Assembly (NCBI RefSeq): GCF_014199535.1
Contig: NZ_JACHNV010000002.1
Location: 248,001 to 312,000, forward strand
Length of the DNA stretch: 64,000 nucleotides
Origin: Hymenobacter latericoloratus
GTDB taxonomy: Bacteria > Bacteroidota > Bacteroidia > Cytophagales > Hymenobacteraceae
Direction of reading: 5' to 3'
Positions 1 through 64,000 of this stretch are shown here, one piece after another (position 1 is the stretch's first letter; the number at the start of each line of letters is the position of its first letter). The position numbers and the translations under genes are program-made. The notes below the pieces were generated by a model, which saw only the letters and a program-made list of their open reading frames with translations, searched no databases and had not been told where the DNA came from.

Positions 1-138
1 AGAAGGGAAGTATTTTATCTTGATAAAGGCCAAAGCGCCTACCACGGCCAGGGCCACCAGCATCCAGATGATGCGCCGACCCGCGCCGCCGGAGCGGTTA
101 TCGGTTACTTCTTGTTCAGTTTCTTGCTGCGTTTGCAT
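1..138 (-). CDS. N-terminal fragment of a single-pass membrane protein (possibly an efflux adaptor)
   Basis: The reading frame starts with ATG at 138 and is open to the left edge, giving 46 residues. A charged, Gln/Glu-rich N-terminus (about residues 1-22, ending GGAGRR) is followed by one strongly hydrophobic segment (about residues 23-40) and then a basic stretch. This is the usual beginning of an anchored periplasmic protein, such as an HlyD/RND membrane-fusion subunit, but nothing beyond the anchor is in the window, so the family cannot be fixed. It is transcribed away from the alkyltransferase-like gene at 426. The 287 bases between them hold no gene I can support. Confidence 0.55.
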   Translation of the reverse strand, partial: MQTQQETEQEVTDNRSGGAGRRIIWMLVALAVVGALAFIKIKYFPS

Positions 139-425
139 GTAGCTACTACGAGTGTGATGCCCTACCCAACGCGGCGTGCGGCTGTGGGTGCAACCGTCAC
201 AACGCTAACCGCCAGGATTAAGTTGGATGGGAGGAGGGGAGTCGGATAACGGGGGTAAGACACAAAAAATAGGTGCGGGTTGCTTAACTGCCGCCGCTGT
301 GGGAGTAGTAGAGTACTATTGCTCTTTTCTGCAGTGTGCCCTTGGCAGCTTGTGCCGCCCAGTGATTTATTTGCCGTAAACCAGAGGAAACCAGAAGAAC
401 CCAGCCGCAACATTCACCGCCTTCC

Positions 426-782
426 ATGTCCTTACCCCGCAACCCCACCGAAAAGCAGCGAAATTTTTTCCAGGAAGTACACGAAGTTGTACGCCTCGTG
501 CCCACTGGCCGCGTCACTACCTACGGGGCAATTGCCCACTACCTGGGGGCCCGGCACGGAGCCCGCATGGTGGGCTGGGCCATGATGGCCGCCCATACCG
601 CCGACGCCTACGTGCCGGCCCACCGGGTAGTAAACCGCAACGGACTACTCACGGGCCGCCAGCACTTTGCCTCGCCCACGGCCATGCAGGAAGCCCTGGA
701 AGCGGAAGGCATTCGGGTAGAGCAGGACGAGGTAGTTGAGTTCAGGCGCCTGTTCTGGGACCCCGCCGCAGAACTGGAATAA
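426..782 (+). CDS. Alkyltransferase-like (ATL) protein of the MGMT family
   Basis: 118 residues matching only the C-terminal DNA-binding domain of O6-alkylguanine-DNA alkyltransferase. The N-terminal part has the helix with PTGRVTTYGAIA (about residues 26-37), and the active-site loop reads PAHRVVNRNG (about 64-73). The acceptor Cys of the canonical PCHRV loop is Ala65 here, so the protein should be unable to take up alkyl groups. Known ATL proteins instead bind O6-alkylguanine, flip it out and hand the lesion to nucleotide excision repair; that role is inferred for this one. The gene ends 75 bases before the convergent response-regulator gene and has no evident operon partner. Confidence 0.85.
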   Translation: MSLPRNPTEKQRNFFQEVHEVVRLVPTGRVTTYGAIAHYLGARHGARMVGWAMMAAHTADAYVPAHRVVNRNGLLTGRQHFASPTAMQEALEAEGIRVEQDEVVEFRRLFWDPAAELE

Positions 783-857
783 AAAGCCCTGTTCCCCGGT
801 GGCTACACCTGGAAACAGGGAAAAAGCTGCCTCAGTGGCAACCCAAGAGGCAAGCTG

Positions 858-1283
858 CTAGAACGTAGTAGTCAGCAAAAATCGGGAGCTATCGGAGTTA
901 GGGCGGTTATCAATGACGCTGTGAATGGCCCCGCGCACTTCCTCCGGGCTGGCGTTTTTGAGCAGGTAGCCGTGCGCACCTTCGGCCCGTAGCGAGTCAA
1001 TCAGCTCCGGCTCATCGTGCATGGAAATAATAATGGAGCGCACCTGCGGGTACTGGGCCCGCAGCAGGCGCACCGTCTGCAGACCATCGAGCACCGGCAT
1101 CTGCAGGTCCATGAGGATTACATCGGGGATGACGCCCTGGTCCAGCCGTTCCAGAAGTTCCTGACCGTCGCCGGCTTCAAACAGCACTTCCATGCCGGGA
1201 AAGCCGCTGATGAGTGCCCGCAACCCCTTACGAAACAGGATATGATCATCAACTACGGCTAGGCGAATGGTGGTAGAACTCAT
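858..1283 (-). CDS. Receiver-domain-only response regulator, NarL/FixJ type
   Basis: 141 residues forming one CheY-like receiver domain. The acidic pocket Asp12-Asp13, phosphoacceptor Asp59 in LMDLQMP, Ser87 and Lys109 (in YLLKNAS) are all in place. The domain closely resembles NarL/LuxR-family regulators, but the protein stops about 20 residues after the last receiver helix, where the linker and LuxR-type DNA-binding helix-turn-helix would begin. No HTH-coding sequence follows in any frame before the convergent gene ending at 782. ATG at 1283 was chosen because it overlaps the stop of the kinase gene (ATGA), a sign of translational coupling; an in-frame start at 1343 would lie inside the kinase gene. 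It is the last gene of the leftward cluster. It may act by protein-protein contact or have lost its output domain. Confidence 0.85.
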   Translation of the reverse strand: MSSTTIRLAVVDDHILFRKGLRALISGFPGMEVLFEAGDGQELLERLDQGVIPDVILMDLQMPVLDGLQTVRLLRAQYPQVRSIIISMHDEPELIDSLRAEGAHGYLLKNASPEEVRGAIHSVIDNRPNSDSSRFLLTTTF

Positions 1284-2092
1284 AGGACGGAAGAGGGAGC
1301 AGGTAGAATTGTAGAAAGGTACGGAACGGGTAAGGAAATCCAAACGCGGGTTCCTTCGCCCGGCGCCGATTCGTGGCGCAGCGTTCCGCGTAGTACGCCA
1401 ACTCGGCTGCGTAAGTTGGTTAATCCCAGGCCGGTACGGGTTCCGGGCGCCGGGGGCTGATCGGGTAGGGTAGGGTCAAAGCCCACGCCGTCATCGGAAT
1501 ACTGCAAGGAAAGTTGGTCAGTCCCGAATTCCACGACAATATGGATGTGGGCCGCGTAGGCGTGGCGCAGGCCGTTCCCCAGCAGCTCCTGCACCACCCG
1601 GTACACAATCAGCTCGTACTTAGGATCGAGGCGGCGCGGCTCGCCTCGCTGCTCTACTTCAACCCGGGTAGGGCCATCAGCCGGGACCGTACGGGCCAGG
1701 GCCTCCAGGGCAAAGGGCAGCCCGAACTTCTGGAGAGCGGCGGGCAGCAGATTGCGGGAAATGCGGCGCACCTCGTTAATGGCCTGATCCAGCAGCGAGG
1801 AAGCCTCCTGGGTTAACTCCGGCTGATCCAGGGTATTGAGGTGGAGCTTGACAATGGCCAGGGTGGTACCCACCCCATCGTGCAGGTCGCCGGCAATGCG
1901 GCGGCGCTCTTCTTCCTGCGCCAGCAGAGCGGCTTCCAGGGCCTGTTGCTGGGCGGCTTCGTGCAGTTCCTGCATCTCTAGTTGCTGCTGAATCAGCCGC
2001 CGCTGGTAGCGCACCACAAAGCCCACAATGCCCAGCGCCAGCAGCAGCAGGATGGGCGTTACGAGAACTAAAGGGATAAGCGCGTCGGGCAT
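1280..2092 (-). CDS. Sensor histidine kinase, HisKA_3/NarX type, with one membrane anchor
   Basis: 270 residues. One transmembrane helix (about 5-28) is followed by a Gln/Glu-rich coiled coil (about 30-62), then the HisKA_3 dimerisation box with phospho-acceptor His71 in GDLHDGVG, and an HATPase_c domain with ELLGNGLRHAY (N box), DDGVGFD and GLGLTNLRSRV (G boxes). There is no extracytoplasmic sensor domain, so input probably comes from a partner. The gene just upstream encodes a seven-helix membrane protein (43-base gap), and the response regulator follows with an ATGA overlap. The kinase should phosphorylate that regulator on Asp59. Confidence 0.9.
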   Translation of the reverse strand: MPDALIPLVLVTPILLLLALGIVGFVVRYQRRLIQQQLEMQELHEAAQQQALEAALLAQEEERRRIAGDLHDGVGTTLAIVKLHLNTLDQPELTQEASSLLDQAINEVRRISRNLLPAALQKFGLPFALEALARTVPADGPTRVEVEQRGEPRRLDPKYELIVYRVVQELLGNGLRHAYAAHIHIVVEFGTDQLSLQYSDDGVGFDPTLPDQPPAPGTRTGLGLTNLRSRVGVLRGTLRHESAPGEGTRVWISLPVPYLSTILPAPSSVL

Positions 2093-2135
2093 GGAAAAGA
2101 TAGAAACCGGCTTTGCCTGACCAAGATACGGGGTT

Positions 2136-2855
2136 TTACCTGACTAGGTGGGGTGGGAGCACCCGGTAGTGTGGCGGCTCCGTGGGCGGCCGCCAGCCAA
2201 TACGAAACCTGAGCCAGCGGGGCAACGCCTGGCGTGGAGATATACTGAGCGCAAAACACAGATACATGCGCGTCAGCAAGCCCATATAAATGAAATTTAT
2301 GAAAGGGAAGTAAGCAAATAAATCATCGTCATTGGAAGGGAATAAGGCTACCGTAATGTATAAAAGAGTGCTGCTGCTAGTATAGAAAAGTACAGCAATG
2401 GAAAACCAAAAAGTAGCTTTGCTTTGCAGCGGAGAGGATATGTTTTCGCTGATTTTATATAATGAAAATAAAGAAAGAGCTAACAAAATAATATTGCCAA
2501 AGGTATTGGAATATAGATTTATATCCTTGGTAATTCCGCCTAGAAAAAGTGCATCCAGTAAGAATACTAAGCTAAAGACGCCCCCTAATACATAAAAATA
2601 CAGCTTCTTAAACAGCTGCAGTTGTTGAAAAGCCAAAAGGTAAAAAGTAAATTCAAAGAGTGAGTAATAGTGGAAAATGAATAAATTATTTCGAGCTACT
2701 TTTTCGCCAATCATGCCCAAAACCCATGTAGCCGCTATAGCCAGAATAAACGAGTAAGTCAGGCGGAATGCTTTGGGCATACTGCCTATCCGGTTAAGCC
2801 CTACGGCCAGCGGAAGTATAAAAAACAGCTCGCTGATCAGGATTAGCTGAAACAT
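2136..2855 (-). CDS. Seven-helix membrane protein, copy B, putative sensor partner of the kinase
   Basis: 239 residues with about seven hydrophobic helices and a short basic, Pro-rich cytoplasmic tail (about 210-239). No characterised family was recognised. It is a distant paralogue of the protein at 3408-4073: both have an N-N-x4-H motif with a downstream Glu followed by a YLLAF/YLFAF stretch at the end of helix 3, and an Asp-x6-Gly-x4-Asn-x-Tyr region after helix 4. Each copy lies downstream of a paralogous small soluble protein. This copy also precedes the sensorless histidine kinase, which suggests that it senses and passes on a signal in the membrane. Its codons are clearly richer in A and T than those of its neighbours, from about 2280 to 2850. 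Confidence 0.7.
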   Translation of the reverse strand: MFQLILISELFFILPLAVGLNRIGSMPKAFRLTYSFILAIAATWVLGMIGEKVARNNLFIFHYYSLFEFTFYLLAFQQLQLFKKLYFYVLGGVFSLVFLLDALFLGGITKDINLYSNTFGNIILLALSLFSLYKISENISSPLQSKATFWFSIAVLFYTSSSTLLYITVALFPSNDDDLFAYFPFINFIYMGLLTRMYLCFALSISPRQALPRWLRFRIGWRPPTEPPHYRVLPPHLVR

Positions 2856-2917
2856 CTGAGTATCAGATAAACGGCTTACTACCCCTGCCGAGGATAGTAA
2901 GCCGTCAGACGCTAGGA

Positions 2918-3301
2918 TTAGTTGCCAGCAAGCTCACCCGTGCTACAGTGGTCGGGGCAGCGGTGGCCCCAATTGCCTACCAGGCCGTCCTCGCCGGTTA
3001 GCTGCCCGTTGTTATCCTTCACTTTCAAGATGTCGTTGCCGTCGCTATCTACACCTACCACAATTATATGGCGCTCCTTATTGGCATCGACTGCCTGATA
3101 GAAGCGCAGCCCCACGCAACGTGGCTGCTCCATAAACTTCTGAAGAAAGTCGTTGTCGAAGTAAGTCGCGTACAGCACTTTCTTTACGGTACCATCATCT
3201 GCTAACTGCGGATGCTCTTTGCGGTAGGTTTTGGTCCAGTCGGCGGCCTCTTGGATGTTGGGGAAGAACTTGCCGGCTTCGGCAGTGAAGGGAGTGCTCA
3301 T
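2918..3301 (-). CDS. Small CPxxC-tailed protein, copy B (unknown family)
   Basis: 127 residues, no signal peptide or membrane segment. It is a paralogue of the protein at 4083-4469. Shared features, in order, are a DWTKTYREH-like stretch near residue 25, a QPRCVGLRFYQ / QPGCTGVRAYY motif near residue 60, a hydrophobic strand (HIIVVGVDSDGNDIL against RLVLVGTDAQDNDML), and a C-terminal CPDHCS / CPPACS pair of cysteines. The conserved cysteines suggest a metal- or redox-sensitive tail (inference). ATG at 3301 starts the part similar to the paralogue; the frame is open ten codons further upstream. The membrane-protein gene B follows after 62 bases. Confidence 0.75.
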   Translation of the reverse strand: MSTPFTAEAGKFFPNIQEAADWTKTYRKEHPQLADDGTVKKVLYATYFDNDFLQKFMEQPRCVGLRFYQAVDANKERHIIVVGVDSDGNDILKVKDNNGQLTGEDGLVGNWGHRCPDHCSTGELAGN

Positions 3302-3407
3302 GCGACAATAGAAAGTAAGAAGAGAAGGCAAGCAAGAATCTCCTGAGAAGTGATGCTTTGCATGGTAGCAGAGGCTGGGCCGTAAGCTACAAAGGCCGAG
3401 GTAGAGT

Positions 3408-4073
3408 TCAGGGCTTCGTCAAATAAAAAGCATAGAACAAGCTGCCGCTCAGCACGCAGAGCATTATGCTATTCACCGAATAAAGGAGGGCAGTGCCAGC
3501 CGCGTCATTCGTTGCTATAAAGTGGTTGCTGAGGCTGTACACCATAATAGTGCCGGCCAAATAAAGCACTATGCCCATGCAGGCGACCACCAGCGGCCGG
3601 GCCAGCATAGGTACGGAGGAGGCAGGAGCTTGATGCAGCTCCTGCTCAAAGTAGAGCAGGCCCAGCAGGATACCCAGGAAACCCTCCAAAGACAAGGTAT
3701 AGCTATTGAGCCGCGTGAAGCCTTCCAGCACCCAGGAATCCAGGCAGGCAAAAGCTAGAAACGCGACTAAGGTAGGCGCAAACCAGTAGCGCGGCAGCCG
3801 CCTGAGAGCGGCACGGAAAGCGAACAGGTACAGTATCGTTTCGCCTACACTGGCGCAGTGGGCAAGGATAATGTTGTTATGCCACACGCGCGCAGCTACT
3901 CGCATCAGTAAGTACACTACCAGCATGTAAGCTGCCAGGTATGCCAGTATGCGCAGAGACGAAGACAGAGAGCCCCAGCGGCGCCCAGCCATAAGCAACG
4001 GAAATACCAGGCTCCAGTACGCCACCGGCTCCGACCAGTCCGCGAGTTGAATTACCCAAGGCGAAACAGCCAT
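3408..4073 (-). CDS. Seven-helix membrane protein, copy A
   Basis: 221 residues with about seven predicted membrane helices and no large loops. It is a paralogue of the membrane protein at 2136-2855 (N-N-x4-H motif with a downstream Glu, YLFAF, then LDSWVLEGFTRLNSYTLSL aligned with LDALFLGGI...NLYSN). The function is unknown; size and topology recall membrane sensors rather than transporters. It starts only 9 bases after the stop of small-protein gene A, so the two are almost certainly co-translated. Unlike copy B it has the GC-rich codon use of the surrounding genome. The next gene, small protein B, begins 106 bases downstream, so the pair may have duplicated as a unit. Confidence 0.7.
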   Translation of the reverse strand: MAVSPWVIQLADWSEPVAYWSLVFPLLMAGRRWGSLSSSLRILAYLAAYMLVVYLLMRVAARVWHNNIILAHCASVGETILYLFAFRAALRRLPRYWFAPTLVAFLAFACLDSWVLEGFTRLNSYTLSLEGFLGILLGLLYFEQELHQAPASSVPMLARPLVVACMGIVLYLAGTIMVYSLSNHFIATNDAAGTALLYSVNSIMLCVLSGSLFYAFYLTKP

Positions 4074-4082
4074 GAGTAGTCG

Positions 4083-4469
4083 TTAACTGTTCAGTATATT
4101 CTGCATGCTACAGGCAGGTGGGCATGCTTTACCAGGGCCGATGATAGTGTCGTCGGTGGCGGCGGTGGTAGCCAAGGCGCTGCTCTCGGTCAGCAGGCTG
4201 GTGGCCTGCGGCAAAGATGCGGTAGGAAGCATGTCGTTATCCTGCGCATCGGTCCCGACGAGCACCAGTCGCCGCTGGTTTTCAGCATCGCGGCCGTAAT
4301 AGGCCCGCACGCCCGTGCAACCAGGCTGCGCTAAAATGGCCTCCAGCGTAGCCCGGGAAAAGCAATGGCCCTTAACGCCATCTGTGTGTTGTTCGCGGTA
4401 GCGGCGGGTCCAGTCGCTGGCCTGATCAAGGCTGAAGGGCTCCTGAGAAAAATCGTTAGGTGTGGGCAT
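4083..4469 (-). CDS. Small CPxxC-tailed protein, copy A (unknown family)
   Basis: 128 residues, soluble, no signal peptide. First gene of a leftward six-gene cluster. It shares with copy B (2918-3301) the DWTRRYREQH segment near residue 20, QPGCTGVRAYYGRD, the strand RLVLVGTDAQDND and a C-terminal CPPACS. The region between the last strand and the cysteine pair is Ala/Thr/Ser-rich and variable. I know of no described family. The fixed partnership with a seven-helix protein suggests a cytoplasmic ligand-binding or regulatory subunit (inference). A Bacteroidota-type promoter lies just upstream at 4510-4540. Confidence 0.75.
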   Translation of the reverse strand: MPTPNDFSQEPFSLDQASDWTRRYREQHTDGVKGHCFSRATLEAILAQPGCTGVRAYYGRDAENQRRLVLVGTDAQDNDMLPTASLPQATSLLTESSALATTAATDDTIIGPGKACPPACSMQNILNS

Positions 4470-4509
4470 TAGGGAGAAGCAGCAGGAATAGGGAGCAAAT
4501 TGTAGCGTT

Positions 4510-4540
4510 CAAATATACCGTATTAGGTATGCAGTGCAAA
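4510..4540 (-). promoter_or_regulatory. Bacteroidota-type promoter of the small-protein/seven-helix/kinase cluster
   Basis: Read on the - strand, TTTG at 4540-4537 is followed after exactly 19 bases by TATATTTG at 4517-4510, a full match to the TTTG-N19-TAnnTTTG consensus used by the Bacteroidota primary sigma factor. Transcription would begin near 4503, leaving a leader of about 35 bases before the ATG at 4469. No other equally good promoter was seen inside the cluster down to 858, which supports one transcript. Confidence 0.75.
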
Positions 4541-4567
4541 TGACAGCTTGCCTGCCCGTTACCTGGC

Positions 4568-4786
4568 TTATTGTCCTGCTTCGTCTTCTTCCTCCAGATT
4601 TTCGAACACCTGATCAATGGCCGACTCAGCGGAGCGCAGCTTTTGCTTGCAGAGGCGGATCAGCTCGGCGGAGCGCTGCACCCGGGTAGTGAGGTCATCC
4701 ACATCTACGGCGTCGGTTTCCAGGGCGCGCAGAATGGTTTCCAGTTCTTCGATGGCTTGACGGTAGGTAAGGTTTTGGGGCGACAT
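4568..4786 (-). CDS. xseB: Exodeoxyribonuclease VII small subunit
   Basis: 72 residues, the usual size of XseB. It carries the family helical hairpin: LTYRQAIEELETILRALE, then VDVDDLTTRVQRSAELIRLCKQKL, ending in an acidic tail. XseB packs on the long coiled coil of XseA to form the ATP-independent single-strand-specific nuclease that trims DNA ends in repair. The gene begins 11 bases after the stop of xseA and is therefore in the same operon. Confidence 0.95.
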   Translation of the reverse strand: MSPQNLTYRQAIEELETILRALETDAVDVDDLTTRVQRSAELIRLCKQKLRSAESAIDQVFENLEEEDEAGQ

Positions 4787-4797
4787 GGCGGAAAGTA

Positions 4798-6291
4798 CTA
4801 AGAAAGAAGAAGGGGGAGCTGCCCCCCTATGCGGGCCGGTACTACCCCGTCGGGGAGGCGCAAAAGCACCTGCTGCCCCGCCCGCAACGGGCCCGTGAAG
4901 GGCTGGCCTTTGGGCGTCAGGAGCCGGATAGTGCCGCCGGTGGGTTGCGCGTTGAGCTGGGCCAGGCGCAGCTCGGCGCGGTGCAGCAGGCGGGTAGCGG
5001 CCAGCTGCAGCTGGTGCTGCCGGCGCAGCAGCTGCTCGCAGCGGCGGCGGTGCAGGCGGCGGAAGTGCCGGGCCAGCATACGGCCCCGCTGGCGCAGGCC
5101 CTGCTCGTGGTGTCGCAGGCTCGTGCGGGCCGCCCGGTGCAGCTGATGGCGGCGGCGGACTAACTGAAGCTCCTGCTGCCGCAGCTGGGCGCGGGGGGTA
5201 GCGGCGGCCTGCCGGATGCGCTGGTGCAGGGCATCGCGCTGGTCCTGGAGCTGGTTCTGGGCTGCCAGGTGGGCGTGGCGCAGCAGGCGGTTAAGGCGGG
5301 TGCCTTCGGCCTGCACGCGTTCCTGGGCCAGCTCCCGAATGCGCAGGCCGTAACCTTCCAGCGCCGCTTCCAGGCGGGCCAGGCGCTCAATGAGGAAGGC
5401 GGCTACTGCTGTCGGCGTTTTCAGGGCCGTATGGGCGGTCAGGTCCACCACGGCCTCGTCCCGCTCGTGGCCAATGCCGGTGAGTACGGGCAGCGGGAAA
5501 GCGCCAATAGCGGCGGCCAAACCAAAATCGTCGAAGGCCAGCAAATCAGTTTTGGAGCCCCCGCCCCGGATAATGACCACGGCATCATACTCGTCGCGGC
5601 GGCGGCGGATGGCATCCAGAGCCGCCCGGATGCTGGCCGGCGAATCGTCGCCCTGCATGAGAGCGGGAAAAAGCGTGAGGGAGAAATCGTAGGGCGCTTC
5701 CTGCAGCTGCTGCACAAAGTCCTGCCAGCCCGCCGCCGTCGGCGACGAAATAACGGCCACCCGCTGCACCCCAATGGGCAAAGTCAGGCGCTTCTGCCGC
5801 TCCAGCAAGTCCTGATCTTGCAGCTTCCGCAGGGTTTCCAGGCGCAGCCGGGCCAGGTCGCCGACGGTGTAGGTGGGGTCAAGGGCCAATACATCGAGGC
5901 TGAGGCCGAACTGCTCGTGAAACTTCACCTGCACCCGCAGCATCACCTTCAGGCCAATGCGCAGCGTCAGGCCGGTTTGCTCCTCAAACACAGCGCTCAA
6001 CTGCTGGTAGCGCTGGCTCCAGATGGTAGCGCGGGCCTGGGCTTTCAGCTGGGCCCCGCGGGCGGTGGTATGTTGGTCGGTGAGGGTGAGGTAGCAATGC
6101 GCCCCATCGAAGCGCGGCAGGGTGAGGTCAGCAATTTCGGCCACTACCCAGTAGGAGTCCACGAACCGCTCGCTCAGCGTTTGGCGCACCCGGGCCAGCA
6201 GCTCGCTCAGCGGCAGGGCCGCGGGCGGCAACGACGACGGTGATTGGGCCGAAGAAAGCCCCGGCTCGGGGCGGCGGTTATACAGGGGCAT
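4798..6291 (-). CDS. xseA: Exodeoxyribonuclease VII large subunit
   Basis: 497 residues. An N-terminal OB-fold (about 25-130, with VVAEIADLTLPRFDGAHCYL) is followed by the catalytic region (about 160-330) with VAVISSPTAAGWQDF, IRGGGSKTDLLAFDD and TGIGHERDEAVVDLTAHTALKTPTAVAAFL. A long Arg/Gln-rich coiled coil (about 330-440) would bind XseB, and a small C-terminal domain closes the protein (GGTIRLLTPKGQPF). The length is slightly above the E. coli enzyme. The operon order xseA-xseB is conserved in many Bacteroidota. Confidence 0.95.
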   Translation of the reverse strand: MPLYNRRPEPGLSSAQSPSSLPPAALPLSELLARVRQTLSERFVDSYWVVAEIADLTLPRFDGAHCYLTLTDQHTTARGAQLKAQARATIWSQRYQQLSAVFEEQTGLTLRIGLKVMLRVQVKFHEQFGLSLDVLALDPTYTVGDLARLRLETLRKLQDQDLLERQKRLTLPIGVQRVAVISSPTAAGWQDFVQQLQEAPYDFSLTLFPALMQGDDSPASIRAALDAIRRRRDEYDAVVIIRGGGSKTDLLAFDDFGLAAAIGAFPLPVLTGIGHERDEAVVDLTAHTALKTPTAVAAFLIERLARLEAALEGYGLRIRELAQERVQAEGTRLNRLLRHAHLAAQNQLQDQRDALHQRIRQAAATPRAQLRQQELQLVRRRHQLHRAARTSLRHHEQGLRQRGRMLARHFRRLHRRRCEQLLRRQHQLQLAATRLLHRAELRLAQLNAQPTGGTIRLLTPKGQPFTGPLRAGQQVLLRLPDGVVPARIGGQLPLLLS

Positions 6292-6325
6292 CAGAGGCGC
6301 AAGTTACGCAGCGGGAAGTGGTGAA

Positions 6326-6530
6326 ATGGTGAGCTGGTGAAATGGTGAGTTTGCTGTTTGGCTGACGCAAGGGGGGTAGGGCGGCAACCAGCGGCAACCC
6401 GCACCTACCCCCCTTGCGTCAGTCAAGTCCGGCGGAGCCACTTAAACCGCCGAACGGTGGACCTCGGTTCCGCCAGGCTGCCCGCTCTGGGGAGCTGAAC
6501 GGCCAACTCCCCCGTTCACCAGCTCACCAT
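6326..6530. repeat. Nested palindromic intergenic element framed by GGTGA arrays
   Basis: This fills the 330-base gap between xseA and the M13 peptidase. The outer arms are ATGGTGAGCTGGTGAA at 6326-6341 and its exact reverse complement at 6515-6530. Inside them a perfect 19-bp palindrome occupies 6362-6380 and 6404-6422 with a 23-base loop, and each arm contains the G-rich heptamer GGGTAGG or its complement. The 6423-6514 stretch is GC-rich without an evident reading frame. The layout (array, hairpin, inverted array) recurs at 13931-14300 and 48016-48390 with a different core. Confidence 0.8.
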
Positions 6531-6621
6531 CTCACTTAGCCAACGCCGGTGGCTGCGGCCGGAAATTATTTTACCTTGCCTTTACATACCCCTGGTTCCA
6601 CCTTTCTATTTTTCTGTTTTC

Positions 6622-8733
6622 ATGAAAAACCGCAATAGCCTGAAGTTGGCGGCGGTGGCAATGGCTGGCCTGTCGCTGGCTGGTTGCGCCTCCAGCAAAA
6701 CCGCCGCACCCACGGCGGCCGCTACCACCACGGCTCCCGCTACCCCCGCTCCGGCCACCAACCCCCAGGGAGTGGGCCTGAACGTGGCCAACATTGATAA
6801 CTCGGTTAACCCCTGCGACAATTTCTTTCAGTACGCTTCTGGCAACTGGCTGAAAAACAACCCAATTCCGGCTGCTGAAGTGCGCTGGGGCTCCTTCAAT
6901 GAGCTGGCCGACAAGAACAACGCCCTCATGCGGCAGATTCTGCAGGAAGCAGCTGCCAACACCTCGGCCGCTAAAGGCTCCAACGCCCAGAAAGTAGGCG
7001 ACTACTATGCCACGGCCATGGACTCGATGGCCATTGAGCAGGCCGGCCTGAAGTACCTGCAGCCCGAGTTGGCGCGCATCAACGCCATCAAGGACCTGAA
7101 AGGCGTGCAGAACGAAATCGTGCGTCAGCAATTGTACAGCACCGGCGCGTTCTACAGCGCCGGCGTAGGCCAGGACGAGAAAAAAAGCACGGAATACGCT
7201 TTCCAGCTCTATCAGGGCGGCCTCAGCCTGCCCGACCGGGACTACTACCTGAAGGATGACGCCCGCTCGAAAGGGCTGCGCGCGGCCTACACCACCTACC
7301 TCACCAACACCTTCAAACTGTTGGGCGACAACGAGGCCACGGCCGCGAAGAATGCCGCCGCCGTGATGCGCATTGAAACCCGCCTGGCCAAAGCCAGCCG
7401 CACCCGCGTAGCCCTGCGCGACCCGCAGGCCAACTACAACAAGATGACGGTGGCCGAGTTCAACCAGCAGTTCCCGAACCTGGCCCTGCCGCAGGCCTTG
7501 CAGGCCATGAAGCTGGGCGCGGTGAAAACTGTGATTGTGGGGCAGCCGGAGTTCTTCAAGGAGGAAAGCGCCATGCTTAAGCAAGAGCCCCTCTCTGACA
7601 TCAAAACCTACCTGCGCTGGCACCTGACGACTTCCCTGACCTCGGCCCTGCCGAAGGCCTTTGGGGATGAGTCGTTCCGGTTCTCGCAGGTGCTCACGGG
7701 GGCCAAGAAACAGCAGCCCCGCTGGAAGCGCATGAACGCCGCCACCGACCGCGCCCTGGGCGAAGCCTTCGGCCAGCTCTACGTGGACAAGGCCTTCACG
7801 CCGGAAACCAAGCAGAAGGCCATGGAAATGGTGGCCAACATCCGCGAGGCCATGGCCGAGCACATTCAGCAGCTGGACTGGATGAGCACCGCTACCAAGC
7901 AGGAAGCCCTCAAGAAGCTGAATGCCTTCACCGTAAAAATCGGCTACCCCGACCAGTGGAAGGACTACTCGGCCCTGAATGTTTCGCGCGAGTCGTACCT
8001 GAAAAACGTGCTGGCCGCCCGGCAGTGGGCTTCCATGGACAACCTCAGCAAGTTTGGCAAGCCCATTGACCGCAAGGAGTGGGGCATGACGCCCCCCACG
8101 GTGAATGCCTACTACAACCCGCCGATGAACGAAATTGTGTTCCCGGCCGGCATCATGCAGCCCCCGTTCTTCGACCCCAAAGCCGATGACGCGGTAAACT
8201 ACGGCGGCATGGGTGCCGTTATCGGCCACGAAATCACGCACGGCTTCGACGACCAGGGCCGGCAGTACGACTCCGAGGGCAACCTGCGCGACTGGTGGAC
8301 CAAGGAGGACGCCGCCAAGTTTGAGCAGCGCGCCGACATGGTGGGCAAGCAGTACTCGGCCTTCTCGCCGCTGGACTCCGTGTTCGTGAACGGCAAGCTG
8401 ACCATGGGCGAAAACCTGGCTGACCTGGGCGGCCTGAACATTGCCTACACGGCCCTGCAGAAGCAAATCAGGAAGCAGTATCCCAACGGCAACGCGCCCA
8501 AGTACGACGGCTTCACGCCCGAGCAGCGCTTCTTCCTGGCCTGGGCCCAGATCTGGCGTACCAATGCCCGCCCTGAGTACCTGCGCCAGCAGGTCATGAC
8601 GGACCCCCACTCCCCGGCCCAGTTCCGCACCAGCGGCCCGCTCATGAACATGCCCCAGTTCTACGAGGCCTTCGGCTGCAAAGAGGACGCGAAAATGGTA
8701 CGTGCCCAGACGGAGCGTGCCAAAGTGTGGTAG
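6622..8733 (+). CDS. M13-family zinc metallopeptidase (PepO/neprilysin-like lipoprotein)
   Basis: 703 residues, the full length of the family. A lipoprotein signal peptide ends at the lipobox LAGC (Cys22), followed by an Ala/Thr/Pro-rich linker to about residue 48. The peptidase M13 N-terminal domain begins with VNPCDNFFQYASGNWL. The zinc site is HEITH (His536, Glu537, His540) with the third ligand Glu597 in ENLADLGG; the family NAYYNP motif lies near 495 and the terminus is CW-like (AKVW). It should cleave oligopeptides on the periplasmic or outer face. It is monocistronic, ended by the terminator at 8761. Confidence 0.95.
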   Translation: MKNRNSLKLAAVAMAGLSLAGCASSKTAAPTAAATTTAPATPAPATNPQGVGLNVANIDNSVNPCDNFFQYASGNWLKNNPIPAAEVRWGSFNELADKNNALMRQILQEAAANTSAAKGSNAQKVGDYYATAMDSMAIEQAGLKYLQPELARINAIKDLKGVQNEIVRQQLYSTGAFYSAGVGQDEKKSTEYAFQLYQGGLSLPDRDYYLKDDARSKGLRAAYTTYLTNTFKLLGDNEATAAKNAAAVMRIETRLAKASRTRVALRDPQANYNKMTVAEFNQQFPNLALPQALQAMKLGAVKTVIVGQPEFFKEESAMLKQEPLSDIKTYLRWHLTTSLTSALPKAFGDESFRFSQVLTGAKKQQPRWKRMNAATDRALGEAFGQLYVDKAFTPETKQKAMEMVANIREAMAEHIQQLDWMSTATKQEALKKLNAFTVKIGYPDQWKDYSALNVSRESYLKNVLAARQWASMDNLSKFGKPIDRKEWGMTPPTVNAYYNPPMNEIVFPAGIMQPPFFDPKADDAVNYGGMGAVIGHEITHGFDDQGRQYDSEGNLRDWWTKEDAAKFEQRADMVGKQYSAFSPLDSVFVNGKLTMGENLADLGGLNIAYTALQKQIRKQYPNGNAPKYDGFTPEQRFFLAWAQIWRTNARPEYLRQQVMTDPHSPAQFRTSGPLMNMPQFYEAFGCKEDAKMVRAQTERAKVW

Positions 8734-8760
8734 TATTTCAGAATACCCTTTAGTTTGCCA

Positions 8761-8793
8761 AAGCGGCCCGCACCAGGTGCGGGCCGCTTTTTT
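8761..8793 (+). terminator. Rho-independent terminator of the M13 peptidase gene
   Basis: A 12- to 14-bp GC-rich stem (AAGCGGCCCGCACC paired with GGTGCGGGCCGCTT) closes on a loop of a few bases and runs straight into TTTTTT. It begins 27 bases after the stop codon. Confidence 0.9.
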
Positions 8794-8819
8794 GTGCGGG
8801 GGTTACGCTACCTTGCCGT

Positions 8820-9179
8820 ATGCAACAAGTTATTCGGGCGTGCAGTGCGTGGCTGCTGGGCGCCGTTCTGCTTACTGGCTGCCAGCCTTCACTGGAGGAG
8901 AAGATGCAAAACCCGCAGCAGGGCGACGTGTACGTGGTGCAGTTTCAGCCCCAGGGCGGAACAGAAACGCGGTATTTCTTCTATCAGCTCTACCGCGTTA
9001 CGCCGGACAGCGTGTACCTGCACCCGGCCCGGACCGATGCTGCCACGGCTGATGCCGCCCTGCCCGATATGTTTGCCCAGGACAAGAGCCTCCCCTATAC
9101 GCGCGCCGAAGCCCGGGAGCTACTGCAGGAGCAGCCTGGCGACGTGCTGCACAGCCGCCTGGTAGAGGTACGCCGGTAA
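8820..9179 (+). CDS. Small hypothetical lipoprotein
   Basis: 119 residues. The signal peptide ends at LLTGC (Cys21), a standard lipobox. The mature part begins with a short helix (LEEKMQNP), then beta-like segments DVYVVQFQPQGGTETRYFFYQLYRV and DSVYLHPAR, and ends with a helix (YTRAEARELL). No family was recognised. The TACCTTGC eight bases before the ATG resembles a degenerate -7 box, which would give an almost leaderless mRNA. Confidence 0.7.
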   Translation: MQQVIRACSAWLLGAVLLTGCQPSLEEKMQNPQQGDVYVVQFQPQGGTETRYFFYQLYRVTPDSVYLHPARTDAATADAALPDMFAQDKSLPYTRAEARELLQEQPGDVLHSRLVEVRR

Positions 9180-9229
9180 CACCAGCTGAAGGCCGGGGCT
9201 TGGGGCTTCCGGCAGGGGTAGGGCGAAGG

Positions 9230-9985
9230 TCATTGTATGACTTTCATCTTAATATGAACGTCCTGGTGAGGCCAGTTGTCGGTGCCTACGGGCTCGGCGG
9301 CAATCTTATCGATAACGTCGAGGCCTTCTACCACTTCCCCGAACACGGTGTACTCGCCATCGAGGCTGGGGATGCCGCCCTGGGTAGCGTAGGTGCGGAA
9401 CTGAGCCGGCGTCAGTTTTCGGTTGGTGCTGGACTGAGCCTGGTAGGCCGTTAGCTTCTGGCCTTGCACAATGTAAAAATCGTGGCTGGAAGACAGCTTA
9501 CCGGGGTTCTGCTCGTCGTCGTAGCGGGCCATGCCCACGGCGCCGCGCTTGTGGAAGTGCCCGGCCCTGATTTCGGGAGGCAGGCGGTAGCGGCTCAGGC
9601 GCATGGTGAGGCGGTCGGAGGTACCGCCCTGAATAGCAAAGCCCTTTACTACCCGGTTAAACACGGTCTGGTCGAAGTAGCCTTTGCGCGCGAGCAGCAG
9701 GAAGTTAGCCGTGTGCAAAGGGGTGTCTTCGTAGAGGCGGATGCGCATGTTGCCGTGGCGGGTTTGCAGCAGCACTTCGCGGCCAGGATACTGGCGGCCA
9801 TAGGGCAGGAGCAGGGCGGCCGCATTGGAGTCGGCCAGGCTCATCAGGTCGGGGCCGGGTACGCTGACCGGGGCGGGAGTAGGGGGCGCGGCGGCTTCGG
9901 GTTGGGTACGGTTGCAGGCGGCAGCCAGCAGAACCAAGGCGAGCAGCCCGGCAGAGCGGCGGGAGCGGAGAAAGGACTGAAGCAT
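9230..9985 (-). CDS. Lipoprotein peptidyl-prolyl isomerase, cyclophilin type
   Basis: 251 residues from ATG at 9985; an in-frame ATG six codons earlier is possible. The lipobox LLAAAC is preceded by a basic, hydrophobic signal. The cyclophilin domain begins near residue 70 (VLLQTRHGNMRIRLYEDTPL) and shows FNRVVKGFAIQGG, corresponding to the F-x-R-V-x3-F-x-I-Q-G-G active-site segment, then GAVGMAR and FGEVVEGLDVIDKIA. An insertion around GQKLTAYQAQSSTNRK is typical of Bacteroidota periplasmic cyclophilins. It should speed proline isomerisation in exported proteins. Confidence 0.93.
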   Translation of the reverse strand: MLQSFLRSRRSAGLLALVLLAAACNRTQPEAAAPPTPAPVSVPGPDLMSLADSNAAALLLPYGRQYPGREVLLQTRHGNMRIRLYEDTPLHTANFLLLARKGYFDQTVFNRVVKGFAIQGGTSDRLTMRLSRYRLPPEIRAGHFHKRGAVGMARYDDEQNPGKLSSSHDFYIVQGQKLTAYQAQSSTNRKLTPAQFRTYATQGGIPSLDGEYTVFGEVVEGLDVIDKIAAEPVGTDNWPHQDVHIKMKVIQ

Positions 9986-10086
9986 ACGTGGTGGGCGGCG
10001 CAAGTGGCGGTGTGCAATGATACGAACCGCGCGTCAGTCGGGTGAGAAACAAGGCTTATCTGGCAAGGGACGACAGCCGGCTGTAA

Positions 10087-10131
10087 CGCACAAGCGGCTA
10101 CCCCCGCCTGGCAGGGGTAGCCGCTTGTGCG
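10087..10131. repeat. 18-bp perfect hairpin in the cyclophilin/catalase gap
   Basis: The arms at 10087-10104 and 10114-10131 are exact reverse complements with a 9-base loop. The hairpin lies 14 bases beyond the stop of the manganese-catalase gene but has no T-tract on either strand, so a rho-independent terminator is uncertain. An mRNA-stabilising stem or REP-like unit is an alternative. Confidence 0.7.
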
Positions 10132-10144
10132 CTGAAGGACGTGC

Positions 10145-11050
10145 TTACAGCTTGATGCCCATTTTCTTGGCAATATCCGCGAACATCTGCGGGTCGTAAT
10201 CGTCGGCGCCGGGCGAGTTCAGTTGAGGTTCCTCCTCCAGCACGGGGTAGGGAACTCCCTCAAAGCCGCCCTGAACCAGCTCCAGCGGCTGCCCGTCCTC
10301 CGGGTGCTTGCCGTCCCAGATAACGCCCGCCGTCTTGTAGTCGTCGGGGCTGAAGGTATAGAGCTTCAGGTGCAGCTTCTGCTGATCCTGCAGCTTCTTG
10401 GCTTCGGGGAAGGCGTCGTTGCTTAGTTCCGGCACCGGCACCAGCTTGCTGACTTCTACGCCCGTCAGCTTCTCCAGGGCCTTGGCATAGGCTACTACGT
10501 GCACCCCGCCGCGCACGAGCAGATAGCCTACCACCGCGCGGGCGCAGGGGTCCGAAACCATTTCGTACACCCGCATTTTGTTAGCGCGGGCCCCGCACTC
10601 CAGGAAGAAGTTGTGCAGTAAATCCAGCTTCAGGTTGCCGCTGGCGTGTACATTCTGGCCGGTCCAGGGGTTGCCCATCGAATCCACCGGTAGCGCCGAT
10701 TGAGCGCTGGTCAGGAAATGGTAGCTGTTGCGCGCATCCTTGGCGTCGGCGAGCGGCGCGGGCACGGGGTCTTTGCCCCGCACGGTCTGGCCGGTCAGCA
10801 ACAGATTAATGGCGTAAGAAAGAGCCTCGATGTGGCTATATTCTTCGGCGGCAATGCTGCACGTCAGGTCATAGAACGGCCGCAACCGGTTCCGCCCCCG
10901 GAAGTTGAACGACTGAAACGTGTAGTTCATCAGGGTGGACATTTCCCCGTACTTACCGCCCAGCAGCTCCTGAATAGCGGCTGCGTCGTTGGGAGAGGGA
11001 TTTTTGGGTTTGGGCAGCTCAACGGCCAGCCGGTCATAGCGCAGAATCAT
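10145..11050 (-). CDS. Manganese (non-haem) catalase
   Basis: 301 residues, family length. The four-helix ferritin-like core carries the five di-manganese ligands at the expected spacing: Glu36 (KYGEMSTLMNY), Glu70 and His73 (AAEEYSHIE), Glu151 (FFLECGARANKMR) and His184 (GGVHVVAYAKALE). The order and spacing match the Lactobacillus plantarum enzyme closely. It breaks down hydrogen peroxide without haem, presumably in the cytosol since there is no signal peptide. The C-terminal part wraps the neighbouring subunit in known structures. The gene stands alone; 356 non-coding bases lie upstream. Confidence 0.93.
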   Translation of the reverse strand: MILRYDRLAVELPKPKNPSPNDAAAIQELLGGKYGEMSTLMNYTFQSFNFRGRNRLRPFYDLTCSIAAEEYSHIEALSYAINLLLTGQTVRGKDPVPAPLADAKDARNSYHFLTSAQSALPVDSMGNPWTGQNVHASGNLKLDLLHNFFLECGARANKMRVYEMVSDPCARAVVGYLLVRGGVHVVAYAKALEKLTGVEVSKLVPVPELSNDAFPEAKKLQDQQKLHLKLYTFSPDDYKTAGVIWDGKHPEDGQPLELVQGGFEGVPYPVLEEEPQLNSPGADDYDPQMFADIAKKMGIKL

Positions 11051-11406
11051 AGCAACTTGGGTTTGAGGTGAAGAACGAGTGCTACTGTTCCCCTATAGCG
11101 GAACGCTATACTTAACGGGTGGTTACCCGGTAGGTTAGCCCAATGCCCTAATGTTGTTCAGGCGTATCTGATTGATATTTATGGCTTTGTGAAAATAATA
11201 ATGGTGATTTTTAGCAGAAAACTCAGATGAAGGCAACCCCGGCTCACGTTGCATGGCAAAGCTCCGAAACGTGGTAGCTGCTGGGGTAACAGCTTGGTTG
11301 AAAGCGCGTTACGTTTGAGAAAGAAACAGAGGCGCGCACAAGGAAAGGGCGGCGTCAGCCTGGTTGCCAACGCCGCCCTTTATTGTTCTTTCCACTGAGG
11401 AGCTGC
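11051..11406. other. 356-base intergenic region upstream of the manganese catalase
   Basis: Holds the promoter region of the catalase gene and, at its right end, the hairpin at 11344-11381. It is more AT-rich around 11160-11220. No full TTG-N19-TAnnTTTG promoter was found on the - strand, so regulation cannot be read from sequence. A 63-codon frame at 11179-11370 (-) has no coding features. Confidence 0.5.
11344..11381 (-). terminator. Probable terminator downstream of the phospholipase/nuclease-like gene
   Basis: A perfect 12-bp stem (AAAGGGCGGCGT with ACGCCGCCCTTT) and 14-base loop sit 26 bases past the stop at 11407. On the - strand it is followed by a broken T-run (TTTCCTT). Confidence 0.65.
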
Positions 11407-12648
11407 CTACCAGCCCGAGCCGGCAGGAGTGTCCCACCCATCCGAAGCCGGTTTCTTCTTCGGTTTGGCGGGTTGCTCCGATTTGGTTTTCTGCTTTTGA
11501 GCCGGCCTGGCGGCGGGCTTGCTCTTCACCTTAACCGTGGTAGTGCCGACGGGCGGGGCCGGAGCGCCCGGAACGGGGGCTGCTACCACCGGCGTGGCTT
11601 CGGCATCGGCGGGTAGGGGCTGCATATCTTTGGCGGCGTTAATGAGGTCGGGGCGCTCGGCTTCTTTGTATTTCTGCAACGCCAGCAGCAGCTGTCCGTC
11701 CACCAAACCGTTGTCTTTCCAGGTTTTCAGCTCCTGGGCCAGTTTTTCCTTTTCTTCTTTGGTGGGTGCTTTTTTGAGCAGGGCCTCCAGGTTAGGGCTG
11801 CCGGCATCCTTCCAAGCCGTCAGCCACATGGAGGCCACCAGGGTAGGGGCCAGCTTCAGGCGGTAGGCTACCTGCCCACCCACCTTCTCGTGGTAAGAGT
11901 CGGCGAAGGCATCGGAATAGGAGCGCCGGGTTTTGCCGTATTTGTGGCTGAACACATACTTGGTTTCCGGGGTGTACTTGCGGGTTATCTCCTCTTCTTT
12001 ATCGAAGGTATCGCCCAGGAAGCCATACGAGTCCTGTACAGTCTGCCAGATATCCTTCAGAGGGTCCTTGGAGTAGTCCGCCGATTCGCTGTCGAGTTTG
12101 TACTTGGCAATATGGCGCTCGGGTAGCTTGCTGTCCCACAGAGCCCGGATGCCTTCCTGCTTGGTTTTCTGGCCGTTGTAGTTCACGGTTGTGTTCAGGG
12201 GCACGTAGGCATCGGCTATGTAGTGGCCCAGGTCGGCGGAAAGCGTCACAATGGCGGCCGTATCGCGCTGGCGGAAGGCTTCCGTGAGCTTGGTTTTGGT
12301 TTCCAGCACGGCCCAGGGCAGGGTGCCGTATTTGCGCAGGGTATCGGCGGTGTACTTGGCCACGGCCTTGTCCCAGGCTTTGGGCATCAGGCCGAACGGG
12401 TCGTCGCCGTAGTGATCCATGTAGATGAAGTGCTTGCTGGCTTCCAGCGGGTCCTGGCTGCTGCGCTCATCGGCGGCAGTGCTCAGCCGGATCAGCTGGG
12501 GCAGGTGGCGGTAGTAGAAGCCGCGCATGGCGGAGGGCAGGGCATACACCGAAATCTGGGCGATGGTACGGTGACCAAAAACGCCCCAGCCCGGCGACCA
12601 TACCGGGCAAAGTAGCACGACAAAAAGAGTGAGCAGAAGTTTTCTCAT
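11407..12648 (-). CDS. Secreted zinc-dependent phospholipase C / S1-P1 nuclease-like protein
   Basis: 413 residues from ATG at 12648, which begins the signal peptide (MRKLLLTLFVVLLCPVW); the frame is open 25 codons further upstream. The mature N-terminus WGVFGHRTIAQISVYALP supplies the N-terminal Trp and first His typical of the trinuclear zinc fold; further ligands lie in KHFIYMDHYGDD and LGHYIADAYVPLN. The catalytic domain extends to about residue 320. A Pro/Ala/Lys-rich, low-complexity tail (about 350-413) is unusual and may be a cell-surface or DNA-binding extension. The substrate (phospholipid or nucleic acid) cannot be decided. Confidence 0.8.
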   Translation of the reverse strand: MRKLLLTLFVVLLCPVWSPGWGVFGHRTIAQISVYALPSAMRGFYYRHLPQLIRLSTAADERSSQDPLEASKHFIYMDHYGDDPFGLMPKAWDKAVAKYTADTLRKYGTLPWAVLETKTKLTEAFRQRDTAAIVTLSADLGHYIADAYVPLNTTVNYNGQKTKQEGIRALWDSKLPERHIAKYKLDSESADYSKDPLKDIWQTVQDSYGFLGDTFDKEEEITRKYTPETKYVFSHKYGKTRRSYSDAFADSYHEKVGGQVAYRLKLAPTLVASMWLTAWKDAGSPNLEALLKKAPTKEEKEKLAQELKTWKDNGLVDGQLLLALQKYKEAERPDLINAAKDMQPLPADAEATPVVAAPVPGAPAPPVGTTTVKVKSKPAARPAQKQKTKSEQPAKPKKKPASDGWDTPAGSGW

Positions 12649-12808
12649 AGGAGCGGCACGACAACAGGAAAAGCAGGGCAAAGGTACAACCGAAGCACTT
12701 GATGTGCTGCCTTTTGCCGGCAAGATGTACCCCGGCGGTCAGGGGCCGGCAGCCCGTAAACTGCTGGCTGTACTACCCCCTGTTACGCTTCCAAACCAGA
12801 TAAAGGCA

Positions 12809-12866
12809 CTACGTACGGGCCGGGCGGCAAAAATGCCTGCATCTTTCCCGCCCGGCCCGTACGTAG
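12809..12866. repeat. 18-bp inverted repeat between divergent genes
   Basis: The arms at 12809-12826 and 12849-12866 are exact reverse complements with a 22-base AT-richer loop. It lies between the divergent genes starting at 12648 (-) and 12903 (+), 36 bases before the latter, so it is not a terminator for either. It could be an operator or a dispersed palindrome. Confidence 0.7.
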
Positions 12867-12902
12867 GCTACTATCCGCCGCTTCGCCTTAACCACCCACC
12901 CC

Positions 12903-13934
12903 GTGACGCTTATTTCCAAAAAGAAAATCACCTACCCCATTCAGGAAAAGCTGCGCCACTACCTGCGCGACTACGACCGGGAAACCCCGCTGCCAGTGAC
13001 CTACCTGGAACTCACGCGCATCAGCGGGGCCTTTCCGCTCCTGGACCGCAACGGCCGCGACACGCTCTGGGAAACCGTTTTCTACGAGCCCCAGGCCCTG
13101 CGCGAGCTGAGCGAGGGGCTGGCCCAGGTGTACGCCCTGCTGAAAACCGCCGGCGACCTTTCCTTTACCGACCACCTCATTGCCGACCGCATCGACTACT
13201 GCCGCTTCGGCAACTCCAACCCGTTTCGGGTGCGCATCGTCAATCAACTCAACGACAACTACGACTACTTTTACGTGAAGCGGGCCGACGCCTCGCGGGT
13301 GTATGGCCTGGAGCTGGAACACCTGCTCTCGCCCAACAGCATAAACTACCTGGTGCACGAGGATACCCTGATTGAGGAGCACATTGCCGGCATTCCCGGC
13401 GACGACTTCATTCGCCTGCATCTGCAGCGGCCTCACCTCAACCAGGTGCGCATTGCCAAGGAGTTCGTGAAGTTTAACGAGCGGTGCTTTGCCCGCCTGC
13501 TCGGCGACATGCGCGCCTACAACTACGTCATCGACGTAACGCCCGACTTCGAGGACGAGCAGTACCGGGTGCGCGCCATCGACTTCGATCAGCAGTGCTA
13601 CGAGGGCAAGAAAAACATGTATCTGCCCCAGTTTTTCAAGGATAACCGCGCCGTAGTGCTACTCTGCAGCCAACTGCTGGAACCCGAAACCATCCGGCAG
13701 TACCAAACCGAGGAACGCACCCTAATGGCCCGCCGGGCCCGCTCGGAGCGCTACCGCCTCAAGGACCTCATCGACTGCCTGCGTCAGGACGAAGTATCGC
13801 CCCCGGAAAAAGTCCGGCAGCTCAAAGCCCAACTCAACCAGCACCACCGCACCGAGCAGTTCACCGCCTGCCGCTCTATGGGCGACGTAGTGCGCCTGAA
13901 TCTGCTGCTGACGCTGGGCCGGGGGAAGAGGTGA
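12903..13934 (+). CDS. Conserved protein of unknown function with a kinase-like active-site pattern
   Basis: 343 residues from a GTG start at 12903, chosen because no in-frame ATG fits upstream and the frame begins with coding-like sequence. There is no signal peptide or membrane helix. The centre reads IPGDDFI, then HLNQVRIAKEFVKFNERCFARLLGDMRAYNYVID, and about 20 residues later VRAIDFDQQ. The order (catalytic-loop-like GDMRAYNYVID, then a beta strand ending in DFD) resembles the catalytic loop and metal-binding motif of atypical protein-kinase folds, but the usual nucleotide-binding Lys region was not recognised. The C-terminus is highly basic and helical. Function unknown. Confidence 0.6.
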   Translation: MTLISKKKITYPIQEKLRHYLRDYDRETPLPVTYLELTRISGAFPLLDRNGRDTLWETVFYEPQALRELSEGLAQVYALLKTAGDLSFTDHLIADRIDYCRFGNSNPFRVRIVNQLNDNYDYFYVKRADASRVYGLELEHLLSPNSINYLVHEDTLIEEHIAGIPGDDFIRLHLQRPHLNQVRIAKEFVKFNERCFARLLGDMRAYNYVIDVTPDFEDEQYRVRAIDFDQQCYEGKKNMYLPQFFKDNRAVVLLCSQLLEPETIRQYQTEERTLMARRARSERYRLKDLIDCLRQDEVSPPEKVRQLKAQLNQHHRTEQFTACRSMGDVVRLNLLLTLGRGKR

Positions 13935-13947
13935 GGAGGTGACAGGA

Positions 13948-14258
13948 CTGGCGGCAGACTTCTGGCCGGAGGCCAGGCGTCTGCCCGCCGGCCAATGGGG
14001 CAAGTCTCCCGACTTGCGGCCGCCGCAGGCGGCCACCTCGCGTCTGGGCCGTTTGAGTGCGCAAGAGGGGTAGTAGATGTTGGCTGAAGGCCAGAAGCAG
14101 ATGGATTGAACAGTTCCGGCAGAGCGAGGAGTGGGTGGCTCCACGCGGCGCGAATGGAGCAGACGCGGGGTGGCCGCCTGCGGCGGCCGCAAGTCGGGAG
14201 ACTTGCCCCATTGGCCGGCGGGCAGACGCCTGGCCTCCGGCCAGAAGTCTGCCGCCAG
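13948..14258. repeat. REPIN-like element, locus 1: two 98-nt arms in inverted orientation
   Basis: The arms at 13948-14045 and 14161-14258 are reverse complements with one mismatch over 98 bases, separated by 115 bases. Each arm contains smaller dyads, for example CAAGTCTCCCGACTTG. GGTGA repeats stand just outside the left arm (13931-13943) and TCACC repeats outside the right arm (14268-14300). The element fills the 374-base gap between the gene ending at 13934 and the CinA-like gene. A second locus of the same family is at 48034-48352. No reading frame in it looks coding. Confidence 0.9.
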
Positions 14259-14308
14259 TATGCCCCGTCACCCCCTCACCTCATCACCATTCACCTCTCC
14301 CCCCAAAA

Positions 14309-14836
14309 TCACTTCATTTTCTCCTCAACGGCCGAACCGGCGTGCTGCTGGGCGTACTCATCGAGCAGGTTGTTGAGGTAGTTGAAAATATAGTCAACGG
14401 CTAACTGGCGCACTTTATCACAGTTGCCGGTAAACTCCTCCCGCAGCTCGTAGGCCCGGTTTTGGTGCAGCACGGTGAAGTACATGGTGCCCACCGGCTT
14501 CTCCTCCGACTCGGAAGCGCCGCCCCCGCACAGGCCCGTCACGGCCACGCAGATGTCGGCGGTGGGCAGGTGCTTGTGCAGGCCCATCACCATTTCGTTG
14601 GTTACCTGCTGGCTTTCGGCGGTGTACAGGGCCAGGGTTTCCTTTTTCACGCCCAGCAGGCGTTGCTTGGCAATGGGGTGGTAGGTCACCACGGAACCCA
14701 GCAGCACCTCGCTGCTGCCAAAGGCTTTCACAAATTCAGAGGCGAGCAAGCCGGCCGTGCAGCTTTCGGCAAAGGCCAGGGTTAGTTTATACTGCAGAAA
14801 CTTCTGCGCGAGGATGTTCAGGTCGTTGGGCTTCAT
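14309..14836 (-). CDS. CinA-family protein (nicotinamide-nucleotide amidase domain, PncC-like)
   Basis: 175 residues, covering only the C-terminal CinA domain, so a stand-alone PncC type. Recognisable parts are AESCTAGLLASEF (catalytic Ser-Cys-Thr region), GSVVTYHPIAKQRLLGV and VAVTGLCGGGASESEEKPVGTMYF. PncC enzymes deamidate nicotinamide mononucleotide to nicotinic acid mononucleotide in NAD recycling. The usual TGIAGPGG motif is altered to TGLCGGGAS. It is preceded by the terminator of the gene upstream and appears to be monocistronic. Confidence 0.88.
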   Translation of the reverse strand: MKPNDLNILAQKFLQYKLTLAFAESCTAGLLASEFVKAFGSSEVLLGSVVTYHPIAKQRLLGVKKETLALYTAESQQVTNEMVMGLHKHLPTADICVAVTGLCGGGASESEEKPVGTMYFTVLHQNRAYELREEFTGNCDKVRQLAVDYIFNYLNNLLDEYAQQHAGSAVEEKMK

Positions 14837-14841
14837 CAGAA

Positions 14842-14882
14842 AATAAAAAAGCGGCGTACCGGCTTTACGCCAATACGCCGCC
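14842..14882 (-). terminator. Rho-independent terminator of the amidohydrolase gene
   Basis: On the - strand an 8-bp stem (GCGGCGTA with TACGCCGC) is followed directly by TTTTTTATTTT. It lies about 55 bases beyond the stop of the gene at 14935. Confidence 0.85.
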
Positions 14883-14934
14883 CAAATGTTATAGCCGAGG
14901 TTGGCAATTTGCCCGGTTGAGGCAGCCTGCCCGC

Positions 14935-16233
14935 CTACTCCTGCCGGTACACTACCCCCTGCTTCATCACGAAGCGTACGCGCTGCATCACATTGATGTC
15001 CTGCACCGGGTCGCCCTCCACGGCTACCAGGTCGGCCAGCTTGCCGGGTTCCACGGTGCCCAGGTTCGGCGTCTGGCCCAGTAGCTCGGCCGCGTTTACG
15101 GTAGCAGCCCGCAGGGCCTGCAGGGGCGGCATACCGGCTTCTACCATGTAGCGGAACTCAAAGGCATTCACGCCGTGCCGGAACACCGAGGCATCGGTGC
15201 CAAACGCAATTTTCACCCCGGCCTTGTACGCCCGCCCGAACGTGCCCTGCAGCTTCGGGCCAATAGCCAGGGCCTTGGGCGTCACCAGCGGGGGGTAGTA
15301 GGTAGGGTTTTTGGCCGCCGAATCGGCTACGGATTTGCCGGCCGTGATGGTGGGCACGTACCAGGTGCCGTATTTTTTCATGAGCTGAATGGTTTCGTCG
15401 TCCATTAGGGTGCCGTGCTCAATGCTGGTCACGCCCGCCCGGATGGCCCGCTTCATACCCTCGGCGCCGTGGGCGTGGCAGGCCACGTTCAGGCCCAGGT
15501 CGCGGGCGGTTTGCACCACCGCCCGGATTTCCTCCTCGGTAAACTGCGGCGCCGAGCCGTCTTTGGCCACGCTGAGCACGCCGCCGGTGCTGGCAATTTT
15601 GATCAGGTCGGCGCCGCGCTTGTATTGCTCGCGCACGGCCTGCCGGCCCTGGTCGGGGCCGTTGGCTACCCCGTCGGCCGGGCCGGGCATGCCCATCAGG
15701 TCCAGGCGGTAGCCGTTGGTGGGGTCCATGTGGCCGCCGGTGCCCGAAATGGCTTTGCCCGCCGTAAAGATGCGGGGGCCCACTACCTGCCCTCGGTTGA
15801 TGGCGTTGCGCAGGGCCAGGTTTACGCCCGAGCCGCCCAGGTCGCGGACGGTGGTGAAGCCGGCCTGCAGGGTTTTGCGCGCATACTCCAGGGAGCTGAA
15901 GGCCACGTCGGCGGGGTTCTGGGTGAACTCCTTCAGGTAGTTGTCTTTGCTGGTTTCGCCCTCCAGGTGCACGTGGCAGTCGATGAGGCCGGGCAGCACG
16001 GTGCGGTTTTTCAGGTCCACTACCTTATCCTGGCTGGCGGCCGGGGTAGTATAGCCGCGCTCCACGGCCACTATGCGGCCTTTTTCAATTATTACGGTCA
16101 CTTCGGTTTGGGCGCGGTCCTGGCGCATGTCCAGCAGGCGGCCGCAGTGCAGGTAGGTTTTCTGGGCCCAGGCGGCGGGGGCCAGCAGCAGGGCGCTACC
16201 CAGCGTCAGGCCAGCGAGTAGTTTTGGTAGCAT
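14935..16233 (-). CDS. Secreted amidohydrolase (imidazolonepropionase/Xaa-Pro dipeptidase-like)
   Basis: 432 residues from ATG at 16233, which starts a clear signal peptide ending AAWAQ. The amidohydrolase TIM barrel shows the first metal motif HVH in LPGLIDCHVHLEG, the bridging-lysine region RGADLIKIASTGGV, CHAHGAEGMKRAI, SIEHGTLMDDE and the final Asp in IAFGTDASVF; the C-terminal small beta domain has GKLADLVAVEGDPVQDI. This set is typical of the periplasmic members that cut Xaa-Pro or Xaa-Arg dipeptides. The exact substrate cannot be read from the sequence. Confidence 0.92.
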   Translation of the reverse strand: MLPKLLAGLTLGSALLLAPAAWAQKTYLHCGRLLDMRQDRAQTEVTVIIEKGRIVAVERGYTTPAASQDKVVDLKNRTVLPGLIDCHVHLEGETSKDNYLKEFTQNPADVAFSSLEYARKTLQAGFTTVRDLGGSGVNLALRNAINRGQVVGPRIFTAGKAISGTGGHMDPTNGYRLDLMGMPGPADGVANGPDQGRQAVREQYKRGADLIKIASTGGVLSVAKDGSAPQFTEEEIRAVVQTARDLGLNVACHAHGAEGMKRAIRAGVTSIEHGTLMDDETIQLMKKYGTWYVPTITAGKSVADSAAKNPTYYPPLVTPKALAIGPKLQGTFGRAYKAGVKIAFGTDASVFRHGVNAFEFRYMVEAGMPPLQALRAATVNAAELLGQTPNLGTVEPGKLADLVAVEGDPVQDINVMQRVRFVMKQGVVYRQE

Positions 16234-16385
16234 AGGGGAGGAATGAGGTGAAGTAGTGGGGGGAAGATACAACACGGAAAAACGCTGCATGCAGCCTAAC
16301 TCCACCGCAATCCGTATCTTTTGCCACCGGTTCTGCTACGGCAGAGCACTAACCCCCTCTTTCCACTACTTCACACTTTCCTTGT

Positions 16386-16637
16386 ATGGCCACTACCGCC
16401 GATTTTGAGGCCGCGCAGCAGCGCGTGCAGCAACTCCCCAGCAAGCCCGATAACTCTACCCTCCTGAAACTGTACGCCCTGTTCAAGCAGGCCAGCGAAG
16501 GCGACGTAACCGGCGACCGGCCCGGTGGCTTCGACTTCAAGGGCATTGCCAAGTACGACGCCTGGGCTAACCTGCGCGGCAAATCCCAGGACGAAGCCCG
16601 CCAGGAGTACGTTGATTTCGTGAACTCCCTGTTCTAA
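16386..16637 (+). CDS. Acyl-CoA-binding protein
   Basis: 83 residues, the full length of the four-helix ACBP fold. Family positions are clear: LLKLYALFKQASEGDV, then DFKGIAKYDAWANLRGKSQDEARQEYVDFV, including the Tyr and Lys that contact the CoA phosphate. It binds medium and long-chain acyl-CoA esters in the cytosol and buffers them for lipid metabolism. It is followed by a very strong bidirectional terminator. Confidence 0.95.
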   Translation: MATTADFEAAQQRVQQLPSKPDNSTLLKLYALFKQASEGDVTGDRPGGFDFKGIAKYDAWANLRGKSQDEARQEYVDFVNSLF

Positions 16638-16647
16638 AAACCGCCCT

Positions 16648-16700
16648 GTACAACCGAAAAGCCCGCTGCCAGGTTCTGGCAGCGGGCTTTTCGGTTGTAC
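16648..16700. terminator. 25-bp bidirectional terminator hairpin
   Basis: A perfect 25-bp stem (16648-16672 with 16676-16700) closes on a 3-base loop. The stem contains an A-run on the left and a T-run on the right, so it serves both the gene ending at 16637 and the convergent one ending at 16710. Confidence 0.85.
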
Positions 16701-16709
16701 TGATCTGTG

Positions 16710-16997
16710 CTAGGCCAGGGGCTGGTTGCCGGCATCGGGTGGGGTAGGGGCGGCCGGAGCCGGCGCGGCGGGCGCGCCGCCGGGCGTCGGCAGGTCGAAG
16801 GCTACGGCGTTATGCTCGAAGTGGCCTTTATGCGAGCCGTCGCAGAAGGGCTTGTTCTTGGAAAGTCCGCAGCGGCAGATGCTGATTCGCTCGCGCCCAC
16901 CCAGGCCGTAGGGCTGGCCCTGGGCATCTACTAGTTCGAAATCGGTGCCCTCTACCCGTAGAGAGCCGTTGCTGAGCACGGTAAGTTTGGTGGCCAT
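16710..16997 (-). CDS. CDGSH-type iron-sulfur protein
   Basis: 95 residues. The [2Fe-2S] site of the family is present: Cys41-x-Cys43, then Cys52 and His56 in CRCGLSKNKPFCDGSHKGHF, three Cys and one His. The N-terminal strand region is typical; the C-terminal 25 residues are Ala/Pro-rich and disordered. These proteins bind a labile, redox-active cluster; the cellular role of bacterial stand-alone members is unsettled. No signal peptide. Confidence 0.93.
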   Translation of the reverse strand: MATKLTVLSNGSLRVEGTDFELVDAQGQPYGLGGRERISICRCGLSKNKPFCDGSHKGHFEHNAVAFDLPTPGGAPAAPAPAAPTPPDAGNQPLA

Positions 16998-17080
16998 ATG
17001 GTGAAGGTGATGAGGTGACGGGGAGGAATGGTGACAGGTGGTGAATGAGCGGGCAGCGTACGGCTTGGCGGCAGCCGGGG

Positions 17081-17593
17081 CTACAGCTCCTTGCGCAGTA
17101 CGTAGTCGTTCATCCAGTAGGGGCCGATGGCAATATCTTCTTCGCGGTGCAGCTGGAAGCCCTGCCGCTCATAGAAGGCCAGGGCGGGGTTGTGGCGGTT
17201 TACGTTCAGCTCCAGGGCGTGGCCCCCGGCCGCGCGCACGGCCGCCTCCACGGCCCCAATCAGGTGCTGGCCCAGGCCTTGGCCCTGGGCCGAGGGTAGC
17301 ACATAAATCTTGTGCAGCTTGTAGAGGCCCGCGGTAGGTTGGGCCGCAAAAGAGGCGTAGCCCCGGGGCTCACCCTCTACGTACACCAGCAGAAACGTGT
17401 GGCCCTGCTCGGTCATTTGCCGCTCCAGCGAGGCCGGCGTGTAAATAACCCGGTACATGTAGTCAATCTGCTCCCGCGAAATAATGAAGCGGTACGTGGG
17501 CTCCCAGGTGGCTTCCGCCAGCCCGATGATGGTAGGAATATCGGTGAGGGTGGCGGGCTGAATACGAAGGGGAGCGGCGGCAGAGACTGACAT
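17081..17593 (-). CDS. GNAT-family N-acetyltransferase
   Basis: 170 residues from the ATG at 17593 (another lies three codons upstream). Starts with RIQPATLTDIPTIIGLAEATW, the alpha-1 region of GNAT enzymes; the acetyl-CoA motif A is LHKIYVLPSAQGQGLGQHLIGAVEAA (Q-x-x-G-x-G/A pyrophosphate loop), and motif B reads NPALAFYERQGFQ. The acceptor is unknown. It stands alone. Confidence 0.92.
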   Translation of the reverse strand: MSVSAAAPLRIQPATLTDIPTIIGLAEATWEPTYRFIISREQIDYMYRVIYTPASLERQMTEQGHTFLLVYVEGEPRGYASFAAQPTAGLYKLHKIYVLPSAQGQGLGQHLIGAVEAAVRAAGGHALELNVNRHNPALAFYERQGFQLHREEDIAIGPYWMNDYVLRKEL

Positions 17594-17760
17594 AGCAGGC
17601 AAAAAACGGCATTATTCAGCGCAAAACCGAACCCCAAGCCCGGTTTCACTCGTTTTGGGCCGGAAATTGCCTGCCTCCGCTACACGAGTTTGGCTCCGGG
17701 GCCGTTTTCGTGTTTTACCTCATCACCATTCCTTCCTCCGACTACGACACCCACCTGCTT

Positions 17761-18441
17761 ATGAAACCTTTCCTGTTTTCGCTGGCCCTGCTTACGGGCT
17801 CGGGCCTGCTGGCAGCCCCGGCCGCCGTGGCTCAGCAAACCCCCAAGGCTACCCCCAAAACAACCACCAAAGCCCCCTCGGCCAGCTCCACTACGGCCGG
17901 CGTGGAGCGCGACCTGCGCGTGTTCAGCGACTGGGTAAACGAAAAGGTGGACCAGGCCGCCACCACGGCCCGCCGCGAGCTGCCCCGCCTCACGGAGGAG
18001 TTTGACCGCCAGAGCCGCCGCATCGATAAGGCCGTGGACAGCCTAACGGTGGAAGGCAAGCACGAGTACACCATCCAGAAGGGCCGCTATAAAAAATGGG
18101 CTACCCGCCAGGATAGCCTGGATGCCGCCGCCAGCCGCCCGGCCACCGCCGACCAGGCCCAGCGCCGCCTGCTGGGCGAAGACGTGAACATCAGCCGGGC
18201 CCGGCCCACGGAGCTGCCCGACCTGTACTTCCGCCTCATTGAAACCATGCGCACCGACCGCAAGAACTGGACCCAGGCCGAGTGGAGCGCCGCCAGTGCC
18301 GTGCTTAGCCGCCTGAACGCCCGCTACGAGCAGGTACGGGAGCAGCTGCCCCTGGAGGAGCGCCTGCGCATCCGGAGCCTGCAGGGCGAATTCCGGACCC
18401 TGGAAAAAGCCCGCGACGTGAAAGACGTAATTCGGGAATAA
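17761..18441 (+). CDS. Secreted helical protein of unknown function (DUF6565-like)
   Basis: 226 residues from ATG at 17761, which begins a signal peptide ending AAVAQQ. A Thr/Pro/Lys linker follows, then an almost entirely helical, charged region with LRVFSDWVNEKVDQ and EEFDRQSRRIDKAVDSL, and a C-terminal helix pair (LSRLNARYEQVREQL; RIRSLQGEFRTLEKARDVKD). It resembles Bacteroidota periplasmic coiled-coil proteins annotated only as domains of unknown function; the match to DUF6565 is tentative. Followed by a strong terminator. Confidence 0.65.
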   Translation: MKPFLFSLALLTGSGLLAAPAAVAQQTPKATPKTTTKAPSASSTTAGVERDLRVFSDWVNEKVDQAATTARRELPRLTEEFDRQSRRIDKAVDSLTVEGKHEYTIQKGRYKKWATRQDSLDAAASRPATADQAQRRLLGEDVNISRARPTELPDLYFRLIETMRTDRKNWTQAEWSAASAVLSRLNARYEQVREQLPLEERLRIRSLQGEFRTLEKARDVKDVIRE

Positions 18442-18474
18442 AAGCGCCCCAGCCAGCCAGCCTTCCGGCCCCTT

Positions 18475-18517
18475 AAAAAAAGCCGTGCCGCCTGATTAAA
18501 GGCGGCACGGCTTTTTT
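18475..18517. terminator. Bidirectional rho-independent terminator
   Basis: A 17-bp stem built on AAAAAAGCCGTGCCGCC and its complement, 8-base loop, A-run on one side and T-run on the other. It separates the convergent genes ending at 18441 and 18543. Confidence 0.92.
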
Positions 18518-18542
18518 GCTGCTCTCGTATGCTCGCGGCCCA

Positions 18543-19010
18543 TCAGGCCGGGTCTGGCTCCAGGGCAGCAGGGTTGGGCGGCAGGTGGTAGCGGCGCAGC
18601 CACTGCCAGGCCGAGGGCAGATCATAGAACATCTGAATGGGGATATACTGCCTGACCCGCTCAAAAAAGCGCAGACTGATAAGCTGGTTGTGCATATCGG
18701 GCGAGAAGACGTAGGCAATGGCCCGCAGGCCCGAGTCCATTACCTGCGGCAGCACCTCGTACTCTACCCAGTCCATGGCCTCACTCCAGTCGCCGGTGGC
18801 GTTACTCTTGTCGTTGAGCAGCAGGGGGTAGCGCAGCTCGGCCAGTATGCGCGCTACTTCCTGCGAGGCGTACGATACCTCCTGGCCCGTCAGGTTGCCA
18901 AACCACCGTACGTACAGCACCCGGTGCGTGGGCGAGTGCAGCAACTCAAGCAACAGGTTGCCGTGCGCATCAGGCAGGGTACCAAGCAATTCAAGGGGTA
19001 GGGAGTCCAT
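18543..19010 (-). CDS. Hypothetical protein with a STAS/SpoIIAA-like pattern
   Basis: 155 residues, soluble. The pattern HRVLYVRWFGNLTGQEVSYASQEVARILAELRYPLLLNDKSNATGDW (beta strand, helix, beta strand ending LLND) and FERVRQYIPIQMFYDLPSAWQWL recalls small STAS/SEC14-like proteins common in Bacteroidota, in which a helix-strand sandwich mediates protein contacts. No phosphorylatable Ser is in the usual anti-sigma-antagonist position, so that function is not claimed. It is divergent from the deoxynucleoside kinase gene. Confidence 0.6.
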   Translation of the reverse strand: MDSLPLELLGTLPDAHGNLLLELLHSPTHRVLYVRWFGNLTGQEVSYASQEVARILAELRYPLLLNDKSNATGDWSEAMDWVEYEVLPQVMDSGLRAIAYVFSPDMHNQLISLRFFERVRQYIPIQMFYDLPSAWQWLRRYHLPPNPAALEPDPA

Positions 19011-19154
19011 GGGGAGGGTAGGACGCGAGGAAGATCAGCACGAATCCACGGAATATACTGAAAACAAGATTGATTCGGATCTGAGCTCATCCATTATTTT
19101 GGTTCGGCTGGCATCCGCTATTTTTGCCGCTCCGTTTTTTTCTGCGCTTCGCTC

Positions 19155-19778
19155 ATGCACATTGCAATCGTCGGTAACATTGGCGCCGGCAAAACCACGC
19201 TGGCCAATAAGTTGGCTCACCACTTCAACTGGGAGGTGTTTCTGGAAGATGTGGACCACAATCCCTACCTCAAGGATTTTTACGACGACATGCCCCGCTG
19301 GGCGTTTCACCTGCAGGTATATTTTCTGAACAGCCGCTTCCGCCAGACCCAGCAGATTAAAGCCCTGCAGCAGGCCAGCAAGGGGGTTATTCAGGACCGG
19401 ACCATCTACGAAGATGCCCACATCTTCGCGGCCAACCTGCACCAGTCGGGCCTGATGACGGAGCGTGACTACCAGAATTACCTGAGCCTGTTCACGTCGA
19501 TGATCAGCATGGTGAACCCGCCCGATCTGCTGCTGTATCTGCGCGCGGACCTGCCCAAGCTGGTAGCCCAGATTGACAAGCGCAACCGCGACTACGAGAA
19601 CAATATCAAAATCGACTACCTCAAACACCTCAACGAGCACTACGAGGAGTGGATCAGCGGCTACAAGGCTGGCCGGCTGCTCATCGTAGATGTCAACAAC
19701 CTTGACTACGTGAATAACCCCGAGGATTTGAGCGTCATCATCGACAAGATTAACAGCACGCTGTTCGGACTGTTTTAA
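19155..19778 (+). CDS. Deoxynucleoside kinase
   Basis: 207 residues, family length. The P-loop GNIGAGKTT is at residues 7-15; VFLEDVDHNPYLKDFY is the substrate-binding Glu region; QDRTIYEDAHIFA carries the DR(T/S) motif with the catalytic Arg; LYLRADLPKLVAQIDKRNRDYE is the lid region with basic residues. It phosphorylates deoxynucleosides at the 5' position in nucleotide salvage; the base preference is not evident. A hairpin with T-run follows at 19808. Confidence 0.93.
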   Translation: MHIAIVGNIGAGKTTLANKLAHHFNWEVFLEDVDHNPYLKDFYDDMPRWAFHLQVYFLNSRFRQTQQIKALQQASKGVIQDRTIYEDAHIFAANLHQSGLMTERDYQNYLSLFTSMISMVNPPDLLLYLRADLPKLVAQIDKRNRDYENNIKIDYLKHLNEHYEEWISGYKAGRLLIVDVNNLDYVNNPEDLSVIIDKINSTLFGLF

Positions 19779-19807
19779 GCAGGCACACAGAGCAGAGCGG
19801 GGGAGTT

Positions 19808-19845
19808 AAGGCAGCAGGGCCGTGGCGTTATTCTTGCTGCCTTTT
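19808..19845 (+). terminator. Terminator of the deoxynucleoside kinase gene
   Basis: A 9-bp stem (AAGGCAGCA with TGCTGCCTT), 18-base loop, ending in TTTT, 30 bases after the stop codon. Confidence 0.7.
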
Positions 19846-19860
19846 GCCCCGCCATTGCCA

Positions 19861-19950
19861 GTAGGGAGCGGGGCTTGCCCCCGCCCGCCGCCCGGGCTGC
19901 TCCACCGGTAGTTCTTCAGGCGCTGGGCGGGGGCAAGCCCCGCTCCCTAC
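19861..19950. repeat. 26-bp perfect inverted repeat with 38-base loop
   Basis: The arms at 19861-19886 and 19925-19950 are exact reverse complements built on GGGAGCGGGGCTTGCCCC. The size and arm-loop-arm layout match other REPIN-like elements in the window, but the sequence family is different. It lies between the convergent genes ending at 19778 and 19997. Confidence 0.8.
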
Positions 19951-19996
19951 CACGGTTTGTTACATGGCGGGGAGCCCACCCAGCGGCCTTCCTCAC

Positions 19997-20677
19997 CTAA
20001 TTTCCTTCCTCCCGCATGGCTTCGTTGAGGAAGCGCACGAAGGGGCGGGCGGCCTGCCAGGCTTCCAGCACCCGGGCCGCAAAGTCGGGGCGGCGTACGT
20101 CGGCATCGGGGAAAGAGCGCCACACGAAGAAGCTTTTCAGGCGCAGCCACTCCACGTCGGGGTCGGCGCGGTCATAGCCTTTGGGGGCTGTTTTCAGGGA
20201 TTGAGACATGTCTAGCCCATCAGGAAACTGGCGCAGCAGCGCGGCATCCTGCCGCAGGGCATGGAAAGCCGGCGCGTTATAATGAATTTCCTGGCGGATG
20301 CGGGCCAGCTGAGCCGGTTCGGGCAGCCAGCGGCCTGCCCCCACATAGGTTTCACCGCCGGGCTCCACGGCCACAAAATAGCCGGCCCAGGCGCTATGCC
20401 GCCCGCCGGGCTTGAGGCCCGCGCCCATGTGCCGCTTATACGGCTCGTCGCTCTGCTGAAAACGGTCGTTTTTGTTGATGCGAAACATCACGTCCTGGGG
20501 GCTGAGGCCCCGCAGACCGGGCTCCAACTCGGCGGAAGCCAAGCGCAGCAGCTCGGCCACAAAAGCCGTGTACTCGGCGCGGGCCCGGTGGTAGTCGGCA
20601 CGGTGCGCGTCCATCCAGGCTTTGTTGTTGTTGGCGGCGAGGCTGCGCAGAAATTCCAGAACGGAAGTCAGGTTCAT
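19997..20677 (-). CDS. DUF2461 family protein (TIGR02453)
   Basis: 226 residues spanning the whole family. Recognisable segments are LEFLRSLAANNNKAWMDAHRADY near the start, FRINKNDRFQQSDEPYKRHMGAGL, the hydrophobic strand GYFVAVEPGGETYVGAGRW, LKTAPKGYDRADPDVEWLRLKSFFVWRSF and the closing helix. The family is widespread in Bacteroidota; its biochemical function is not established. No signal peptide. It is followed by the start of a terminator for the gene upstream of it on the map. Confidence 0.9.
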   Translation of the reverse strand: MNLTSVLEFLRSLAANNNKAWMDAHRADYHRARAEYTAFVAELLRLASAELEPGLRGLSPQDVMFRINKNDRFQQSDEPYKRHMGAGLKPGGRHSAWAGYFVAVEPGGETYVGAGRWLPEPAQLARIRQEIHYNAPAFHALRQDAALLRQFPDGLDMSQSLKTAPKGYDRADPDVEWLRLKSFFVWRSFPDADVRRPDFAARVLEAWQAARPFVRFLNEAMREEGN

Positions 20678-20721
20678 AAACGGGCAGAAAGCGTGAGGGA
20701 GGGGCAGGGCCTACTACACAA

Positions 20722-20754
20722 GCTGCCCCGCACCGCTAGGCGGTACGGGGCAGC
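20722..20754 (-). terminator. Hairpin downstream of the DUF547 gene
   Basis: The stem GCTGCCCCG / CGGGGCAGC continues inward as ACCGC/GCGGT, giving a near-continuous 15-bp hairpin 23 bases past the stop at 20778. It lacks a clear T-run, so termination is inferred from position. Confidence 0.55.
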
Positions 20755-20777
20755 GCACGCGCGGGTTGGCGCGCGGT

Positions 20778-21587
20778 TTAGCGTTTGTTCAGGGCATGGG
20801 AGCTGCTGAGCGCGCTCCGGTCGTTGAGGGCCCAGCTAAACGATTGATATTCCACCTGGGCAGTAGGCAACACCGGAATGCGAGCATAGCGGTTTACGAA
20901 GGCCAGCACCTGGGCATCCGTCCCGAACTCGGCGGAGTAGGCCTGAAACAAGCCCGAGAGCAGGGCGCGTTGGGGCGTGAGTTGGTTGAAGGCCGAGTCG
21001 TTGATGAAGCGCCGGGCCTGCTCGTCCAGTTGGGCGCCGAGGCGGGTGCCGTCGTAGGGCTCGGCCAGCACGGGGGCGTTGGAGGCGGCTCCGTACATGA
21101 GGGCAAAGTGGGTGCGCGGGTCATGAAACTGGTTGCGCAGCATGTGCTGCTCAATCTGGTTGAGGGAGTAGCTCTGCCCGCCCACGTTCACAACCGGCGC
21201 TTCCCACGGCGACTTCACGCCGCTCACGGTTTTTACCCGGATGTCGTTGATGCTGGCTACGGGGTAGTACTGCAGCACCAGGTAGGTAGCCGACGCGTTG
21301 TACACATTCAGCCAGAAGGCCTTGGTATCGTCGCGGGTCCAGGAGCTGGGGTCGGGCTTTACCTTGCGCAGGCTTTCGAGGTAGGCCAGCAGCTTGTCCT
21401 CCTCATCCAGCAGGGCTTCGTAGTCCAGGCGCCCATCGGTGGTTACATGGTGGTGCAGCAACCGGCCCCAGGGCTCGTGTAGCAGTTGCAGGGTATTATT
21501 ATCCTCGGCCCGCAGCAAAAAAGGAGTCAGCAAACACAACCAAAGGAATACAAACCGGTGGGGCAAAAAGTGAAACTGACGGAACAT
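20778..21587 (-). CDS. Secreted DUF547 family protein
   Basis: 269 residues from ATG at 21587, which begins a signal peptide (MFRQFHFLPHRFVFLWLCLLTPF, split by basic residues; cleavage near LLRA). The DUF547 core is clear: DTKAFWLNVYNASATYLVLQYYP, SINDI, then SPWEAPVVNVGGQSYSLNQIEQHMLRNQFHDPRTHFALMYGAASNAPVL. DUF547 has been discussed as related to transglutaminase/papain folds, but no function is established. Here the Cys of some members is replaced (GAASNAP). Confidence 0.9.
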   Translation of the reverse strand: MFRQFHFLPHRFVFLWLCLLTPFLLRAEDNNTLQLLHEPWGRLLHHHVTTDGRLDYEALLDEEDKLLAYLESLRKVKPDPSSWTRDDTKAFWLNVYNASATYLVLQYYPVASINDIRVKTVSGVKSPWEAPVVNVGGQSYSLNQIEQHMLRNQFHDPRTHFALMYGAASNAPVLAEPYDGTRLGAQLDEQARRFINDSAFNQLTPQRALLSGLFQAYSAEFGTDAQVLAFVNRYARIPVLPTAQVEYQSFSWALNDRSALSSSHALNKR

Positions 21588-21975
21588 GCAATAGGGAGGG
21601 GGCGAGGGCAACAAAGGTGGAGCAGACAAGTCAGCCCGGCAGTCACCTATTCTTCCAATAGAAGACTACTCGGGTGGAGAGCGGAGAATCAGCCGGCTGA
21701 GTATCACTACAGCAAGACCCGATTGACTTTTCAAATGTATTAGCATTATCTTAATAATATAGAAAAATAACAGAAATTTTTTCAAATATTATCCTATTCC
21801 ATAAATAGAAGGCAACTGAGCAGCCGTTGCAAGCGGTACGCAGTGTGTCAGGGCACCTCAGCCCACAGCTATCAGCACAACCAGCGAGTTCCGGGGTCCC
21901 GGTGCCACCCCAGAAATTTTATACAACAGCTTAAAGAAGGAGTATAACGCCCGAAGGAATAATCGGGGCAGTAGC
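21588..21975. other. 388-base intergenic region with an AT-rich centre
   Basis: Bases about 21720-21810 are strikingly AT-rich for this genome. CAAATGTA at 21732-21739 reads TACATTTG on the - strand and could be the -7 box of the DUF547 gene, but no -33 TTG lies 19-21 bases upstream. No reading frame here looks coding and no strong hairpin was found. Confidence 0.45.
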
Positions 21976-22803
21976 TTAGCTTTTGTAGTCCAACACCTCA
22001 ATGGCATCGCCTACGCGGAGCACGCCTTGGCCACTGCCGGTCACATTCTGCCCGAAATTCACGCTGTTGCCTTCGGAGCGGTAGCCGGCCAGGGTGCGCA
22101 GAGGTTCGCCCAGGGCGTGGCGGGTAGCGGTGTGCTGGTCGATGGTAGTAAGCACGCACCGGCCGCAGGGCCTGACAGCCCGGAAGGGCAGTTCTCCGAT
22201 CAGGAAATGGTGCCACGCGTCCTCACTGAAGGGCTGCCCCCCGCTGAACACCAGGTTCGGGCGGAAGCGGTCCATGCCTACGGGCTCGGCCAGGCGCCCG
22301 TTCAGCTCCTGCAACGACTCCTGCCCGATCATCAGGAAGGGGTAGGCGTCGGCGAAGCTCACCAGCTTACCTTCCGGGTTATAGTCGCGCTCCACGTCGC
22401 GGCGCACCATATCCGACATATAGACGAGCTTACAGGGCTGCCCCAGGGCCTCCGACAGCCACTCGTCGCACTCGGGGCGGGCACGCCAGGCAAATACCAT
22501 ATCGTCCCAAATGGTCACGAACAGGGTTTTCTCCGGGGTAGCCTCAAAGGGCACAAACAAGGGCAGCAGATCGGGGCGCTGCTGGTGGCTGAGCAGGAAG
22601 CCGTTGTAGGCAGCCGCTACCTTCAGGTGGGCCATGGCGGCCGTTTGCCGCTGGGTCATGAACTGATTGCGTTCATTCACAACCAGCCACCGCCGGTCAT
22701 GGCGCAGGCCGCGGGTTTCCACCGTTGCTTCCGCCACGCGAATGCCGCCCAGGGACTTTACCGGATAGATATAGAGGTCAGAGAGAAGAAGAGGTGCAGC
22801 CAT
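21976..22803 (-). CDS. MOSC-domain protein, YcbX/mARC-like
   Basis: 275 residues. The N-terminal MOSC beta-barrel domain starts LYIYPVKSLGGIRVAEATVETRGLRHDRRWLVV; the C-terminal MOSC domain has MDRFRPNLVFSGGQPFSEDAW and the conserved Cys in RPCGRCVLTTID, which in mARC/YcbX proteins ligates the molybdenum cofactor. There is no ferredoxin domain, unlike E. coli YcbX, so a separate reductase would be needed. Likely role: reduction of N-hydroxylated compounds (family inference). Confidence 0.9.
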   Translation of the reverse strand: MAAPLLLSDLYIYPVKSLGGIRVAEATVETRGLRHDRRWLVVNERNQFMTQRQTAAMAHLKVAAAYNGFLLSHQQRPDLLPLFVPFEATPEKTLFVTIWDDMVFAWRARPECDEWLSEALGQPCKLVYMSDMVRRDVERDYNPEGKLVSFADAYPFLMIGQESLQELNGRLAEPVGMDRFRPNLVFSGGQPFSEDAWHHFLIGELPFRAVRPCGRCVLTTIDQHTATRHALGEPLRTLAGYRSEGNSVNFGQNVTGSGQGVLRVGDAIEVLDYKS

Positions 22804-22830
22804 ACCGCAAAGATGGGAAATAGTGGGATG

Positions 22831-23120
22831 CCGGTTGTCAGTTGCCAGCTGTGAGTTGTCAGAGATAGATGCTGGCGGGGCGGTCTGCCGGTCGTATTCC
22901 TACCCTCTCAGGTTGACCGAAGCCCTGGAGGGGCTGCGTATTGGTAGAGAAGCGGTGGTGAAACAATAAAGCCCCAGCCAGGCGACACCTTCTCGTTCAA
23001 CGATTAGGTGTCGCCCCGCTGGGGCTTTGGTTAGAGTGAAGGGGTAGGGCCTGCTACCGATAAGCACCACCCCCGACAACAGTCAACTGGCAACCGATAA
23101 CCGGCAACTCACAACTGACA
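22831..23120. repeat. Inverted GTTGYC arrays flanking a terminator
   Basis: 22831-22863 carries short units such as GGTTGTCAGTTGCCAG, and 23075-23120 carries the same type in inverse orientation (CAACTGGCAACCG, CAACTCACAACTGAC). They frame the hairpin at 22968-23027 in the 321-base gap between two leftward genes. A similar pair is at 39899-40071. Confidence 0.65.
22968..23027 (-). terminator. Large hairpin terminator downstream of the YitT gene
   Basis: An imperfect stem of about 22 bp (AAAGCCCCAGC...GGCGACACCT with AGGTGTCGCC...GCTGGGGCTTT), 15-base loop. On the - strand it ends in CTTTATTGTTT. Confidence 0.8.
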
Positions 23121-23124
23121 ATGT

Positions 23125-24090
23125 CTAGTGCAGCGGGCGTTTCTTGATCATGCCGCCTTTGGTGTCCCGGACGCTGTGCATGACCATGAAGGCCTGGCGG
23201 TCAATCTGCTCTACCTCAGCCTTTAGCTTGGAAACTTCGAGGCGGGTAATGACCGTGAAGACGATATCAACGGGGTTGGGCTGCTCGCCGCGGGTACCGT
23301 AGCCGCGCTTGCCGGTGTACACGGTAGCACCCCGGCCCAGCTTTTCGGTAATCATGCGGCGGATGGCATCGGAGCGGCCCGATACGATGGTGACGCCAGT
23401 GTATTCTTCCAGGCCGTCAATGATAAAGTCGATGGTTTTGGCCGCCGAGAGATAGGCCAGGATGGAGTACAGGGCCGTTTCGATGGACAAGACCCAGGCC
23501 GCTACTCCAAAAATGAGAATGTTGAATACCAGAATGATATCCCCCACGCTCATGCTCGACTGCTTGCTGAGGTAGATAGCCATAATTTCGGTGCCATCGA
23601 GCACGCCCCCGCCGCGCATGGCCAGCCCAATGCCGGCCCCTAGGAAGAAGCCCCCGAACACCGATATCAGCAGCTTGTCCTGCGTGACGATGGGGTAGGG
23701 AATGAGGGCCAGCACCAGGGCCAGGCCCAGAATGCCGAGTAGGGTCCGGATGGCCACGCCGGGGTCGAGCTGCCGCCAGGCCATGAGCACGAATGGAATG
23801 TTCAGGACCACGATAAGCGCCGGAAGGGGTAGGCCAAACACCCTGACAATCAGCAGCGAAACCCCGGTTACGCCCCCATCCAGGAAGCCGCCGGGCAGCA
23901 AGAAACTCTCCAGCCCGAACCCCGCCGAAAACACCCCCACTACCATTAACAGGGTATTCACAACCTGCCGCCGCCACCAGCGTCGGTCGCGGGCAGAGCG
24001 GGCGCCGGGGCCGGGGCGTTTCAGGCTGGTGCCGCCGGAAGAAGGGGTAGCAGGTAACTCGGACGAAGGCAGGGGGTGGAAATCAGTCAT
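23125..24090 (-). CDS. YitT-family membrane protein (DUF2179 at C-terminus)
   Basis: 321 residues. A polar N-terminus of about 40 residues precedes five to six membrane helices with the family signatures VGVFSAGFGLESFLLPGGFLDGGVTGVSLL and LGAGIGLAMRGGGVLDGTEIMAIYL. The C-terminal DUF2179 domain (about 235-315) reads VTIVSGRSDAIRRMITEKLGRGATVYTGKRGYGTRG and IFVTRLEVSKLKAEVEQIDRQAFMVM-like. It is an inner-membrane protein of unknown substrate, widespread in Bacteroidota and Firmicutes. Followed by the hairpin at 22968. Confidence 0.92.
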   Translation of the reverse strand: MTDFHPLPSSELPATPSSGGTSLKRPGPGARSARDRRWWRRQVVNTLLMVVGVFSAGFGLESFLLPGGFLDGGVTGVSLLIVRVFGLPLPALIVVLNIPFVLMAWRQLDPGVAIRTLLGILGLALVLALIPYPIVTQDKLLISVFGGFFLGAGIGLAMRGGGVLDGTEIMAIYLSKQSSMSVGDIILVFNILIFGVAAWVLSIETALYSILAYLSAAKTIDFIIDGLEEYTGVTIVSGRSDAIRRMITEKLGRGATVYTGKRGYGTRGEQPNPVDIVFTVITRLEVSKLKAEVEQIDRQAFMVMHSVRDTKGGMIKKRPLH

Positions 24091-24247
24091 AGGCGAAACA
24101 GGAAAAACGCAGTGCTATCAGGTACGGCACCGTGCGGGTGAATGTTGAAAATTAAGGCACCCCGGCCCGGCAGTGGGGGACTGGCCTAGAATTTGGAAAA
24201 GTTTTTTCAGGGGTCCGCGTTGGCCCCCGAAAACAGGAGTAGTAGTT

Positions 24248-24595
24248 ATGGCATTGCTAGAGCAGTATCAGGTGTTATGGGGGCGGCAGGAACGGAAGGA
24301 ATTTGCAGTTGAACTGGTGCCGGTGGTGCTGCCACTGGCCTTGCTCTATGGTTTCACACCGGAAGGACAGGTGCCACCGCTGTGGCTGGCCTCGGGGCTG
24401 TGGCTGCTGGCTACCGCCCTGGTAGCCGTGTTGGCGGTGCGCCGCCTGCACGATATAGGGCGTAGCGGCTGGTACGCCCTGCTACTGCTGGTGCCGGGCC
24501 TGAGTGCCCTGATGTTACTGGCGCTGCTGGTGCTACCGGGGCTGCCCTGCGTTACCCGGCACGGGGCCACCAACCGGCTGCAGGCTACTGGCTGA
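24248..24595 (+). CDS. DUF805 family membrane protein
   Basis: 115 residues from ATG at 24248; a longer frame upstream lacks coding character. The family pattern is VLWGRQERKEFAVEL at the start, three to four helices, and the signature AVRRLHDIGRSGWYALLLLVPGL. DUF805 proteins are small inner-membrane proteins of unknown function. The N-terminus is shorter than usual, and the common W-x-K-x-F start is replaced by MALLEQY. Confidence 0.88.
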   Translation: MALLEQYQVLWGRQERKEFAVELVPVVLPLALLYGFTPEGQVPPLWLASGLWLLATALVAVLAVRRLHDIGRSGWYALLLLVPGLSALMLLALLVLPGLPCVTRHGATNRLQATG

Positions 24596-24700
24596 AACCG
24601 CCGAAACCCGTAAAACAAACTGTCCTTCCAGAGTAGGTTCTCTGTTTTAGAGACTCCTCCGGAAGGGCAGGGTTGCGTAAAAGCGGCAGAAACTGCCGGG

Positions 24701-26347
24701 TTATTTCGGCTCAGGTAGGGGCTGCTGGGCCAGCTGCAGGGCGCGGTAGAGGTTCACGAGGCCGCCCGTGCGGGAGAGCTCCGCGAAATCAACCAGGGTA
24801 GTGGAGCCGGGTTTGCGCACCTTGGTGTGGTAGGGCACCGCCGACTCCAGGATGATGCGCTTGAGCTGCACCGCCGTCAGCTGGGGGTAGTACGATTTCA
24901 GGGTGGCGGCAATGCCGGCTACCACGGGGGCGGCCATGCTGGTGCCGCTCAGGTTGCCGTAGCGGCTGCCGGGCAGGGTAGCGTAAATCTGGTTGCCGGG
25001 CGCAAACACGTCCACCTGGTTTTTGCCGTAGTTCGAGAAGTCGGCCACCAGGTTTTCATCGTTGGTGCGGGCCGAAGCGCCCACCGTAATCATGTTGGGG
25101 ATGCGCTGCCCGCTGAGGTACACCGGGGCTGGGTACTGCAGGGTTTTATCGAGGTCCTCGTTCTCGTTGCCGGCGGAGTGCACCAGCAGTACGTTTTTGG
25201 TGGCGGCGTACTTAATGGCTTCCTCTACAGCGGCGCGCTGGGGCGAGTAGTATTTGCCGAAGCTCATGTTGATGATCTGGGCCCCGTTGTCCACGGCGTA
25301 GCGGATGGCGTTAGCTACGTCCTTGTCCCGCTCGTCGCCGTCGGGCACGGCGCGCACGGCCATAATCTGCACGTTGGAGGCCACCCCCAGCACGCCTTGG
25401 TTGTTGTCCCGGTCGGCGCCAATGATGCCGGCTACGTGGGTACCGTGCATGGGGTCGGGGCCATGCACGTCGCGGTTGCCGTAGTCGCGCTGTTTGGTGT
25501 CCTCGGGCCGGTCGCCCACAAGGGGGCGCGGGTTGTACTTCAGGTTCAGGCCGTAGTCGAGCTGGTCCTGGGTTTCCTTCAGGCCCTTCTTCATTTCCTC
25601 CAGCACATCATCCAGGGAGGCAAAGCCCGTCTGAAGCAGGGTGGTGTAGAGGCCCTGGGTAATCTGGCGCAGCTCTGGGTCCTGGGTGGGCGGGTTGCGC
25701 AGGGTGGCCGTGTCGAGGCGGGCTACCCCCAGCGCCTGCTTAAGGCCGGCGGCGCCCTGCGCGTTTTCGAGGTAGGCCTGGTTGAACTCCTTGAGGCGCT
25801 GGGTGTTCTCCTTCACCTTGGCGTCGTAGCTCTTTTTCACCTTCTGATAAAGGTCGAACTCGGCGCGCTTGGCGGCGGGCACGGCGGTACGCACTTTGCC
25901 CGCGTACAAGGGCTGCAGCTTGGCCAGAATACGGGTTTCCTCCAGCGTTTCTACGTTGATGTTGCGCCCATCGGGCCCGCCCAGAAAGCTCCAGCCCAGC
26001 ACGTCGTCGGCGTAGCCGTTCTGGTCGTCGTCTTTGCCATTGCCGGCAATTTCCTTGCGGTTGCGCCAGAGTACGCGCTTCAGGTCCACATGCGCCGTAT
26101 CGATGCCGGCATCGATTACGGCCACGATAACCGGGGTAGAAGTTTTGCCCTGCAACAGCTCCTGGTAGGCACGGCGGGCACTGATGCCCATCACGCCTCC
26201 ATCCTGCTCGGGGTCAAGCAAATACCATTGGGGCGTGGCAGGGTTGGAAGCGGCGGGAGGGGTAGCCGTTTGGGCGGAAGCGGCCAGCACCGGAAACAGA
26301 AATGAGAGGCCCAGCAGCCGCAGCCGGGAGGTAAGGGGAAACGCCAT
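24701..26347 (-). CDS. Secreted subtilisin-like serine protease (S8) with a large insertion
   Basis: 548 residues from ATG at 26347, which starts the signal peptide ending AASAQ. The catalytic triad is Asp79 (AVIDAGID), His301 (MHGTHVAGI) and Ser470 (SGTSMAAP). Asp and His are about 222 residues apart, against about 32 in subtilisin; the extra segment (about 130-290) is largely charged helix (KRAEFDLYQKVKKSYDAKVK and EEMKKGLKETQDQL). Similar insertions are known in Bacteroidota proteases, where the function is unknown. There is no T9SS tail. Confidence 0.92.
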   Translation of the reverse strand: MAFPLTSRLRLLGLSFLFPVLAASAQTATPPAASNPATPQWYLLDPEQDGGVMGISARRAYQELLQGKTSTPVIVAVIDAGIDTAHVDLKRVLWRNRKEIAGNGKDDDQNGYADDVLGWSFLGGPDGRNINVETLEETRILAKLQPLYAGKVRTAVPAAKRAEFDLYQKVKKSYDAKVKENTQRLKEFNQAYLENAQGAAGLKQALGVARLDTATLRNPPTQDPELRQITQGLYTTLLQTGFASLDDVLEEMKKGLKETQDQLDYGLNLKYNPRPLVGDRPEDTKQRDYGNRDVHGPDPMHGTHVAGIIGADRDNNQGVLGVASNVQIMAVRAVPDGDERDKDVANAIRYAVDNGAQIINMSFGKYYSPQRAAVEEAIKYAATKNVLLVHSAGNENEDLDKTLQYPAPVYLSGQRIPNMITVGASARTNDENLVADFSNYGKNQVDVFAPGNQIYATLPGSRYGNLSGTSMAAPVVAGIAATLKSYYPQLTAVQLKRIILESAVPYHTKVRKPGSTTLVDFAELSRTGGLVNLYRALQLAQQPLPEPK

Positions 26348-26444
26348 GCAAGGGGAGGTCAAAATCGGAAAGGAAAGCAGGATGTACGCAAGGACCGCGC
26401 CACAGGATGAAGCTTGGCTGAAGCTTCGCCTCTTATCTTCCCGA

Positions 26445-27236
26445 ATGCAAAAAATGGTAGGGTGGTTTATGCTGGTGATAGTCGGGTGGGCGGTGCCGGA
26501 GGTTGCGCGGGCTACCGCCCAGATACCCGACCTTCTGCTCTATCAGGGTGACACGCTGTATCTGCCGGAAAGTCCGCTCGAAACTTACTTCGAGGGTCGA
26601 AAGGATGCACCGTGCCGCCTGACGCCGTGCGTCCAATCCAGCAACTGACGCTGCTATCAGGCCACCTGGGCCATTGAGAATCAACAGCTTTATTTGCTGG
26701 CCATTACACCGACCTGTGCGGAAAGCGCTAAGCAAATCCAGTTGCGGCGCTGGTTCCGGCCTGATGTGAGGGGTAGGGTGAAAGCCAGCTGGGTAAGCGG
26801 GCCGCTGACGTTGGCGGACCCGGCCTCAGAGGTTGGAGGGTTTTATCCGGCGTATCTCTGCCAATGGTATGTGCAGGTGCTGCGGGGGGCAATTCAATCC
26901 GCGCCATTGCCTGCTGGGAGAAAGTTGTGGAAGAATCTACCTCTGGAAGAAATAAAGCAGCGTTACTGTGAAGCGCGGCGCCTGATGACGCCGGAGGAGC
27001 GGCATTACACCGGCATTCATAGCCTGCCGCCGGCTCAGGTGTGGGTGAAAATAGATAGGAGTGTTGCTGAGCCCATAACCGTTCTGGTGGCAGATCGGCC
27101 GGAGCTGGTGCCCGCCGCTTTGCGCGTGATGCGGCAGTACCTGCAGGCGCACCCGCTCCCCAGCTCAGCTCAAGAGCACCCGTGGGCCCTGCCGCTGGTG
27201 TTCGGGAGTGTATATATTGCCTGCGACCAAGAGTGA
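26445..27236 (+). pseudogene. Secreted protein gene interrupted by one in-frame TGA
   Basis: The frame starts at ATG 26445 with a signal peptide (MQKMVGWFMLVIVGW, cleavage near ATAQ), reads IPDLLLYQGDTLYLPESPLE, and is cut by TGA at 26646-26648 (codon 68). The same frame then continues without interruption as RCYQATWAIENQQLYLLAI to the stop at 27236, about 263 codons in all. Uniform codon use on both sides and a continuous frame argue for one gene with a single substitution, most simply TGG to TGA, since Trp would fit before RCYQATW. The second half could start at 26694 but would lack a signal peptide. The family was not recognised beyond being Bacteroidota-like. A sequencing error is the alternative. 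Confidence 0.75.
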
Positions 27237-27264
27237 GCTTCGGGCGCAGGGTTTGCCGACAAAG

Positions 27265-27463
27265 GCAAGCGCGAGGCGGCCCTACCCCCGGTCCGACGCC
27301 GGAGGCGTCCGACCGGTTGACGTCCGCGCCACTGGCGCCGTCGGAGCCGCTTCGCCCTACCCCTCGCCGCCAGCTAAACCCTTACGGCCACAAACGTCAG
27401 CCCGAAGCCAACCGGTCGGACGGCTCCGCCGTCGGACCGGGGGTAGGGCCGCCTCGCGCTTGC
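27265..27463. repeat. REPIN-like element with 55-bp arms and compensated internal hairpins
   Basis: The arms at 27265-27319 and 27409-27463 are reverse complements at 53 of 55 positions, separated by 89 bases. The two differences are paired: the inner dyad is GACGCC-TCC-GGCGTC in one arm and GACGGC-TCC-GCCGTC in the other, so each arm keeps its own hairpin. It lies in the gap between the interrupted gene and the PIG-L gene. The centre (27320-27408) shows no gene. Confidence 0.9.
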
Positions 27464-27522
27464 CCGGAAACAAAGGGAGTGAAACACCATGTAAAGCGTG
27501 CGGTTATCTTCACGCCCTCAAG

Positions 27523-30132
27523 ATGCTTCTCCGTATGCCCTTCCGCTCCTTGCGCCTTCTCCGCGCCGCCCTGCTGGCCGCCCTGCTTACTCAGTTACTC
27601 AGTTACTCAGCTACTACCCAGGCCCAGGCGCCCAAAACCTACTCGTCCTCCGAGATTCTGCTGGGGCTGAAGAAGCTGAACGTGCTGGGCTCGGTGCTCT
27701 ACATTGCCGCTCACCCCGACGACGAAAATACCCGCCTGATTGCCTATCTGGCCAACGGCCGCCTGCTGGAAACCGGCTACCTCAGCTGTACCCGCGGCGA
27801 CGGGGGCCAGAACCTCATCGGCCCGGAGCTGCGCGAACAGCTCGGTGTGATCCGCACCCAGGAGCTGCTGGCGGCCCGGCGCATTGATGGGGGTAGGCAG
27901 TTCTTCACCCGCGCCAACGACTTCGGCTTCAGCAAAACCCCCGATGAGACCTTCACCATCTGGGACAAAGAGCAGGTGCTGTCCGACATGGTATGGGTAA
28001 TTCGGCAGCGCCGCCCCGATGTGCTCATCACCCGCTTCCCGCCCGATAGCCGTGCCGGCCACGGCCACCACACGGCCTCTGCCATCCTGGCCGCCGAAGC
28101 CTTCGATGCCGCCGGCGACCCCAAGCGCTTCCCCGAGCAGCTGAAATACGTGCAGCCCTGGCAACCCAAGCGCCTGTTCTGGAACACCGGCTCTTTCTTC
28201 GTGAAGCCCGGCGAAAACATGGAGGGTTACCTGAAAGTAGATGCCGGCGCCTACAACCCCCTGCTGGGCCAGAGCTACGGCGAAATTGCCGCCCGCAGCC
28301 GCTCCCAACACAAAAGCCAGGGCTTCGGCTCAGCGGCCCAGCGCGGCGAGGCCCTGGAGTATCTGCAATACGTGAAAGGCGATAAGGCTACGTCCGACCC
28401 CTTCGAGGGCATTGACATGAGCTGGAACCGGGTGCCCGGCGGCGCGGCCGTGGGCAAGCTGATAGACGAGGTGATTCGGAAGTACGACCCCGGCAACCCC
28501 AGCGCCAGCGTGACGGGGCTGCTAAGGGTAAAAGCTGCTTGTGAGAAACTGCCTACAGAGGCATTTTTTTGGAATAGTGATAAAAGTGATGAATTGGACG
28601 AGCTGCTCTATGCTTGCTTAGGATTAGACTTATCAGCTACAGCTCAGGAACATACAAACGCGCCAGCAACTAAAGTAGCAGTTACAGTCAGCGCTCTGAA
28701 TCGTTCATCTATACCGGTTAAGCTCGCTTGGATTGAGGCACCATTCATTGAAGGCGAGTTTACAGTGATGGGAAATACAGCGAGAAAACCACTAGATGAA
28801 CTATTGGTTGATAATAAAGTACTTGTCAAACAGGTTTCCATCACTGTCCCGACGACACAATTTGTTTCGCAACCTTATTGGCTGCGGGAGCCCGGTACCA
28901 CAGGTATGTATAAAATACCTGAAACTGTAGAGAAGTTTACTTGGCCTGAGCATCCTCATGCTGTGCATATTGTTGAAGGTAGAGAGGAGCTTGGTCGCCC
29001 TGAAAATCTTCCGGTTAATGACATCCTCTTCAAAATAGAGGTTGCCGGGGTTCCGCTCTACTATACTAAGCCCCTCCAATACAAAAGCACTGACCCGGTA
29101 GAAGGGGAGAAGTACCGCCCGCTGGCCGTGGTACCGCCCGTGGCCGTGAACATTGGCGGGCGCGCCTACGTCTTCGCTGACAATCAACCCAAAACTATTC
29201 CCGTGACCTTGCGCGCTGGCAAGGCAGGCGTGAAAGGCTCCGTGGCTCTGACATTGCCGCAGGGCTGGAAGTCGGAGCCGGCGAGCTTCACCTTTGACCT
29301 CGCCAGCAAAGACGCCGAGCAAACTGTGCAGTTCCGGGTGCAGCCGGGGGGTGGGGCCCAGGAAGGCAAAACCGAACTGCGGGCCGTAGCTACTGTGGAC
29401 GGGCAAACCTATTCGCGCGGCTACCAGGCCATCGAGTACAACCACATCCCGACCCAGGTGCTCTTCCCCGAAGCCGTGGCTCCACTGGTAAAGCTGGACC
29501 TCAAGCGCAAGGGCCAGGAAATCGGCTACCTCATGGGGGCCGGCGACGAAGTACCCGATGCCCTGCGCCAGATCGGCTACACCGTCACCCTGCTCAAGCC
29601 CGAGGACCTCACCGATCAGAACCTGCGCCGCTTCGACGCCGTGGTGCTGGGCGTGCGGGCCTACAACACCGTGGATCGCCTCAAAACCCTGCAGCCCACG
29701 CTGCTCCGCTACGTAGAAAACGGCGGCAACCTGGTGGTGCAGTACGTGGTGAACCGCGGCACCGTCCTGCCCCAAATCGGCCCCTACCCCCTTACCCTGT
29801 CCTCCGACCGGGTAACGGTGGAAAACGCGGCCGTCACCTTCCTGAACCCCCAGCAGCCCCTGCTCAACTCGCCCAACAAGATTACTGCCAAGGATTTTGA
29901 AGGCTGGGTGCAGGAGCAGGGCCTCTACTACCCCAGTGCCTGGGACCCGAAGTACCAGACCGTCATCAGCTCCGCCGACCCCGGCGAGAAAGCCAAGGAA
30001 AGCGCCATTCTGGTGGCGAAATACGGCAAAGGCAACTACATCTATACTGGTCTGAGCCTGTTCCGGGAGCTGCCCGCCGGCGTGCCCGGGGCCTACCGGA
30101 TATTGACTAATATGGTGTCGTTGGGCAAGTAG
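27523..30132 (+). CDS. Secreted PIG-L family deacetylase with C-terminal amidotransferase-like domain
   Basis: 869 residues from ATG at 27523 (a second ATG four codons later is equally possible); the frame is open upstream through the repeat, which is not coding. A signal peptide runs to about residue 36. The PIG-L/LmbE domain has AHPDDE (His64, Asp66, Asp67) and AGHGHH (His180, His182-183), the zinc site of N-acetylglucosamine-type deacetylases. The middle (about 240-680) is beta-rich. The last part (about 690-860) reads GYLMGAGDEVPDALRQIGYTV and FDAVVLGVRAYNTVDRLKTLQPTLLRYVENGGNLVVQY, like type 1 glutamine-amidotransferase folds. Codons 336-525 are AT-rich, unlike the rest. Likely substrate: a cell-wall or environmental amino sugar. 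Confidence 0.88.
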   Translation: MLLRMPFRSLRLLRAALLAALLTQLLSYSATTQAQAPKTYSSSEILLGLKKLNVLGSVLYIAAHPDDENTRLIAYLANGRLLETGYLSCTRGDGGQNLIGPELREQLGVIRTQELLAARRIDGGRQFFTRANDFGFSKTPDETFTIWDKEQVLSDMVWVIRQRRPDVLITRFPPDSRAGHGHHTASAILAAEAFDAAGDPKRFPEQLKYVQPWQPKRLFWNTGSFFVKPGENMEGYLKVDAGAYNPLLGQSYGEIAARSRSQHKSQGFGSAAQRGEALEYLQYVKGDKATSDPFEGIDMSWNRVPGGAAVGKLIDEVIRKYDPGNPSASVTGLLRVKAACEKLPTEAFFWNSDKSDELDELLYACLGLDLSATAQEHTNAPATKVAVTVSALNRSSIPVKLAWIEAPFIEGEFTVMGNTARKPLDELLVDNKVLVKQVSITVPTTQFVSQPYWLREPGTTGMYKIPETVEKFTWPEHPHAVHIVEGREELGRPENLPVNDILFKIEVAGVPLYYTKPLQYKSTDPVEGEKYRPLAVVPPVAVNIGGRAYVFADNQPKTIPVTLRAGKAGVKGSVALTLPQGWKSEPASFTFDLASKDAEQTVQFRVQPGGGAQEGKTELRAVATVDGQTYSRGYQAIEYNHIPTQVLFPEAVAPLVKLDLKRKGQEIGYLMGAGDEVPDALRQIGYTVTLLKPEDLTDQNLRRFDAVVLGVRAYNTVDRLKTLQPTLLRYVENGGNLVVQYVVNRGTVLPQIGPYPLTLSSDRVTVENAAVTFLNPQQPLLNSPNKITAKDFEGWVQEQGLYYPSAWDPKYQTVISSADPGEKAKESAILVAKYGKGNYIYTGLSLFRELPAGVPGAYRILTNMVSLGK
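27587..27610 (+). repeat. Three tandem copies of TTACTCAG within the PIG-L signal peptide
   Basis: Three perfect, directly adjacent 8-base units lie within codons 22-30 of the deacetylase, where they encode the end of the hydrophobic signal core. A fourth, degenerate unit follows. The unit length is not a multiple of three, so gain or loss of a copy would shift the frame. Confidence 0.85.
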
Positions 30133-30170
30133 TGAGTTGGTGAACTAGTGAAATTGTGAGTTTACTGTTC

Positions 30171-30267
30171 TGTCATCCTGAGCGGAGCGAAGGACCTTAT
30201 CACGTTTGGACCGCTCAAACAGGTAACGTCACACGTGATAAGGTCCTTCGCTCCGCTCAGGATGACA
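30171..30267. repeat. TCATCCTGAGC-family palindromic element, copy 1
   Basis: The 35-bp arms at 30171-30205 and 30233-30267 are perfect reverse complements with a 27-base loop. The core is TGTCATCCTGAGC followed by GAAGGACCTTATC. It lies between the PIG-L gene and the PAP2 gene, ending one base before a possible ATG at 30269. Related copies are at 41141-41242 and, degenerate, 63661-63754. Confidence 0.9.
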
Positions 30268-30295
30268 AATGGGTAAAGCGCTTAAGTATATTACT

Positions 30296-30982
30296 ATGAC
30301 TATCCTTTGCTACCGGCTTCTGCTATTGAAAGGCCTGCTGGCTCTTGTTCCGCTTACCTTGCTTTGCATCTTTGTGGTGGATGAGCCGCTGGCCCGGCTG
30401 GTGCACGAGCACGGGGCGCCGGTCCGGCCTTTCTTTGCCGCGCTGATGGTTGCTATCGACCGTCTTTCGTGGCTGTTTCATACGCCTAGTCCTCTAGGGG
30501 TGCCGTGGGCGTGGTCCTTACTGCTGCTACTGTTTTTGGTGGGCAGGATGCGCCGCTGGCCCCACTGCACCATCTGGCTGGTGGTGCTCCTGACTATGGT
30601 GGGTAGCGAGGGGATAGGCAACCTGCTAAAACTATACTTTAACCGGCCCCGCCCGCTGGCTATATTAACTTACCAGGCTCCGAATGCTGACTTCTGGCAG
30701 CCAGTAGGCCATTTTGAGGCCTTTCCGTCCGGGCATACAGCCTGGGCGGCGGGCCTGCTGCTGCCCCTGGCCCTGCGCTTCCCGAAGGTGCGACCCTGGC
30801 TGCTGGCCTGCATCGGGTTGGTGGCCATAGGCAGGGTAGGGTTGGAAGCGCACTGGCTCAGCGACGTAGTAGCATCGGTGTGCCTGGCGCTGGTGCTCAC
30901 CTGCACGTTTGAAATGGCTACCTGGTGGCTGCGGCCGAAAGGTACTTTTTCCGGAGCGCCGAGCGTTCCTGCTGCCGCCTGA
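30296..30982 (+). CDS. PAP2-family membrane phosphatase
   Basis: 228 residues from ATG at 30296; the ATG at 30269 is also in frame but would put the leader inside the repeat at 30171-30267, so the later start is preferred. Six helices with the three phosphatase motifs: KLYFNRPRP, FPSGHTAWA and RVGLEAHWLSDVVAS. It should dephosphorylate a lipid phosphate such as undecaprenyl pyrophosphate or phosphatidic acid on the outer face of the inner membrane. It differs clearly from the two PAP2 proteins at 46199 and 47336. Confidence 0.9.
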   Translation: MTILCYRLLLLKGLLALVPLTLLCIFVVDEPLARLVHEHGAPVRPFFAALMVAIDRLSWLFHTPSPLGVPWAWSLLLLLFLVGRMRRWPHCTIWLVVLLTMVGSEGIGNLLKLYFNRPRPLAILTYQAPNADFWQPVGHFEAFPSGHTAWAAGLLLPLALRFPKVRPWLLACIGLVAIGRVGLEAHWLSDVVASVCLALVLTCTFEMATWWLRPKGTFSGAPSVPAAA

Positions 30983-31025
30983 GTTCCTATCTTGCGTCTC
31001 TCACCTTGCGCTAGCTGCTTCTTCC

Positions 31026-31172
31026 GTGTCGTCATCCGCTCCTACCCCCATCCCCGTTCCAGAGTCTGAGCCGCCTTTGCTACCCTCCTGGCGGGCCTGG
31101 TACGCACTGGTGCTGGGCGCTTTGGCAGTGGAAATCGGCCTGTTTGTGTACCTGACGCGGCTGTTCGCATGA
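31026..31172 (+). CDS. Small single-helix membrane protein coupled to a sodium symporter
   Basis: 48 residues from GTG at 31026 (MSSSAPTPIPVP...). A Pro/Ser-rich N-terminus of about 20 residues is followed by one helix, WYALVLGALAVEIGLFVYLT, and a short basic end. Its stop overlaps the start of the symporter gene (ATGA at 31169-31172), so the two are translationally coupled. Small membrane partners preceding SSS transporters are known in other systems (for example YhdT/PanF), which suggests an accessory subunit (inference). The start codon is the weakest part of the call. Confidence 0.65.
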   Translation: MSSSAPTPIPVPESEPPLLPSWRAWYALVLGALAVEIGLFVYLTRLFA

Positions 31173-32863
31173 GTGGGCTCGACTGGCTGATTCTGGGGGG
31201 TACGCTCCTGTTTATTGTCGGCTACGGCACCTGGCGCACGCGCCGCGCCGGCGACACCCTGGACGGCTACCTGCTCGGCGGCCGCCAGGCCTCCTGGTGG
31301 GGCATCGGGCTGAGCATTATGGCTACCCAGGCCTCGGCCATTACCTTCTTGAGTACGCCGGGCCAGGCCTACGACGATGGCATGCGCTTCATTCAGTTCT
31401 ACTTTGGCTTGCCCATTGCCATGGTGCTGATTGCCGTGTTTGCGGTGCCCATTTACCACCGCCTGCGGGTATTTACGGCTTATGAATACCTGGAAGGCCG
31501 TTTCGACAGGCGCACGCGCACCTTCGCGGCCCTGCTGTTTCTGGTGCAGCGCGGCCTCAGCAACGGCCTTTCCCTCTACGCTCCGGCCCTGGTACTGTCG
31601 GCCATTCTAGGGTGGAACATTCACCTGACGGTGTGGCTCCTGGGCGGGGTGATGATTGCCTACACCGTTTCGGGTGGTACGCGGGCCGTAATGGTGACGC
31701 AGCAGGGGCAGGTGCTGGTGATTTTCGTGGGGCTGCTGGTGGCGGGCTACCTGCTGGTGCATTACCTGCCGGCCGGGGTCGGCTTTACCGATGCCCTGCG
31801 CCTGGCCGGCCACCAGGGCAAGCTGAACCTCGTCGATTTCCACTTCGACCCCAAAGACCGCTACAACTTCTGGTCGGGCATGACGGGCGGCTTGTTCCTG
31901 GCCCTGTCCTACTTCGGCACCGACCAAAGCCAGGTGCAGCGCTACCTCACCGGCCGCGACATTACCGAAAGCCGCCTGGGTTTGCTGATGAACGGCCTGC
32001 TGAAAATCCCGATGCAGTTCGGGATTCTGCTGCTGGGCGTGCTGCTGTTCGTGTTTTATCAGTTCAATCTGGCCCCGCTCACCTTCAACCGGCCCGTGTA
32101 CATTCAGGTGGCCCACTCCGAGCAATACGGCCCGGCCTTGCGCGAGCTGGAGCGCGAACACGCAACCGTATTTGAAGCTCGCCGCCACGCTACCGGCCAA
32201 TTAGTAGCCGCCCTGCAAACCAATGATGTGGAGACTGCCGCCGCCGCGCAAACTCACGTTCAGGCTACCCAGGCGGCTACCCAAGGGCTACGTCAGCAGG
32301 CGCAGAAGCTGCTGAAACAAGCCGTGCCCGCCACCGAAGCCAAGGATACTGACTACGTCTTCCTGACTTTCGTGCTGAATTACCTGCCCCAAGGGCTGGT
32401 AGGTTTGCTGATTGCCGTGGTGCTCAGCGCCGCCTTGGGCTCGGCCGCCGCCGGCCTCAATGCCCTGGCCTCCACCACCGTCGTTGATTTGTACCGCCCC
32501 GGCCAGCCTAGCTACCCCGAAACGCACTACGTGAAAGCCTCACGGGTAGCGGCCGTGGCTTGGGGCGTGCTGGGTATCGGTTTCGCCACTTTTGCCGCCC
32601 GCCTCGAAAACCTGATTCAGGCTGTAAACATCCTGGGTTCCTTGTTCTACGGCACTATTCTGGGCATTTTCATGGTGGCGTTTTTTCTGAAGAAGGTGGG
32701 CGCTTCGGCCGTGTTCTGGTCGGCAGTGGTAGCCCAAGCCATTGTGCTGATGTTGTTTTTTGCCACGGATATTGGCTACCTCTGGTACAACATCCTGGGT
32801 TGTGGGGTGGTGGTAGCGGGAAGCCTACTACTCCAAGGCCGCAAACCAGCAACGGCAGCATAG
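31169..32863 (+). CDS. Sodium:solute symporter (SSS family) with an inserted helical loop
   Basis: 564 residues, about 13 membrane helices. SSS signatures: GGRQASWWGIGLSIMATQASAITFLSTPGQAYDDG (helix 1, sodium site region), YEYLEGRFDRRTRTFAALLFLV, and GTDQSQVQRYLTGRD. Residues about 315-395 form a hydrophilic, Ala/Gln/Glu-rich insertion (ALRELEREHATVFEARRH; AAAAQTHVQATQAATQGL) between two helices, longer than in PutP or SGLT types. The solute is unknown. It is translated with the small protein at 31026. Confidence 0.9.
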   Translation: MSGLDWLILGGTLLFIVGYGTWRTRRAGDTLDGYLLGGRQASWWGIGLSIMATQASAITFLSTPGQAYDDGMRFIQFYFGLPIAMVLIAVFAVPIYHRLRVFTAYEYLEGRFDRRTRTFAALLFLVQRGLSNGLSLYAPALVLSAILGWNIHLTVWLLGGVMIAYTVSGGTRAVMVTQQGQVLVIFVGLLVAGYLLVHYLPAGVGFTDALRLAGHQGKLNLVDFHFDPKDRYNFWSGMTGGLFLALSYFGTDQSQVQRYLTGRDITESRLGLLMNGLLKIPMQFGILLLGVLLFVFYQFNLAPLTFNRPVYIQVAHSEQYGPALRELEREHATVFEARRHATGQLVAALQTNDVETAAAAQTHVQATQAATQGLRQQAQKLLKQAVPATEAKDTDYVFLTFVLNYLPQGLVGLLIAVVLSAALGSAAAGLNALASTTVVDLYRPGQPSYPETHYVKASRVAAVAWGVLGIGFATFAARLENLIQAVNILGSLFYGTILGIFMVAFFLKKVGASAVFWSAVVAQAIVLMLFFATDIGYLWYNILGCGVVVAGSLLLQGRKPATAA

Positions 32864-32939
32864 TTAGCTAAAGGTGGACGCTTAGTTGTTTCTGGTGTCA
32901 ACTTGCTGGTAATCAATAACTCAAATTTATCTGGAAAAA

Positions 32940-32975
32940 GAAAGGCCTTGCTGTCCACGGACAGCAAGGCCTTTC
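32940..32975. terminator. Bidirectional terminator between symporter and DUF2911 genes
   Basis: A perfect 16-bp stem (GAAAGGCCTTGCTGTC with its complement) and a 4-base loop, followed by TTTCCTTTGTT on the + strand and by T-rich sequence on the - strand. Confidence 0.85.
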
Positions 32976-32995
32976 CTTTGTTATTCAACTACCGC

Positions 32996-33904
32996 TTACA
33001 GCTTACCGGCTTTCTTGGCGTCGGCAATCAGCTCGTCGTTCATTTGGGCGTACTGGGTGTTTTTAGCTTCCAAAGCCAGTTTCTTCGACTGCTCGGCGGC
33101 CGTTATGGCGCCTTTATAATCCTTCATTTTCAGGCGGATTTTAGCTTCGGTGTGCACGTTCCAGAACTTGGGGTCGGTGGCGTTGGCCTTCTGCATCCAC
33201 TCCAGCGCCTGCTTGGGGTCTTTGTTGTTGTCGAGGTAGTACACGGCGGCGGCGGCCAGGTCGCCGTTGGAAGGGCTGCTGTTCTTTAGCACCTTCTCGT
33301 CAATCTGCGCCATCACCTTCGACTCCACATCGGAGGTGATTTTGAAGCGGGCCCCGGTGGTTTCCCACTGCATGTCCACGGTAGCGGTGGCGGGCGTCAG
33401 GTCGGTGAAGTTGATGGTGAAGGTTTCCACCTTGCTGGCCAGCTTCACGGGCTTGATGGTGAACGAGGCTACGTCGTCTTCGGCCTTGAAGCCATCCACG
33501 TTGGCACCCTGCTTGGTGTTCTTGCTCAGTACCACCGTCCAGGACGCTTTGCCGGGGATGGTGTAGATGCCGTACTCGCCGGCCGGTACTTTCTTGCCTT
33601 CCACCGTCACGTCATCCGAGAATTTGATGCTGGTGGTAGCGTTGGCACCCGTGCGCCACCGCTGGCCGAAGGGCACAATGGCCTTACTGGCGGCATCACC
33701 AAAGCCTACCCGGCCTTTCAGGCTGGGGCGGTAATAGGTAATGGTTACGTCGGTGAGGCCCACGCGCTGCTGCACGGTGCTTTTGGGGCTGGCCTGGGGC
33801 GTGCTGATCTGGGCTTCGGCGGCCGAGGCCAACAGCAGGCCGCTTACCAGCAGCGTGGCGCCTAAGGTGCGCGACGAAGACTTCAGGAAAATCGAGGTGG
33901 TCAT
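32996..33904 (-). CDS. Secreted DUF2911 family protein with C-terminal TPR-like helices
   Basis: 302 residues from ATG at 33904, which starts a signal peptide ending AAEAQ. The DUF2911 domain (about 25-200) carries SPKSTVQQRVGLTDVTITYYRPSLKGR, VPFGQRWRTGANATTSIKFSDDV, VPAGEYGIYTIPGKASWTVVLSKN and FTINFTDLTPATATVDMQWE. The remaining 100 residues are helical and tetratricopeptide-like (ALEWMQKANATDPKFWNVHTEAKIRLKMKDYKGAI). The family is almost confined to Bacteroidota and has no established function. Confidence 0.92.
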   Translation of the reverse strand: MTTSIFLKSSSRTLGATLLVSGLLLASAAEAQISTPQASPKSTVQQRVGLTDVTITYYRPSLKGRVGFGDAASKAIVPFGQRWRTGANATTSIKFSDDVTVEGKKVPAGEYGIYTIPGKASWTVVLSKNTKQGANVDGFKAEDDVASFTIKPVKLASKVETFTINFTDLTPATATVDMQWETTGARFKITSDVESKVMAQIDEKVLKNSSPSNGDLAAAAVYYLDNNKDPKQALEWMQKANATDPKFWNVHTEAKIRLKMKDYKGAITAAEQSKKLALEAKNTQYAQMNDELIADAKKAGKL

Positions 33905-34002
33905 AGGATGAACAAGTGAGAGAAGGGATGGTGGGGTAAAAGTAGGCAAAACCAACAGACGGCTCAAGAATTTAGCTGAATGCTAAACCTGGGCCTGTTT
34001 TC

Positions 34003-34536
34003 TCAGATGCGCTGCTGCGGTATCTGGTGAGTGGCAAGCAGTTGCTCCACCGTAGCGAGGGTAGCGGGGGCCTGCAGGCGGCGCATATCCAGGTAGTAGC
34101 AGGCGGCCTCGGTGGGGTAGAGCAGCAGCCAGTGGGGCTGCACCCACACGGCCCGCCGGATCAGGCTCCACTTACCAGAAAATTGCCCCAGCGCGCTACG
34201 GCCCCTGATTTCGGTGTCGGTGAGGGTAAAATCGGTGGGGTGGTGGGCAGCCGTGTTCTTGGCGTAGCCCCGGCGCAGCTGGTAGCGCACCAGCCCGAAG
34301 CGCACCAGCGCGTACCCCACTGCTACCGCCAGAAAAACCAGGGAAGAGGACTGTGGGAGCCGGCCGCTCTGGTACACCTCCAGCCCCAGGCTCACGCTCA
34401 GCAGCGCAATGGCCGCGCCCAGAATCCAGTGGTTGAGGCGGGTGCGGGGCCGGGCGCGCCACAACCGAAAGTTCACGGCCACAAACTCATCGGCGGAGAG
34501 TTGCACGCCGGACAGAACGATGGGGGTTGGCTTCAT
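34003..34536 (-). CDS. YcxB-like membrane protein, intact copy
   Basis: 177 residues from ATG at 34536. Two membrane helices (HWILGAAIALLSVSLGLEV and SLVFLAVAVGYALVRFGLV) are followed by a PH-like domain: FTLTDTEIRGRSALGQFSGKWSLIRRAVWVQPHWLLLYPTEAACYYLDMRRL. This is the architecture of YcxB-like proteins, whose function is unknown. The ATG overlaps by one base the stop of the decayed paralogue upstream (TGATG), a coupling arrangement. Confidence 0.75.
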   Translation of the reverse strand: MKPTPIVLSGVQLSADEFVAVNFRLWRARPRTRLNHWILGAAIALLSVSLGLEVYQSGRLPQSSSLVFLAVAVGYALVRFGLVRYQLRRGYAKNTAAHHPTDFTLTDTEIRGRSALGQFSGKWSLIRRAVWVQPHWLLLYPTEAACYYLDMRRLQAPATLATVEQLLATHQIPQQRI

Positions 34537-35081
34537 CAGGAGGCGAAGGTAGGCGCTGGCCCGCTTACTTCCTGGTTGCCAATCAAGGCCAGCACATCTA
34601 CGCCCGTATAGGGGTCTGGCACTTGCCGCAAATCCAGGTAATAGCAAAAGTCGGGACCGGGGTAGAGCAGGAGCCAGTCGCCTACCTGCTGCACGCGGGT
34701 CAGGTTGGGCTACGGCAGCCGCTGCCAGCCCTGCGGCCACTGCACGGCCAAGCTGGTTTCCGTTACCCGAAACCCCAGCGGCTGCGGCCGCCGCTGATAT
34801 TGCAGGAAAGCCCGGCGGTATTCCCACCACTGGTACAACAGCCCCAGCGCAGTAAATACGCTGAATACCAGCAGGTATCCGGCTCCGCCGGCGGGCTCGA
34901 ACCAGATAAAATACCCCGCAGCCCCGGCCAGCACGCCCAGCCACAACCGCACCCTGCGTTTCCACTGGTCGGAGGTAGCTGGCTTCTGCTGGTTGGCCAA
35001 CTTCGGGTAGCGCTGCCGTTGCTGCGTCTGGTGAATCAGCTGGTACTCCTGGAACGTAGGAGGGGTGGCAGGGAACTGAAT
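34536..35081 (-). pseudogene. YcxB-like paralogue with premature TAG and no proper start
   Basis: The frame encodes the same layout as the intact copy: FQEYQLIHQTQQRQR, two helices (LGVLAGAAGYFIWFEP and GYLLVFSVFTALGLLYQWW), then FRVTETSLAVQWPQGWQRLP. A TAG at 34710-34712 interrupts it, and the same frame resumes as PNLTRVQQVGDWLLLYPGPDFCYYLDLRQV to a TGA that overlaps the next start. No ATG, GTG or TTG was found at the expected N-terminus (ATT occupies the position near 35081). Two lesions and retained codon usage point to a young pseudogene, produced after tandem duplication. Confidence 0.75.
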
Positions 35082-35097
35082 GATGGGTATTGAGGAG

Positions 35098-35697
35098 TTA
35101 CTCGGATTCGGTAACAAGTACAATGTGGTTAATTTCTTGGGCTTGAATTTGCTGTAGAAACGGCATAACAACAGAAGCCGGCAGCCGCTGATCAAGGCGC
35201 AGACATATCACAGGGCGGCGGTAGTGGATGTCAAGGGCAGCCCGGTTGGCAACCCGTAGCATCGCCGTAAACTGGTCGTTTGGGGCAGAATATGGAATGC
35301 CATCAGGTAATTTCTTCCGCTTCCAGCCAGGCGCGATAAGCCAGCCCGGCAGTTGCCGTACATCCGAGCTTAGATACGGGAGCTGTTGCAATTGCTGTAG
35401 TTGCCTGCCTGATAGTTGCAGGCCGTACTGCTGCGCGAGCAGTTCAATGGCTTTGGTCTGCAGCTCGGTGGTGCTGGCATGCATGTACAGACGTTTCTGG
35501 GCATCCAGAGAGAAAATGATCTGAACTTCAGATAAACCTCTGGTGCAATGCACTATACTACTTGGAAGCTGCACAACAGGTAAATCAGCCGAGAACTTGG
35601 CCGAAGACATGAATAGTGTGCTCAGTAACAGCAGCAATCCGCCCCATAGCCCCAGTTCCGGCCGCAGCAACTCGATACGTGATACTCTGTGCGTCAT
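35098..35697 (-). CDS. ExbD/TolR-like single-pass membrane protein
   Basis: 199 residues. A short cytoplasmic basic segment (MTHRVSRIELLRPELG) precedes one helix (LWGGLLLLLSTLFM), then a periplasmic domain. The end, VICLRLDQRLPASVVMPFLQQIQAQEINHIVLVTESE, has the strand-helix-strand pattern with which ExbD/TolR proteins finish (I-R-A-D-x-x-V...GI..V.LVTE). The middle (about 60-150) is longer than in ordinary ExbD, and no ExbB/TolQ gene is adjacent, so it is a divergent relative. The membrane Asp of ExbD needed for proton flow is not in the helix. Stop at 35098, 17 bases before the YcxB-like pseudogene. Confidence 0.55.
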   Translation of the reverse strand: MTHRVSRIELLRPELGLWGGLLLLLSTLFMSSAKFSADLPVVQLPSSIVHCTRGLSEVQIIFSLDAQKRLYMHASTTELQTKAIELLAQQYGLQLSGRQLQQLQQLPYLSSDVRQLPGWLIAPGWKRKKLPDGIPYSAPNDQFTAMLRVANRAALDIHYRRPVICLRLDQRLPASVVMPFLQQIQAQEINHIVLVTESE

Positions 35698-35753
35698 GGT
35701 ATAAGCCGGCTGTACTGTACTGCTGAATATAGCACCTGAATATACCAGAAAAC

Positions 35754-35786
35754 GAAACGGGCGACGCCCAATGCGCCGCCCATTTC
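35754..35786 (-). terminator. Probable terminator of the ABC exporter gene
   Basis: Imperfect stem GAAA-GGGCG / CGCCC-TTTC 25 bases past the stop at 35811; on the - strand T-rich sequence (CGTTTCGTTTTC) follows. Confidence 0.55.
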
Positions 35787-35810
35787 GGGTAGTCCGTCTA
35801 TATCCATACC

Positions 35811-37661
35811 TTACGTTAGCTCAAACTGCAGCTTGAGCAGGTTGGCGTAGAGGCCGTTTTCGTCGTTGCTGAGCTGCTCGTGGGTGCCCTGCTCCACGAT
35901 GCGGCCCCCATCAATCACCAGAATCTTATCCACCTTGCGGATAGTGCTGAGGCGGTGGGCAATGATAATGCTGGTGCGGTTCTGCATGAGCTCGTCCATG
36001 GCCTGCTGCACCAGTTTCTCGCTTTCCGAGTCGAGGGCCGAGGTAGCTTCGTCGAGGAGTAGAATGGCCGGGTTTTTCAGGATGGCGCGGGCAATGGCAA
36101 TGCGCTGGCGCTGCCCACCCGAAAGCTTAATGCCCCGCTCGCCCACCACCGTATCCAGCCCCTCGGGAAACGACTGAATGAACTGCCAGGCGTTGGCCCG
36201 CCGGGCAGCATCCACAACATCAGCCTCCGGCGCGCCGGGGCGGCCGTAGAGAATGTTTTCCCGGATGGTGCCGCCAAACAGCATGGTTTCCTGGGGCACA
36301 ATGCCGATGTGCTGGCGCAGCTCCGTCAGGTCCAGGATGTTGATGTCGCGGCCGTCCACGCTGATGCTACCCCCGCTGAGCGGGTACAAGTGCATGAGCA
36401 GCTGCACGATGGTGCTTTTGCCGGCCCCCGACGGGCCTACCAGCGCCACTTTCTCGCCGGCCTCAATATGGAAGCTGATATCTTTGAGCACGGCCAAATC
36501 GGGCCGGGTGGGGTAGCGGAACTGCACGTTCTCGTAGCGGATGTCGCCGTACACCGGCAGAGGAGCGGCGCCAGCCGGCCGCGGCTGGTGCACCGGCTCC
36601 GATTCCTCATCCAGAATCTCTAGCAGGCGCTCCGTGGCGCCCAAACTGCTTTGAATTTTGCCGTACATCTCGCCCAGGCCGCCAACGGAAGCGCCAATGA
36701 ACATGGTGTAGAGGATAAACGACACCAGGTCACTCATGTAAAGGTGGCGAGGGTCGGCCTCCGGCAGATCCACGTAGGTAGCCCCGCGCCAGAGCACCAG
36801 AAAAATGCCGCCGAAGACCGCCACGATGATAAATGACACGAAGGCGCCCCGGTACAGGCTCGATTTCAGGGCTGCCTGCACGGTGCGGTTCAGGCCAGTC
36901 CCGTAACGGCTAACCTCGTGCTGCTCGCTGGTAAACGCCTTCACGGAACTGATGCCCTGCAAGGTTTCCTCCACGATGACGTTGGTCTTGGCCAGCTCAT
37001 CCTGCGTTTGTTTGGAAAGCTTACGGATGCTGCGGCCGAAGAAAAACGCGAGCAGCACCAGCGGCGGAAAGGTAGCCAGCATAAACAGCGAAAGCCGCCA
37101 CGATTCCCACATGATAAAGCCAACGCCAGCTAACAGCGTCAGAATCTGACGCATAAACTCGGCCAGCGTCAGTGAAAACGTGTCCTGCACGTTGGCTACA
37201 TCGGAGGTCAGGCGGGAAGTAATCTCGCCCACCCGCCGCTGCTCGAAGAACGGAATCGGCAGCGTGACCAACTTCTGATACAGCGTGCGGCGAATGTCGC
37301 GCACGGTAAACTCACTGACCCGCGAGAAAAAGAAGATTCGGAAAAAGGAAAAGATACCTTGCAGCAGCACCACCCCGAACAGCAGCAGGGCAATGCCGGT
37401 AATGGTTTTGGGCACGAAGGCCGGCAAGGCTTTGGCCTCATGGTTAGCCACGCTAACGATATAGCCCAGCATTTTGGGCATCACCATGGTGGAAACGCTG
37501 CTCAGCAGCAGCAGCAGCAGGCCCGCAATGAACATACCCTTGTAGGGTAGTACAAAGCGAAAAATGCGCAGCCCCTGCTGAAAACTTTGTTTGGTGAGCT
37601 TCTTCTTTTCGGGCGCATTCTCTGCGTCAGCGCCACTGGTATTCAGTCCACTTCGGGCCAT
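35811..37661 (-). CDS. ABC transporter, fused permease and ATPase (MsbA/LmrA-like exporter)
   Basis: 616 residues. About 40 polar residues, then six helices of an ABC exporter domain (to about residue 340), with the coupling-helix region IPIPFFEQRRVGEITSRLTSDV. The nucleotide-binding domain has Walker A GPSGAGKST, the Q loop, signature LSGGQRQRIAIARAI, Walker B ILLLDEATSALD and the switch His in IIAHRLSTIRKVD. It works as a homodimer at the inner membrane; a lipid or drug is the likely cargo. The charged N-terminal extension (GADAENAPEKKKLTKQSF) is common in Bacteroidota exporters. Confidence 0.93.
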   Translation of the reverse strand: MARSGLNTSGADAENAPEKKKLTKQSFQQGLRIFRFVLPYKGMFIAGLLLLLLSSVSTMVMPKMLGYIVSVANHEAKALPAFVPKTITGIALLLFGVVLLQGIFSFFRIFFFSRVSEFTVRDIRRTLYQKLVTLPIPFFEQRRVGEITSRLTSDVANVQDTFSLTLAEFMRQILTLLAGVGFIMWESWRLSLFMLATFPPLVLLAFFFGRSIRKLSKQTQDELAKTNVIVEETLQGISSVKAFTSEQHEVSRYGTGLNRTVQAALKSSLYRGAFVSFIIVAVFGGIFLVLWRGATYVDLPEADPRHLYMSDLVSFILYTMFIGASVGGLGEMYGKIQSSLGATERLLEILDEESEPVHQPRPAGAAPLPVYGDIRYENVQFRYPTRPDLAVLKDISFHIEAGEKVALVGPSGAGKSTIVQLLMHLYPLSGGSISVDGRDINILDLTELRQHIGIVPQETMLFGGTIRENILYGRPGAPEADVVDAARRANAWQFIQSFPEGLDTVVGERGIKLSGGQRQRIAIARAILKNPAILLLDEATSALDSESEKLVQQAMDELMQNRTSIIIAHRLSTIRKVDKILVIDGGRIVEQGTHEQLSNDENGLYANLLKLQFELT

Positions 37662-37684
37662 TGTGTGTTAGAAGTGAGAAAGGC

Positions 37685-37741
37685 GAAGTGAGAACCAGCG
37701 GGGGCTCAGGACTAACTGAACGCTCCGCTGGTTCTCACTTC
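37685..37741. repeat. 17-bp inverted repeat between ABC exporter and TonB-like genes
   Basis: The arms at 37685-37701 and 37725-37741 (GAAGTGAGAACCAGCGG and its complement) enclose 23 bases. It may terminate the gene ending at 37766. The GTGAGAA units recall the other GTGA-type repeats of the window. Confidence 0.7.
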
Positions 37742-37765
37742 TCTTCGCTCATGTCTGGAGTTCAG

Positions 37766-38254
37766 TTATTCAAATTTAGGCTTTCCCTGCTCTACCTGCA
37801 GCCCTTCGGAGTTACCGAACGGGATGGGCAGGCGCACCTGGGTAGCCACGGGCTGACCTTTGCGGGTAGCAGGTTTCCAGGCCGGCATCTGGCCCAGCAC
37901 CCGCAGCGCCTCCGTGTCGCACTCCGGCGAAAGGGGCTGCACCACCGAGGGGTTGGTCAGGTGCCCATCGGCTTCCACCGTAAAGGTCATGACCACGTTG
38001 CCGCTGATTTGCTTGACGCTGGCCGCTTCCGGATACTTTAGGTTTTGCTGAAAAAAGGTGTTCAAACCCTGCGCACCGCCCGGAAACTGGGGCGGTGCAT
38101 CGGGCCGGTTAGGCGCGGGCTTGGCCTGGGCCTGCATGCGACCGGGCTTCAACTCAATGGGTTGCTTGGCCGGCATGTTGCCAGCGGTAGTTTGGGCCTG
38201 GGCCCCGCCCGCGGCCGAAGCCACGAGCAGAAAGAGGAAGAACAGATGTTTCAT
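37766..38254 (-). CDS. Secreted TonB C-terminal-domain protein
   Basis: 162 residues from ATG at 38254, with a signal peptide ending GGAQAQ. After a Pro/Gln/Lys-rich linker comes PPQFPGGAQGLNTFFQQNLKYPEAASVKQISGNVVMTFTVEADGHLTNPSVVQPLSPECDTEALRVLGQMPAWKPATRKGQPV, the TonB C-terminal pattern common in Bacteroidota. There is no N-terminal membrane anchor as in classical TonB, so it is probably a free periplasmic TonB-like protein rather than the energy transducer itself. Confidence 0.88.
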   Translation of the reverse strand: MKHLFFLFLLVASAAGGAQAQTTAGNMPAKQPIELKPGRMQAQAKPAPNRPDAPPQFPGGAQGLNTFFQQNLKYPEAASVKQISGNVVMTFTVEADGHLTNPSVVQPLSPECDTEALRVLGQMPAWKPATRKGQPVATQVRLPIPFGNSEGLQVEQGKPKFE

Positions 38255-38388
38255 AGGGTTTGGTAGGGTAGGGAGCTGAATGAGTGAGAAGTAAGCCGCA
38301 AACTCTATCATTCCTCCTTCCGGTCAGAAGGATAAGCATACGCTACTGCTCACTGCAGAATGCAAAGGTACGCTCCTCTAAACAACCC

Positions 38389-39891
38389 CTACGCAACAGG
38401 GTTCAATTCGGGCTGCGGAACCCGCCGCGAAACGGCCCATAAGCCAATAAAGGTGAGTAAGCCATTGTAAATGAGCTTCTCAAAGCCAATTTCGTAGCCA
38501 TTAAGCCAAGTGCCCGCGTTCTTTACCAGCACCCACGTCAGCACCGGCGACAACACGCACACCAGGGGCACCCAGCGGTCCTGAGGGCGGCGCTGGGTAT
38601 AGAGCCCAAAGGCATAGAGGCCCAGCAGTGGCCCGTAGGTGTAGCCTGCCGCGTCGAAGACGGCCGATACCACGTTTTGGTCGTTGAGGGCGCGGAAGAT
38701 GAGAATTATCACGATGAGCACTACCGTAAAGGCCAGGTGCGTGAGTTGGCGCATTGATTTCTGCCGGGCCTCGGGGTAGCGCGAAATATTCAGGAAATCA
38801 ACGCAGAAAGAGGTAGTCAGGGCCGTTAGGGCGGAGTCGGCGGAGGCGTAGGTCACGGCAATGATGCCCAGCACGAACACTACCCCGGCAAACAGGCTGA
38901 AGTGGTTGGTGGCCAGGTAGGGAAATACTTTGTCGGTATCAAGCGTGCCCTTCGGGTTCAGCAACTCGGGCAACTTGTCCAAGGCTAGGCCCTTCACGCT
39001 GGCATATTCGTAGAGCAGCACCCCCAGGCTCAGGAAAAGCACATTCACCAGCACCAGCGTGAGCGTAAACCAGAACATGTTTTTCTGAGCATCCTGCAGG
39101 CTGCGGCAGCTCAGGTTTTTCTGCATCAGGTCCTGGTCGAGGCCGGTCATGGTGATGGTGATGAACATACCCGCCGCAAACTGCTTCCAGAAGTACTTTT
39201 TGCTGTTGGGGTCGTCGAAGAAGAAGGTTTCCGACAGCGGACTCTCGCGCACTGTCTGCACCAACCCGGTCCAGCCCAGGTTCAACTCCTGCCCAATCAG
39301 CCCGATGCTCACCACCACGCACAGGAGCATGGCCAGGGTCTGGAAGGTATCGGTCCAGAGGATGGTTTTGAGCCCCCCGCGGAACGTGTACAGGTAAATC
39401 AGCAGGATGCTGACCGTGACGGTAACGGCAAACGGCACGCCCAGCTTCTCGAACACCAGCAGTTGCAGCACGCCCGCCACCAGAAACAGCCGGAACGCCG
39501 CCCCAATGGCCCGGCTCAGCAAAAAGAAAAACGCGCCGGTTTTGTAGCTCCAGAACCCAAACCGCTGCTCCAGATACGTATAGATGCTAACCAGATTCAG
39601 GCGGTAGTACAGGGGTAGCAGCACGGTACCAATAACCGCGTAGCCGGCCACATACCCAAATACCAGCCCCAAATAGCTCCACTGCCCCGTTAGCACCTGT
39701 CCCGGCACCGAAACAAACGTCACCCCCGACAGCGACGTGCCAATCATGGCAAAGGCCACCATGTACCAGGGCGCGTTGCGGTTGGCAATAAAGAACGATT
39801 CGCTGGTTGCCTTCCGGGAGGTGAGGTAGGCAATGATGATAAGAACAACGAAGTAGCCCGCAATCAGGCTCAGCACGAGGGTAGGAGACAT
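38389..39891 (-). CDS. Sodium:solute symporter (SSS family)
   Basis: 500 residues, about 13 helices. SSS signatures: FFIANRNAPWYMVAFAMIGTSLSGVTFVSVPGQV, TYLEQRFGFWSYKTGAFFFLLSR, GGLKTILWTDTFQTLAML, MTGLDQDLMQKNLSCRSLQDAQKN, and YASADSALTALTTSFCVDFL. The last two match the sialate/proline branch, but the solute cannot be named. It has no inserted loop and no small partner gene, unlike the symporter at 31169. Confidence 0.92.
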   Translation of the reverse strand: MSPTLVLSLIAGYFVVLIIIAYLTSRKATSESFFIANRNAPWYMVAFAMIGTSLSGVTFVSVPGQVLTGQWSYLGLVFGYVAGYAVIGTVLLPLYYRLNLVSIYTYLEQRFGFWSYKTGAFFFLLSRAIGAAFRLFLVAGVLQLLVFEKLGVPFAVTVTVSILLIYLYTFRGGLKTILWTDTFQTLAMLLCVVVSIGLIGQELNLGWTGLVQTVRESPLSETFFFDDPNSKKYFWKQFAAGMFITITMTGLDQDLMQKNLSCRSLQDAQKNMFWFTLTLVLVNVLFLSLGVLLYEYASVKGLALDKLPELLNPKGTLDTDKVFPYLATNHFSLFAGVVFVLGIIAVTYASADSALTALTTSFCVDFLNISRYPEARQKSMRQLTHLAFTVVLIVIILIFRALNDQNVVSAVFDAAGYTYGPLLGLYAFGLYTQRRPQDRWVPLVCVLSPVLTWVLVKNAGTWLNGYEIGFEKLIYNGLLTFIGLWAVSRRVPQPELNPVA

Positions 39892-39898
39892 GGGGAAT

Positions 39899-40071
39899 TC
39901 AGTTGCCGGTTGTCAGTTGCCGGTTGTCGGGTTGCGCCAGAGCAAACCGACCGGTAGCAGCCGCATCAGTTGAAAACAGGTTTCAAAGCTACCAACAACC
40001 AATCAACAATAGCGCATACTCGTGCGCAATGCCCCAGCTGACGCCTGGCAACTCACAACTGATAACTGAGC
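39899..40071. repeat. Inverted GTTGCCGGTTG arrays
   Basis: The left part (39900-39934) has two direct copies of CAGTTGCCGGTTGTC; the right part (40046-40070) has the inverse type (GGCAACTCACAACTGATAAC). The 110 bases between are non-coding. The same pair is found at 22831-23120, again between two leftward genes. Confidence 0.65.
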
Positions 40072-41088
40072 CTACTCCCAATCCTGCCAGCGCAGCACCT
40101 CGCCCACGGCCGGTACATGTAGCTCCCCGCGCAGCATTTTGCCGTTGGCGACTAGTTGCAGTTCCCGGATGGGCTCAGAGGCGGGTTCGTCGCTCAGGTC
40201 GAAGGTGCCGTAGTGCATGGGCACCAAGTGGCCGGCCCGTAGTAGGTTAGCCGCTTTGGCGGCTTCATGGGGGTTTACGTGGCTCATCTGCATCATGTAG
40301 GGCGGCTTGTAGGCCCCGATGGGCAGCAGCACTACATCCAGAGGGCCAAACTGCTTTTCAATGGCCTCGAAATGGTCGGCCATGGAGGTGTCGCCCATGA
40401 AGTAAAGGGTGCGGCCATCGGGCAGGCGCAGCAGGAAAGAGCCCCATAGCACCGTGTTCAGGTCGAAGAGGCCGCGGCGGTGCCAGTGCGAGGCGGGCAG
40501 GTAGAACAGCTCGAAGGGCGCATCGGGGCCTAAATCAAACTGCTGCCACCAGCCGGCCTCCTGCACCGGCAGCGTGCGGGCCATGCCGCGCACCAGCTTC
40601 GCCATGCCCAACGGCCCGAACGCCCGCAGCTGCGGATTCTGGCGGGCCAGCAGCTTAATAGATTTTTCGTCCAGATGGTCGCGGTGGCCGTGGCTAAGCA
40701 GCAGGTAGTCGAGGTTGGTCAGGTCCTCGGGGCGGCAGGGCAGGGGGTGGCGGTGGCGCAACCCCAAGGACGAAAACAGCACCGGGTCAAAAAGGATGGT
40801 TTTGCCACTGATGCGCAGTAGAAACGAGGCGTGTCCCAGCCATACCAGGCCGTCTTCCTGGTTTTGCAGAAACGGCGTACAATCCACCACTTCTGGCACC
40901 CAGGTATCGGCCTTTTTCTCTTCCTTCTGCGGATTCTCGCTCAGCTGCCACTTAATCACGGTGCCGAAGTTCGGCTCGTAGAGCTCCTCGCCGTTGCAGT
41001 ATTCGGCCCCTATCATTTTGTTGCCGGGATAATTGGGCTTGATGGTGGCTAGTTGCGGGTTGCGGACGAAGCGAGGGGTAGGGGCCAT
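40072..41088 (-). CDS. Metallo-beta-lactamase-fold hydrolase (NAPE-PLD/UlaG-like)
   Basis: 338 residues from ATG at 41088, which starts MAPTPRFVRNPQLATIKPNYPGNK; the frame is open 16 codons further upstream, through a hydrophobic stretch that might be a signal. Metal motifs: LLLSHGHRDHLD, then HWHRRG, FMGDTSMADHF and PMHYGTFDL. The order and the VWLGHASFLLRISGKTILFDPVL start place it with the family of N-acyl-phosphatidylethanolamine phospholipase D-like and UlaG-like hydrolases. The substrate is unknown. Confidence 0.9.
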   Translation of the reverse strand: MAPTPRFVRNPQLATIKPNYPGNKMIGAEYCNGEELYEPNFGTVIKWQLSENPQKEEKKADTWVPEVVDCTPFLQNQEDGLVWLGHASFLLRISGKTILFDPVLFSSLGLRHRHPLPCRPEDLTNLDYLLLSHGHRDHLDEKSIKLLARQNPQLRAFGPLGMAKLVRGMARTLPVQEAGWWQQFDLGPDAPFELFYLPASHWHRRGLFDLNTVLWGSFLLRLPDGRTLYFMGDTSMADHFEAIEKQFGPLDVVLLPIGAYKPPYMMQMSHVNPHEAAKAANLLRAGHLVPMHYGTFDLSDEPASEPIRELQLVANGKMLRGELHVPAVGEVLRWQDWE

Positions 41089-41140
41089 GCGCGGCGGAAG
41101 AAGACAGAAGAGACTGAACAGGGCAAAAAAAATCAATCCG

Positions 41141-41242
41141 TGTCATCCTGAGCACAGCGAAGGACCTTACCCAGCTAGAACAAGTCGTTAAGACAAGGTT
41201 TGTTCTGGCGTGATAAGGTCCTTCGCTGTGCTCAGGATGACA
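41141..41242. repeat. TCATCCTGAGC-family palindromic element, copy 2
   Basis: The 29-bp arms at 41141-41169 and 41214-41242 are perfect reverse complements. Compared with copy 1 (30171) the core changes from GAGCGGAGCGAAGG to GAGCACAGCGAAGG, and the partner arm changes in step. An additional inner dyad (AGAACAA/TTGTTCT) lies in the loop. It separates two leftward genes. Confidence 0.9.
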
Positions 41243-41249
41243 AAGAGGA

Positions 41250-41819
41250 TTACCAGTACCCGCCCGGCCCGTAGAGCGGCGAATAGGCACCGGGGTAAGC
41301 CGTAGCACCATTGCTCACCCGCACCCCACCCGACACCGAGAAGTTCTCCGTGATGTGGTAGTCGGCGCGCAGGTTCACGCCGGAGCCCAGGTTACCCCCA
41401 AAACCGGCGTAAGGGTTCACCTGAAAACCGGAGGTAGGCGTCAGGTCTTTCCACGCGGAGCCGGTCAGGGTCACGCGCGGCGACAGGGCATACTGGCCGC
41501 CGCCCTGAATGAGGTAGCGGTTCTGGGCTGTGGCCCCGAAGCGGCCGGCCTCCCCGAAGGGCATGTACGCCGCACCCGGCATCATGCGCATATAGGTAAC
41601 GCCACCAAACACCGAGAATCGGTTGGTAACCGGCACCGAAACCGTGGGGCTGAGGTAGGTAGCCGAGCCGTAGCGGCCCGCAAACATAGCCCCGGCGTTG
41701 AGGCTGTACAAAGGCTTCAGGCCCAGCCGGGGGGCAGATGCGGGCTGTTCGGGCGCCTGGGCCTGAGCCGCGCCGGCTAGCAATAAGCCAAAGGTGAGCA
41801 GGGAAAGGAATCGGAGCAT
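41250..41819 (-). CDS. Secreted, outer-membrane-like beta protein of unknown function
   Basis: 189 residues from ATG at 41819, with a signal peptide ending GAAQAQ. The mature chain is Gly- and aromatic-rich with repeating amphipathic strands (SLNAGAMFAGRYGSATYLSPTVSVPVTNRFSVFGGVTYMR; VNPYAGFGGNLGSGVNLRADYHITENFSVSGGVRV), as in small outer-membrane barrels. It ends in YW, an aromatic C-terminus expected of barrels. No family was named. Confidence 0.7.
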   Translation of the reverse strand: MLRFLSLLTFGLLLAGAAQAQAPEQPASAPRLGLKPLYSLNAGAMFAGRYGSATYLSPTVSVPVTNRFSVFGGVTYMRMMPGAAYMPFGEAGRFGATAQNRYLIQGGGQYALSPRVTLTGSAWKDLTPTSGFQVNPYAGFGGNLGSGVNLRADYHITENFSVSGGVRVSNGATAYPGAYSPLYGPGGYW

Positions 41820-41940
41820 AGGAAAAGCGGCCGGAACCGTTGGGTGAACCGGCATCTAAGGTACGAAACGCTGGGCGGCCCGTTACCGTGCCCGGCCCGG
41901 AAAAAACTGCCACCTTCACTGCCGTTTACCTTGCTACCCT

Positions 41941-42594
41941 ATGTCTGACTATCAATCCTATCAGCGGTTTGCCTCCGTGGAAGCGGCTCAGCCTCTGATC
42001 CAGCTGCTGCACGAGCACGACATTCCCTACGAAACCGTCTTCGATCAGCCGCGCATCGACCCCTCGTTTGCCTTCAACCCCACCAGCACCTACTTCGTGG
42101 TGCAGCTGCGCCCCGAGGACTTTGAGCGCGCCCACGCCCTGGAGCTGGCCGCCAGCGACGAGCTAACCGCCAATGCCCCTACCGACCATTACCTGTTCAA
42201 CTTCACCGACGACGAGCTACTCGACATCCTGCTCAAGCCCGACGAGTGGAACAGCTTTGATGTGGCCCTGGCTCGCCGTATTCTGCGCCAGCGCGGCCAC
42301 GACGTTAGTCCGGCCCTGACGGAGCGCCTGCGGCAGCAGCGGATTCAGGATTTGGCCCAGCCCGAGCCCCGCCAAAAAGCCTGGGTGGTATTTGGCTACG
42401 TAACGGCCTTGCTGGGCGGCGTCATTGCCCTGTTTATCGGCTGGCACCTCTATTCGCACAAAAAGCAGCTACCCGATGGCCGGCAGGTATACGGCTTCCT
42501 ACCCCAGGACCGCGCCCACGGCCTGCGTATTCTGGCACTGGGTGCGGTGGGCTTCCTGCTGGTGCTGGCCTGGCGCTTTTACACGGGCCAGTAA
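41941..42594 (+). CDS. Membrane protein with N-terminal DUF2007-like domain
   Basis: 217 residues. The N-terminal region (YQRFASVEAAQPLIQLLHEHDIPYETV and YFVVQLRPEDFERAHALE) has the alpha/beta pattern of DUF2007, putative signal-transducing proteins. A helical region follows, then two membrane helices at the C-terminus (VVFGYVTALLGGVIALFIGWHLY and LRILALGAVGFLLVLAWRF). Topology suggests a cytoplasmic domain anchored by its tail. Function unknown. Next gene after 99 bases, same strand. Confidence 0.7.
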   Translation: MSDYQSYQRFASVEAAQPLIQLLHEHDIPYETVFDQPRIDPSFAFNPTSTYFVVQLRPEDFERAHALELAASDELTANAPTDHYLFNFTDDELLDILLKPDEWNSFDVALARRILRQRGHDVSPALTERLRQQRIQDLAQPEPRQKAWVVFGYVTALLGGVIALFIGWHLYSHKKQLPDGRQVYGFLPQDRAHGLRILALGAVGFLLVLAWRFYTGQ

Positions 42595-42693
42595 GCTGGC
42601 AAGCCCCGCGCTACCCTTTGCCGGAGGCTAAACCGAAATCTGTACTTTAGGCGCATCAACTGTATTTTTCTACTTTCTTACTTTATCTACTTC

Positions 42694-43425
42694 ATGGAAG
42701 AATTTGTACCCGAGCAGCACGAGGAAGCGCAGCCAGTTCTGCACATCAGCGCCGAAGAGGCGGCCCGCATCCAGGGCACGTTTATGCAACAAGTGTACGG
42801 CTGGATGGCCGGTGCTTTGGCTCTCACGGGCGGGGTAGCCATGCTCGTCAGCTCCGTGCCCGAGTTGGTGGAAGTGGTAGCCGGAAACCGATTGGTGTTC
42901 TTTGGGCTGTTACTGCTGGAAATGTTTGTGGTGGGTTACATCTCCAGCCGCGCCTTCGACATGTCGGCCTCCTCCATCACGGGCGCTTTCATTGCTTACT
43001 CGGCTCTGAACGGCATTACCCTGAGCGTAATCTTCCTGGTTTTCACCGCCGATTCTCTGGCCTCTACCTTCTTCGTGACCGGTGGCACCTTCGCCGTAAT
43101 GAGCTTGTACGGCTATTTCACGCGCACCAACCTGGCCCACTGGGGCAATGTGCTGATGATGGGTCTGGTCGGCCTTGTCATTGCATCAGTAGTGAATATG
43201 TTCTGGCTAAACTCGGTGTTGTACACCATCACCTCGTTCATCGGCGTTATCCTGTTTGTAGCCCTCACCGCCTACGATACGCAGAAGCTTAAAGCCCTGG
43301 CCTTTGTAGGGCTGGAAGATGAAGCCACCGACCGCAAAGCCGCCGTGCTAGGTGCCCTTACCCTCTACCTCGATTTCATCAATCTGTTCCTGTTCCTGCT
43401 GCGCATTTTCGGCCGTCGTCGTTAA
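42694..43425 (+). CDS. Bax inhibitor-1 / YccA-family membrane protein
   Basis: 243 residues with seven helices. Family features: FMQQVYGWMAGALALTGGVAML, TFFVTGGTFAVMSLYGYFTRTNLAHWGN, TAYDTQKLKALA (the acidic residue in TAYDTQ is the di-aspartyl pH-sensor position), and the C-terminal LGALTLYLDFINLFLFLLRIFG. Relatives such as BsYetJ conduct calcium; YccA modulates FtsH proteolysis. Which applies here is open. It is followed by an unusually long terminator. Confidence 0.95.
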   Translation: MEEFVPEQHEEAQPVLHISAEEAARIQGTFMQQVYGWMAGALALTGGVAMLVSSVPELVEVVAGNRLVFFGLLLLEMFVVGYISSRAFDMSASSITGAFIAYSALNGITLSVIFLVFTADSLASTFFVTGGTFAVMSLYGYFTRTNLAHWGNVLMMGLVGLVIASVVNMFWLNSVLYTITSFIGVILFVALTAYDTQKLKALAFVGLEDEATDRKAAVLGALTLYLDFINLFLFLLRIFGRRR

Positions 43426-43439
43426 CAGCAGAACAAAGT

Positions 43440-43495
43440 TTTACAACAAACAAGCCCTACCTCACTGCAGTGAGGTAGGGCTTGTTTGTTGTAAA
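43440..43495. terminator. 56-base perfect palindrome acting as a bidirectional terminator
   Basis: 28 bases (43440-43467) are directly followed by their exact complement (43468-43495), no spacer, with T/A-rich ends. It separates the convergent genes ending at 43425 and 43515. Confidence 0.85.
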
Positions 43496-43514
43496 GGGGT
43501 AGGTGGGAAACGGG

Positions 43515-45371
43515 TTACCGCTTTCCGCCTGATTTGGCCTTGCCGTTCAGCCATTCCTCCCGGAATTTCTTCTGAGCTTTAGTCAGGGTACGGTCGGCTT
43601 TCTCATAAGGCACTACCTCAAGGTCCGAGTTTTCCTGGAGCGTAACCGGCACCGTGCGTACCCCGTCGCGGGCCCGGGCTTCCACCTGAATGACGTCGCC
43701 AGGTTTGTGTGCCGTTAGGAGCTTCTGCACTTCCCTGGCATTGGTGGGCTTGCGGCCATCCAGCCTCAACACCACATCTTCCCGGTCGAGGCCGGCGAGG
43801 TAGAAGGGGCTGCCCAGCAGGGTAGTACCCAGGGTGGCGCTACTGTCGGGGTTGAACTGCAGGCGGGCTTCCAGGGTGGCCTGTCCGGCCTGGGCCCGGC
43901 GCACCAGCAGCCCGGCCGGGGCCAGCAACTGCTCGTAGTTGTGCGCTTCGTGCCCCATGATGTGCTGGCGGAAAAACTGGCCGGCAAAGGTGGTATCCTT
44001 GGTTACCTGGCCCAGTACCCGTTGCAGGTCGCGGAGGGTGTAGGGCTTGGCGGGAGCGTAGTTCTGCTGCTGGCCGTGCTCCTTCCAGAGGGCGCGCAGG
44101 TAGGTGTCGAGGTCGGTTTTGAAGCGCTGGCGCAGCTGCAGGTCCAGGGCCAGGGCGTTGCCCGCGCCAATGTAGTAGTAGCTCAGGTAGGTGTTCGAGC
44201 GGTTGTTGGGGTCGATGGCGGCGGCGGCATCCACGAAGGGCGCCTGCTGGCTCATGTACACCGGCGAGTAGCGTTTCGGGCCGGGTATGGTCAGCATGGC
44301 ATCCACAATGCCGCTGAGGGCCTCCTGGCAGTACTGCTCGTCGGTGTAGATGCCGGCCCGGCGCAGCAGCAGCTCGCCGTAGTACTGGGTAAAGCCCTCA
44401 GCAAACCACAGATTGCTGCTCATGTTGGCCCGCTGGAAATCAAACGGCTCCAGGTCCTGGGGGCGCAGACGCTCCACGTTCCAGCTGTGGAAAAACTCGT
44501 GGGCCACGGTGCCGAGGTTATCGATGGCGCCGGGGCCGCGCAGGGGACGGCTGCTGGTGAGGCTGGTGGAGTTGCGGTGCTCCATCCCGTCGGAGCTGGT
44601 TTGGGGCAGGTAGTTGGCCACGAAGGTGTAGCGCCCGAAGTCGTAATCGGGCAGGCCCCCGAAGATAGCGGCGGCCTCCTTCACAATCTTTTTGGTTTGC
44701 TCGGTGTAGGCGTCCAGCTCCGCGGGGGTGCCGTCGTGCAGCACCTGCAGCTCAATGGTTTTGCCCTGCTCCTGCCAGGTGCGTACCTGCTGGGGCCCCA
44801 GGGAGGTAGGCGAATCCATGAGGTATTGCAGGTTAGGCGCGTACCAGGTAGCGCCGCCCGCATCGGGCCGCAGCTGGGAGGCTACCGTCCAGCCTTGGGG
44901 TAGGGCAAACTTCACCTCGGCCGGGCGCTGCTCCAGGCCCTGGGCGTAGGCCAGGGTAGCCGGGATGTTCAGGTGGGCGTGGCGGCTGTCGATGCCGGCG
45001 TAGGTTCCGTCGGTTCGGTCGCCGAACAGGGTGTAGATAAACGTCACGGTACCATCGTGGCCGGCTACGGTCCATCCATAGGGGTCGGGCTTCATCACCG
45101 ACAAGCGTTGGCCCTTGGAATCCGTGGCCTGTACGTCGTACACGTTCTTGGCAAACTCATGCAGGGCGTAGCGGCCGGGCGAGGAGCGGGCCATGCGCAC
45201 CTGCAGGGGGCCGGCCGGCAGCTCCCGGAACGTAACCGTGATGCGCGCCTCGTGGTGCGCGGCATTCGGGAAGGAAAGGTTGTATTGAACCGGAGCCTGG
45301 GCCTGGGCGGGCCGGCCAAAGGCGAGGGGTAGGGCCAGGGCCAGCAGGGCCGCCGATTTCCGCATCGTCAT
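43515..45371 (-). CDS. M61-family metallopeptidase with C-terminal PDZ domain
   Basis: 618 residues with a signal peptide (cleavage near RPAQAQA). An N-terminal beta domain (about 25-170) precedes the gluzincin catalytic domain: GMEHRNST, zinc motif HEFFHSWN (His291, Glu292, His295), and the third ligand Glu325 in WFAEGFTQYY. A PDZ domain follows at about 500-580 (LGTTLLGSPFYLAGLDREDVVLRLDGRK). M61 enzymes are glycyl aminopeptidase-like. The gene is monocistronic. A start two codons later, at the second Met, is equally plausible. Confidence 0.94.
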   Translation of the reverse strand: MTMRKSAALLALALPLAFGRPAQAQAPVQYNLSFPNAAHHEARITVTFRELPAGPLQVRMARSSPGRYALHEFAKNVYDVQATDSKGQRLSVMKPDPYGWTVAGHDGTVTFIYTLFGDRTDGTYAGIDSRHAHLNIPATLAYAQGLEQRPAEVKFALPQGWTVASQLRPDAGGATWYAPNLQYLMDSPTSLGPQQVRTWQEQGKTIELQVLHDGTPAELDAYTEQTKKIVKEAAAIFGGLPDYDFGRYTFVANYLPQTSSDGMEHRNSTSLTSSRPLRGPGAIDNLGTVAHEFFHSWNVERLRPQDLEPFDFQRANMSSNLWFAEGFTQYYGELLLRRAGIYTDEQYCQEALSGIVDAMLTIPGPKRYSPVYMSQQAPFVDAAAAIDPNNRSNTYLSYYYIGAGNALALDLQLRQRFKTDLDTYLRALWKEHGQQQNYAPAKPYTLRDLQRVLGQVTKDTTFAGQFFRQHIMGHEAHNYEQLLAPAGLLVRRAQAGQATLEARLQFNPDSSATLGTTLLGSPFYLAGLDREDVVLRLDGRKPTNAREVQKLLTAHKPGDVIQVEARARDGVRTVPVTLQENSDLEVVPYEKADRTLTKAQKKFREEWLNGKAKSGGKR

Positions 45372-45439
45372 ACGCAGAGAAATGGAGAGGAACAGAAAGG
45401 AAACGCTAACCTAACAGGTATCCGGCAGAGCTGACAGTA

Positions 45440-46135
45440 TTAGGGGCAGAAACTGAGCAGAGCAGATGCATTTTCAGCGCCGGCAGTTGCCTGCCGCCAC
45501 ACGCTGGCCTCTATCATCTCCCCGAAAAACCGGCCGGCCGGTGCTCTCGACAATCCTGCCCGCGTCAGCTCGGTTTCAATCGGCGGCCGCCGCCGGGCAC
45601 TAATGCCGGTGGTGAGGCCGAAAAACCAGTACATCAGCCGCAGTAACAGCGCGTGCCACCAGCGCTGGGGCGCGGCAAAATCGGCCAGGAGCCAGGCGCC
45701 GCCCGGCGCCAGCGCCGTGTGCAGCCGCCGAACCAGAAGCCGCAGCCGATGCGGCTCAAACAGGTCCAGAAAGAAAAAGGTAGCTACCGTTGCAAACTGC
45801 TCGTCGGCCCGCAAAGTGGCCTCCGTACCCAGCCGGAATTCCACCTGGCCCAAGCACAGGGGTAGGGTTTTCGCAAGCCAGGCCTGGCTGCGGCGTAGCA
45901 TCCGGGGTGAGGCTTCCAGGTACAGCACCTGCGCTGCGGGCCGGCGCCGCAGCACCTGGCCCAGCACCCAGCCTGTGCCGCCCCCAATAATGAGCACGCG
46001 GCCTTCCTGCTCCGGCAAACCTGCTTGCAGCGCGGCTTGCTGCGCCTGCTGCAGGCTGCGTCCGTACACCAGCCGGGCCAGCGGGTCGTAGAAAGAGGCC
46101 ACCAAGTCGAAGCCGGAATCAGGGAGGCGAGGCAT
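45440..46135 (-). CDS. Class I SAM-dependent methyltransferase
   Basis: 231 residues from ATG at 46135 (MPRLPDSGFDLVASFYDPLARLVYG). The nucleotide-binding motif is VLIIGGGTGWVLGQVL, followed by the acidic strand end YLEASPRML. The post-motif region TFFFLDLF and WLLADFAAP fits the Rossmann-like fold. The substrate is unknown; the D-x-V-A-x-F-Y-D-P start recalls ubiquinone/menaquinone-type methyltransferases. Divergent from the PAP2 gene at 46199. Confidence 0.88.
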   Translation of the reverse strand: MPRLPDSGFDLVASFYDPLARLVYGRSLQQAQQAALQAGLPEQEGRVLIIGGGTGWVLGQVLRRRPAAQVLYLEASPRMLRRSQAWLAKTLPLCLGQVEFRLGTEATLRADEQFATVATFFFLDLFEPHRLRLLVRRLHTALAPGGAWLLADFAAPQRWWHALLLRLMYWFFGLTTGISARRRPPIETELTRAGLSRAPAGRFFGEMIEASVWRQATAGAENASALLSFCP

Positions 46136-46198
46136 ACGCAAAGCTAGCAGGGTAGGCGGGAGCGTCGACAAATTGCCGGCCGCATCGTATCAGGACCT

Positions 46199-46915
46199 AT
46201 GACGACGACGTTGCGCCGGTTGCTGGCCGGTATTACCCTTTTCGTAACCGAATTTGCCATTACCCTCATGCTGGGGACGCTGGGCGTGGTGCTGTTCCTG
46301 GCCCTGAGCCGGGAAGTGTTCGACCAGGACGCCGCCACGTTCGACGCCGCCGCGTTTCGCTGGTCGCGGCAGTTGCTGGGCCCTGAGCGGCAGCAGTGGG
46401 TGGAAGCGGTTACGTTTCTGGCTTCCCGCAATTTTATTTCCGGGGCCGCGGGCCTGCTCATCAACTGGTTTCTGCTGGTGCAGCGCCACCGGTGGTACTC
46501 GCTGCTGGTGCCGGTGGTGGCCTTGGGCAGCATCACCCTGAACCTGGTGCTCAAGCAGCTCTATAACCGCCCGCGCCCCCTGCTACCCCTTACCTCGGCC
46601 TCGGGCCTGAGCTTTCCCAGCGGCCACGCCATGATATCGGCCTCCTTCTACGGCCTGCTCATTTACTTGGTCTGGACGCATGTGCGCCGCCCGGCCGTGC
46701 GCTACCCCCTGGTGGCCGCGCTGCTGCTGCTGATTCTGCTCATCGGCCTGACGCGGGTGTATTTGCGGGTGCACTACGCCACCGACGTGCTGGCCGGCTT
46801 TACGGCAGGGGCGGGCTGGCTGATTGTGGCCATTCCGCTGCTGAAACAAGTAGAAATTATGGTGAAAAAACGATTTAAAAAGCAACTGCAATCAGCTGAA
46901 AAACAGCCTATATAG
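46199..46915 (+). CDS. PAP2-family membrane phosphatase, paralogue 1
   Basis: 238 residues, about six helices. Motifs: KQLYNRPRP, LSFPSGHAMISA and RVYLRVHYATDVLAG. Very similar in sequence, down to identical nucleotides around the PSGHA motif, to the gene at 47336, so the two are recent paralogues. The C-terminal tail is basic (KKRFKKQLQ). Likely substrate: undecaprenyl pyrophosphate or another lipid phosphate. Confidence 0.92.
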   Translation: MTTTLRRLLAGITLFVTEFAITLMLGTLGVVLFLALSREVFDQDAATFDAAAFRWSRQLLGPERQQWVEAVTFLASRNFISGAAGLLINWFLLVQRHRWYSLLVPVVALGSITLNLVLKQLYNRPRPLLPLTSASGLSFPSGHAMISASFYGLLIYLVWTHVRRPAVRYPLVAALLLLILLIGLTRVYLRVHYATDVLAGFTAGAGWLIVAIPLLKQVEIMVKKRFKKQLQSAEKQPI

Positions 46916-46968
46916 CGTAAAATCAGGCTTTTTTCAAAAAAATTTATCAAGTTTTTTTGAGCAAAAGC

Positions 46969-47000
46969 TTGACACGGGTCGAAAAAGGCCCCTATCTTTG
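46969..47000 (+). promoter_or_regulatory. Promoter of tRNA-Leu
   Basis: TTG at 46969-46971, 21 bases, then TATCTTTG at 46993-47000, matching the Bacteroidota TTG/TAnnTTTG pattern. The mature tRNA begins 48 bases downstream. Confidence 0.75.
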
Positions 47001-47047
47001 CAGCATCAAATGACAACCACCACGGCGGTCAGATGATAAAAAAAGCT

Positions 47048-47129
47048 GCGCTTGTGGCGAAATTGGTAGACGCGCTGTCTTCAGGCGGCAGTTCCGAAAG
47101 GTGTGAGAGTTCGAGTCTCTCCGAGCGCA
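47048..47129 (+). tRNA. tRNA-Leu (CAG)
   Basis: 82 bases. The acceptor stem pairs GCGCTTG (47048-47054) with CGAGCGC (47122-47128), with discriminator A47129. The D-arm contains TGGTAGACGCGC; the anticodon loop TTCAGGC gives CAG at positions 34-36; a variable arm typical of class II tRNA follows; the T-arm is GAGAGTTCGAGTCTCTC. The 3' CCA is not encoded (next bases CGA). The gene lies between two PAP2 paralogues. Confidence 0.95.
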
Positions 47130-47131
47130 CG

Positions 47132-47165
47132 AAAGCCGATCCAGAAATGGGTCGGCTTTTTTGTT
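47132..47165 (+). terminator. Terminator of tRNA-Leu
   Basis: Stem AAAGCCGATCC with GGGTCGGCTTT (one mismatch), 6- to 7-base loop, then TTTTTTGTTTT. Confidence 0.85.
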
Positions 47166-47335
47166 TTATCCCGGATTCGCGCTGATTGGATTGATTTCGC
47201 TGATTTCTCGTAAGGACGGTGTATTGAAGCCGGCTTCAGTGGTTTTTCCAGGACTTGCTGGTGGGAGGTGAGGCAGTGCCCCGTTTTCCTACCCCTGCCA
47301 AACAAACAAACCTATCCGCTACCAGCTCCTGAAAA

Positions 47336-48019
47336 ATGAAGTCGTTTGCCGGCCGCTTACTGGCCCTGTTTAGCCTGCTTACCCTGGAAGTGGCGCTGGT
47401 AGGAGGCATGTTTCTGCTGTCGGCGCTGTTGTTTTTCTACCTCACGCGGGTAGTTTTTGTGCAGCACTCGGTGGCGTTTGATGCCTGGGCCTTCGGGCAG
47501 ATGGACGTGCTGCGCGCCGCTTGGCCCGGCCTGACTACTCTGGTCTATGGCCTGACGTTTTTTGCTTCCCTGCCTTTTCTGGTGGGGGCGGGGGTAGGAA
47601 TACCCGTCGTGCTGCGGGGGCGTGGGCATAAGCGCGAGGGGTTGGAGGTGTTTCTGGCCGTAGCCGGAGCCGCGCTGCTGAATCAACTGCTCAAAACGCA
47701 TTTTCAGCGCGTGCGGCCTGCTTCGGCGCTGATTTTCCAGCAGGGCCTGAGCTTTCCCAGCGGCCACGCCATGATTGGGCTGGCCCTCTACGGCTGCCTG
47801 GCCTGGCTGCTCTGGCGGCACCGGCGCCACCCCATTTGGGCCGCCTTGCTGCTACTGTTCGCAATGCTCATCGGCCTCACGCGGGTGTACCTGCATGTGC
47901 ACTACGCTACCGATGTGCTGGCCGGCTTCGCAGCGGGGCTGCTCTGGTTAATTCTGCTGCGCACCGCGCTGCTGCTCTGGTGGCGGGGAAAAGCAGGAAG
48001 TGAGGAAGCGAGGAGGTGA
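47336..48019 (+). CDS. PAP2-family membrane phosphatase, paralogue 2
   Basis: 227 residues, about six helices. Motifs: LLKTHFQRVRP, LSFPSGHAMIGLALYG and RVYLHVHYATDVLAG. It is the close paralogue of the gene at 46199, on the other side of tRNA-Leu. Motif 1 reads K-x5-RVRP rather than K-x5-RPRP. The last codons (EEARR) run into the REPIN-like element at 48034, whose GGTGA array begins at the stop. Probable function: lipid-phosphate hydrolysis. Confidence 0.92.
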   Translation: MKSFAGRLLALFSLLTLEVALVGGMFLLSALLFFYLTRVVFVQHSVAFDAWAFGQMDVLRAAWPGLTTLVYGLTFFASLPFLVGAGVGIPVVLRGRGHKREGLEVFLAVAGAALLNQLLKTHFQRVRPASALIFQQGLSFPSGHAMIGLALYGCLAWLLWRHRRHPIWAALLLLFAMLIGLTRVYLHVHYATDVLAGFAAGLLWLILLRTALLLWWRGKAGSEEARR

Positions 48020-48033
48020 TGGGGTGAAACGCG

Positions 48034-48352
48034 CTGGCGGCAGACTTCTGGCCGGAGGCCAGGCGTCCGTCCGCCGGCCAATGGGGCAAGTCTCCCGACT
48101 TGCGGCCGCCGAAGGCGGCCAGCTCGCGCCTGCGCCGTTAGGCGTCCGCTCAAATCTCCTACCCCCTCCCCCTTGGCTTCGTGAGCACCAAACCAGCAGG
48201 CATTTTACACACATCTATAAACAAGGCAACTACTCCTAGCAGTGCGAATGGCGCAGGCGCGAGCGGGCCGCCTTCGGCGGCCGCAAGTCGGGAGACTTGC
48301 CCCATTAGCCGGCGGGCAGACGCCTGGCCTGTGGCCAGAAGTCTGCCGCCAG
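48034..48352. repeat. REPIN-like element, locus 2 (same family as 13948-14258)
   Basis: The arms at about 48034-48136 and 48250-48352 are reverse complements with about six mismatches, and match the arms of locus 1. Spacer 48137-48249 is unrelated to the spacer of locus 1. GGTGA repeats lie outside the left arm (48016-48027) and TCACC repeats outside the right arm (48367-48390). Fills the 365-base gap between PAP2 paralogue 2 and the GAF protein. No reading frame looks coding. Confidence 0.9.
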
Positions 48353-48384
48353 TCCTGTAGCGCGTTTCACCCCATCACCTCAAA

Positions 48385-50709
48385 TCACAATTTCACCGTT
48401 ACCCGCAGGGCCAGCAGGCCCTTCACGCCCTGGAGCTCTTCCAGTTCCAGGTATTCCAGCCCGGGCTCCAGCAGGTCCCGGTCCTGGAGGTAGTCGATGT
48501 ATTCTTCGTACTCATCGGCCTCACGCTGCTGGGAGTACACCAGGGCAATTTTGCCGGGTTGGGTCAGCCGCTCGCCGGTACCCTGCACCGTGGCCTTATC
48601 GATGCGCTTCTTGATGATTTCGTAGCGGATGTTATAGGCGCCGTCCACATCAAACTGGCGCTCATCCTGGCGGAAGCGGATGCTCAGGGGCTGGCTATGG
48701 ATAAGGATGAGCTGGGTGGTTTCGAGTGGTACGGGCAGGGTTGGGCGCAGGGCGGCGGTGCGACGGGTAATTTCCACCATTACCAGCAGCTGCCACAGGC
48801 GCAGGTTTTTCAGGAAAACCAGGTCAAACGGCTTGTTTTCCACCAGCGAAGCCCCCACGTAGATGTTGTGCTCTACGCCGTCGGTCTTGAAGCGCTGGAA
48901 GTAGTGCGGAAACATGGCCTGCGCCTTGGCATCTTCCTCGTCGAGGTAGCTGCTGACGGCATCGTTGAGCAGGGTGGTGGTTTCCTCGAAGGCCTTGCGG
49001 CGCTTGTACAGGATGCCTAGCTCGGGGTCGATGTTGGCCCAGTACTGCCGGATGACAGGCCGCAGATCCGGCGTGTTCTGGCTCAGGTACTCAAACAGGG
49101 GCTCTACCTCCGTGCGCAACGACTCGAAAATGCTGACCTCATCGCCCGACAGAATTCCTTCGCGCAGACGGCGCAGGTTTTTATTGACGTAAAATTTTAG
49201 CTCGTCCAGAATGGGCAGCTGCTGAAACTCGGAGGCTTTCTTGAGCACTTTGCCGGCCAGGGTCAGGTGCTCAATCAGGTCGCCCTGAATGGCTTCGTTG
49301 CGGGCCGTGCTGCTGCCCCTGATGTCGCTGGAGCCGTGCAGGGGGTACACGTCGTGAAACACGATGTCCTCCATTTCGGCGCTCTTGTTGCCATCCTCCA
49401 GCTTTTGCAGCAGGTTTTGGGCGGCATCCGTAAAGCGCCACTCCATGGTAGGATGAATGGCCGTAAACTTCTCCTTGATGATGGCCTGCACCCGGGTCTG
49501 GATGTCTTCGGCGTTGCGCTTCACGGCCACCGCAAACAGGGGCACAAACTGGTTCACATTTTCCAGGCTGAACTCGTTGAGGTCGCCCACGTTGGGCGAG
49601 CCCAGCTCCAGCAGGCCCACCGTATCGTCGCCGTAGGGTAGCAGGGCCAGAATGGCCGAGCGGATGCCGAGGCTGAGAATCTGCTGGCGCAAATCCTCGG
49701 GAATATCGGCCTGCTCCACGTCTTCCAGCACCAGGGGCTGGCGGTCGGCCCACAGCCGGCTGTAAATCTGGCGGAAGCCGGAGCCGGCATCGGGGCTGTG
49801 GAGCTGCTTGGTTAGGAAGCTGTGGTTGATTTTGCGGCCGAAATCCACGAAAGCCCGCTTCTTGCCGTCGTAGGCGGCAATGCCCAGCTGCAGAAACGGC
49901 CGCCCAAACAGCACCCGCAGCTTTTCCTGGATCTGCTCCAGGCGGTCGGAGGCCTGCAGCACGTCGCGCTCCAGCAAATCGTACTTCAGCTCCGACAGAA
50001 TTTCCTGCTCCGTGACATCGACCAGGTGCAGGATGTTAAAACCCACCAGCTCGAAGTGGTGGGGCGGGAGCATCTGCTGCCACAAATCGGCACGGTGGGG
50101 GTTGCGGGCCAAGTGGTCAAGCTGCTCCGGGGTCAGCTCCGGCTTGTCGCCGTGCACCCTGATTTCCACGAACGTGGAGTTGAACTCTACCCCATAGTGG
50201 CGGTAAAGGCCAATGCTGTAGTCGGGCACGGTGAAGATGATGGTGCCCTGCAGCGGCAGGTGCACTCCGTACACTTTCTCCAGAATCAGCTGGTAGGCCA
50301 TGCGGGTGGTATAGACCTCCAGCGTCCGCATATCAATATTCAGCGGCTGCTTGATAGACTTAGACGGGTTCAGCAGCACCTCCGCGAAGCGCGGGGTATG
50401 GTAAAAGCTGTGGCGCTGAAACGGCGCAATGGCTCCCGCAATGTCGGTATCGAAGGAAGCCGGCGGAAATACGGCCAGCATCAGGGTTTCCACCAGGTCG
50501 CAGTTGCATTCCAGCAGCTTCAGATCCTCGATGTTGCCCCGCGACCAATCGGCGGTGGCTACCTGCTCACTGACGGCTTTGGCCAGCATGGCCACGCCCA
50601 CATTCTGGGAGTTTTCACCCCGCTGCCAATAAGCAATCAGAGGTTCCAGGCTAAGCGTAGTCTGGAAAGGAAAAGTGGGCGTAACCGCCGTAGAGGGTTC
50701 TTTCAGCAT
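48385..50709 (-). CDS. Large GAF-domain protein of unknown function
   Basis: 774 residues from ATG at 50709; the frame is open 15 codons upstream. No signal peptide or membrane helix. A GAF-like domain is visible at about 300-430: RQPLVLEDVEQADIPEDLRQQILSLGIRSAILALLPYGDDTVGLLELGS, followed by a helix (LENVNQFVPLFAVAVKR). The N-terminal 300 residues and C-terminal 330 residues are mixed alpha/beta without a recognised catalytic motif. It may be a ligand-responsive regulatory protein; known relatives in Bacteroidota carry no better name. Confidence 0.8.
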   Translation of the reverse strand: MLKEPSTAVTPTFPFQTTLSLEPLIAYWQRGENSQNVGVAMLAKAVSEQVATADWSRGNIEDLKLLECNCDLVETLMLAVFPPASFDTDIAGAIAPFQRHSFYHTPRFAEVLLNPSKSIKQPLNIDMRTLEVYTTRMAYQLILEKVYGVHLPLQGTIIFTVPDYSIGLYRHYGVEFNSTFVEIRVHGDKPELTPEQLDHLARNPHRADLWQQMLPPHHFELVGFNILHLVDVTEQEILSELKYDLLERDVLQASDRLEQIQEKLRVLFGRPFLQLGIAAYDGKKRAFVDFGRKINHSFLTKQLHSPDAGSGFRQIYSRLWADRQPLVLEDVEQADIPEDLRQQILSLGIRSAILALLPYGDDTVGLLELGSPNVGDLNEFSLENVNQFVPLFAVAVKRNAEDIQTRVQAIIKEKFTAIHPTMEWRFTDAAQNLLQKLEDGNKSAEMEDIVFHDVYPLHGSSDIRGSSTARNEAIQGDLIEHLTLAGKVLKKASEFQQLPILDELKFYVNKNLRRLREGILSGDEVSIFESLRTEVEPLFEYLSQNTPDLRPVIRQYWANIDPELGILYKRRKAFEETTTLLNDAVSSYLDEEDAKAQAMFPHYFQRFKTDGVEHNIYVGASLVENKPFDLVFLKNLRLWQLLVMVEITRRTAALRPTLPVPLETTQLILIHSQPLSIRFRQDERQFDVDGAYNIRYEIIKKRIDKATVQGTGERLTQPGKIALVYSQQREADEYEEYIDYLQDRDLLEPGLEYLELEELQGVKGLLALRVTVKL

Positions 50710-50861
50710 AAACCAGAAACGCGCTACAGCCGCCGGCGGGACTGTGGCCGACAAGACGTAGTGCGGTAGTATATACGGCAGGAGCCGCCCCCACGGACAT
50801 ACGCGGCACCGGGAATCAATCGACCTCAGTGCCAGTAGTCCGGCGGTACGGTACTGCCGAG

Positions 50862-51428
50862 CTAAAAACGCTCCATGGTAATGGTCTTCAACTCGTTGTT
50901 GCCGCCAGTATCCGTCAGATCAAACTGCTGAGAAACGCCCTTCTGATTGGTAACAAATACCTTCTTACTGGAATTCTGGTAGCAAGTGCAGCACCCGTCG
51001 CCCTGGTAGCGGGTAGAGAGTTGAATGCTGTCAAGCTTATAGGTGTAGGTAGGGGTAGCGCGCCGCCGCTTGGCCAGGTACAGGGTATAGCGGTAGGCGT
51101 TGAGCTTGCGGCCGGTAACCAGCCCAAAAGGGGTAGCGTTGTTGATAATGATGGGCTGGGTAAACACCACGGCGCGGCTGCGGGTCAGGGCCACGGTATC
51201 GGCGCGGGGGCGCTGGGTAGTGTCGCGCGGGTTCCGGACCAGGTACACCGTATCGATGTAAGAGGGGAAAAAGCCGCGGAGGCTGTCCTGGGAATTGGCG
51301 AGGCTGAACTGCAGGCCAACGGCATCGGCGTACGTATCATTACACTCGCAGGCCACGGAGCCGCAGCAGGCCGCAACCAGTACAGTGGTAGTCAGAACAA
51401 GAAGCCAGGTAAGAAAGGAGCGCCGCAT
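50862..51428 (-). CDS. Hypothetical lipoprotein, Cys-rich
   Basis: 188 residues from ATG at 51428. The signal peptide ends VLVAAC (lipobox; Cys21). The mature start is Cys-rich (CCGSVACECNDTYADA), and a second cluster, GDGCCTCYQNSSKK, lies near residue 145. The body is beta-like (RLTGRKLNAYRYTLYLAKRR; TYTYKLDSIQLSTRYQ). Two CC pairs suggest disulfides or metal binding after export. No family was recognised. Confidence 0.72.
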   Translation of the reverse strand: MRRSFLTWLLVLTTTVLVAACCGSVACECNDTYADAVGLQFSLANSQDSLRGFFPSYIDTVYLVRNPRDTTQRPRADTVALTRSRAVVFTQPIIINNATPFGLVTGRKLNAYRYTLYLAKRRRATPTYTYKLDSIQLSTRYQGDGCCTCYQNSSKKVFVTNQKGVSQQFDLTDTGGNNELKTITMERF

Positions 51429-51501
51429 AGGCCGTAAAGATAACACGCCGCTCAGCAGCACCCGCCGCCAAGCCGAAAGTTGCCGAAGTGCCTGAAAACA
51501 G

Positions 51502-51545
51502 CACCAGCCGGCCCGCTTCCGCAGACCGGCTGGTGTAACGCGGGC
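51502..51545 (-). terminator. Terminator of the T9SS-targeted protein gene
   Basis: A perfect 10-bp stem (CACCAGCCGG with CCGGCTGGTG), 24-base loop, followed on the - strand by CTGTTTTC, 36 bases past the stop at 51581. Confidence 0.7.
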
Positions 51546-51580
51546 CTTCCCTGCTTATTGAGGGGTAGGCCGTAACTAAG

Positions 51581-52456
51581 TTATTCCTTCACGAAACGCT
51601 TGGTTTCCGCGCCCGAGCGGGTTGTGATTTTGAAGTAGTAGGTGCCCACCGGCAGGTCGGCCACGTTTACTTGCAGCGTGTGGTTGCCTTTCTCGGCCTT
51701 GGTTTCCTGGGCTACGGTGCGCAGGGTGTTCCCGCGCCCATCGAGCAGCTCCACTGTTACGGGGCCGGCTTTCTTCACCTCATACTCCAGTTGGTTGGTG
51801 CTCACGGAGGGGTTGGGGTACACGCCCACGTTGCCGCGCCCGGCGGGGGTAGGCGTTTGGGTGGGTGCATTGGGGTTGAGCAGGAGGAAGGAGGTAGGCT
51901 GGAAGTAGCGCCGCATGCCCGCTCCGCTACCCCCGAGCAGCCAGCCCTTACCGGCCTTGGCTGGCTGCTCGGGGGTAGCGGAGCGGGCCAGAATGGCTTT
52001 GGTATCGGCCTGCCACTTTTCGCGCTGGGGCTGCACTTCCTGGGCCAGCTTGGCAATGTCGCCTTCGTACTTCTGGGCCAGCTGACCCACGTTCTGCAGA
52101 ATAGCTTTGGTTTCGGCGCGCAGCTGCTGGAGCTGTTGCTTCTGGGCGTCGGTCAGCTCGGGGCGGGGGCCGGTGGGCGTGCCGGCCGGGCGGAAGCTCT
52201 GACGGAGGGCCTTGGCTTTCTGGCGGGCTTCCTTCAGCTGGGCCCGGTAGAGCGTGATTTGGGCTTTGTCGGAAGTAGTCAGCTGAGTTTCCAGCTTCTG
52301 GCGCTGCTGGCGCACTACAGGCAGCACTTGCTGCTGGTAGTAGGCGCGGAGCTCCTTGCGAGCGGGAGCGGCCTGGCGGGCCTGGGTGTTCTGGGCTTGC
52401 ACGGCCGAGCCGCCGAGGAGCAGCGACAAAGCCAGCGCGAGGGTAATAGCTTTCAT
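51581..52456 (-). CDS. Secreted helical protein with type IX secretion sorting domain
   Basis: 291 residues from ATG at 52456, with a signal peptide ending AVQAQ. The first 130 mature residues form Gln/Lys/Arg-rich helices (KELRAYYQQQVLPVVRQQRQKLE; AQLKEARQKAKALRQ), reminiscent of Spy/CpxP-type periplasmic proteins. The final 80 residues are a T9SS type A sorting domain: VGVYPNPSVSTNQLEYEV, VTVELLDGRGNTLRTV, LPVGTYYFKITTRSGAETKRFVK. Between the two lies an odd segment (about 157-180) encoded by the palindrome at 51918-51987. The protein should pass the outer membrane and be surface-attached or released. Confidence 0.88.
   Translation of the reverse strand: MKAITLALALSLLLGGSAVQAQNTQARQAAPARKELRAYYQQQVLPVVRQQRQKLETQLTTSDKAQITLYRAQLKEARQKAKALRQSFRPAGTPTGPRPELTDAQKQQLQQLRAETKAILQNVGQLAQKYEGDIAKLAQEVQPQREKWQADTKAILARSATPEQPAKAGKGWLLGGSGAGMRRYFQPTSFLLLNPNAPTQTPTPAGRGNVGVYPNPSVSTNQLEYEVKKAGPVTVELLDGRGNTLRTVAQETKAEKGNHTLQVNVADLPVGTYYFKITTRSGAETKRFVKE
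51918..51989. repeat. Palindrome inside the coding sequence of a T9SS-targeted protein
   Basis: The perfect 27-bp arms (51918-51944 and 51961-51987), extended by two further pairs to 29, enclose about 12 bases. The arms contain CTACCCCC / GGGGGTAG like other palindromes here. In the gene's frame it encodes ATPEQPAKAGKGWLLGGSG. It is the only such element found inside a supported gene. Confidence 0.85.
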
Positions 52457-52548
52457 GAAGTCGTAAATGCTAGTGGGAAGAGATGGTGTATCCGGATTCA
52501 CTGGCATAGATGCCGGGGCGGGGGTAGGGTTTAATCCACGAAAAAAGA

Positions 52549-52582
52549 AAAACCGCTCCGGAAGGCTATCCAAAGCGGTTTT
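52549..52582 (-). terminator. Hairpin between the M16 pair and the T9SS-protein gene
   Basis: A 9-bp stem (AAAACCGCT with AGCGGTTTT) and 16-base loop. T-run on either strand (TTTTGC; TTTTTCTTTTTT on the - strand), so it can end the transcript of the M16 genes, 205 bases beyond their stop. Confidence 0.7.
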
Positions 52583-52595
52583 GCTATATATGAGC

Positions 52596-52761
52596 TGTCA
52601 TTCCGAGTGGGAGCGAAGAATGACAATGCAGAAGGCGTAGGTAATAAGTAAAAGTCAAAAAGACCGTGTCCTGCTGAGCTTGCCGAAGCATCTCTACCGC
52701 TTTGTTGTAATGCTATTGATTAGCCAGAGGGAGAGATGCTTCGACAAGCTCAGCAGGACAC
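52596..52761. repeat. Two further palindromic units in one 330-base gap
   Basis: 52596-52625 is a small dyad TGTCATTC/GAATGACA. 52666-52695 and 52732-52761 are 30-bp arms (GTGTCCTGCTGAGCTTG...), complementary with one mismatch, enclosing 36 bases. The TGTCATTCCGAG start resembles the TGTCATCCTGAG family at 30171. Together with the hairpin at 52549 they account for most of 52457-52786. Confidence 0.8.
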
Positions 52762-52786
52762 GATATTCAACTGATAATAGTTAAGC

Positions 52787-54346
52787 CTAACGGAACGTAT
52801 CGTTGGTGTTAATCACCTTGACTTCCGTCACGTTGAGCTTGTAGGTGGCTACTTCGGCGTCTTCGGCTACTACCTCCTTGGGCAAGCCGGCCTTTACCAC
52901 GTTGGCGTAGCTCATGGGCGAGGGCGTGTTGTTCTTGAGTACATCGGCCAGGGGCTGGGCTTCGCTGTCATCGGTCACGATGGTCACGAACATATTCTGC
53001 ACCTGCCAGTGCTTGCGCATGGCGCGGTTCACGTCGTCCACCGTCAGCTTGGCGAGCTGGGCATCCACATCCTGCAGCCAGTTCTTGCGGCCGTAGAAGC
53101 GCGAATCAAGCAGGAAGCCGAGCTGCTTGGCGGGGGTAGTACCGTAGAGCTTCACGTAGGAGCGCAGGAAGGTACGGGTGCGCTCGAAGTCTTCCTTACT
53201 CAGGCCATTCTTCATCACGTTATCCATTTCGCGCACGGCCAGGCGCAGGGCAAACGGAGCGTGACCTACTTTCAGGTCGCCGAGCTCGGTGGGGTATTGC
53301 TTGCGCAGGCCTTCGGCAATTTGCACGGGGCGCAGCCAGAGGCTGGCGTAGTTGGCGTGGCGCGGCACACCGGGCACGGGCAGCATGTTGGAGCCGCCGG
53401 CTTCGTACCACTCGATGTAGCTGTAGTCGCCGTAGTTCATCGAGCGGGTCGTGCGGATTTTGTCGTAGAGCTTGCCGTAGCTTTTGCGGTGCTCACCCAG
53501 CCAGGAGTTGGCTACCATCAGGGCCGCGAAATCGTCCTCGGCGCGGGTGGTTTTGATGGGGAAACCCGCGTACACGGCCGAGCCCAGGGCGTCGGGCTTG
53601 CTGATAATTTCAACGTGAATGCCGTTGGGCATGGCCGCCACCGGAATGGGGGCCTTCACCGAGCTTTTGGGCAGCTTCTTCAGATCAGCTTCCAGCTGCT
53701 TGGCAAACGAAGCGGGGTAGTTGCCGGCCAGCCCAATGGTCAGGTTATCGGTGCCGAAGGCGGTAGCGTAATACTGCTTTACGTCGGCCAGGGTGATGCT
53801 CTTGACCCCGGCAGCGGTGCCGCGCGTCATGTGCTGGTAGCGGGAGCCGCGGAACAGCTGGTCCTCCAGCGCAAACTTGCTGTAGTCCTCATCCGACGAA
53901 GCCCGGATAACCTGCTCCACGTAGTTGAGCTGGTTGCTTTTCAGACGGTCGAAGTCTTCCTGGGTAAAGCTAGGCGTGAGCATCAGCCCGCGCAGTACCG
54001 GGTAAAACTTATCGATAAAGTCCTTGTGAAACTCGAAGGTGAAGGTGGTGACTTCCTTGTCAGTGGTGGCGTAGTAGCGCGCCGCCATGGGGTAGAGCAG
54101 GTCCTTGAGCTGGGCCGAGGTCAGGTCTTTGGTGCCGCCCTCGGTTACGAGCTGGCTGGTGAGGTAGGTTAAGCCCTCTTTGCCCACGGGGTCGGCGGCC
54201 GAGCCGTTGCGGAACTGCAGCTTCACCACCACCTTGGCGGCGTTGGGCTGGCGCAGTTCCACTACCTCAGCGGCGCGGGCCGCGGGGGTAGCTACCGGAC
54301 CGAGCAGCGCCGCGGCCAGCAGAAAGCGGGAGAATGTATAACGCAT
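52787..54346 (-). CDS. M16-family peptidase-like protein, non-catalytic subunit
   Basis: 519 residues, including a signal peptide (cleavage near ARAAEVV). Two M16 domains are evident (about 25-240 and 240-450) but the HxxEH zinc motif is absent: the corresponding helix reads GLTYLTSQLVTEGG. It fits the role of the inactive partner of the protein encoded just upstream (34-base gap), as in other heterodimeric M16 proteases. SLADVKQYYATAFGTDNLTIGLAGNYP is the typical post-domain strand. Probably periplasmic. Confidence 0.9.
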   Translation of the reverse strand: MRYTFSRFLLAAALLGPVATPAARAAEVVELRQPNAAKVVVKLQFRNGSAADPVGKEGLTYLTSQLVTEGGTKDLTSAQLKDLLYPMAARYYATTDKEVTTFTFEFHKDFIDKFYPVLRGLMLTPSFTQEDFDRLKSNQLNYVEQVIRASSDEDYSKFALEDQLFRGSRYQHMTRGTAAGVKSITLADVKQYYATAFGTDNLTIGLAGNYPASFAKQLEADLKKLPKSSVKAPIPVAAMPNGIHVEIISKPDALGSAVYAGFPIKTTRAEDDFAALMVANSWLGEHRKSYGKLYDKIRTTRSMNYGDYSYIEWYEAGGSNMLPVPGVPRHANYASLWLRPVQIAEGLRKQYPTELGDLKVGHAPFALRLAVREMDNVMKNGLSKEDFERTRTFLRSYVKLYGTTPAKQLGFLLDSRFYGRKNWLQDVDAQLAKLTVDDVNRAMRKHWQVQNMFVTIVTDDSEAQPLADVLKNNTPSPMSYANVVKAGLPKEVVAEDAEVATYKLNVTEVKVINTNDTFR

Positions 54347-54379
54347 GAGAAGAAAATCAGGAAGGAAAAGGGAAAGAGC

Positions 54380-55777
54380 TTACTGCACGCCGCCGGTAGC
54401 GTTCGGGCCAATGGTGCCTACGGTGAGGCCTTCGGGCACGAAATACTTCTGCGCCGCCGCCTGAATGTCCTGGGGCGTTACCTGGTCGTAGAGGGCGTAG
54501 AAGCGGTTCAGGGAGTTCACGTCGCCGGTCAGCCAGATAAACTGCGACAGGGCGTTGGCAATCTGGTCGGGGGCGTCGAGGCCCATCAGGAAGCCATACT
54601 TCAGCGCCGATTTGGTGTCGGCGAGGCGCTTGGCATCTACGGGCTTGGTTTTCATCTCATTCAGGGCCTTGGTAATCTGCTCCTTCACGTAAGGCATATC
54701 CTCGGCCTTTACTACCGAGGCCCGGATGGTGAGCAGGTATGGGTCGCGGGTGTAATTGGGCGAGCCACCCACGAAGCGCACCTTCTGCTCCTTCACCACC
54801 AGCTGCTGGTAGAGCGGCGAGTTTTCGGCGAAGAGCAGGGTAGTCAGCACATCCAGGGCAGGCAAGTCTTTCTGCTGATCGGAGAAGGCCGGAGCACGGT
54901 AGCTCAAACTCACCAGGGGCGGGAAGCTGGCGTTCTGAATGTGCACGTAACGGGTGGCCGTCTGGGCGGGCTCGGGCTTGATGTCGGGCTTGTAGGTGCC
55001 GCGCTTCCAGCTGGCGAAATACTTGTCGGCCAGCTTGTTTACCTCATCAGCCTTCACGTCGCCGACTACTAGCAGGGTCGTGTACTCAGGGCGGTAGAAC
55101 CGGTCGAAGAAGGTGAGGGAGTAATCATACTGGTTGGGCATGTCCACCACGTCCTTGAAGAAGCCCATGGTGGTGTGCTCGTAGGTATGCTGGTCGAAAG
55201 CGGCGTCGGCCACCTTTTCGTTGAGTTGGGTGTAGAGCGAGGCCGAGTTCTTGGTGTACTCGCCCTTCACGGCCCCGGCTTCGGCCTTGAAGTCGTGCTC
55301 CGGGTACTTCAGGTTCTGGAACCGGTCGGCTTCTACCTCAAACATCTTCTCCAGCATGCGGGCGTTGCCGGTCATGTGGTACACGGTGCGGTCGAGGGAA
55401 GTGTTAGCGTTGGCCGCCGCCCCGATGCTTTGCAGCACGTCGTTGTACTGGTCTTTGGAGTACTTCTCGGTGCCCCGGAACATCACATGCTCAAAGAAGT
55501 GCGCGAAGCCCGTATGGCCCGGCTCTACCTCGTCACGGGAGCCAGCGCGCACCACCAAGAAAAACGAGGCCAGCCCCGGCGAGTCGAAGGGCACAGTCAC
55601 CACGTTCAGACCGTTAGGGAGTTGCTTTTGCTGGATGGGGTAAGGGAAGGCGGCATTGGCGGCTGCGGCGGGGGTAGCGGCGGCGTTGGGCGCGGCTTTC
55701 TGCTTCTGGGCCTGGGCGGCCGGCGCGGCGGTCAGCAGAGCCGTACCCAGCAGCAGCGCCTGTACTGCGTGTTTCAT
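54380..55777 (-). CDS. M16-family zinc peptidase, catalytic subunit
   Basis: 465 residues from ATG at 55777, signal peptide ending AAQAQ. The inverted zinc motif is HFFEH (His93, Glu96, His97) in HTGFAHFFEHVMFRGTEKYSKDQYN, with the downstream acidic ligand in KAEAGAVKGEYTKN (Glu173 region). The second domain begins DNLGLDY-like near residue 240 and ends RFYALYDQVTPQDIQAAAQKYFVPEGLTVGTIGP. It should act with the inactive partner encoded downstream to cleave exported peptides. A longer frame upstream lacks a signal peptide. Confidence 0.93.
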   Translation of the reverse strand: MKHAVQALLLGTALLTAAPAAQAQKQKAAPNAAATPAAAANAAFPYPIQQKQLPNGLNVVTVPFDSPGLASFFLVVRAGSRDEVEPGHTGFAHFFEHVMFRGTEKYSKDQYNDVLQSIGAAANANTSLDRTVYHMTGNARMLEKMFEVEADRFQNLKYPEHDFKAEAGAVKGEYTKNSASLYTQLNEKVADAAFDQHTYEHTTMGFFKDVVDMPNQYDYSLTFFDRFYRPEYTTLLVVGDVKADEVNKLADKYFASWKRGTYKPDIKPEPAQTATRYVHIQNASFPPLVSLSYRAPAFSDQQKDLPALDVLTTLLFAENSPLYQQLVVKEQKVRFVGGSPNYTRDPYLLTIRASVVKAEDMPYVKEQITKALNEMKTKPVDAKRLADTKSALKYGFLMGLDAPDQIANALSQFIWLTGDVNSLNRFYALYDQVTPQDIQAAAQKYFVPEGLTVGTIGPNATGGVQ

Positions 55778-55964
55778 CAGAAATGGTAAAGAGTGAGCTT
55801 GGGGCGGCGGCCTCGGAATGCGCCGCCCACGGCAAAGTAACCGAATCCGCCGCGACGGTTGCGCCAAATGGGCTTTTCACCACCCCGTAAAACGACCTTC
55901 CCCGCCCAAATGGCCCTAATGAGCCACCTAAGCGGGGAAGGAAACAACAGCTGGGAGAAGCGGC

Positions 55965-56636
55965 CTAATTCACGGCGGTAGAGTCAGTGGACTGCGCCGA
56001 CTGGCCGATGATTTCCTCTAGTGGCCCCGAGGCAGCCAGCTGCTGACGCAGCGTATCCGCGTCGGCGTCCAGCTGGGGCCGGATCTGGTCGAGGGCCAAG
56101 CGCAGGGCTTGTACGTCGGAGAGGCGGGCCGCTTTGGTCTGGCTGTAGCCGTGGTACATGGCCACTCGCACTTTGCTGCGGCCCGTGCCGGTGTAGGTGC
56201 GTACTACGTCGCCCTTCGAGTCAATGATTTGCACTTCGGCCTTCAGGTTGGTGCGGTACCATTCCAGGGGCATGCCCAGCAGGCTGGGCGTCATCAGGGT
56301 CAGCATCTGGAAAGCCTGCAGGGCCCGGCCGGTGCGCTGCACCTTGGCCTGGGTTACCAGCAACTTAGCGTAGCCATACTTCACCGTGTCGGGCTGGGCC
56401 TCGGCCAGGTGGAAAGATAACTCCTGCCGAAACACTTTGCTGGCGTCGTCGGGGTAAGCGCCGTCGGTCTGGCCCAGCGGGCCGGACTCCACTACGGCTT
56501 CCAGCTGGGGCAGCCGACCCAGCGCCACCGAGTTGTTGGAGCGGATGGTCCGGAACACAGCCTTCTCCGTGGATTTGCAGCTACCCAGGCCCAAGCCGGC
56601 CACCGCCAGAAATACATAAGAGTAAGAACGAAGCAT
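55965..56636 (-). CDS. Hypothetical lipoprotein
   Basis: 223 residues from ATG at 56636. The signal peptide ends LGLGSC (Cys20). The mature part starts with a Lys/Ser linker; an alpha/beta body follows (DASKVFRQELSFHLAEAQPDTVKYGYAKLLVTQAKVQRTGRALQAFQMLTLMTPSLLGMPLEWYRTNLKAEVQIIDSKGDVVRTYTGTG) that resembles small Bacteroidota lipoproteins which assemble at the outer membrane. No family name can be supported. Confidence 0.7.
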   Translation of the reverse strand: MLRSYSYVFLAVAGLGLGSCKSTEKAVFRTIRSNNSVALGRLPQLEAVVESGPLGQTDGAYPDDASKVFRQELSFHLAEAQPDTVKYGYAKLLVTQAKVQRTGRALQAFQMLTLMTPSLLGMPLEWYRTNLKAEVQIIDSKGDVVRTYTGTGRSKVRVAMYHGYSQTKAARLSDVQALRLALDQIRPQLDADADTLRQQLAASGPLEEIIGQSAQSTDSTAVN

Positions 56637-56896
56637 ATGTATCACAATCAGAGTCCTACCGCACCAGCGGAATGTCAAAATTACAGCACAGGAACGCCAG
56701 AAAAACACAATTTGATTTATGATTTACAATTAAAATATATGATTTTTCTTCTATAATTATCAAGGCTATATACAGGATGTAAACCTGTATTGGTTAAATG
56801 CAAAATACCTTGCCCTCCATCGAAGAAGAGCAAGGTATTCAGGTAGTTATTCCAGACCAGGCATTATACCTGGGTTGAACTTATAGAAGGCCCGCC
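56637..56896. other. 260-base AT-rich gap with a terminator hairpin
   Basis: The left half (56700-56760) is very AT-rich and probably holds the lipoprotein promoter, though no full consensus was found. A 10-bp stem (AATACCTTGC with GCAAGGTATT) at 56804-56839, without a long T-run, may end the symporter gene. Confidence 0.5.
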
Positions 56897-58318
56897 TTAG
56901 TGAGCGTGCTGGCTGAGGCTGCTGTCGGCCTCGGCCAAGTCCAAAACGGGGTCAGGAGCCACATAATTGTCCACAAACTCGCCTTCCCAGCGGGCTACTA
57001 CGGCCGTGGCCAGGCAGTTGCCCATCACGTTGACGGCGGTACGGGCCATGTCCATCAGGGCATCAATGCCCAGGATGATGAACACGGGCCAGGCCGGCAG
57101 GTTAAATGAAGCTACCGTGGCCAGCAGAATCACCAGGGAGGCGCGCGGCACGCCGGCTACCCCCTTCGAGGTCAGCATCAGCGTAAACACCATCACCAGC
57201 TGCTGCCCGAACGACAGCTCCACGCCCGCCGCCTGGGCCACGAACACGGCGGCCAGGGAAAGATAAAGCGTGGTGCCATCGAGGTTGAAGGAATAACCGG
57301 TAGGCATTACAAAGGCCACAATGCGGCGCGGTACGCCAATGCTTTCCATGGCTTCCATGGCCCGGGGCAGGGCGGCCTCCGAGGAGGTAGTGGCGAAGGC
57401 AATGCTGACGGGCTCGGCAATGGCCTGCACGAAGCGCTTGAGCGGGATACGAGCAATCAGGGCCATGGGCACCAGCACCAGCACAATGAAAGCGGCCAGG
57501 GCACCGTAAAGCGTGAGCAGCAGCTTAAACGCGTTCAGCAGCGGCCCGAAGCCCATTTTGCCTACCGTATAGGCCAGGGCGCCGCCTACCCCAAATGGGG
57601 CGAAGAACATCACCACGTTGGTAAACTTGAACATCACCTCCGAGAGGCTTTCCGTGACTTGCAGCAGGGGCTGGCGGTGCTTCTGGTGCACCATGGCCAG
57701 GCCAATGGCGAAAATGATGGCAAACACGACCACCTGCAACACCTGCCCTTCGGCCACCGATTTGGCAATGTTCTCGGGGAAAATGTGCAGGATGATGTCG
57801 GCCGTGGTTTGCTTCACGGTTTCCAGCTTCTCGGTATCGGCGGCAATGCCGCTGCGGTCCACGCCCTCGCCGGCCCGGGTCAGGTTAATAGCGCCCAGCC
57901 CGATGAAGAGGGCAAACGTGGTAACTACTTCAAAATAAACCAGCGCCTTCAGGCCCATCTTGCCAACCTGTTTCAGATCGGCGTGGCCGGCAATGCCCAC
58001 CACCAGCGTAGCGAATACCAGCGGGGCAATAATGGTTTTCACCAAGCGCAGAAACACGTCGCTGAGCACTTTCAGCTCTACGGCCTGCTTGGGGAAGTCG
58101 TGGCCGATTTCGGCGCCGACCAGCATGCTCACCACAATCCAGAAGGTGATGGAGCGGCGCTGCACGGCCAGGGCAATGGCCGCCAGAATGGCCAGCCAGC
58201 GGGCAGCCATGGCAATAGCCGGGTCGAGCGTAAGCCAGCCCTGGGCCGTAGCGGCCGTCAGCACGGCGGCTACCAGAAACAAAACAAGAACAAGGGGGGC
58301 GAGTCGCGAAAACTTCAT
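56897..58318 (-). CDS. Dicarboxylate/amino-acid:cation symporter (DctA/GltP family)
   Basis: 473 residues from ATG at 58318, which begins the first helix (MKFSRLAPLVLVLFLVAAV). Family features: FLRLVKTIIAPLVFATLVVGIAGH, the re-entrant serine-rich loop AFATTSSEAALPRAME, NLDGTTLYLSLAAVF (the NMDGT-like motif), and TSKGVAGVPRASLVIL, with DMARTAVNVMGN (the DxxRT substrate/Na site). It imports C4-dicarboxylates, glutamate or aspartate with cations; the exact substrate is open. Divergent from the epimerase gene. Confidence 0.93.
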   Translation of the reverse strand: MKFSRLAPLVLVLFLVAAVLTAATAQGWLTLDPAIAMAARWLAILAAIALAVQRRSITFWIVVSMLVGAEIGHDFPKQAVELKVLSDVFLRLVKTIIAPLVFATLVVGIAGHADLKQVGKMGLKALVYFEVVTTFALFIGLGAINLTRAGEGVDRSGIAADTEKLETVKQTTADIILHIFPENIAKSVAEGQVLQVVVFAIIFAIGLAMVHQKHRQPLLQVTESLSEVMFKFTNVVMFFAPFGVGGALAYTVGKMGFGPLLNAFKLLLTLYGALAAFIVLVLVPMALIARIPLKRFVQAIAEPVSIAFATTSSEAALPRAMEAMESIGVPRRIVAFVMPTGYSFNLDGTTLYLSLAAVFVAQAAGVELSFGQQLVMVFTLMLTSKGVAGVPRASLVILLATVASFNLPAWPVFIILGIDALMDMARTAVNVMGNCLATAVVARWEGEFVDNYVAPDPVLDLAEADSSLSQHAH

Positions 58319-58514
58319 GCGCGGCAATTCGGGGGAAAGACGGTAGCGGGAATGCAGCAAAGATAGGTTTCTCCCGGCAGTAGTGCAGTCAGCTGAGCGG
58401 GAGCCTGGCAATAGCAACTACCCGGCTTCGTGGCCCAGGAGCCGACCGCCACCGCCGGCCACTACCCGGCATCGGTTATCTTTCGCCCGAATCCACCCCT
58501 CAGGAGTTCCATAC

Positions 58515-59522
58515 ATGCCGATCTGGACGCTCACGCCCCTGGTGCTACCTCTGCGCTACACCTGGAAAATCTCGCGCAACGCCTCTACTACCAAAACCAA
58601 CCTGCTCGTGCGCCTGCGCGAAGGAGCCCACGAGGCCCTGGGCGAGGCCGCGCCCAACGTGCGCTACGGCGAAACCCCCGAGAGCCTGCAAGCGGAGTTT
58701 GAGCAGCTGCAGCAGGCCGGCCTGAACCAGTGCGCTACCCTGCCCGCGCTAACCGAACTTCTGACCGCTCACCCACCGGCCCACGCCCTGCGCTTTGCCC
58801 TGGAGTCGGCGCTGGTACACCTGGAGGCCGCGCGGGCCGGGCAGGCGGTGGCCCAGTGGCTGGGCGTGCCTCCGCCAGCGGCGGCCGTGCCCACGGCGTT
58901 TACCCTGCCCATTATGGAGCCCGGAGCCGTGGCCGAGTTTGCGCGGGAGCAGCAGCTGGGCCGCTTTTCCTTGCTGAAAATTAAAGTGAACCGCGAAGGA
59001 GCCGTGGAACTGCTGCGCGAGGTAACGCGCCTGTTTCCGGGGCGGGCGCTGCTGATTGATGGCAACGAGGCCTGGCCCGACGCCGACAGCCTGCGCCAGA
59101 GTTGGGAGCAAATCCGGCGGCTGCCGGGCCTGAACGTGCGCCTGCTGGAGCAGCCCCTGCCTGCCACCCGCGCCGCCGACTACCGCGCCCTCAAAGGCCA
59201 GCTCGGCTGCCCCGTTTTCGCCGATGAATCGGTAACTGACGAGGCCGACTTTGCCGCTATAGCCCGGCAGTTCGACGGAGTAAACATGAAGCTGATGAAA
59301 GCCGGCGGCTACCTCAACGGCCTGCGTATTCTGCGCGAAACCCGCGCCCACGGACTGCAAACCATGCTGGGCTGCATGGTGGAAACCTCGCTGGGCATCC
59401 GCTCGGCCCTGCACGTAAGCGCCCTGGCCGACGTCTGCGACCTGGACGGCTTCCTTATCGTACAGGACGAGCCATTTCAGTTGGTGCGGGAAGAAAGCGG
59501 GCACCTGAGGGTAACGCAGTAA
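58515..59522 (+). CDS. Dipeptide epimerase, enolase superfamily (L-Ala-D/L-Glu epimerase-like)
   Basis: 335 residues from ATG at 58515; a longer frame upstream starts in non-coding sequence. The muconate-lactonising-enzyme subgroup pattern is complete: KxK catalytic lysine in LLKIKVN, metal ligands Asp in IDGNEAW, Glu in LLEQPLP and Asp in VFADESV, and the second lysine in VNMKLMKAGG. The C-terminal cap region (CMVETSLGIRSALHV) fits dipeptide epimerases, which invert the second residue of murein-type dipeptides during cell-wall recycling. Confidence 0.92.
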   Translation: MPIWTLTPLVLPLRYTWKISRNASTTKTNLLVRLREGAHEALGEAAPNVRYGETPESLQAEFEQLQQAGLNQCATLPALTELLTAHPPAHALRFALESALVHLEAARAGQAVAQWLGVPPPAAAVPTAFTLPIMEPGAVAEFAREQQLGRFSLLKIKVNREGAVELLREVTRLFPGRALLIDGNEAWPDADSLRQSWEQIRRLPGLNVRLLEQPLPATRAADYRALKGQLGCPVFADESVTDEADFAAIARQFDGVNMKLMKAGGYLNGLRILRETRAHGLQTMLGCMVETSLGIRSALHVSALADVCDLDGFLIVQDEPFQLVREESGHLRVTQ

Positions 59523-59598
59523 ATGAATAGCTGAGTTATAAGCGGGAGTAGGACGAGGCCGCGCCGCTGTAGCTTCCTACCCCACATACAAGCACAAA

Positions 59599-59624
59599 GC
59601 CCCCGATGAGCAAACACCGGGGGC
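59599..59624 (-). terminator. Terminator of the gene at 59650
   Basis: A 7-bp stem (GCCCCCG with CGGGGGC) and 12-base loop, followed on the - strand by CTTTGTGCTTG, 25 bases after the stop. Confidence 0.6.
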
Positions 59625-59649
59625 GCAGAATGCTCAGCTACTCACGTAT

Positions 59650-60237
59650 TTAGTTGCTCTTCAGCTTGGCGTCAATGGCCTCAAGCTGCTTGTCCAGGGC
59701 AGCCGTGTCGGCGGGGCGCGGGACGCTGCCGCTGAGCACGCTGATTTTCTGGTTCAGCAGTTGAATCTTTTCGGCCATGAGGCTGATTTTGGTGTTCATT
59801 TCCGAAAGGCGGGTTTCCATGGCGGCGGGGGTAGCCGGAGCCGGGCGCGGGTCTAGGTAGGTGTCAAACTTGGCCGTGGCCGGCACCGAGTTGTCGCCGC
59901 GGGCCTGGGCGGCGCTGGCGGGGGTAGCAAACACAATGTCGCCGTTGGGGCGCACGTAGTCGCCTTCCTTGAGGGTCGTGATTTTGCCGCCGGGCAGCTC
60001 TACAATACCGCTCTTGTAATTAATTTTCGTGCCGTTGGAAAGTAGCACGTTTTTGGTAAGCGGCGTAGGGCGCTTGCCCTGCACCAGCACTACTTCGCCG
60101 TTTTGCAGCATAAACCGGTCGGAGGGGGTAGTAGCCACCGGCCCGGCCACGTTGGTTGAGCTAGTGGTTTGGGCCAGGGCAGCGGAGGCGGTCAGCATAC
60201 TAACAGCCAGAGCGGGCAGAAGCACGAGGTTTTTCAT
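59650..60237 (-). CDS. Secreted protein with two DUF6799-like repeats
   Basis: 195 residues from ATG at 60237, with signal peptide ending AALAQ. A repeat of the type FMLQNGEVVLVQGKRPTPLTKNVLLSNGTKINYKSGIVELPGGKITTLKEGDYVRPNGDIV follows (short strand-turn units), which matches my memory of DUF6799. The C-terminal 60 residues are a predicted coiled coil (METRLSEMNTKISLMAEKIQLLNQKISVL). Surface or periplasmic location likely; function unknown. Confidence 0.72.
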   Translation of the reverse strand: MKNLVLLPALAVSMLTASAALAQTTSSTNVAGPVATTPSDRFMLQNGEVVLVQGKRPTPLTKNVLLSNGTKINYKSGIVELPGGKITTLKEGDYVRPNGDIVFATPASAAQARGDNSVPATAKFDTYLDPRPAPATPAAMETRLSEMNTKISLMAEKIQLLNQKISVLSGSVPRPADTAALDKQLEAIDAKLKSN

Positions 60238-60369
60238 GGGGCAGAGGGTAGGGAGGAAATACCCGCCTGTGTACGGCATTCAACCCGCCGCGTTCTGCCC
60301 CGGGCTTGGTCCGGCACCGGCAGGACATGGAAGGCCGGAAATTATTTTCTGCAAATCGATGAAATGGTG

Positions 60370-60400
60370 TTGCGACATTAAATGTAGGTACATATATTTG
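60370..60400 (+). promoter_or_regulatory. Promoter of the MarR-YceI operon
   Basis: TTG at 60370-60372, 20 bases, then TATATTTG at 60393-60400, which matches the Bacteroidota consensus well. The leader to the ATG at 60429 is about 22 bases. Confidence 0.75.
60382..60393. promoter_or_regulatory. Palindromic operator candidate for the MarR-type regulator
   Basis: The dyad ATGTA-GG-TACAT occupies the promoter spacer and overlaps the -7 box by one base. A regulator bound here would block RNA polymerase, and MarR proteins usually repress their own operon from such a site. Confidence 0.55.
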
Positions 60401-60428
60401 CAGCACCATTCGGCTTTTTCCCGCGGCC

Positions 60429-60878
60429 ATGAAAATAGAAGACGAAATTAAGCAGCCCGCTTTCAAAGACGACTACCAGAAAGCCTACATCAATCTGGTG
60501 TTTACTGCCGGTTGGCTGCAACTGCGCCAGAGCGCTCTGTTCAAAGAATACGGCCTTACGTTGCCTCAATTCAACATTCTGCGCATCCTGCGGGGGCAGC
60601 ACCCCAAGCCCGCCACCGTGAACCTGCTGATTGAGCGCATGCTTGATAAAACCAGCAATGCCTCGCGCATTGTGGATAAGCTGGAGGCCAAGGCGCTGGT
60701 AACGCGCAAGGTGTGCCCCAGCAACCGCCGGGCCGTGGATATCCGCATCACCGAGGACGGGCTGGAGCTGCTGCAGCGCCTGGATGCGGTGATGGCCGCG
60801 CAGAGCACCGGCCTGCAGAACCTCACTGCCCAAGAGGCTGCCCAGCTTAGCGACCTGCTTGACAAAATCCGCGACTAA
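60429..60878 (+). CDS. MarR-family transcriptional regulator
   Basis: 149 residues with the winged helix of the family: FKEYGLTLPQFNILRILRGQH, LIERMLDKTSNASRIVDKLEAKALVTRKVCPSNRRAVDIRITEDGLELL (recognition helix and wing). It begins with dimerisation helices and ends with another. No Cys-based sensor stands out, though Cys97 region (KVCPSNRR) is close to the wing. The gene is probably repressed by its own product at the palindrome 60382-60393, and it is followed 50 bases later by yceI-like. Confidence 0.92.
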   Translation: MKIEDEIKQPAFKDDYQKAYINLVFTAGWLQLRQSALFKEYGLTLPQFNILRILRGQHPKPATVNLLIERMLDKTSNASRIVDKLEAKALVTRKVCPSNRRAVDIRITEDGLELLQRLDAVMAAQSTGLQNLTAQEAAQLSDLLDKIRD

Positions 60879-60928
60879 CGTTTTTCAGTTTCTTCCTGTT
60901 GCCCTTTTTCCTTTTTGTTGATAACGCC

Positions 60929-61576
60929 ATGAAAAAAATGATTTTGCCGGCGCTGCTGGCTGCTTCCCTGTTTGCGGCTCCGGCCTTCGCTCAAAAGCCT
61001 GCCGTTAAGAAAACCACCCCCGGCACCGAGAAGGCCGCCGCCACCGCTTATGCCGTGCAGCCCCAGCTGAGCACCCTGGGCTGGGTAGGCAAAAAAGTAA
61101 CCGGCCAGCACAACGGCACCATTCAGTTCAAGGAAGGCAACGTACAGGTGCGCGGCAACCAGATTGTGGGCGGCACTTTCCTGGTGGATATGAACTCGCT
61201 GAAGGTGGAGGACATCAAGGAGAAAGAGTACAACGACAAGCTGGTGGGACACTTCCGCTCCGACGATTTCTTCAGCATTGATAAGTACCCCACGGCTACC
61301 TTCAAAATCACCAGCCTGGCCCCGCTGAAAGGCGACGCCAACGGCAATAACGCCACCGTAACCGGCGACCTGACCATTAAAGGCATTACCAAGTCGATTT
61401 CCTTCCCCGCCAAGGTAGGCGTGAAGAACGGCGTGGCTTCGGCCAGTGGCACCGCTACCATCGACCGCACCAAGTTCGACATCAAGTACGGCTCGAAGTC
61501 GTTCTTCGAAAGCATCGGCGACAAAGCCATCATGGATGACTTCACGATGAGCTTCAACGTTATTGCCAAGAAGTAA
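60929..61576 (+). CDS. YceI-family periplasmic lipid-binding protein
   Basis: 215 residues from ATG at 60929, with signal peptide ending PAFAQ. The YceI domain is complete: STLGWVGKKVTGQHNGTIQFKEG, GGTFLVDMNSLKVEDIKEKEYNDKLVGHFRSDDFFSIDKYPTATFKITSL, GDLTIKGITKSISFPAKVG and ATIDRTKFDIKYGSKSFFESIGDKAIMDDFTMSFNVIAKK. YceI proteins form a lipocalin-like barrel that binds isoprenoids. MarR-YceI pairs are frequent in Bacteroidota; the pair probably responds to a hydrophobic signal. Followed by a strong terminator. Confidence 0.95.
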   Translation: MKKMILPALLAASLFAAPAFAQKPAVKKTTPGTEKAAATAYAVQPQLSTLGWVGKKVTGQHNGTIQFKEGNVQVRGNQIVGGTFLVDMNSLKVEDIKEKEYNDKLVGHFRSDDFFSIDKYPTATFKITSLAPLKGDANGNNATVTGDLTIKGITKSISFPAKVGVKNGVASASGTATIDRTKFDIKYGSKSFFESIGDKAIMDDFTMSFNVIAKK

Positions 61577-61604
61577 TTCTTCGGGTAGTTCCTCCCGTTC
61601 CGAA

Positions 61605-61648
61605 AAGCACACGACCCCGCCGGCAGCCGCCGGCGGGGTTGTGTGCTT
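61605..61648. terminator. Bidirectional terminator after yceI-like
   Basis: A 20-bp stem with one G-T pair (AAGCACACGACCCCGCCGGC with its complement) closing on a 4-base loop, between genes ending at 61576 and 61656. Confidence 0.75.
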
Positions 61649-61655
61649 GTGGTGG

Positions 61656-62423
61656 TTACTGGGGGAGGCGGCTTTGGCGCTGCAGCATCTGCTGGTGCAA
61701 TTGCCGGCCGAGCGCGGCGGCGGGCTGGCGGACGGGTGGCGCGGCTAGGTCGCGGAGGTTGAAACGGAGCCAGTACGTGCCATCGGCGCGGGTGTATTCC
61801 CGGTCGTGGTTTGCATCGGGGCGTACTTCCACCAGCATGACAGCAGCCGGGGCGAGGTAGTAACGGGCTTCCAGGTGAGTACCGTCGGGCGTGAGCTGAC
61901 GCAGCTGACGCCCGCTACGGTCAGAAGCAAACAAGGTGGTAGCATCCTCCCCGTTCTGCTCCCCGTCGGCATTGGTATCTGCTTTGATGATGCCGTAAAA
62001 CAGGTAAGGCCAGCGGGCATCAGGCTTCTGCTGGTCATCAATCTGCTGGATAACAAACTGGCCGTGAGGAAGCAGTAAATGCTGCTCGTTCACGTTTGAT
62101 TTGCGCATGAACACCACGTTATAGCAGGTGCCCTCAATGCCGCTTCTGCCCTCATCATCGCTGCCATAATAACTCCCCGATTCGAAGGTGCGGCTCCGGG
62201 CAGTACCGTCTTTCGTGAGTACCGAAATAGGCTGGTAATAAAAATCGGTGCTATCAAGGTCAACGGGGGAGTTGTAGTGTTCCCGGTATTCGCGGGCCGC
62301 TTTTTCTACGGCTACGGTACTGGGCGAGGCGTTGGCGCCGGCAGGTGGGGTAGGCGGGTCAGTAGAGCAGGCAGTCAGCGCGTAGAGGAATCCGAGGCAG
62401 CGAGCCCCTTTGGCAGAAAGCAT
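61656..62423 (-). CDS. Hypothetical lipoprotein with a Ca-binding-like loop
   Basis: 255 residues from ATG at 62423; nine codons upstream another ATG is in frame. The signal ends LYALTAC (lipobox; Cys19 from 62450). A Pro/Ala linker leads to a mixed alpha/beta body. The loop ADTNADGEQNGEDATTL has the D-x-N-x-D-G-x4-E/D spacing of an EF-hand or dockerin-like calcium loop. ARADGTYWLRFNLRDLA is the last strand. Family unknown; probably outer-membrane anchored. Confidence 0.68.
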   Translation of the reverse strand: MLSAKGARCLGFLYALTACSTDPPTPPAGANASPSTVAVEKAAREYREHYNSPVDLDSTDFYYQPISVLTKDGTARSRTFESGSYYGSDDEGRSGIEGTCYNVVFMRKSNVNEQHLLLPHGQFVIQQIDDQQKPDARWPYLFYGIIKADTNADGEQNGEDATTLFASDRSGRQLRQLTPDGTHLEARYYLAPAAVMLVEVRPDANHDREYTRADGTYWLRFNLRDLAAPPVRQPAAALGRQLHQQMLQRQSRLPQ

Positions 62424-62458
62424 AACGAACCGGATAAAATGGACCGGCAAGTAATCAC

Positions 62459-63016
62459 CTAATCCGGTAGTTCCAGCTCACGGGGCAGCTCAAATTTCAG
62501 GCTGCGGCTTTTAGTGCGGGCGTGCAGCTGCTGCAGAAAATCATCTAGCTCCGGCTTGTACTCCAGCCACAGGTCTTCGTGCAGGTTCTGCAGAATCAGC
62601 TGGGCCGTGCGCGCCGCCAGCCGGGCCGTGCTGGTGTAAAAGCCCGCGTACACGCTCTCGAACTGCCCGGTATAGTTCTCGAAAATGTGGCGCAGGGTGT
62701 ACAGGTTCAGGTCCACTTCCAGGCGCTTGTCCTTGGTGATGCGGCGGGCGCGGGCTACCTCTTTGGTGGCTTTGCCAAGGGCTTTGGTGAGGCTGCGGTT
62801 GAGCAGGCGCCCCGTGGCACCCACCGCAAACAGCTCATGAATCTGGTCGGAGGCCTGCTCGAACACGGTTTCGGTGGTCACGTCGGGTAGCAGCTCAAAG
62901 CTGAGCGTGTCGTAGAGCTCGGCGTCGCGGCGGGCCGCCCGCAACAGCAGCGCTTCCTTTTCTTTATCCGACAAACGTTTGAGGGCGCGCTTAAACTCGG
63001 CGGACGGAACGGGCAT
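62459..63016 (-). CDS. Hypothetical helical protein
   Basis: 185 residues from ATG at 63016 (an extra 20 codons upstream look non-coding). Soluble, nearly all helical and charged: FKRALKRLSDKEKEALLLRAARRDAELYDTLSFELL, then VFEQASDQIHELFAVGATGRLLNRSLTKALGKATKEVARARR, and ARTKSRSLKFELPRELELPD. No signal peptide. It lies 36 bases upstream of the lipoprotein gene on the same strand, so the two may be co-transcribed. No function is suggested. Confidence 0.65.
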   Translation of the reverse strand: MPVPSAEFKRALKRLSDKEKEALLLRAARRDAELYDTLSFELLPDVTTETVFEQASDQIHELFAVGATGRLLNRSLTKALGKATKEVARARRITKDKRLEVDLNLYTLRHIFENYTGQFESVYAGFYTSTARLAARTAQLILQNLHEDLWLEYKPELDDFLQQLHARTKSRSLKFELPRELELPD

Positions 63017-63358
63017 GGGAATGAAAGCTGATGTGGAGCGAAGGGGGTAGGGCCGGGTCAGACCTTTACGTGGCAAGTTGGGCCGTGGATAAGCGGAAGC
63101 CGTTGCGGCCTGCTTCGCGGATAGCGGTAAAAATACGGTGCGGCTTCCGCATCGTGCCGCTATTAGGCCGGCTGGCCCGGTGCTGAGCCGGGTTCAGGGC
63201 CCCGCGAGGGGGTAGGGCCGGGTGGCGGCTTACCGCAAAGAAAGCCCGCCGGAATCTTTCCCGATGCCCGGAAACGTTTCGGGCACTCAGCCAGTTATAC
63301 TACACCTGCCGGGATAATAGAATCCGGCTTTTTGCCCGTTTCTCCGTATTTTTGTGCT
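63017..63358. other. 342-base gap upstream of clpS
   Basis: Contains two GGGTAGGG octamers (63045, 63210), a small dyad CGGTGCGGCTTCCGCATCG near 63140, and TATTTTTG at 63343-63350 as a candidate -7 box for clpS (no TTG at the right distance was found). No gene. Confidence 0.5.
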
Positions 63359-63640
63359 ATGAACAGCAAACCGCAAATCGAGTACGACGAGGACGTTCTG
63401 CTCCTGGAGGAAACCATTGACGTGCGCGACCTGGTCGTGTACAACGATGACATCAATACCTTCGACCACGTTATCAAAACCCTGATGGACGTGTGCGGCC
63501 ACGAGCCTGAGCAGGCCGAGCAGTGCACGCTGCTTATTCACTACAAAGGGCAGTGCACCGTGAAGCACGGCGCCTACGACGAGCTGGCCGGCATGTGCAC
63601 CGCCATCCACGACCGGGGTATTTCGGCCGACGTAGTGTAG
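63359..63640 (+). CDS. clpS: ATP-dependent Clp protease adaptor
   Basis: 93 residues from ATG at 63359; nine codons upstream another ATG is in frame but reads as non-coding. The ClpS fold is clear: VVYNDDINTFDHVIKTLMDVCGHEPEQAEQCTLLIHYKGQCTVKHGAYDELAGM. The NDD...F pocket and TLLIHYKG-C-V strand bind N-end-rule destabilising residues and dock to ClpA/ClpC. The acidic N-terminal tail (EYDEDVLLLEE) is typical of Bacteroidota members. Confidence 0.93.
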   Translation: MNSKPQIEYDEDVLLLEETIDVRDLVVYNDDINTFDHVIKTLMDVCGHEPEQAEQCTLLIHYKGQCTVKHGAYDELAGMCTAIHDRGISADVV

Positions 63641-63660
63641 GTAGCCACCGCCGAAAAAAT

Positions 63661-63754
63661 CTGTCATCCTGCGCCCCGGCCAAGGACCTATCAGGCCGAA
63701 ATCGGTGTTCTGATTCGGGTGGCCTGATCCTTACTGGCAAGCCCCGGATGACAG
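63661..63754. repeat. Degenerate TCATCC-type palindromic element
   Basis: Outer dyad CTGTCATCC (63661-63669) / GGATGACAG (63746-63754) and inner dyad ATCAGGCC (63690-63697) / GGCCTGAT (63721-63728). The outer part resembles the TGTCATCCTGAGC family at 30171 and 41141, but the middle has drifted. It lies between clpS and recR. Confidence 0.65.
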
Positions 63755-63779
63755 TTCTTTTATCCTCTTCCTGACCTGA

Positions 63780-64000
63780 ATGGAATTCCCTTCCAAACTG
63801 ATAGAAAACGCCGTGGGCGAGTTGTCGAAGCTGCCGGGGGTAGGCAAGAAAACCGCTCTGCGCCTGGCCCTGCACCTGCTGAAAGCCGAGGCCGACACCA
63901 CCGCTACCCTGGCGGAGGCCCTGGCCAAGATGCGCTTCGAGATTCGCTACTGCGACACCTGCCACAACATTTCCGATACGCCGGAGTGCAGCATCTGTGC
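63780..64000 (+). CDS. recR: Recombination mediator RecR, N-terminal part
   Basis: The frame starts at ATG 63780 and is open to the right edge (73 codons plus 2 bases). It reads KLIENAVGELSKLPGVGKKTALRLALHLLKAEA, the helix-hairpin-helix of RecR, then IRYCDTCHNISDTPECSIC, the four-Cys zinc-finger. RecR loads RecA with RecO/RecF on single-stranded DNA. The Toprim domain would lie beyond the window. About 140 bases after clpS, with a palindromic element between. Confidence 0.93.
   Translation, partial: MEFPSKLIENAVGELSKLPGVGKKTALRLALHLLKAEADTTATLAEALAKMRFEIRYCDTCHNISDTPECSIC

Follow-up and report, generated by a model that had tools for sequence, protein, structure and literature searches.

A probable REP doublet without GTAG in a Hymenobacter genome and the RAYT-type transposase linked to such hairpins in related species

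Introduction

In the RAYT systems that have been studied at the bench, the GTAG at the foot of the hairpin is central to recognition. Systems of this kind are known; the bacterial branch considered here is barely described. In E. coli, only one strand is recognised by TnpA-REP, and the mid-stem mismatch is required for activity (PMC8266576). For the Bacteroidetes, the published account of TnpA-REP subclass 2.6, or RAYT group 5, describes genes flanked by atypical structures without GTAG, which were found by hand and have copies elsewhere in the genome (PMC6006769). The CGTC-REPs carry a CGTC tag, an 8-9 bp stem and a 4-5 nt loop and are described as lacking transposase association (PMC3733652). 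We found no description of the Hymenobacter hairpin family in the open-licence literature on palindromic repeats, RAYT and REP. Here we report on an inverted repeat within a 64,000-nucleotide stretch of Hymenobacter DNA (the window), which an earlier note had read as a REP-type unit under selection for the single-strand structure of each arm.

Results

Between the two 55-nt arms of the window element (27265-27319 and 27409-27463) there are exactly two differences, C27299/G27429 and G27305/C27423, and the variant positions pair with each other inside each arm, giving GACGCC-GGA-GGCGTC on the left and GACGGC-TCC-GCCGTC on the right. The earlier note had described this two-position difference, compensated within each arm, and sequence comparison bears it out exactly. 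The stems of its two hairpins also stand, but the loop that it gave on the left, TCC, is that of the other strand (GGA on the plus strand). The arms of the inverted repeat can be extended to 61 nt, at which length they differ at 4 positions, and the whole element folds as RNA at -157.9 kcal/mol, against -95.0 +/- 4.5 in shuffles (n=200, none as good; z -13.9). Its core (27288-27440) holds two 29-nt hairpins in inverted orientation. In agreement with the small hairpin that had been proposed for each arm, every 29-nt unit folds alone as single-stranded DNA, on either strand, into the identical shape, in which two 6-bp segments flank one mismatch and a 3-nt loop closes the stem. With at most 3 mismatches allowed, the core pattern occurs 2 times in the window, against 0.01 expected from shuffles. 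The best Rfam match, a microRNA family, scored 61 bits (E 7.5e-10) where the gathering score is 168, and was rejected as a generic long hairpin. The parts of the element are collected in Table 1.

Table 1. Parts of the inverted-repeat element, in window positions
Feature	Position	Strand	Basis or remark
Left outer arm	27264..27287	.	fully complementary to 27441-27464; locus-specific
Left REP hairpin, C strand CCGGTC-C-GACGCC-GGA-GGCGTC-C-GACCGG, C.C mid-stem mismatch	27288..27316	+	sequence and fold
TTG, inner foot of left hairpin	27317..27319	+	flank conserved in the family (119 oriented hairpins)
95-nt inter-REP spacer	27317..27411	.	own-genome copies hold GTGCTGAC-like and GGGGTAGG blocks, here on the minus strand (21-copy alignment)
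GGGGTAGGG block (CCCTACCCC on the plus strand)	27355..27363	-	among the most conserved spacer parts in own-genome copies
GCTGAC block close to right REP	27396..27401	-	21-copy alignment
CAA, inner foot of right hairpin (TTG on the minus strand)	27409..27411	+	flank conservation
Right REP hairpin, C strand CCGGTC-C-GACGGC-GGA-GCCGTC-C-GACCGG; the compensated pair sets it apart from the left hairpin	27412..27440	-	sequence and fold
Right outer arm of the locus-specific palindrome	27441..27464	.	complementarity to 27264-27287

The outermost 24 nt on the two sides are perfectly complementary (0/24 differences). They gave no match elsewhere in the own genome with E < 0.2 and are locus-specific, lying outside the repeat family; in the orthologous copy of relative G054 the outer arms are imperfectly paired, as read by eye from the alignment. 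The element sits between a 180-aa ORF (26694-27236), for which no Pfam match was obtained, and a downstream gene for a PIG-L-domain protein (Pfam PF02585) whose closest named relatives belong to Hymenobacter species.

Other repeats were seen in the window. A perfect 56-bp palindrome without spacer (43440-43495) contains CCCTACC/GGTAGGG, like the window's outer palindrome. A different repeat family is represented by a ~310-bp element with two copies 34 kb apart (13947-14259 and 48034-48352), whose matched parts are ~89-94% alike and whose inverted arms of 106-107 nt are 93-96% complementary. Inverted repeats with GTCATCCTGAGC...GAAGGACCTTATCACG lie at 30161-30277 and 41141-41242, one of them just downstream of the PIG-L gene, and repeats somewhat like these stand upstream of the PIG-L gene in L058 and L062.

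When the own genome was searched with the window element, 40 of 91 candidates were scored and 50 matches had E<=1e-3, a figure that counts both strands and includes the element. Thirty places besides the window were taken and a profile was built from seven loci; 26 of the 31 loci had a long match to it at E<=1e-8, 7 of these being the profile seed itself. The earlier reading would have failed on a single-locus element, and it survived this comparison. The flagged stretch belongs to a family of roughly thirty copies, each a small mobile element in which two hairpins mirror each other. Alignment of 21 own-genome copies gave a mean column identity of 66%, and in 20/21 the element was non-coding (codon-usage score trained on the window, best frame <=0.05). 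The genes flanking the 21 copies run in the same direction in 6 cases, converge in 2 and diverge in 1, 12 being unclear.

The usual layout of a copy is hairpin, TTG, spacer, CAA, hairpin. When neighbouring hairpins within 220 bp were compared (61 cases), 43 ran from the C to the G strand, 15 had one unclear end and 3 had the same direction. The 25-nt hairpin cores of doublets are separated by 44-170 nt, and the inner stems of the two arms are different in 25/58 doublets. Across the genus, the strict hairpin is present in 29/120 genomes, as counted with a census pattern that misses longer and variant hairpins. Among plasmids there were 11 records, all at <60% identity.

Occupancy was compared for 8 of the 21 aligned copies by means of their flanks. 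At the site of the window element, relative G054 has a copy that has decayed, and at three further loci (L027, L024 and L046) the element is present in some relatives and absent in others, the element-free sites being found in G056 and G054 for L027, in G054 for L024, and in G073 and G054 for L046. Because the intergenic DNA has diverged, no clean empty-site junction could be made out at these three loci in the alignments that were read. The flanks of the element at L027 and at L280 of G073 are 100% identical over 130 bp on each side, against 77-96% at other matched flanks of those two genomes, which suggests a recent exchange.

To follow the stem pairs, hairpins were collected by their outer eight bases on each side, with inner stem and loop left free and the middle position either mismatched or paired. 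This yielded 142 hairpins from ten genomes, in which the copies from other genomes are the best listed matches to the window element, a choice biased to well-preserved, window-like copies. In agreement with the covariation that had been expected among further copies, the pair flagged in the window toggles between C-G (66) and G-C (35) in the 105 hairpins with a nine-base inner part, with 2 T-G wobbles and 2 broken pairs. In the own genome alone (n=18), 12 C-G, 5 G-C and 1 broken pair were counted, and both types are found in G000, G013, G034 and G060. The inner pairs are complementary in 98.4% of cells, against 84.1% with shuffled partners (0/2000 shuffles as high), it being noted that genomes and copies are not independent, so that p values overstate.

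The test was repeated with 33 distinct rows of inner length 9, taken from the 119 hairpins with a CC/GG mismatch. Here 96.4% of cells were paired, and neither this value nor the covariation score was reached in any of 500 shuffles, while the numbers of pairs with both partners changed (2) and of additional pair types (10) were reached in 198/500 and 209/500 shuffles, respectively. The eleven-base inner class (15 hairpins) gave no covariation, with 95.0% paired and 95.2% in shuffles. The stems of the transposase-linked hairpins have double changes at further positions, with pairing by construction, as they were found as hairpins. The stem swap is real and paired, but it rests mainly on one two-state position and few events.

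At mid-stem, 119/142 hairpins have C.C or G.G and 13 have a Watson-Crick pair. In a second list of 75 census-listed hairpins the mismatch was kept in 52 and paired in 18; this is a weaker sample, covering the plus strand of 8 of the 29 positive genomes and sharing part of its rows with the set of 142. In the first sample, genomes with the transposase have a lower share of paired middles (3/77) than genomes without it (10/55, p 0.015); in the second list the values of 4/26 and 14/44 are not significantly different (p 0.16), and the counts with and without enzyme are suggestive only. In G026, 8 of 16 listed hairpins have lost the mismatch (paired) and 8 have kept it. The mismatch is also absent from some transposase-linked hairpins, those of G036 being paired and those of G022 in 2/4.

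Hairpins oriented by the mismatch (n=119 CC/GG of 142) have in common the TTG foot on their inner side. The outer flank is unconserved when genomes are pooled; taken singly, G034 and G060 each conserve some outer bases. Outer flanks were considered as part of the element and rejected, being partly conserved within these two genomes and locus-specific elsewhere. The outer positions are complementary at >=20/24 in 5/58 doublets, a null in which mates were swapped within genomes never exceeding 19. In other genomes, the doublets at L213, L215, L243 and L246 lie, as in the window, in locus-specific outer palindromes (20-22/24 complementary). GNA loops make very stable DNA hairpins. As a mark of the family, the GNA loop was dropped: it was found in 93/111 hairpins of the first sample but in 27/52 of the second, where CTA was common (18), and it marks the window's subgroup only.

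As candidates for the mobilising enzyme, the three Y1_Tnp genes of the own genome were rejected, none having the element within 1.5 kb on each side. Twelve hairpin-bearing relatives hold 27 Y1_Tnp loci (11 relatives had one), and only one of the 27, L174 of G013, had clear element matches. In this genome the ORF P0001, with a product of 197 aa and the motifs NHFH, YIHQNP and WPYSS, has element doublets on both sides. The GGGGTAGGG block was not seen in the copy beside the G013 transposase (L174 971-1081).

Orthologues of the transposase (E<=1e-20) are present in 16/120 genus genomes; the own genome has none at this threshold, its best match being 1.1e-7. Window-type hairpins flank the gene on both sides in G013, G062, G060 and G061, and hairpins of different sequence flank it in G034, G022, G036, G074, G109 and G087. 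Flanking hairpins were thus found in 10/16 genomes with an orthologue, the other six comprising three with none of this kind and three (G012, G090 and G085) in which the gene was unparsable. The strict hairpin is present in 9/16 genomes with an orthologue and in 20/104 without (Fisher p 0.003). The 7/16 orthologue genomes from which it is absent are four with a different hairpin beside the gene and three with none or unparsable. The 20 orthologue-less carriers include the own genome, G019 (60 copies), G050 (38) and G043 (30), a distribution that needs loss, a different enzyme or gaps in the assembly to explain it.

Residues H54, H56 and Y128 are invariant in 15/15 aligned members, which have the HUH motif and single Tyr of RAYT/TnpA-REP, and 15/15 match NCBIfam REP_Tyr_transpos (NF047646) at E<=1e-3. 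P0001 itself scores 54.7 bits with REP_Tyr_transpos (cut-off 80) and 21.4 with Pfam Y1_Tnp (cut-off 23), both below cut-off. The only PDB match of the member profile is TnpA-REP 4ER8 (E 5e-4); a single-sequence structure model was unusable (mean pLDDT 35.7). When placed on the transposase tree, which has full support on only 4/11 inner branches, hairpin type changes 5 times, the minimum, and 0/200 shuffles were as low. At L059 of Hymenobacter coccineus, a RAYT (3252-3845) surrounded by hairpins of its own directly precedes the same PIG-L gene as lies downstream of the element in the window.

Discussion

Our preferred reading, to which we give a probability of roughly 0.87, is that the core of the window element represents a REP doublet (REPIN/BIME), in which two inverted 29-nt hairpins, active in single-stranded form, enclose a spacer. 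Such a non-autonomous element would owe its mobility to a cognate RAYT (a Y1 HUH transposase) that works in trans. For the REP-type assignment made in the earlier note, the strongest support comes from the hairpin pairs that flank a RAYT-type transposase in sister species. Replication or transcription would expose one strand, on which the REP would fold into 6 bp, a mismatch, 6 bp and a short loop. As there is no GTAG, the RAYT would recognise the hairpin by its stem, its mismatch and the inner TTG/CAA foot; it would then cut and rejoin single-stranded DNA via Tyr128, and the doublet would be put at another extragenic site. The own-genome copies are probably stranded, the cognate RAYT being missing there. 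The outer 24-nt palindrome is a separate matter: most likely the element was inserted at the tip of a pre-existing hairpin, or the palindrome was later perfected by template switching. It is rather doubtful, on present evidence, that the GTAG-less RAYT reads mismatch, stem and inner foot while also guarding the mismatch from template-switch repair and targeting the tips of pre-existing hairpins, an enzyme-less genome then keeping a decaying record with its mismatches repaired.

The compensating swaps could instead be a mutational footprint left without selection on the fold, by template switching (quasipalindrome correction) or by gene conversion among copies, both changes arising in one event. 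Template switching is a described mechanism and can create compensated changes in a single step (PMC8794818); two compensating changes in one element alone therefore do not show selection. Consistent with such events, the outer arms of the window are complementary at 24/24 although the orthologous copy of G054 is imperfect. The window and G054 copies also differ in the flagged pair at both hairpins, with the types exchanged and one G054 pair being a T-G wobble (alignment read by eye), and half of the 16 listed G026 hairpins have lost the mismatch. However, template switching should also repair the mid-stem mismatch, and patterns neutral to it gave 119 mismatched against 13 paired hairpins, the second list showing the same preponderance (52 against 18); paired middles were, moreover, rarer with the transposase, significantly so in the first sample only. 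This frequent retention points to selection, and we regard a purely mutational origin as unlikely. The proposal that the single-strand fold of each arm is under selection is thus supported, with the kept mid-stem mismatch as better evidence than the two swaps on which it had been based.

Selection on the hairpins might also act at the RNA level, where they would serve as bidirectional terminators or mRNA-end stabilisers, a role hypothesised for REPs (PMC3733652) that would suit their extragenic position and very stable fold. Against this, hairpin type tracks the linked transposase, polarity and foot are conserved, the directions of the flanking genes vary among the 21 copies, and occupancy differs among relatives. 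An RNA-level role as the reason for which the hairpins are kept is improbable; it could still accompany mobility as a secondary one. Least probable of all is that we are dealing with a classical MITE and that a DDE transposase moves it by reading its terminal inverted repeats as double-stranded DNA: the element is short, non-coding and dispersed and has inverted ends, but no target duplication was seen by eye in the flanks of own-genome copies, and the linked gene belongs to the Y1 HUH type. The 25/58 doublets whose arms differ in their inner stems further argue that each hairpin is kept, and not only arm-to-arm identity.

If the core is a REP doublet as proposed, the worth of the element lies in offering a clean, testable pair of GTAG-less REP and RAYT. 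The ten genomes with linked transposases and diverged hairpins show what remains without GTAG, namely a stem in two parts, an inner foot and, in most cases, a mismatch inside the stem. The family supplies matched enzyme/hairpin pairs, with which recognition could be probed by swapping. Counts of mismatch repair in enzyme-bearing and enzyme-less genomes may, in addition, help to tell selection from template switching.

Among described systems, the RAYT found here resembles subclass 2.6 / group 5, to which it is likened by comparison with the published motif table. As in that group, it occurs in Bacteroidota, the Tyr motif is YIHQNP and is followed by an SS motif (WPYSS), and the gene is flanked by GTAG-less secondary structures with scattered genomic copies (PMC6006769). 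The HUH motif is NHFH here and NH[LIV]H in the subclass consensus, the HUH-to-Tyr distance is 74 residues against a median of 82, and the hairpins are strong, whereas those of subclass 2.6 are called weaker (PMC6006769). A GTAG or GGAG at the 5' foot, the hallmark of GTAG-REPs, is not found, the pooled outer flank being unconserved and the inner foot being TTG/CAA. The hairpins also depart from CGTC-REPs, with a 12-bp stem carrying a mismatch, a 3-nt loop and transposase linkage in relatives. As in GTAG-15 of A. variabilis and CGTC-1 of H. neapolitanus, the doublet can be central in a longer palindrome; the outer palindromes of those families fit a consensus, whereas the clear cases here are locus-specific (PMC3733652).

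The likeness to REPINs extends to two inverted REPs around a spacer, an extragenic position, a tie to a RAYT and compensatory changes (PMC3116915). The ends of the P. fluorescens REPINs are marked by a conserved 16-mer that overlaps the REP (PMC3116915), whereas here the inner TTG foot is conserved and the outer side is unconserved in pooled genomes. By the features that define REPINs and BIMEs, the family has dispersed extragenic copies, inverted REPs at a limited distance and a RAYT association, the last in relatives and not in the own genome. Similarity of the protein to E. coli TnpA-REP is remote (the profile match to 4ER8), and the E. coli REP has an AA-GC bulge and GTAG where the hairpins described here have one C.C (or G.G) mismatch and no GTAG (PMC8266576). 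Both systems nevertheless share an imperfect hairpin with a conserved mid-stem mismatch (PMC8266576), and the need of the E. coli enzyme for this mismatch suggests, by analogy, how recognition may work in Hymenobacter.
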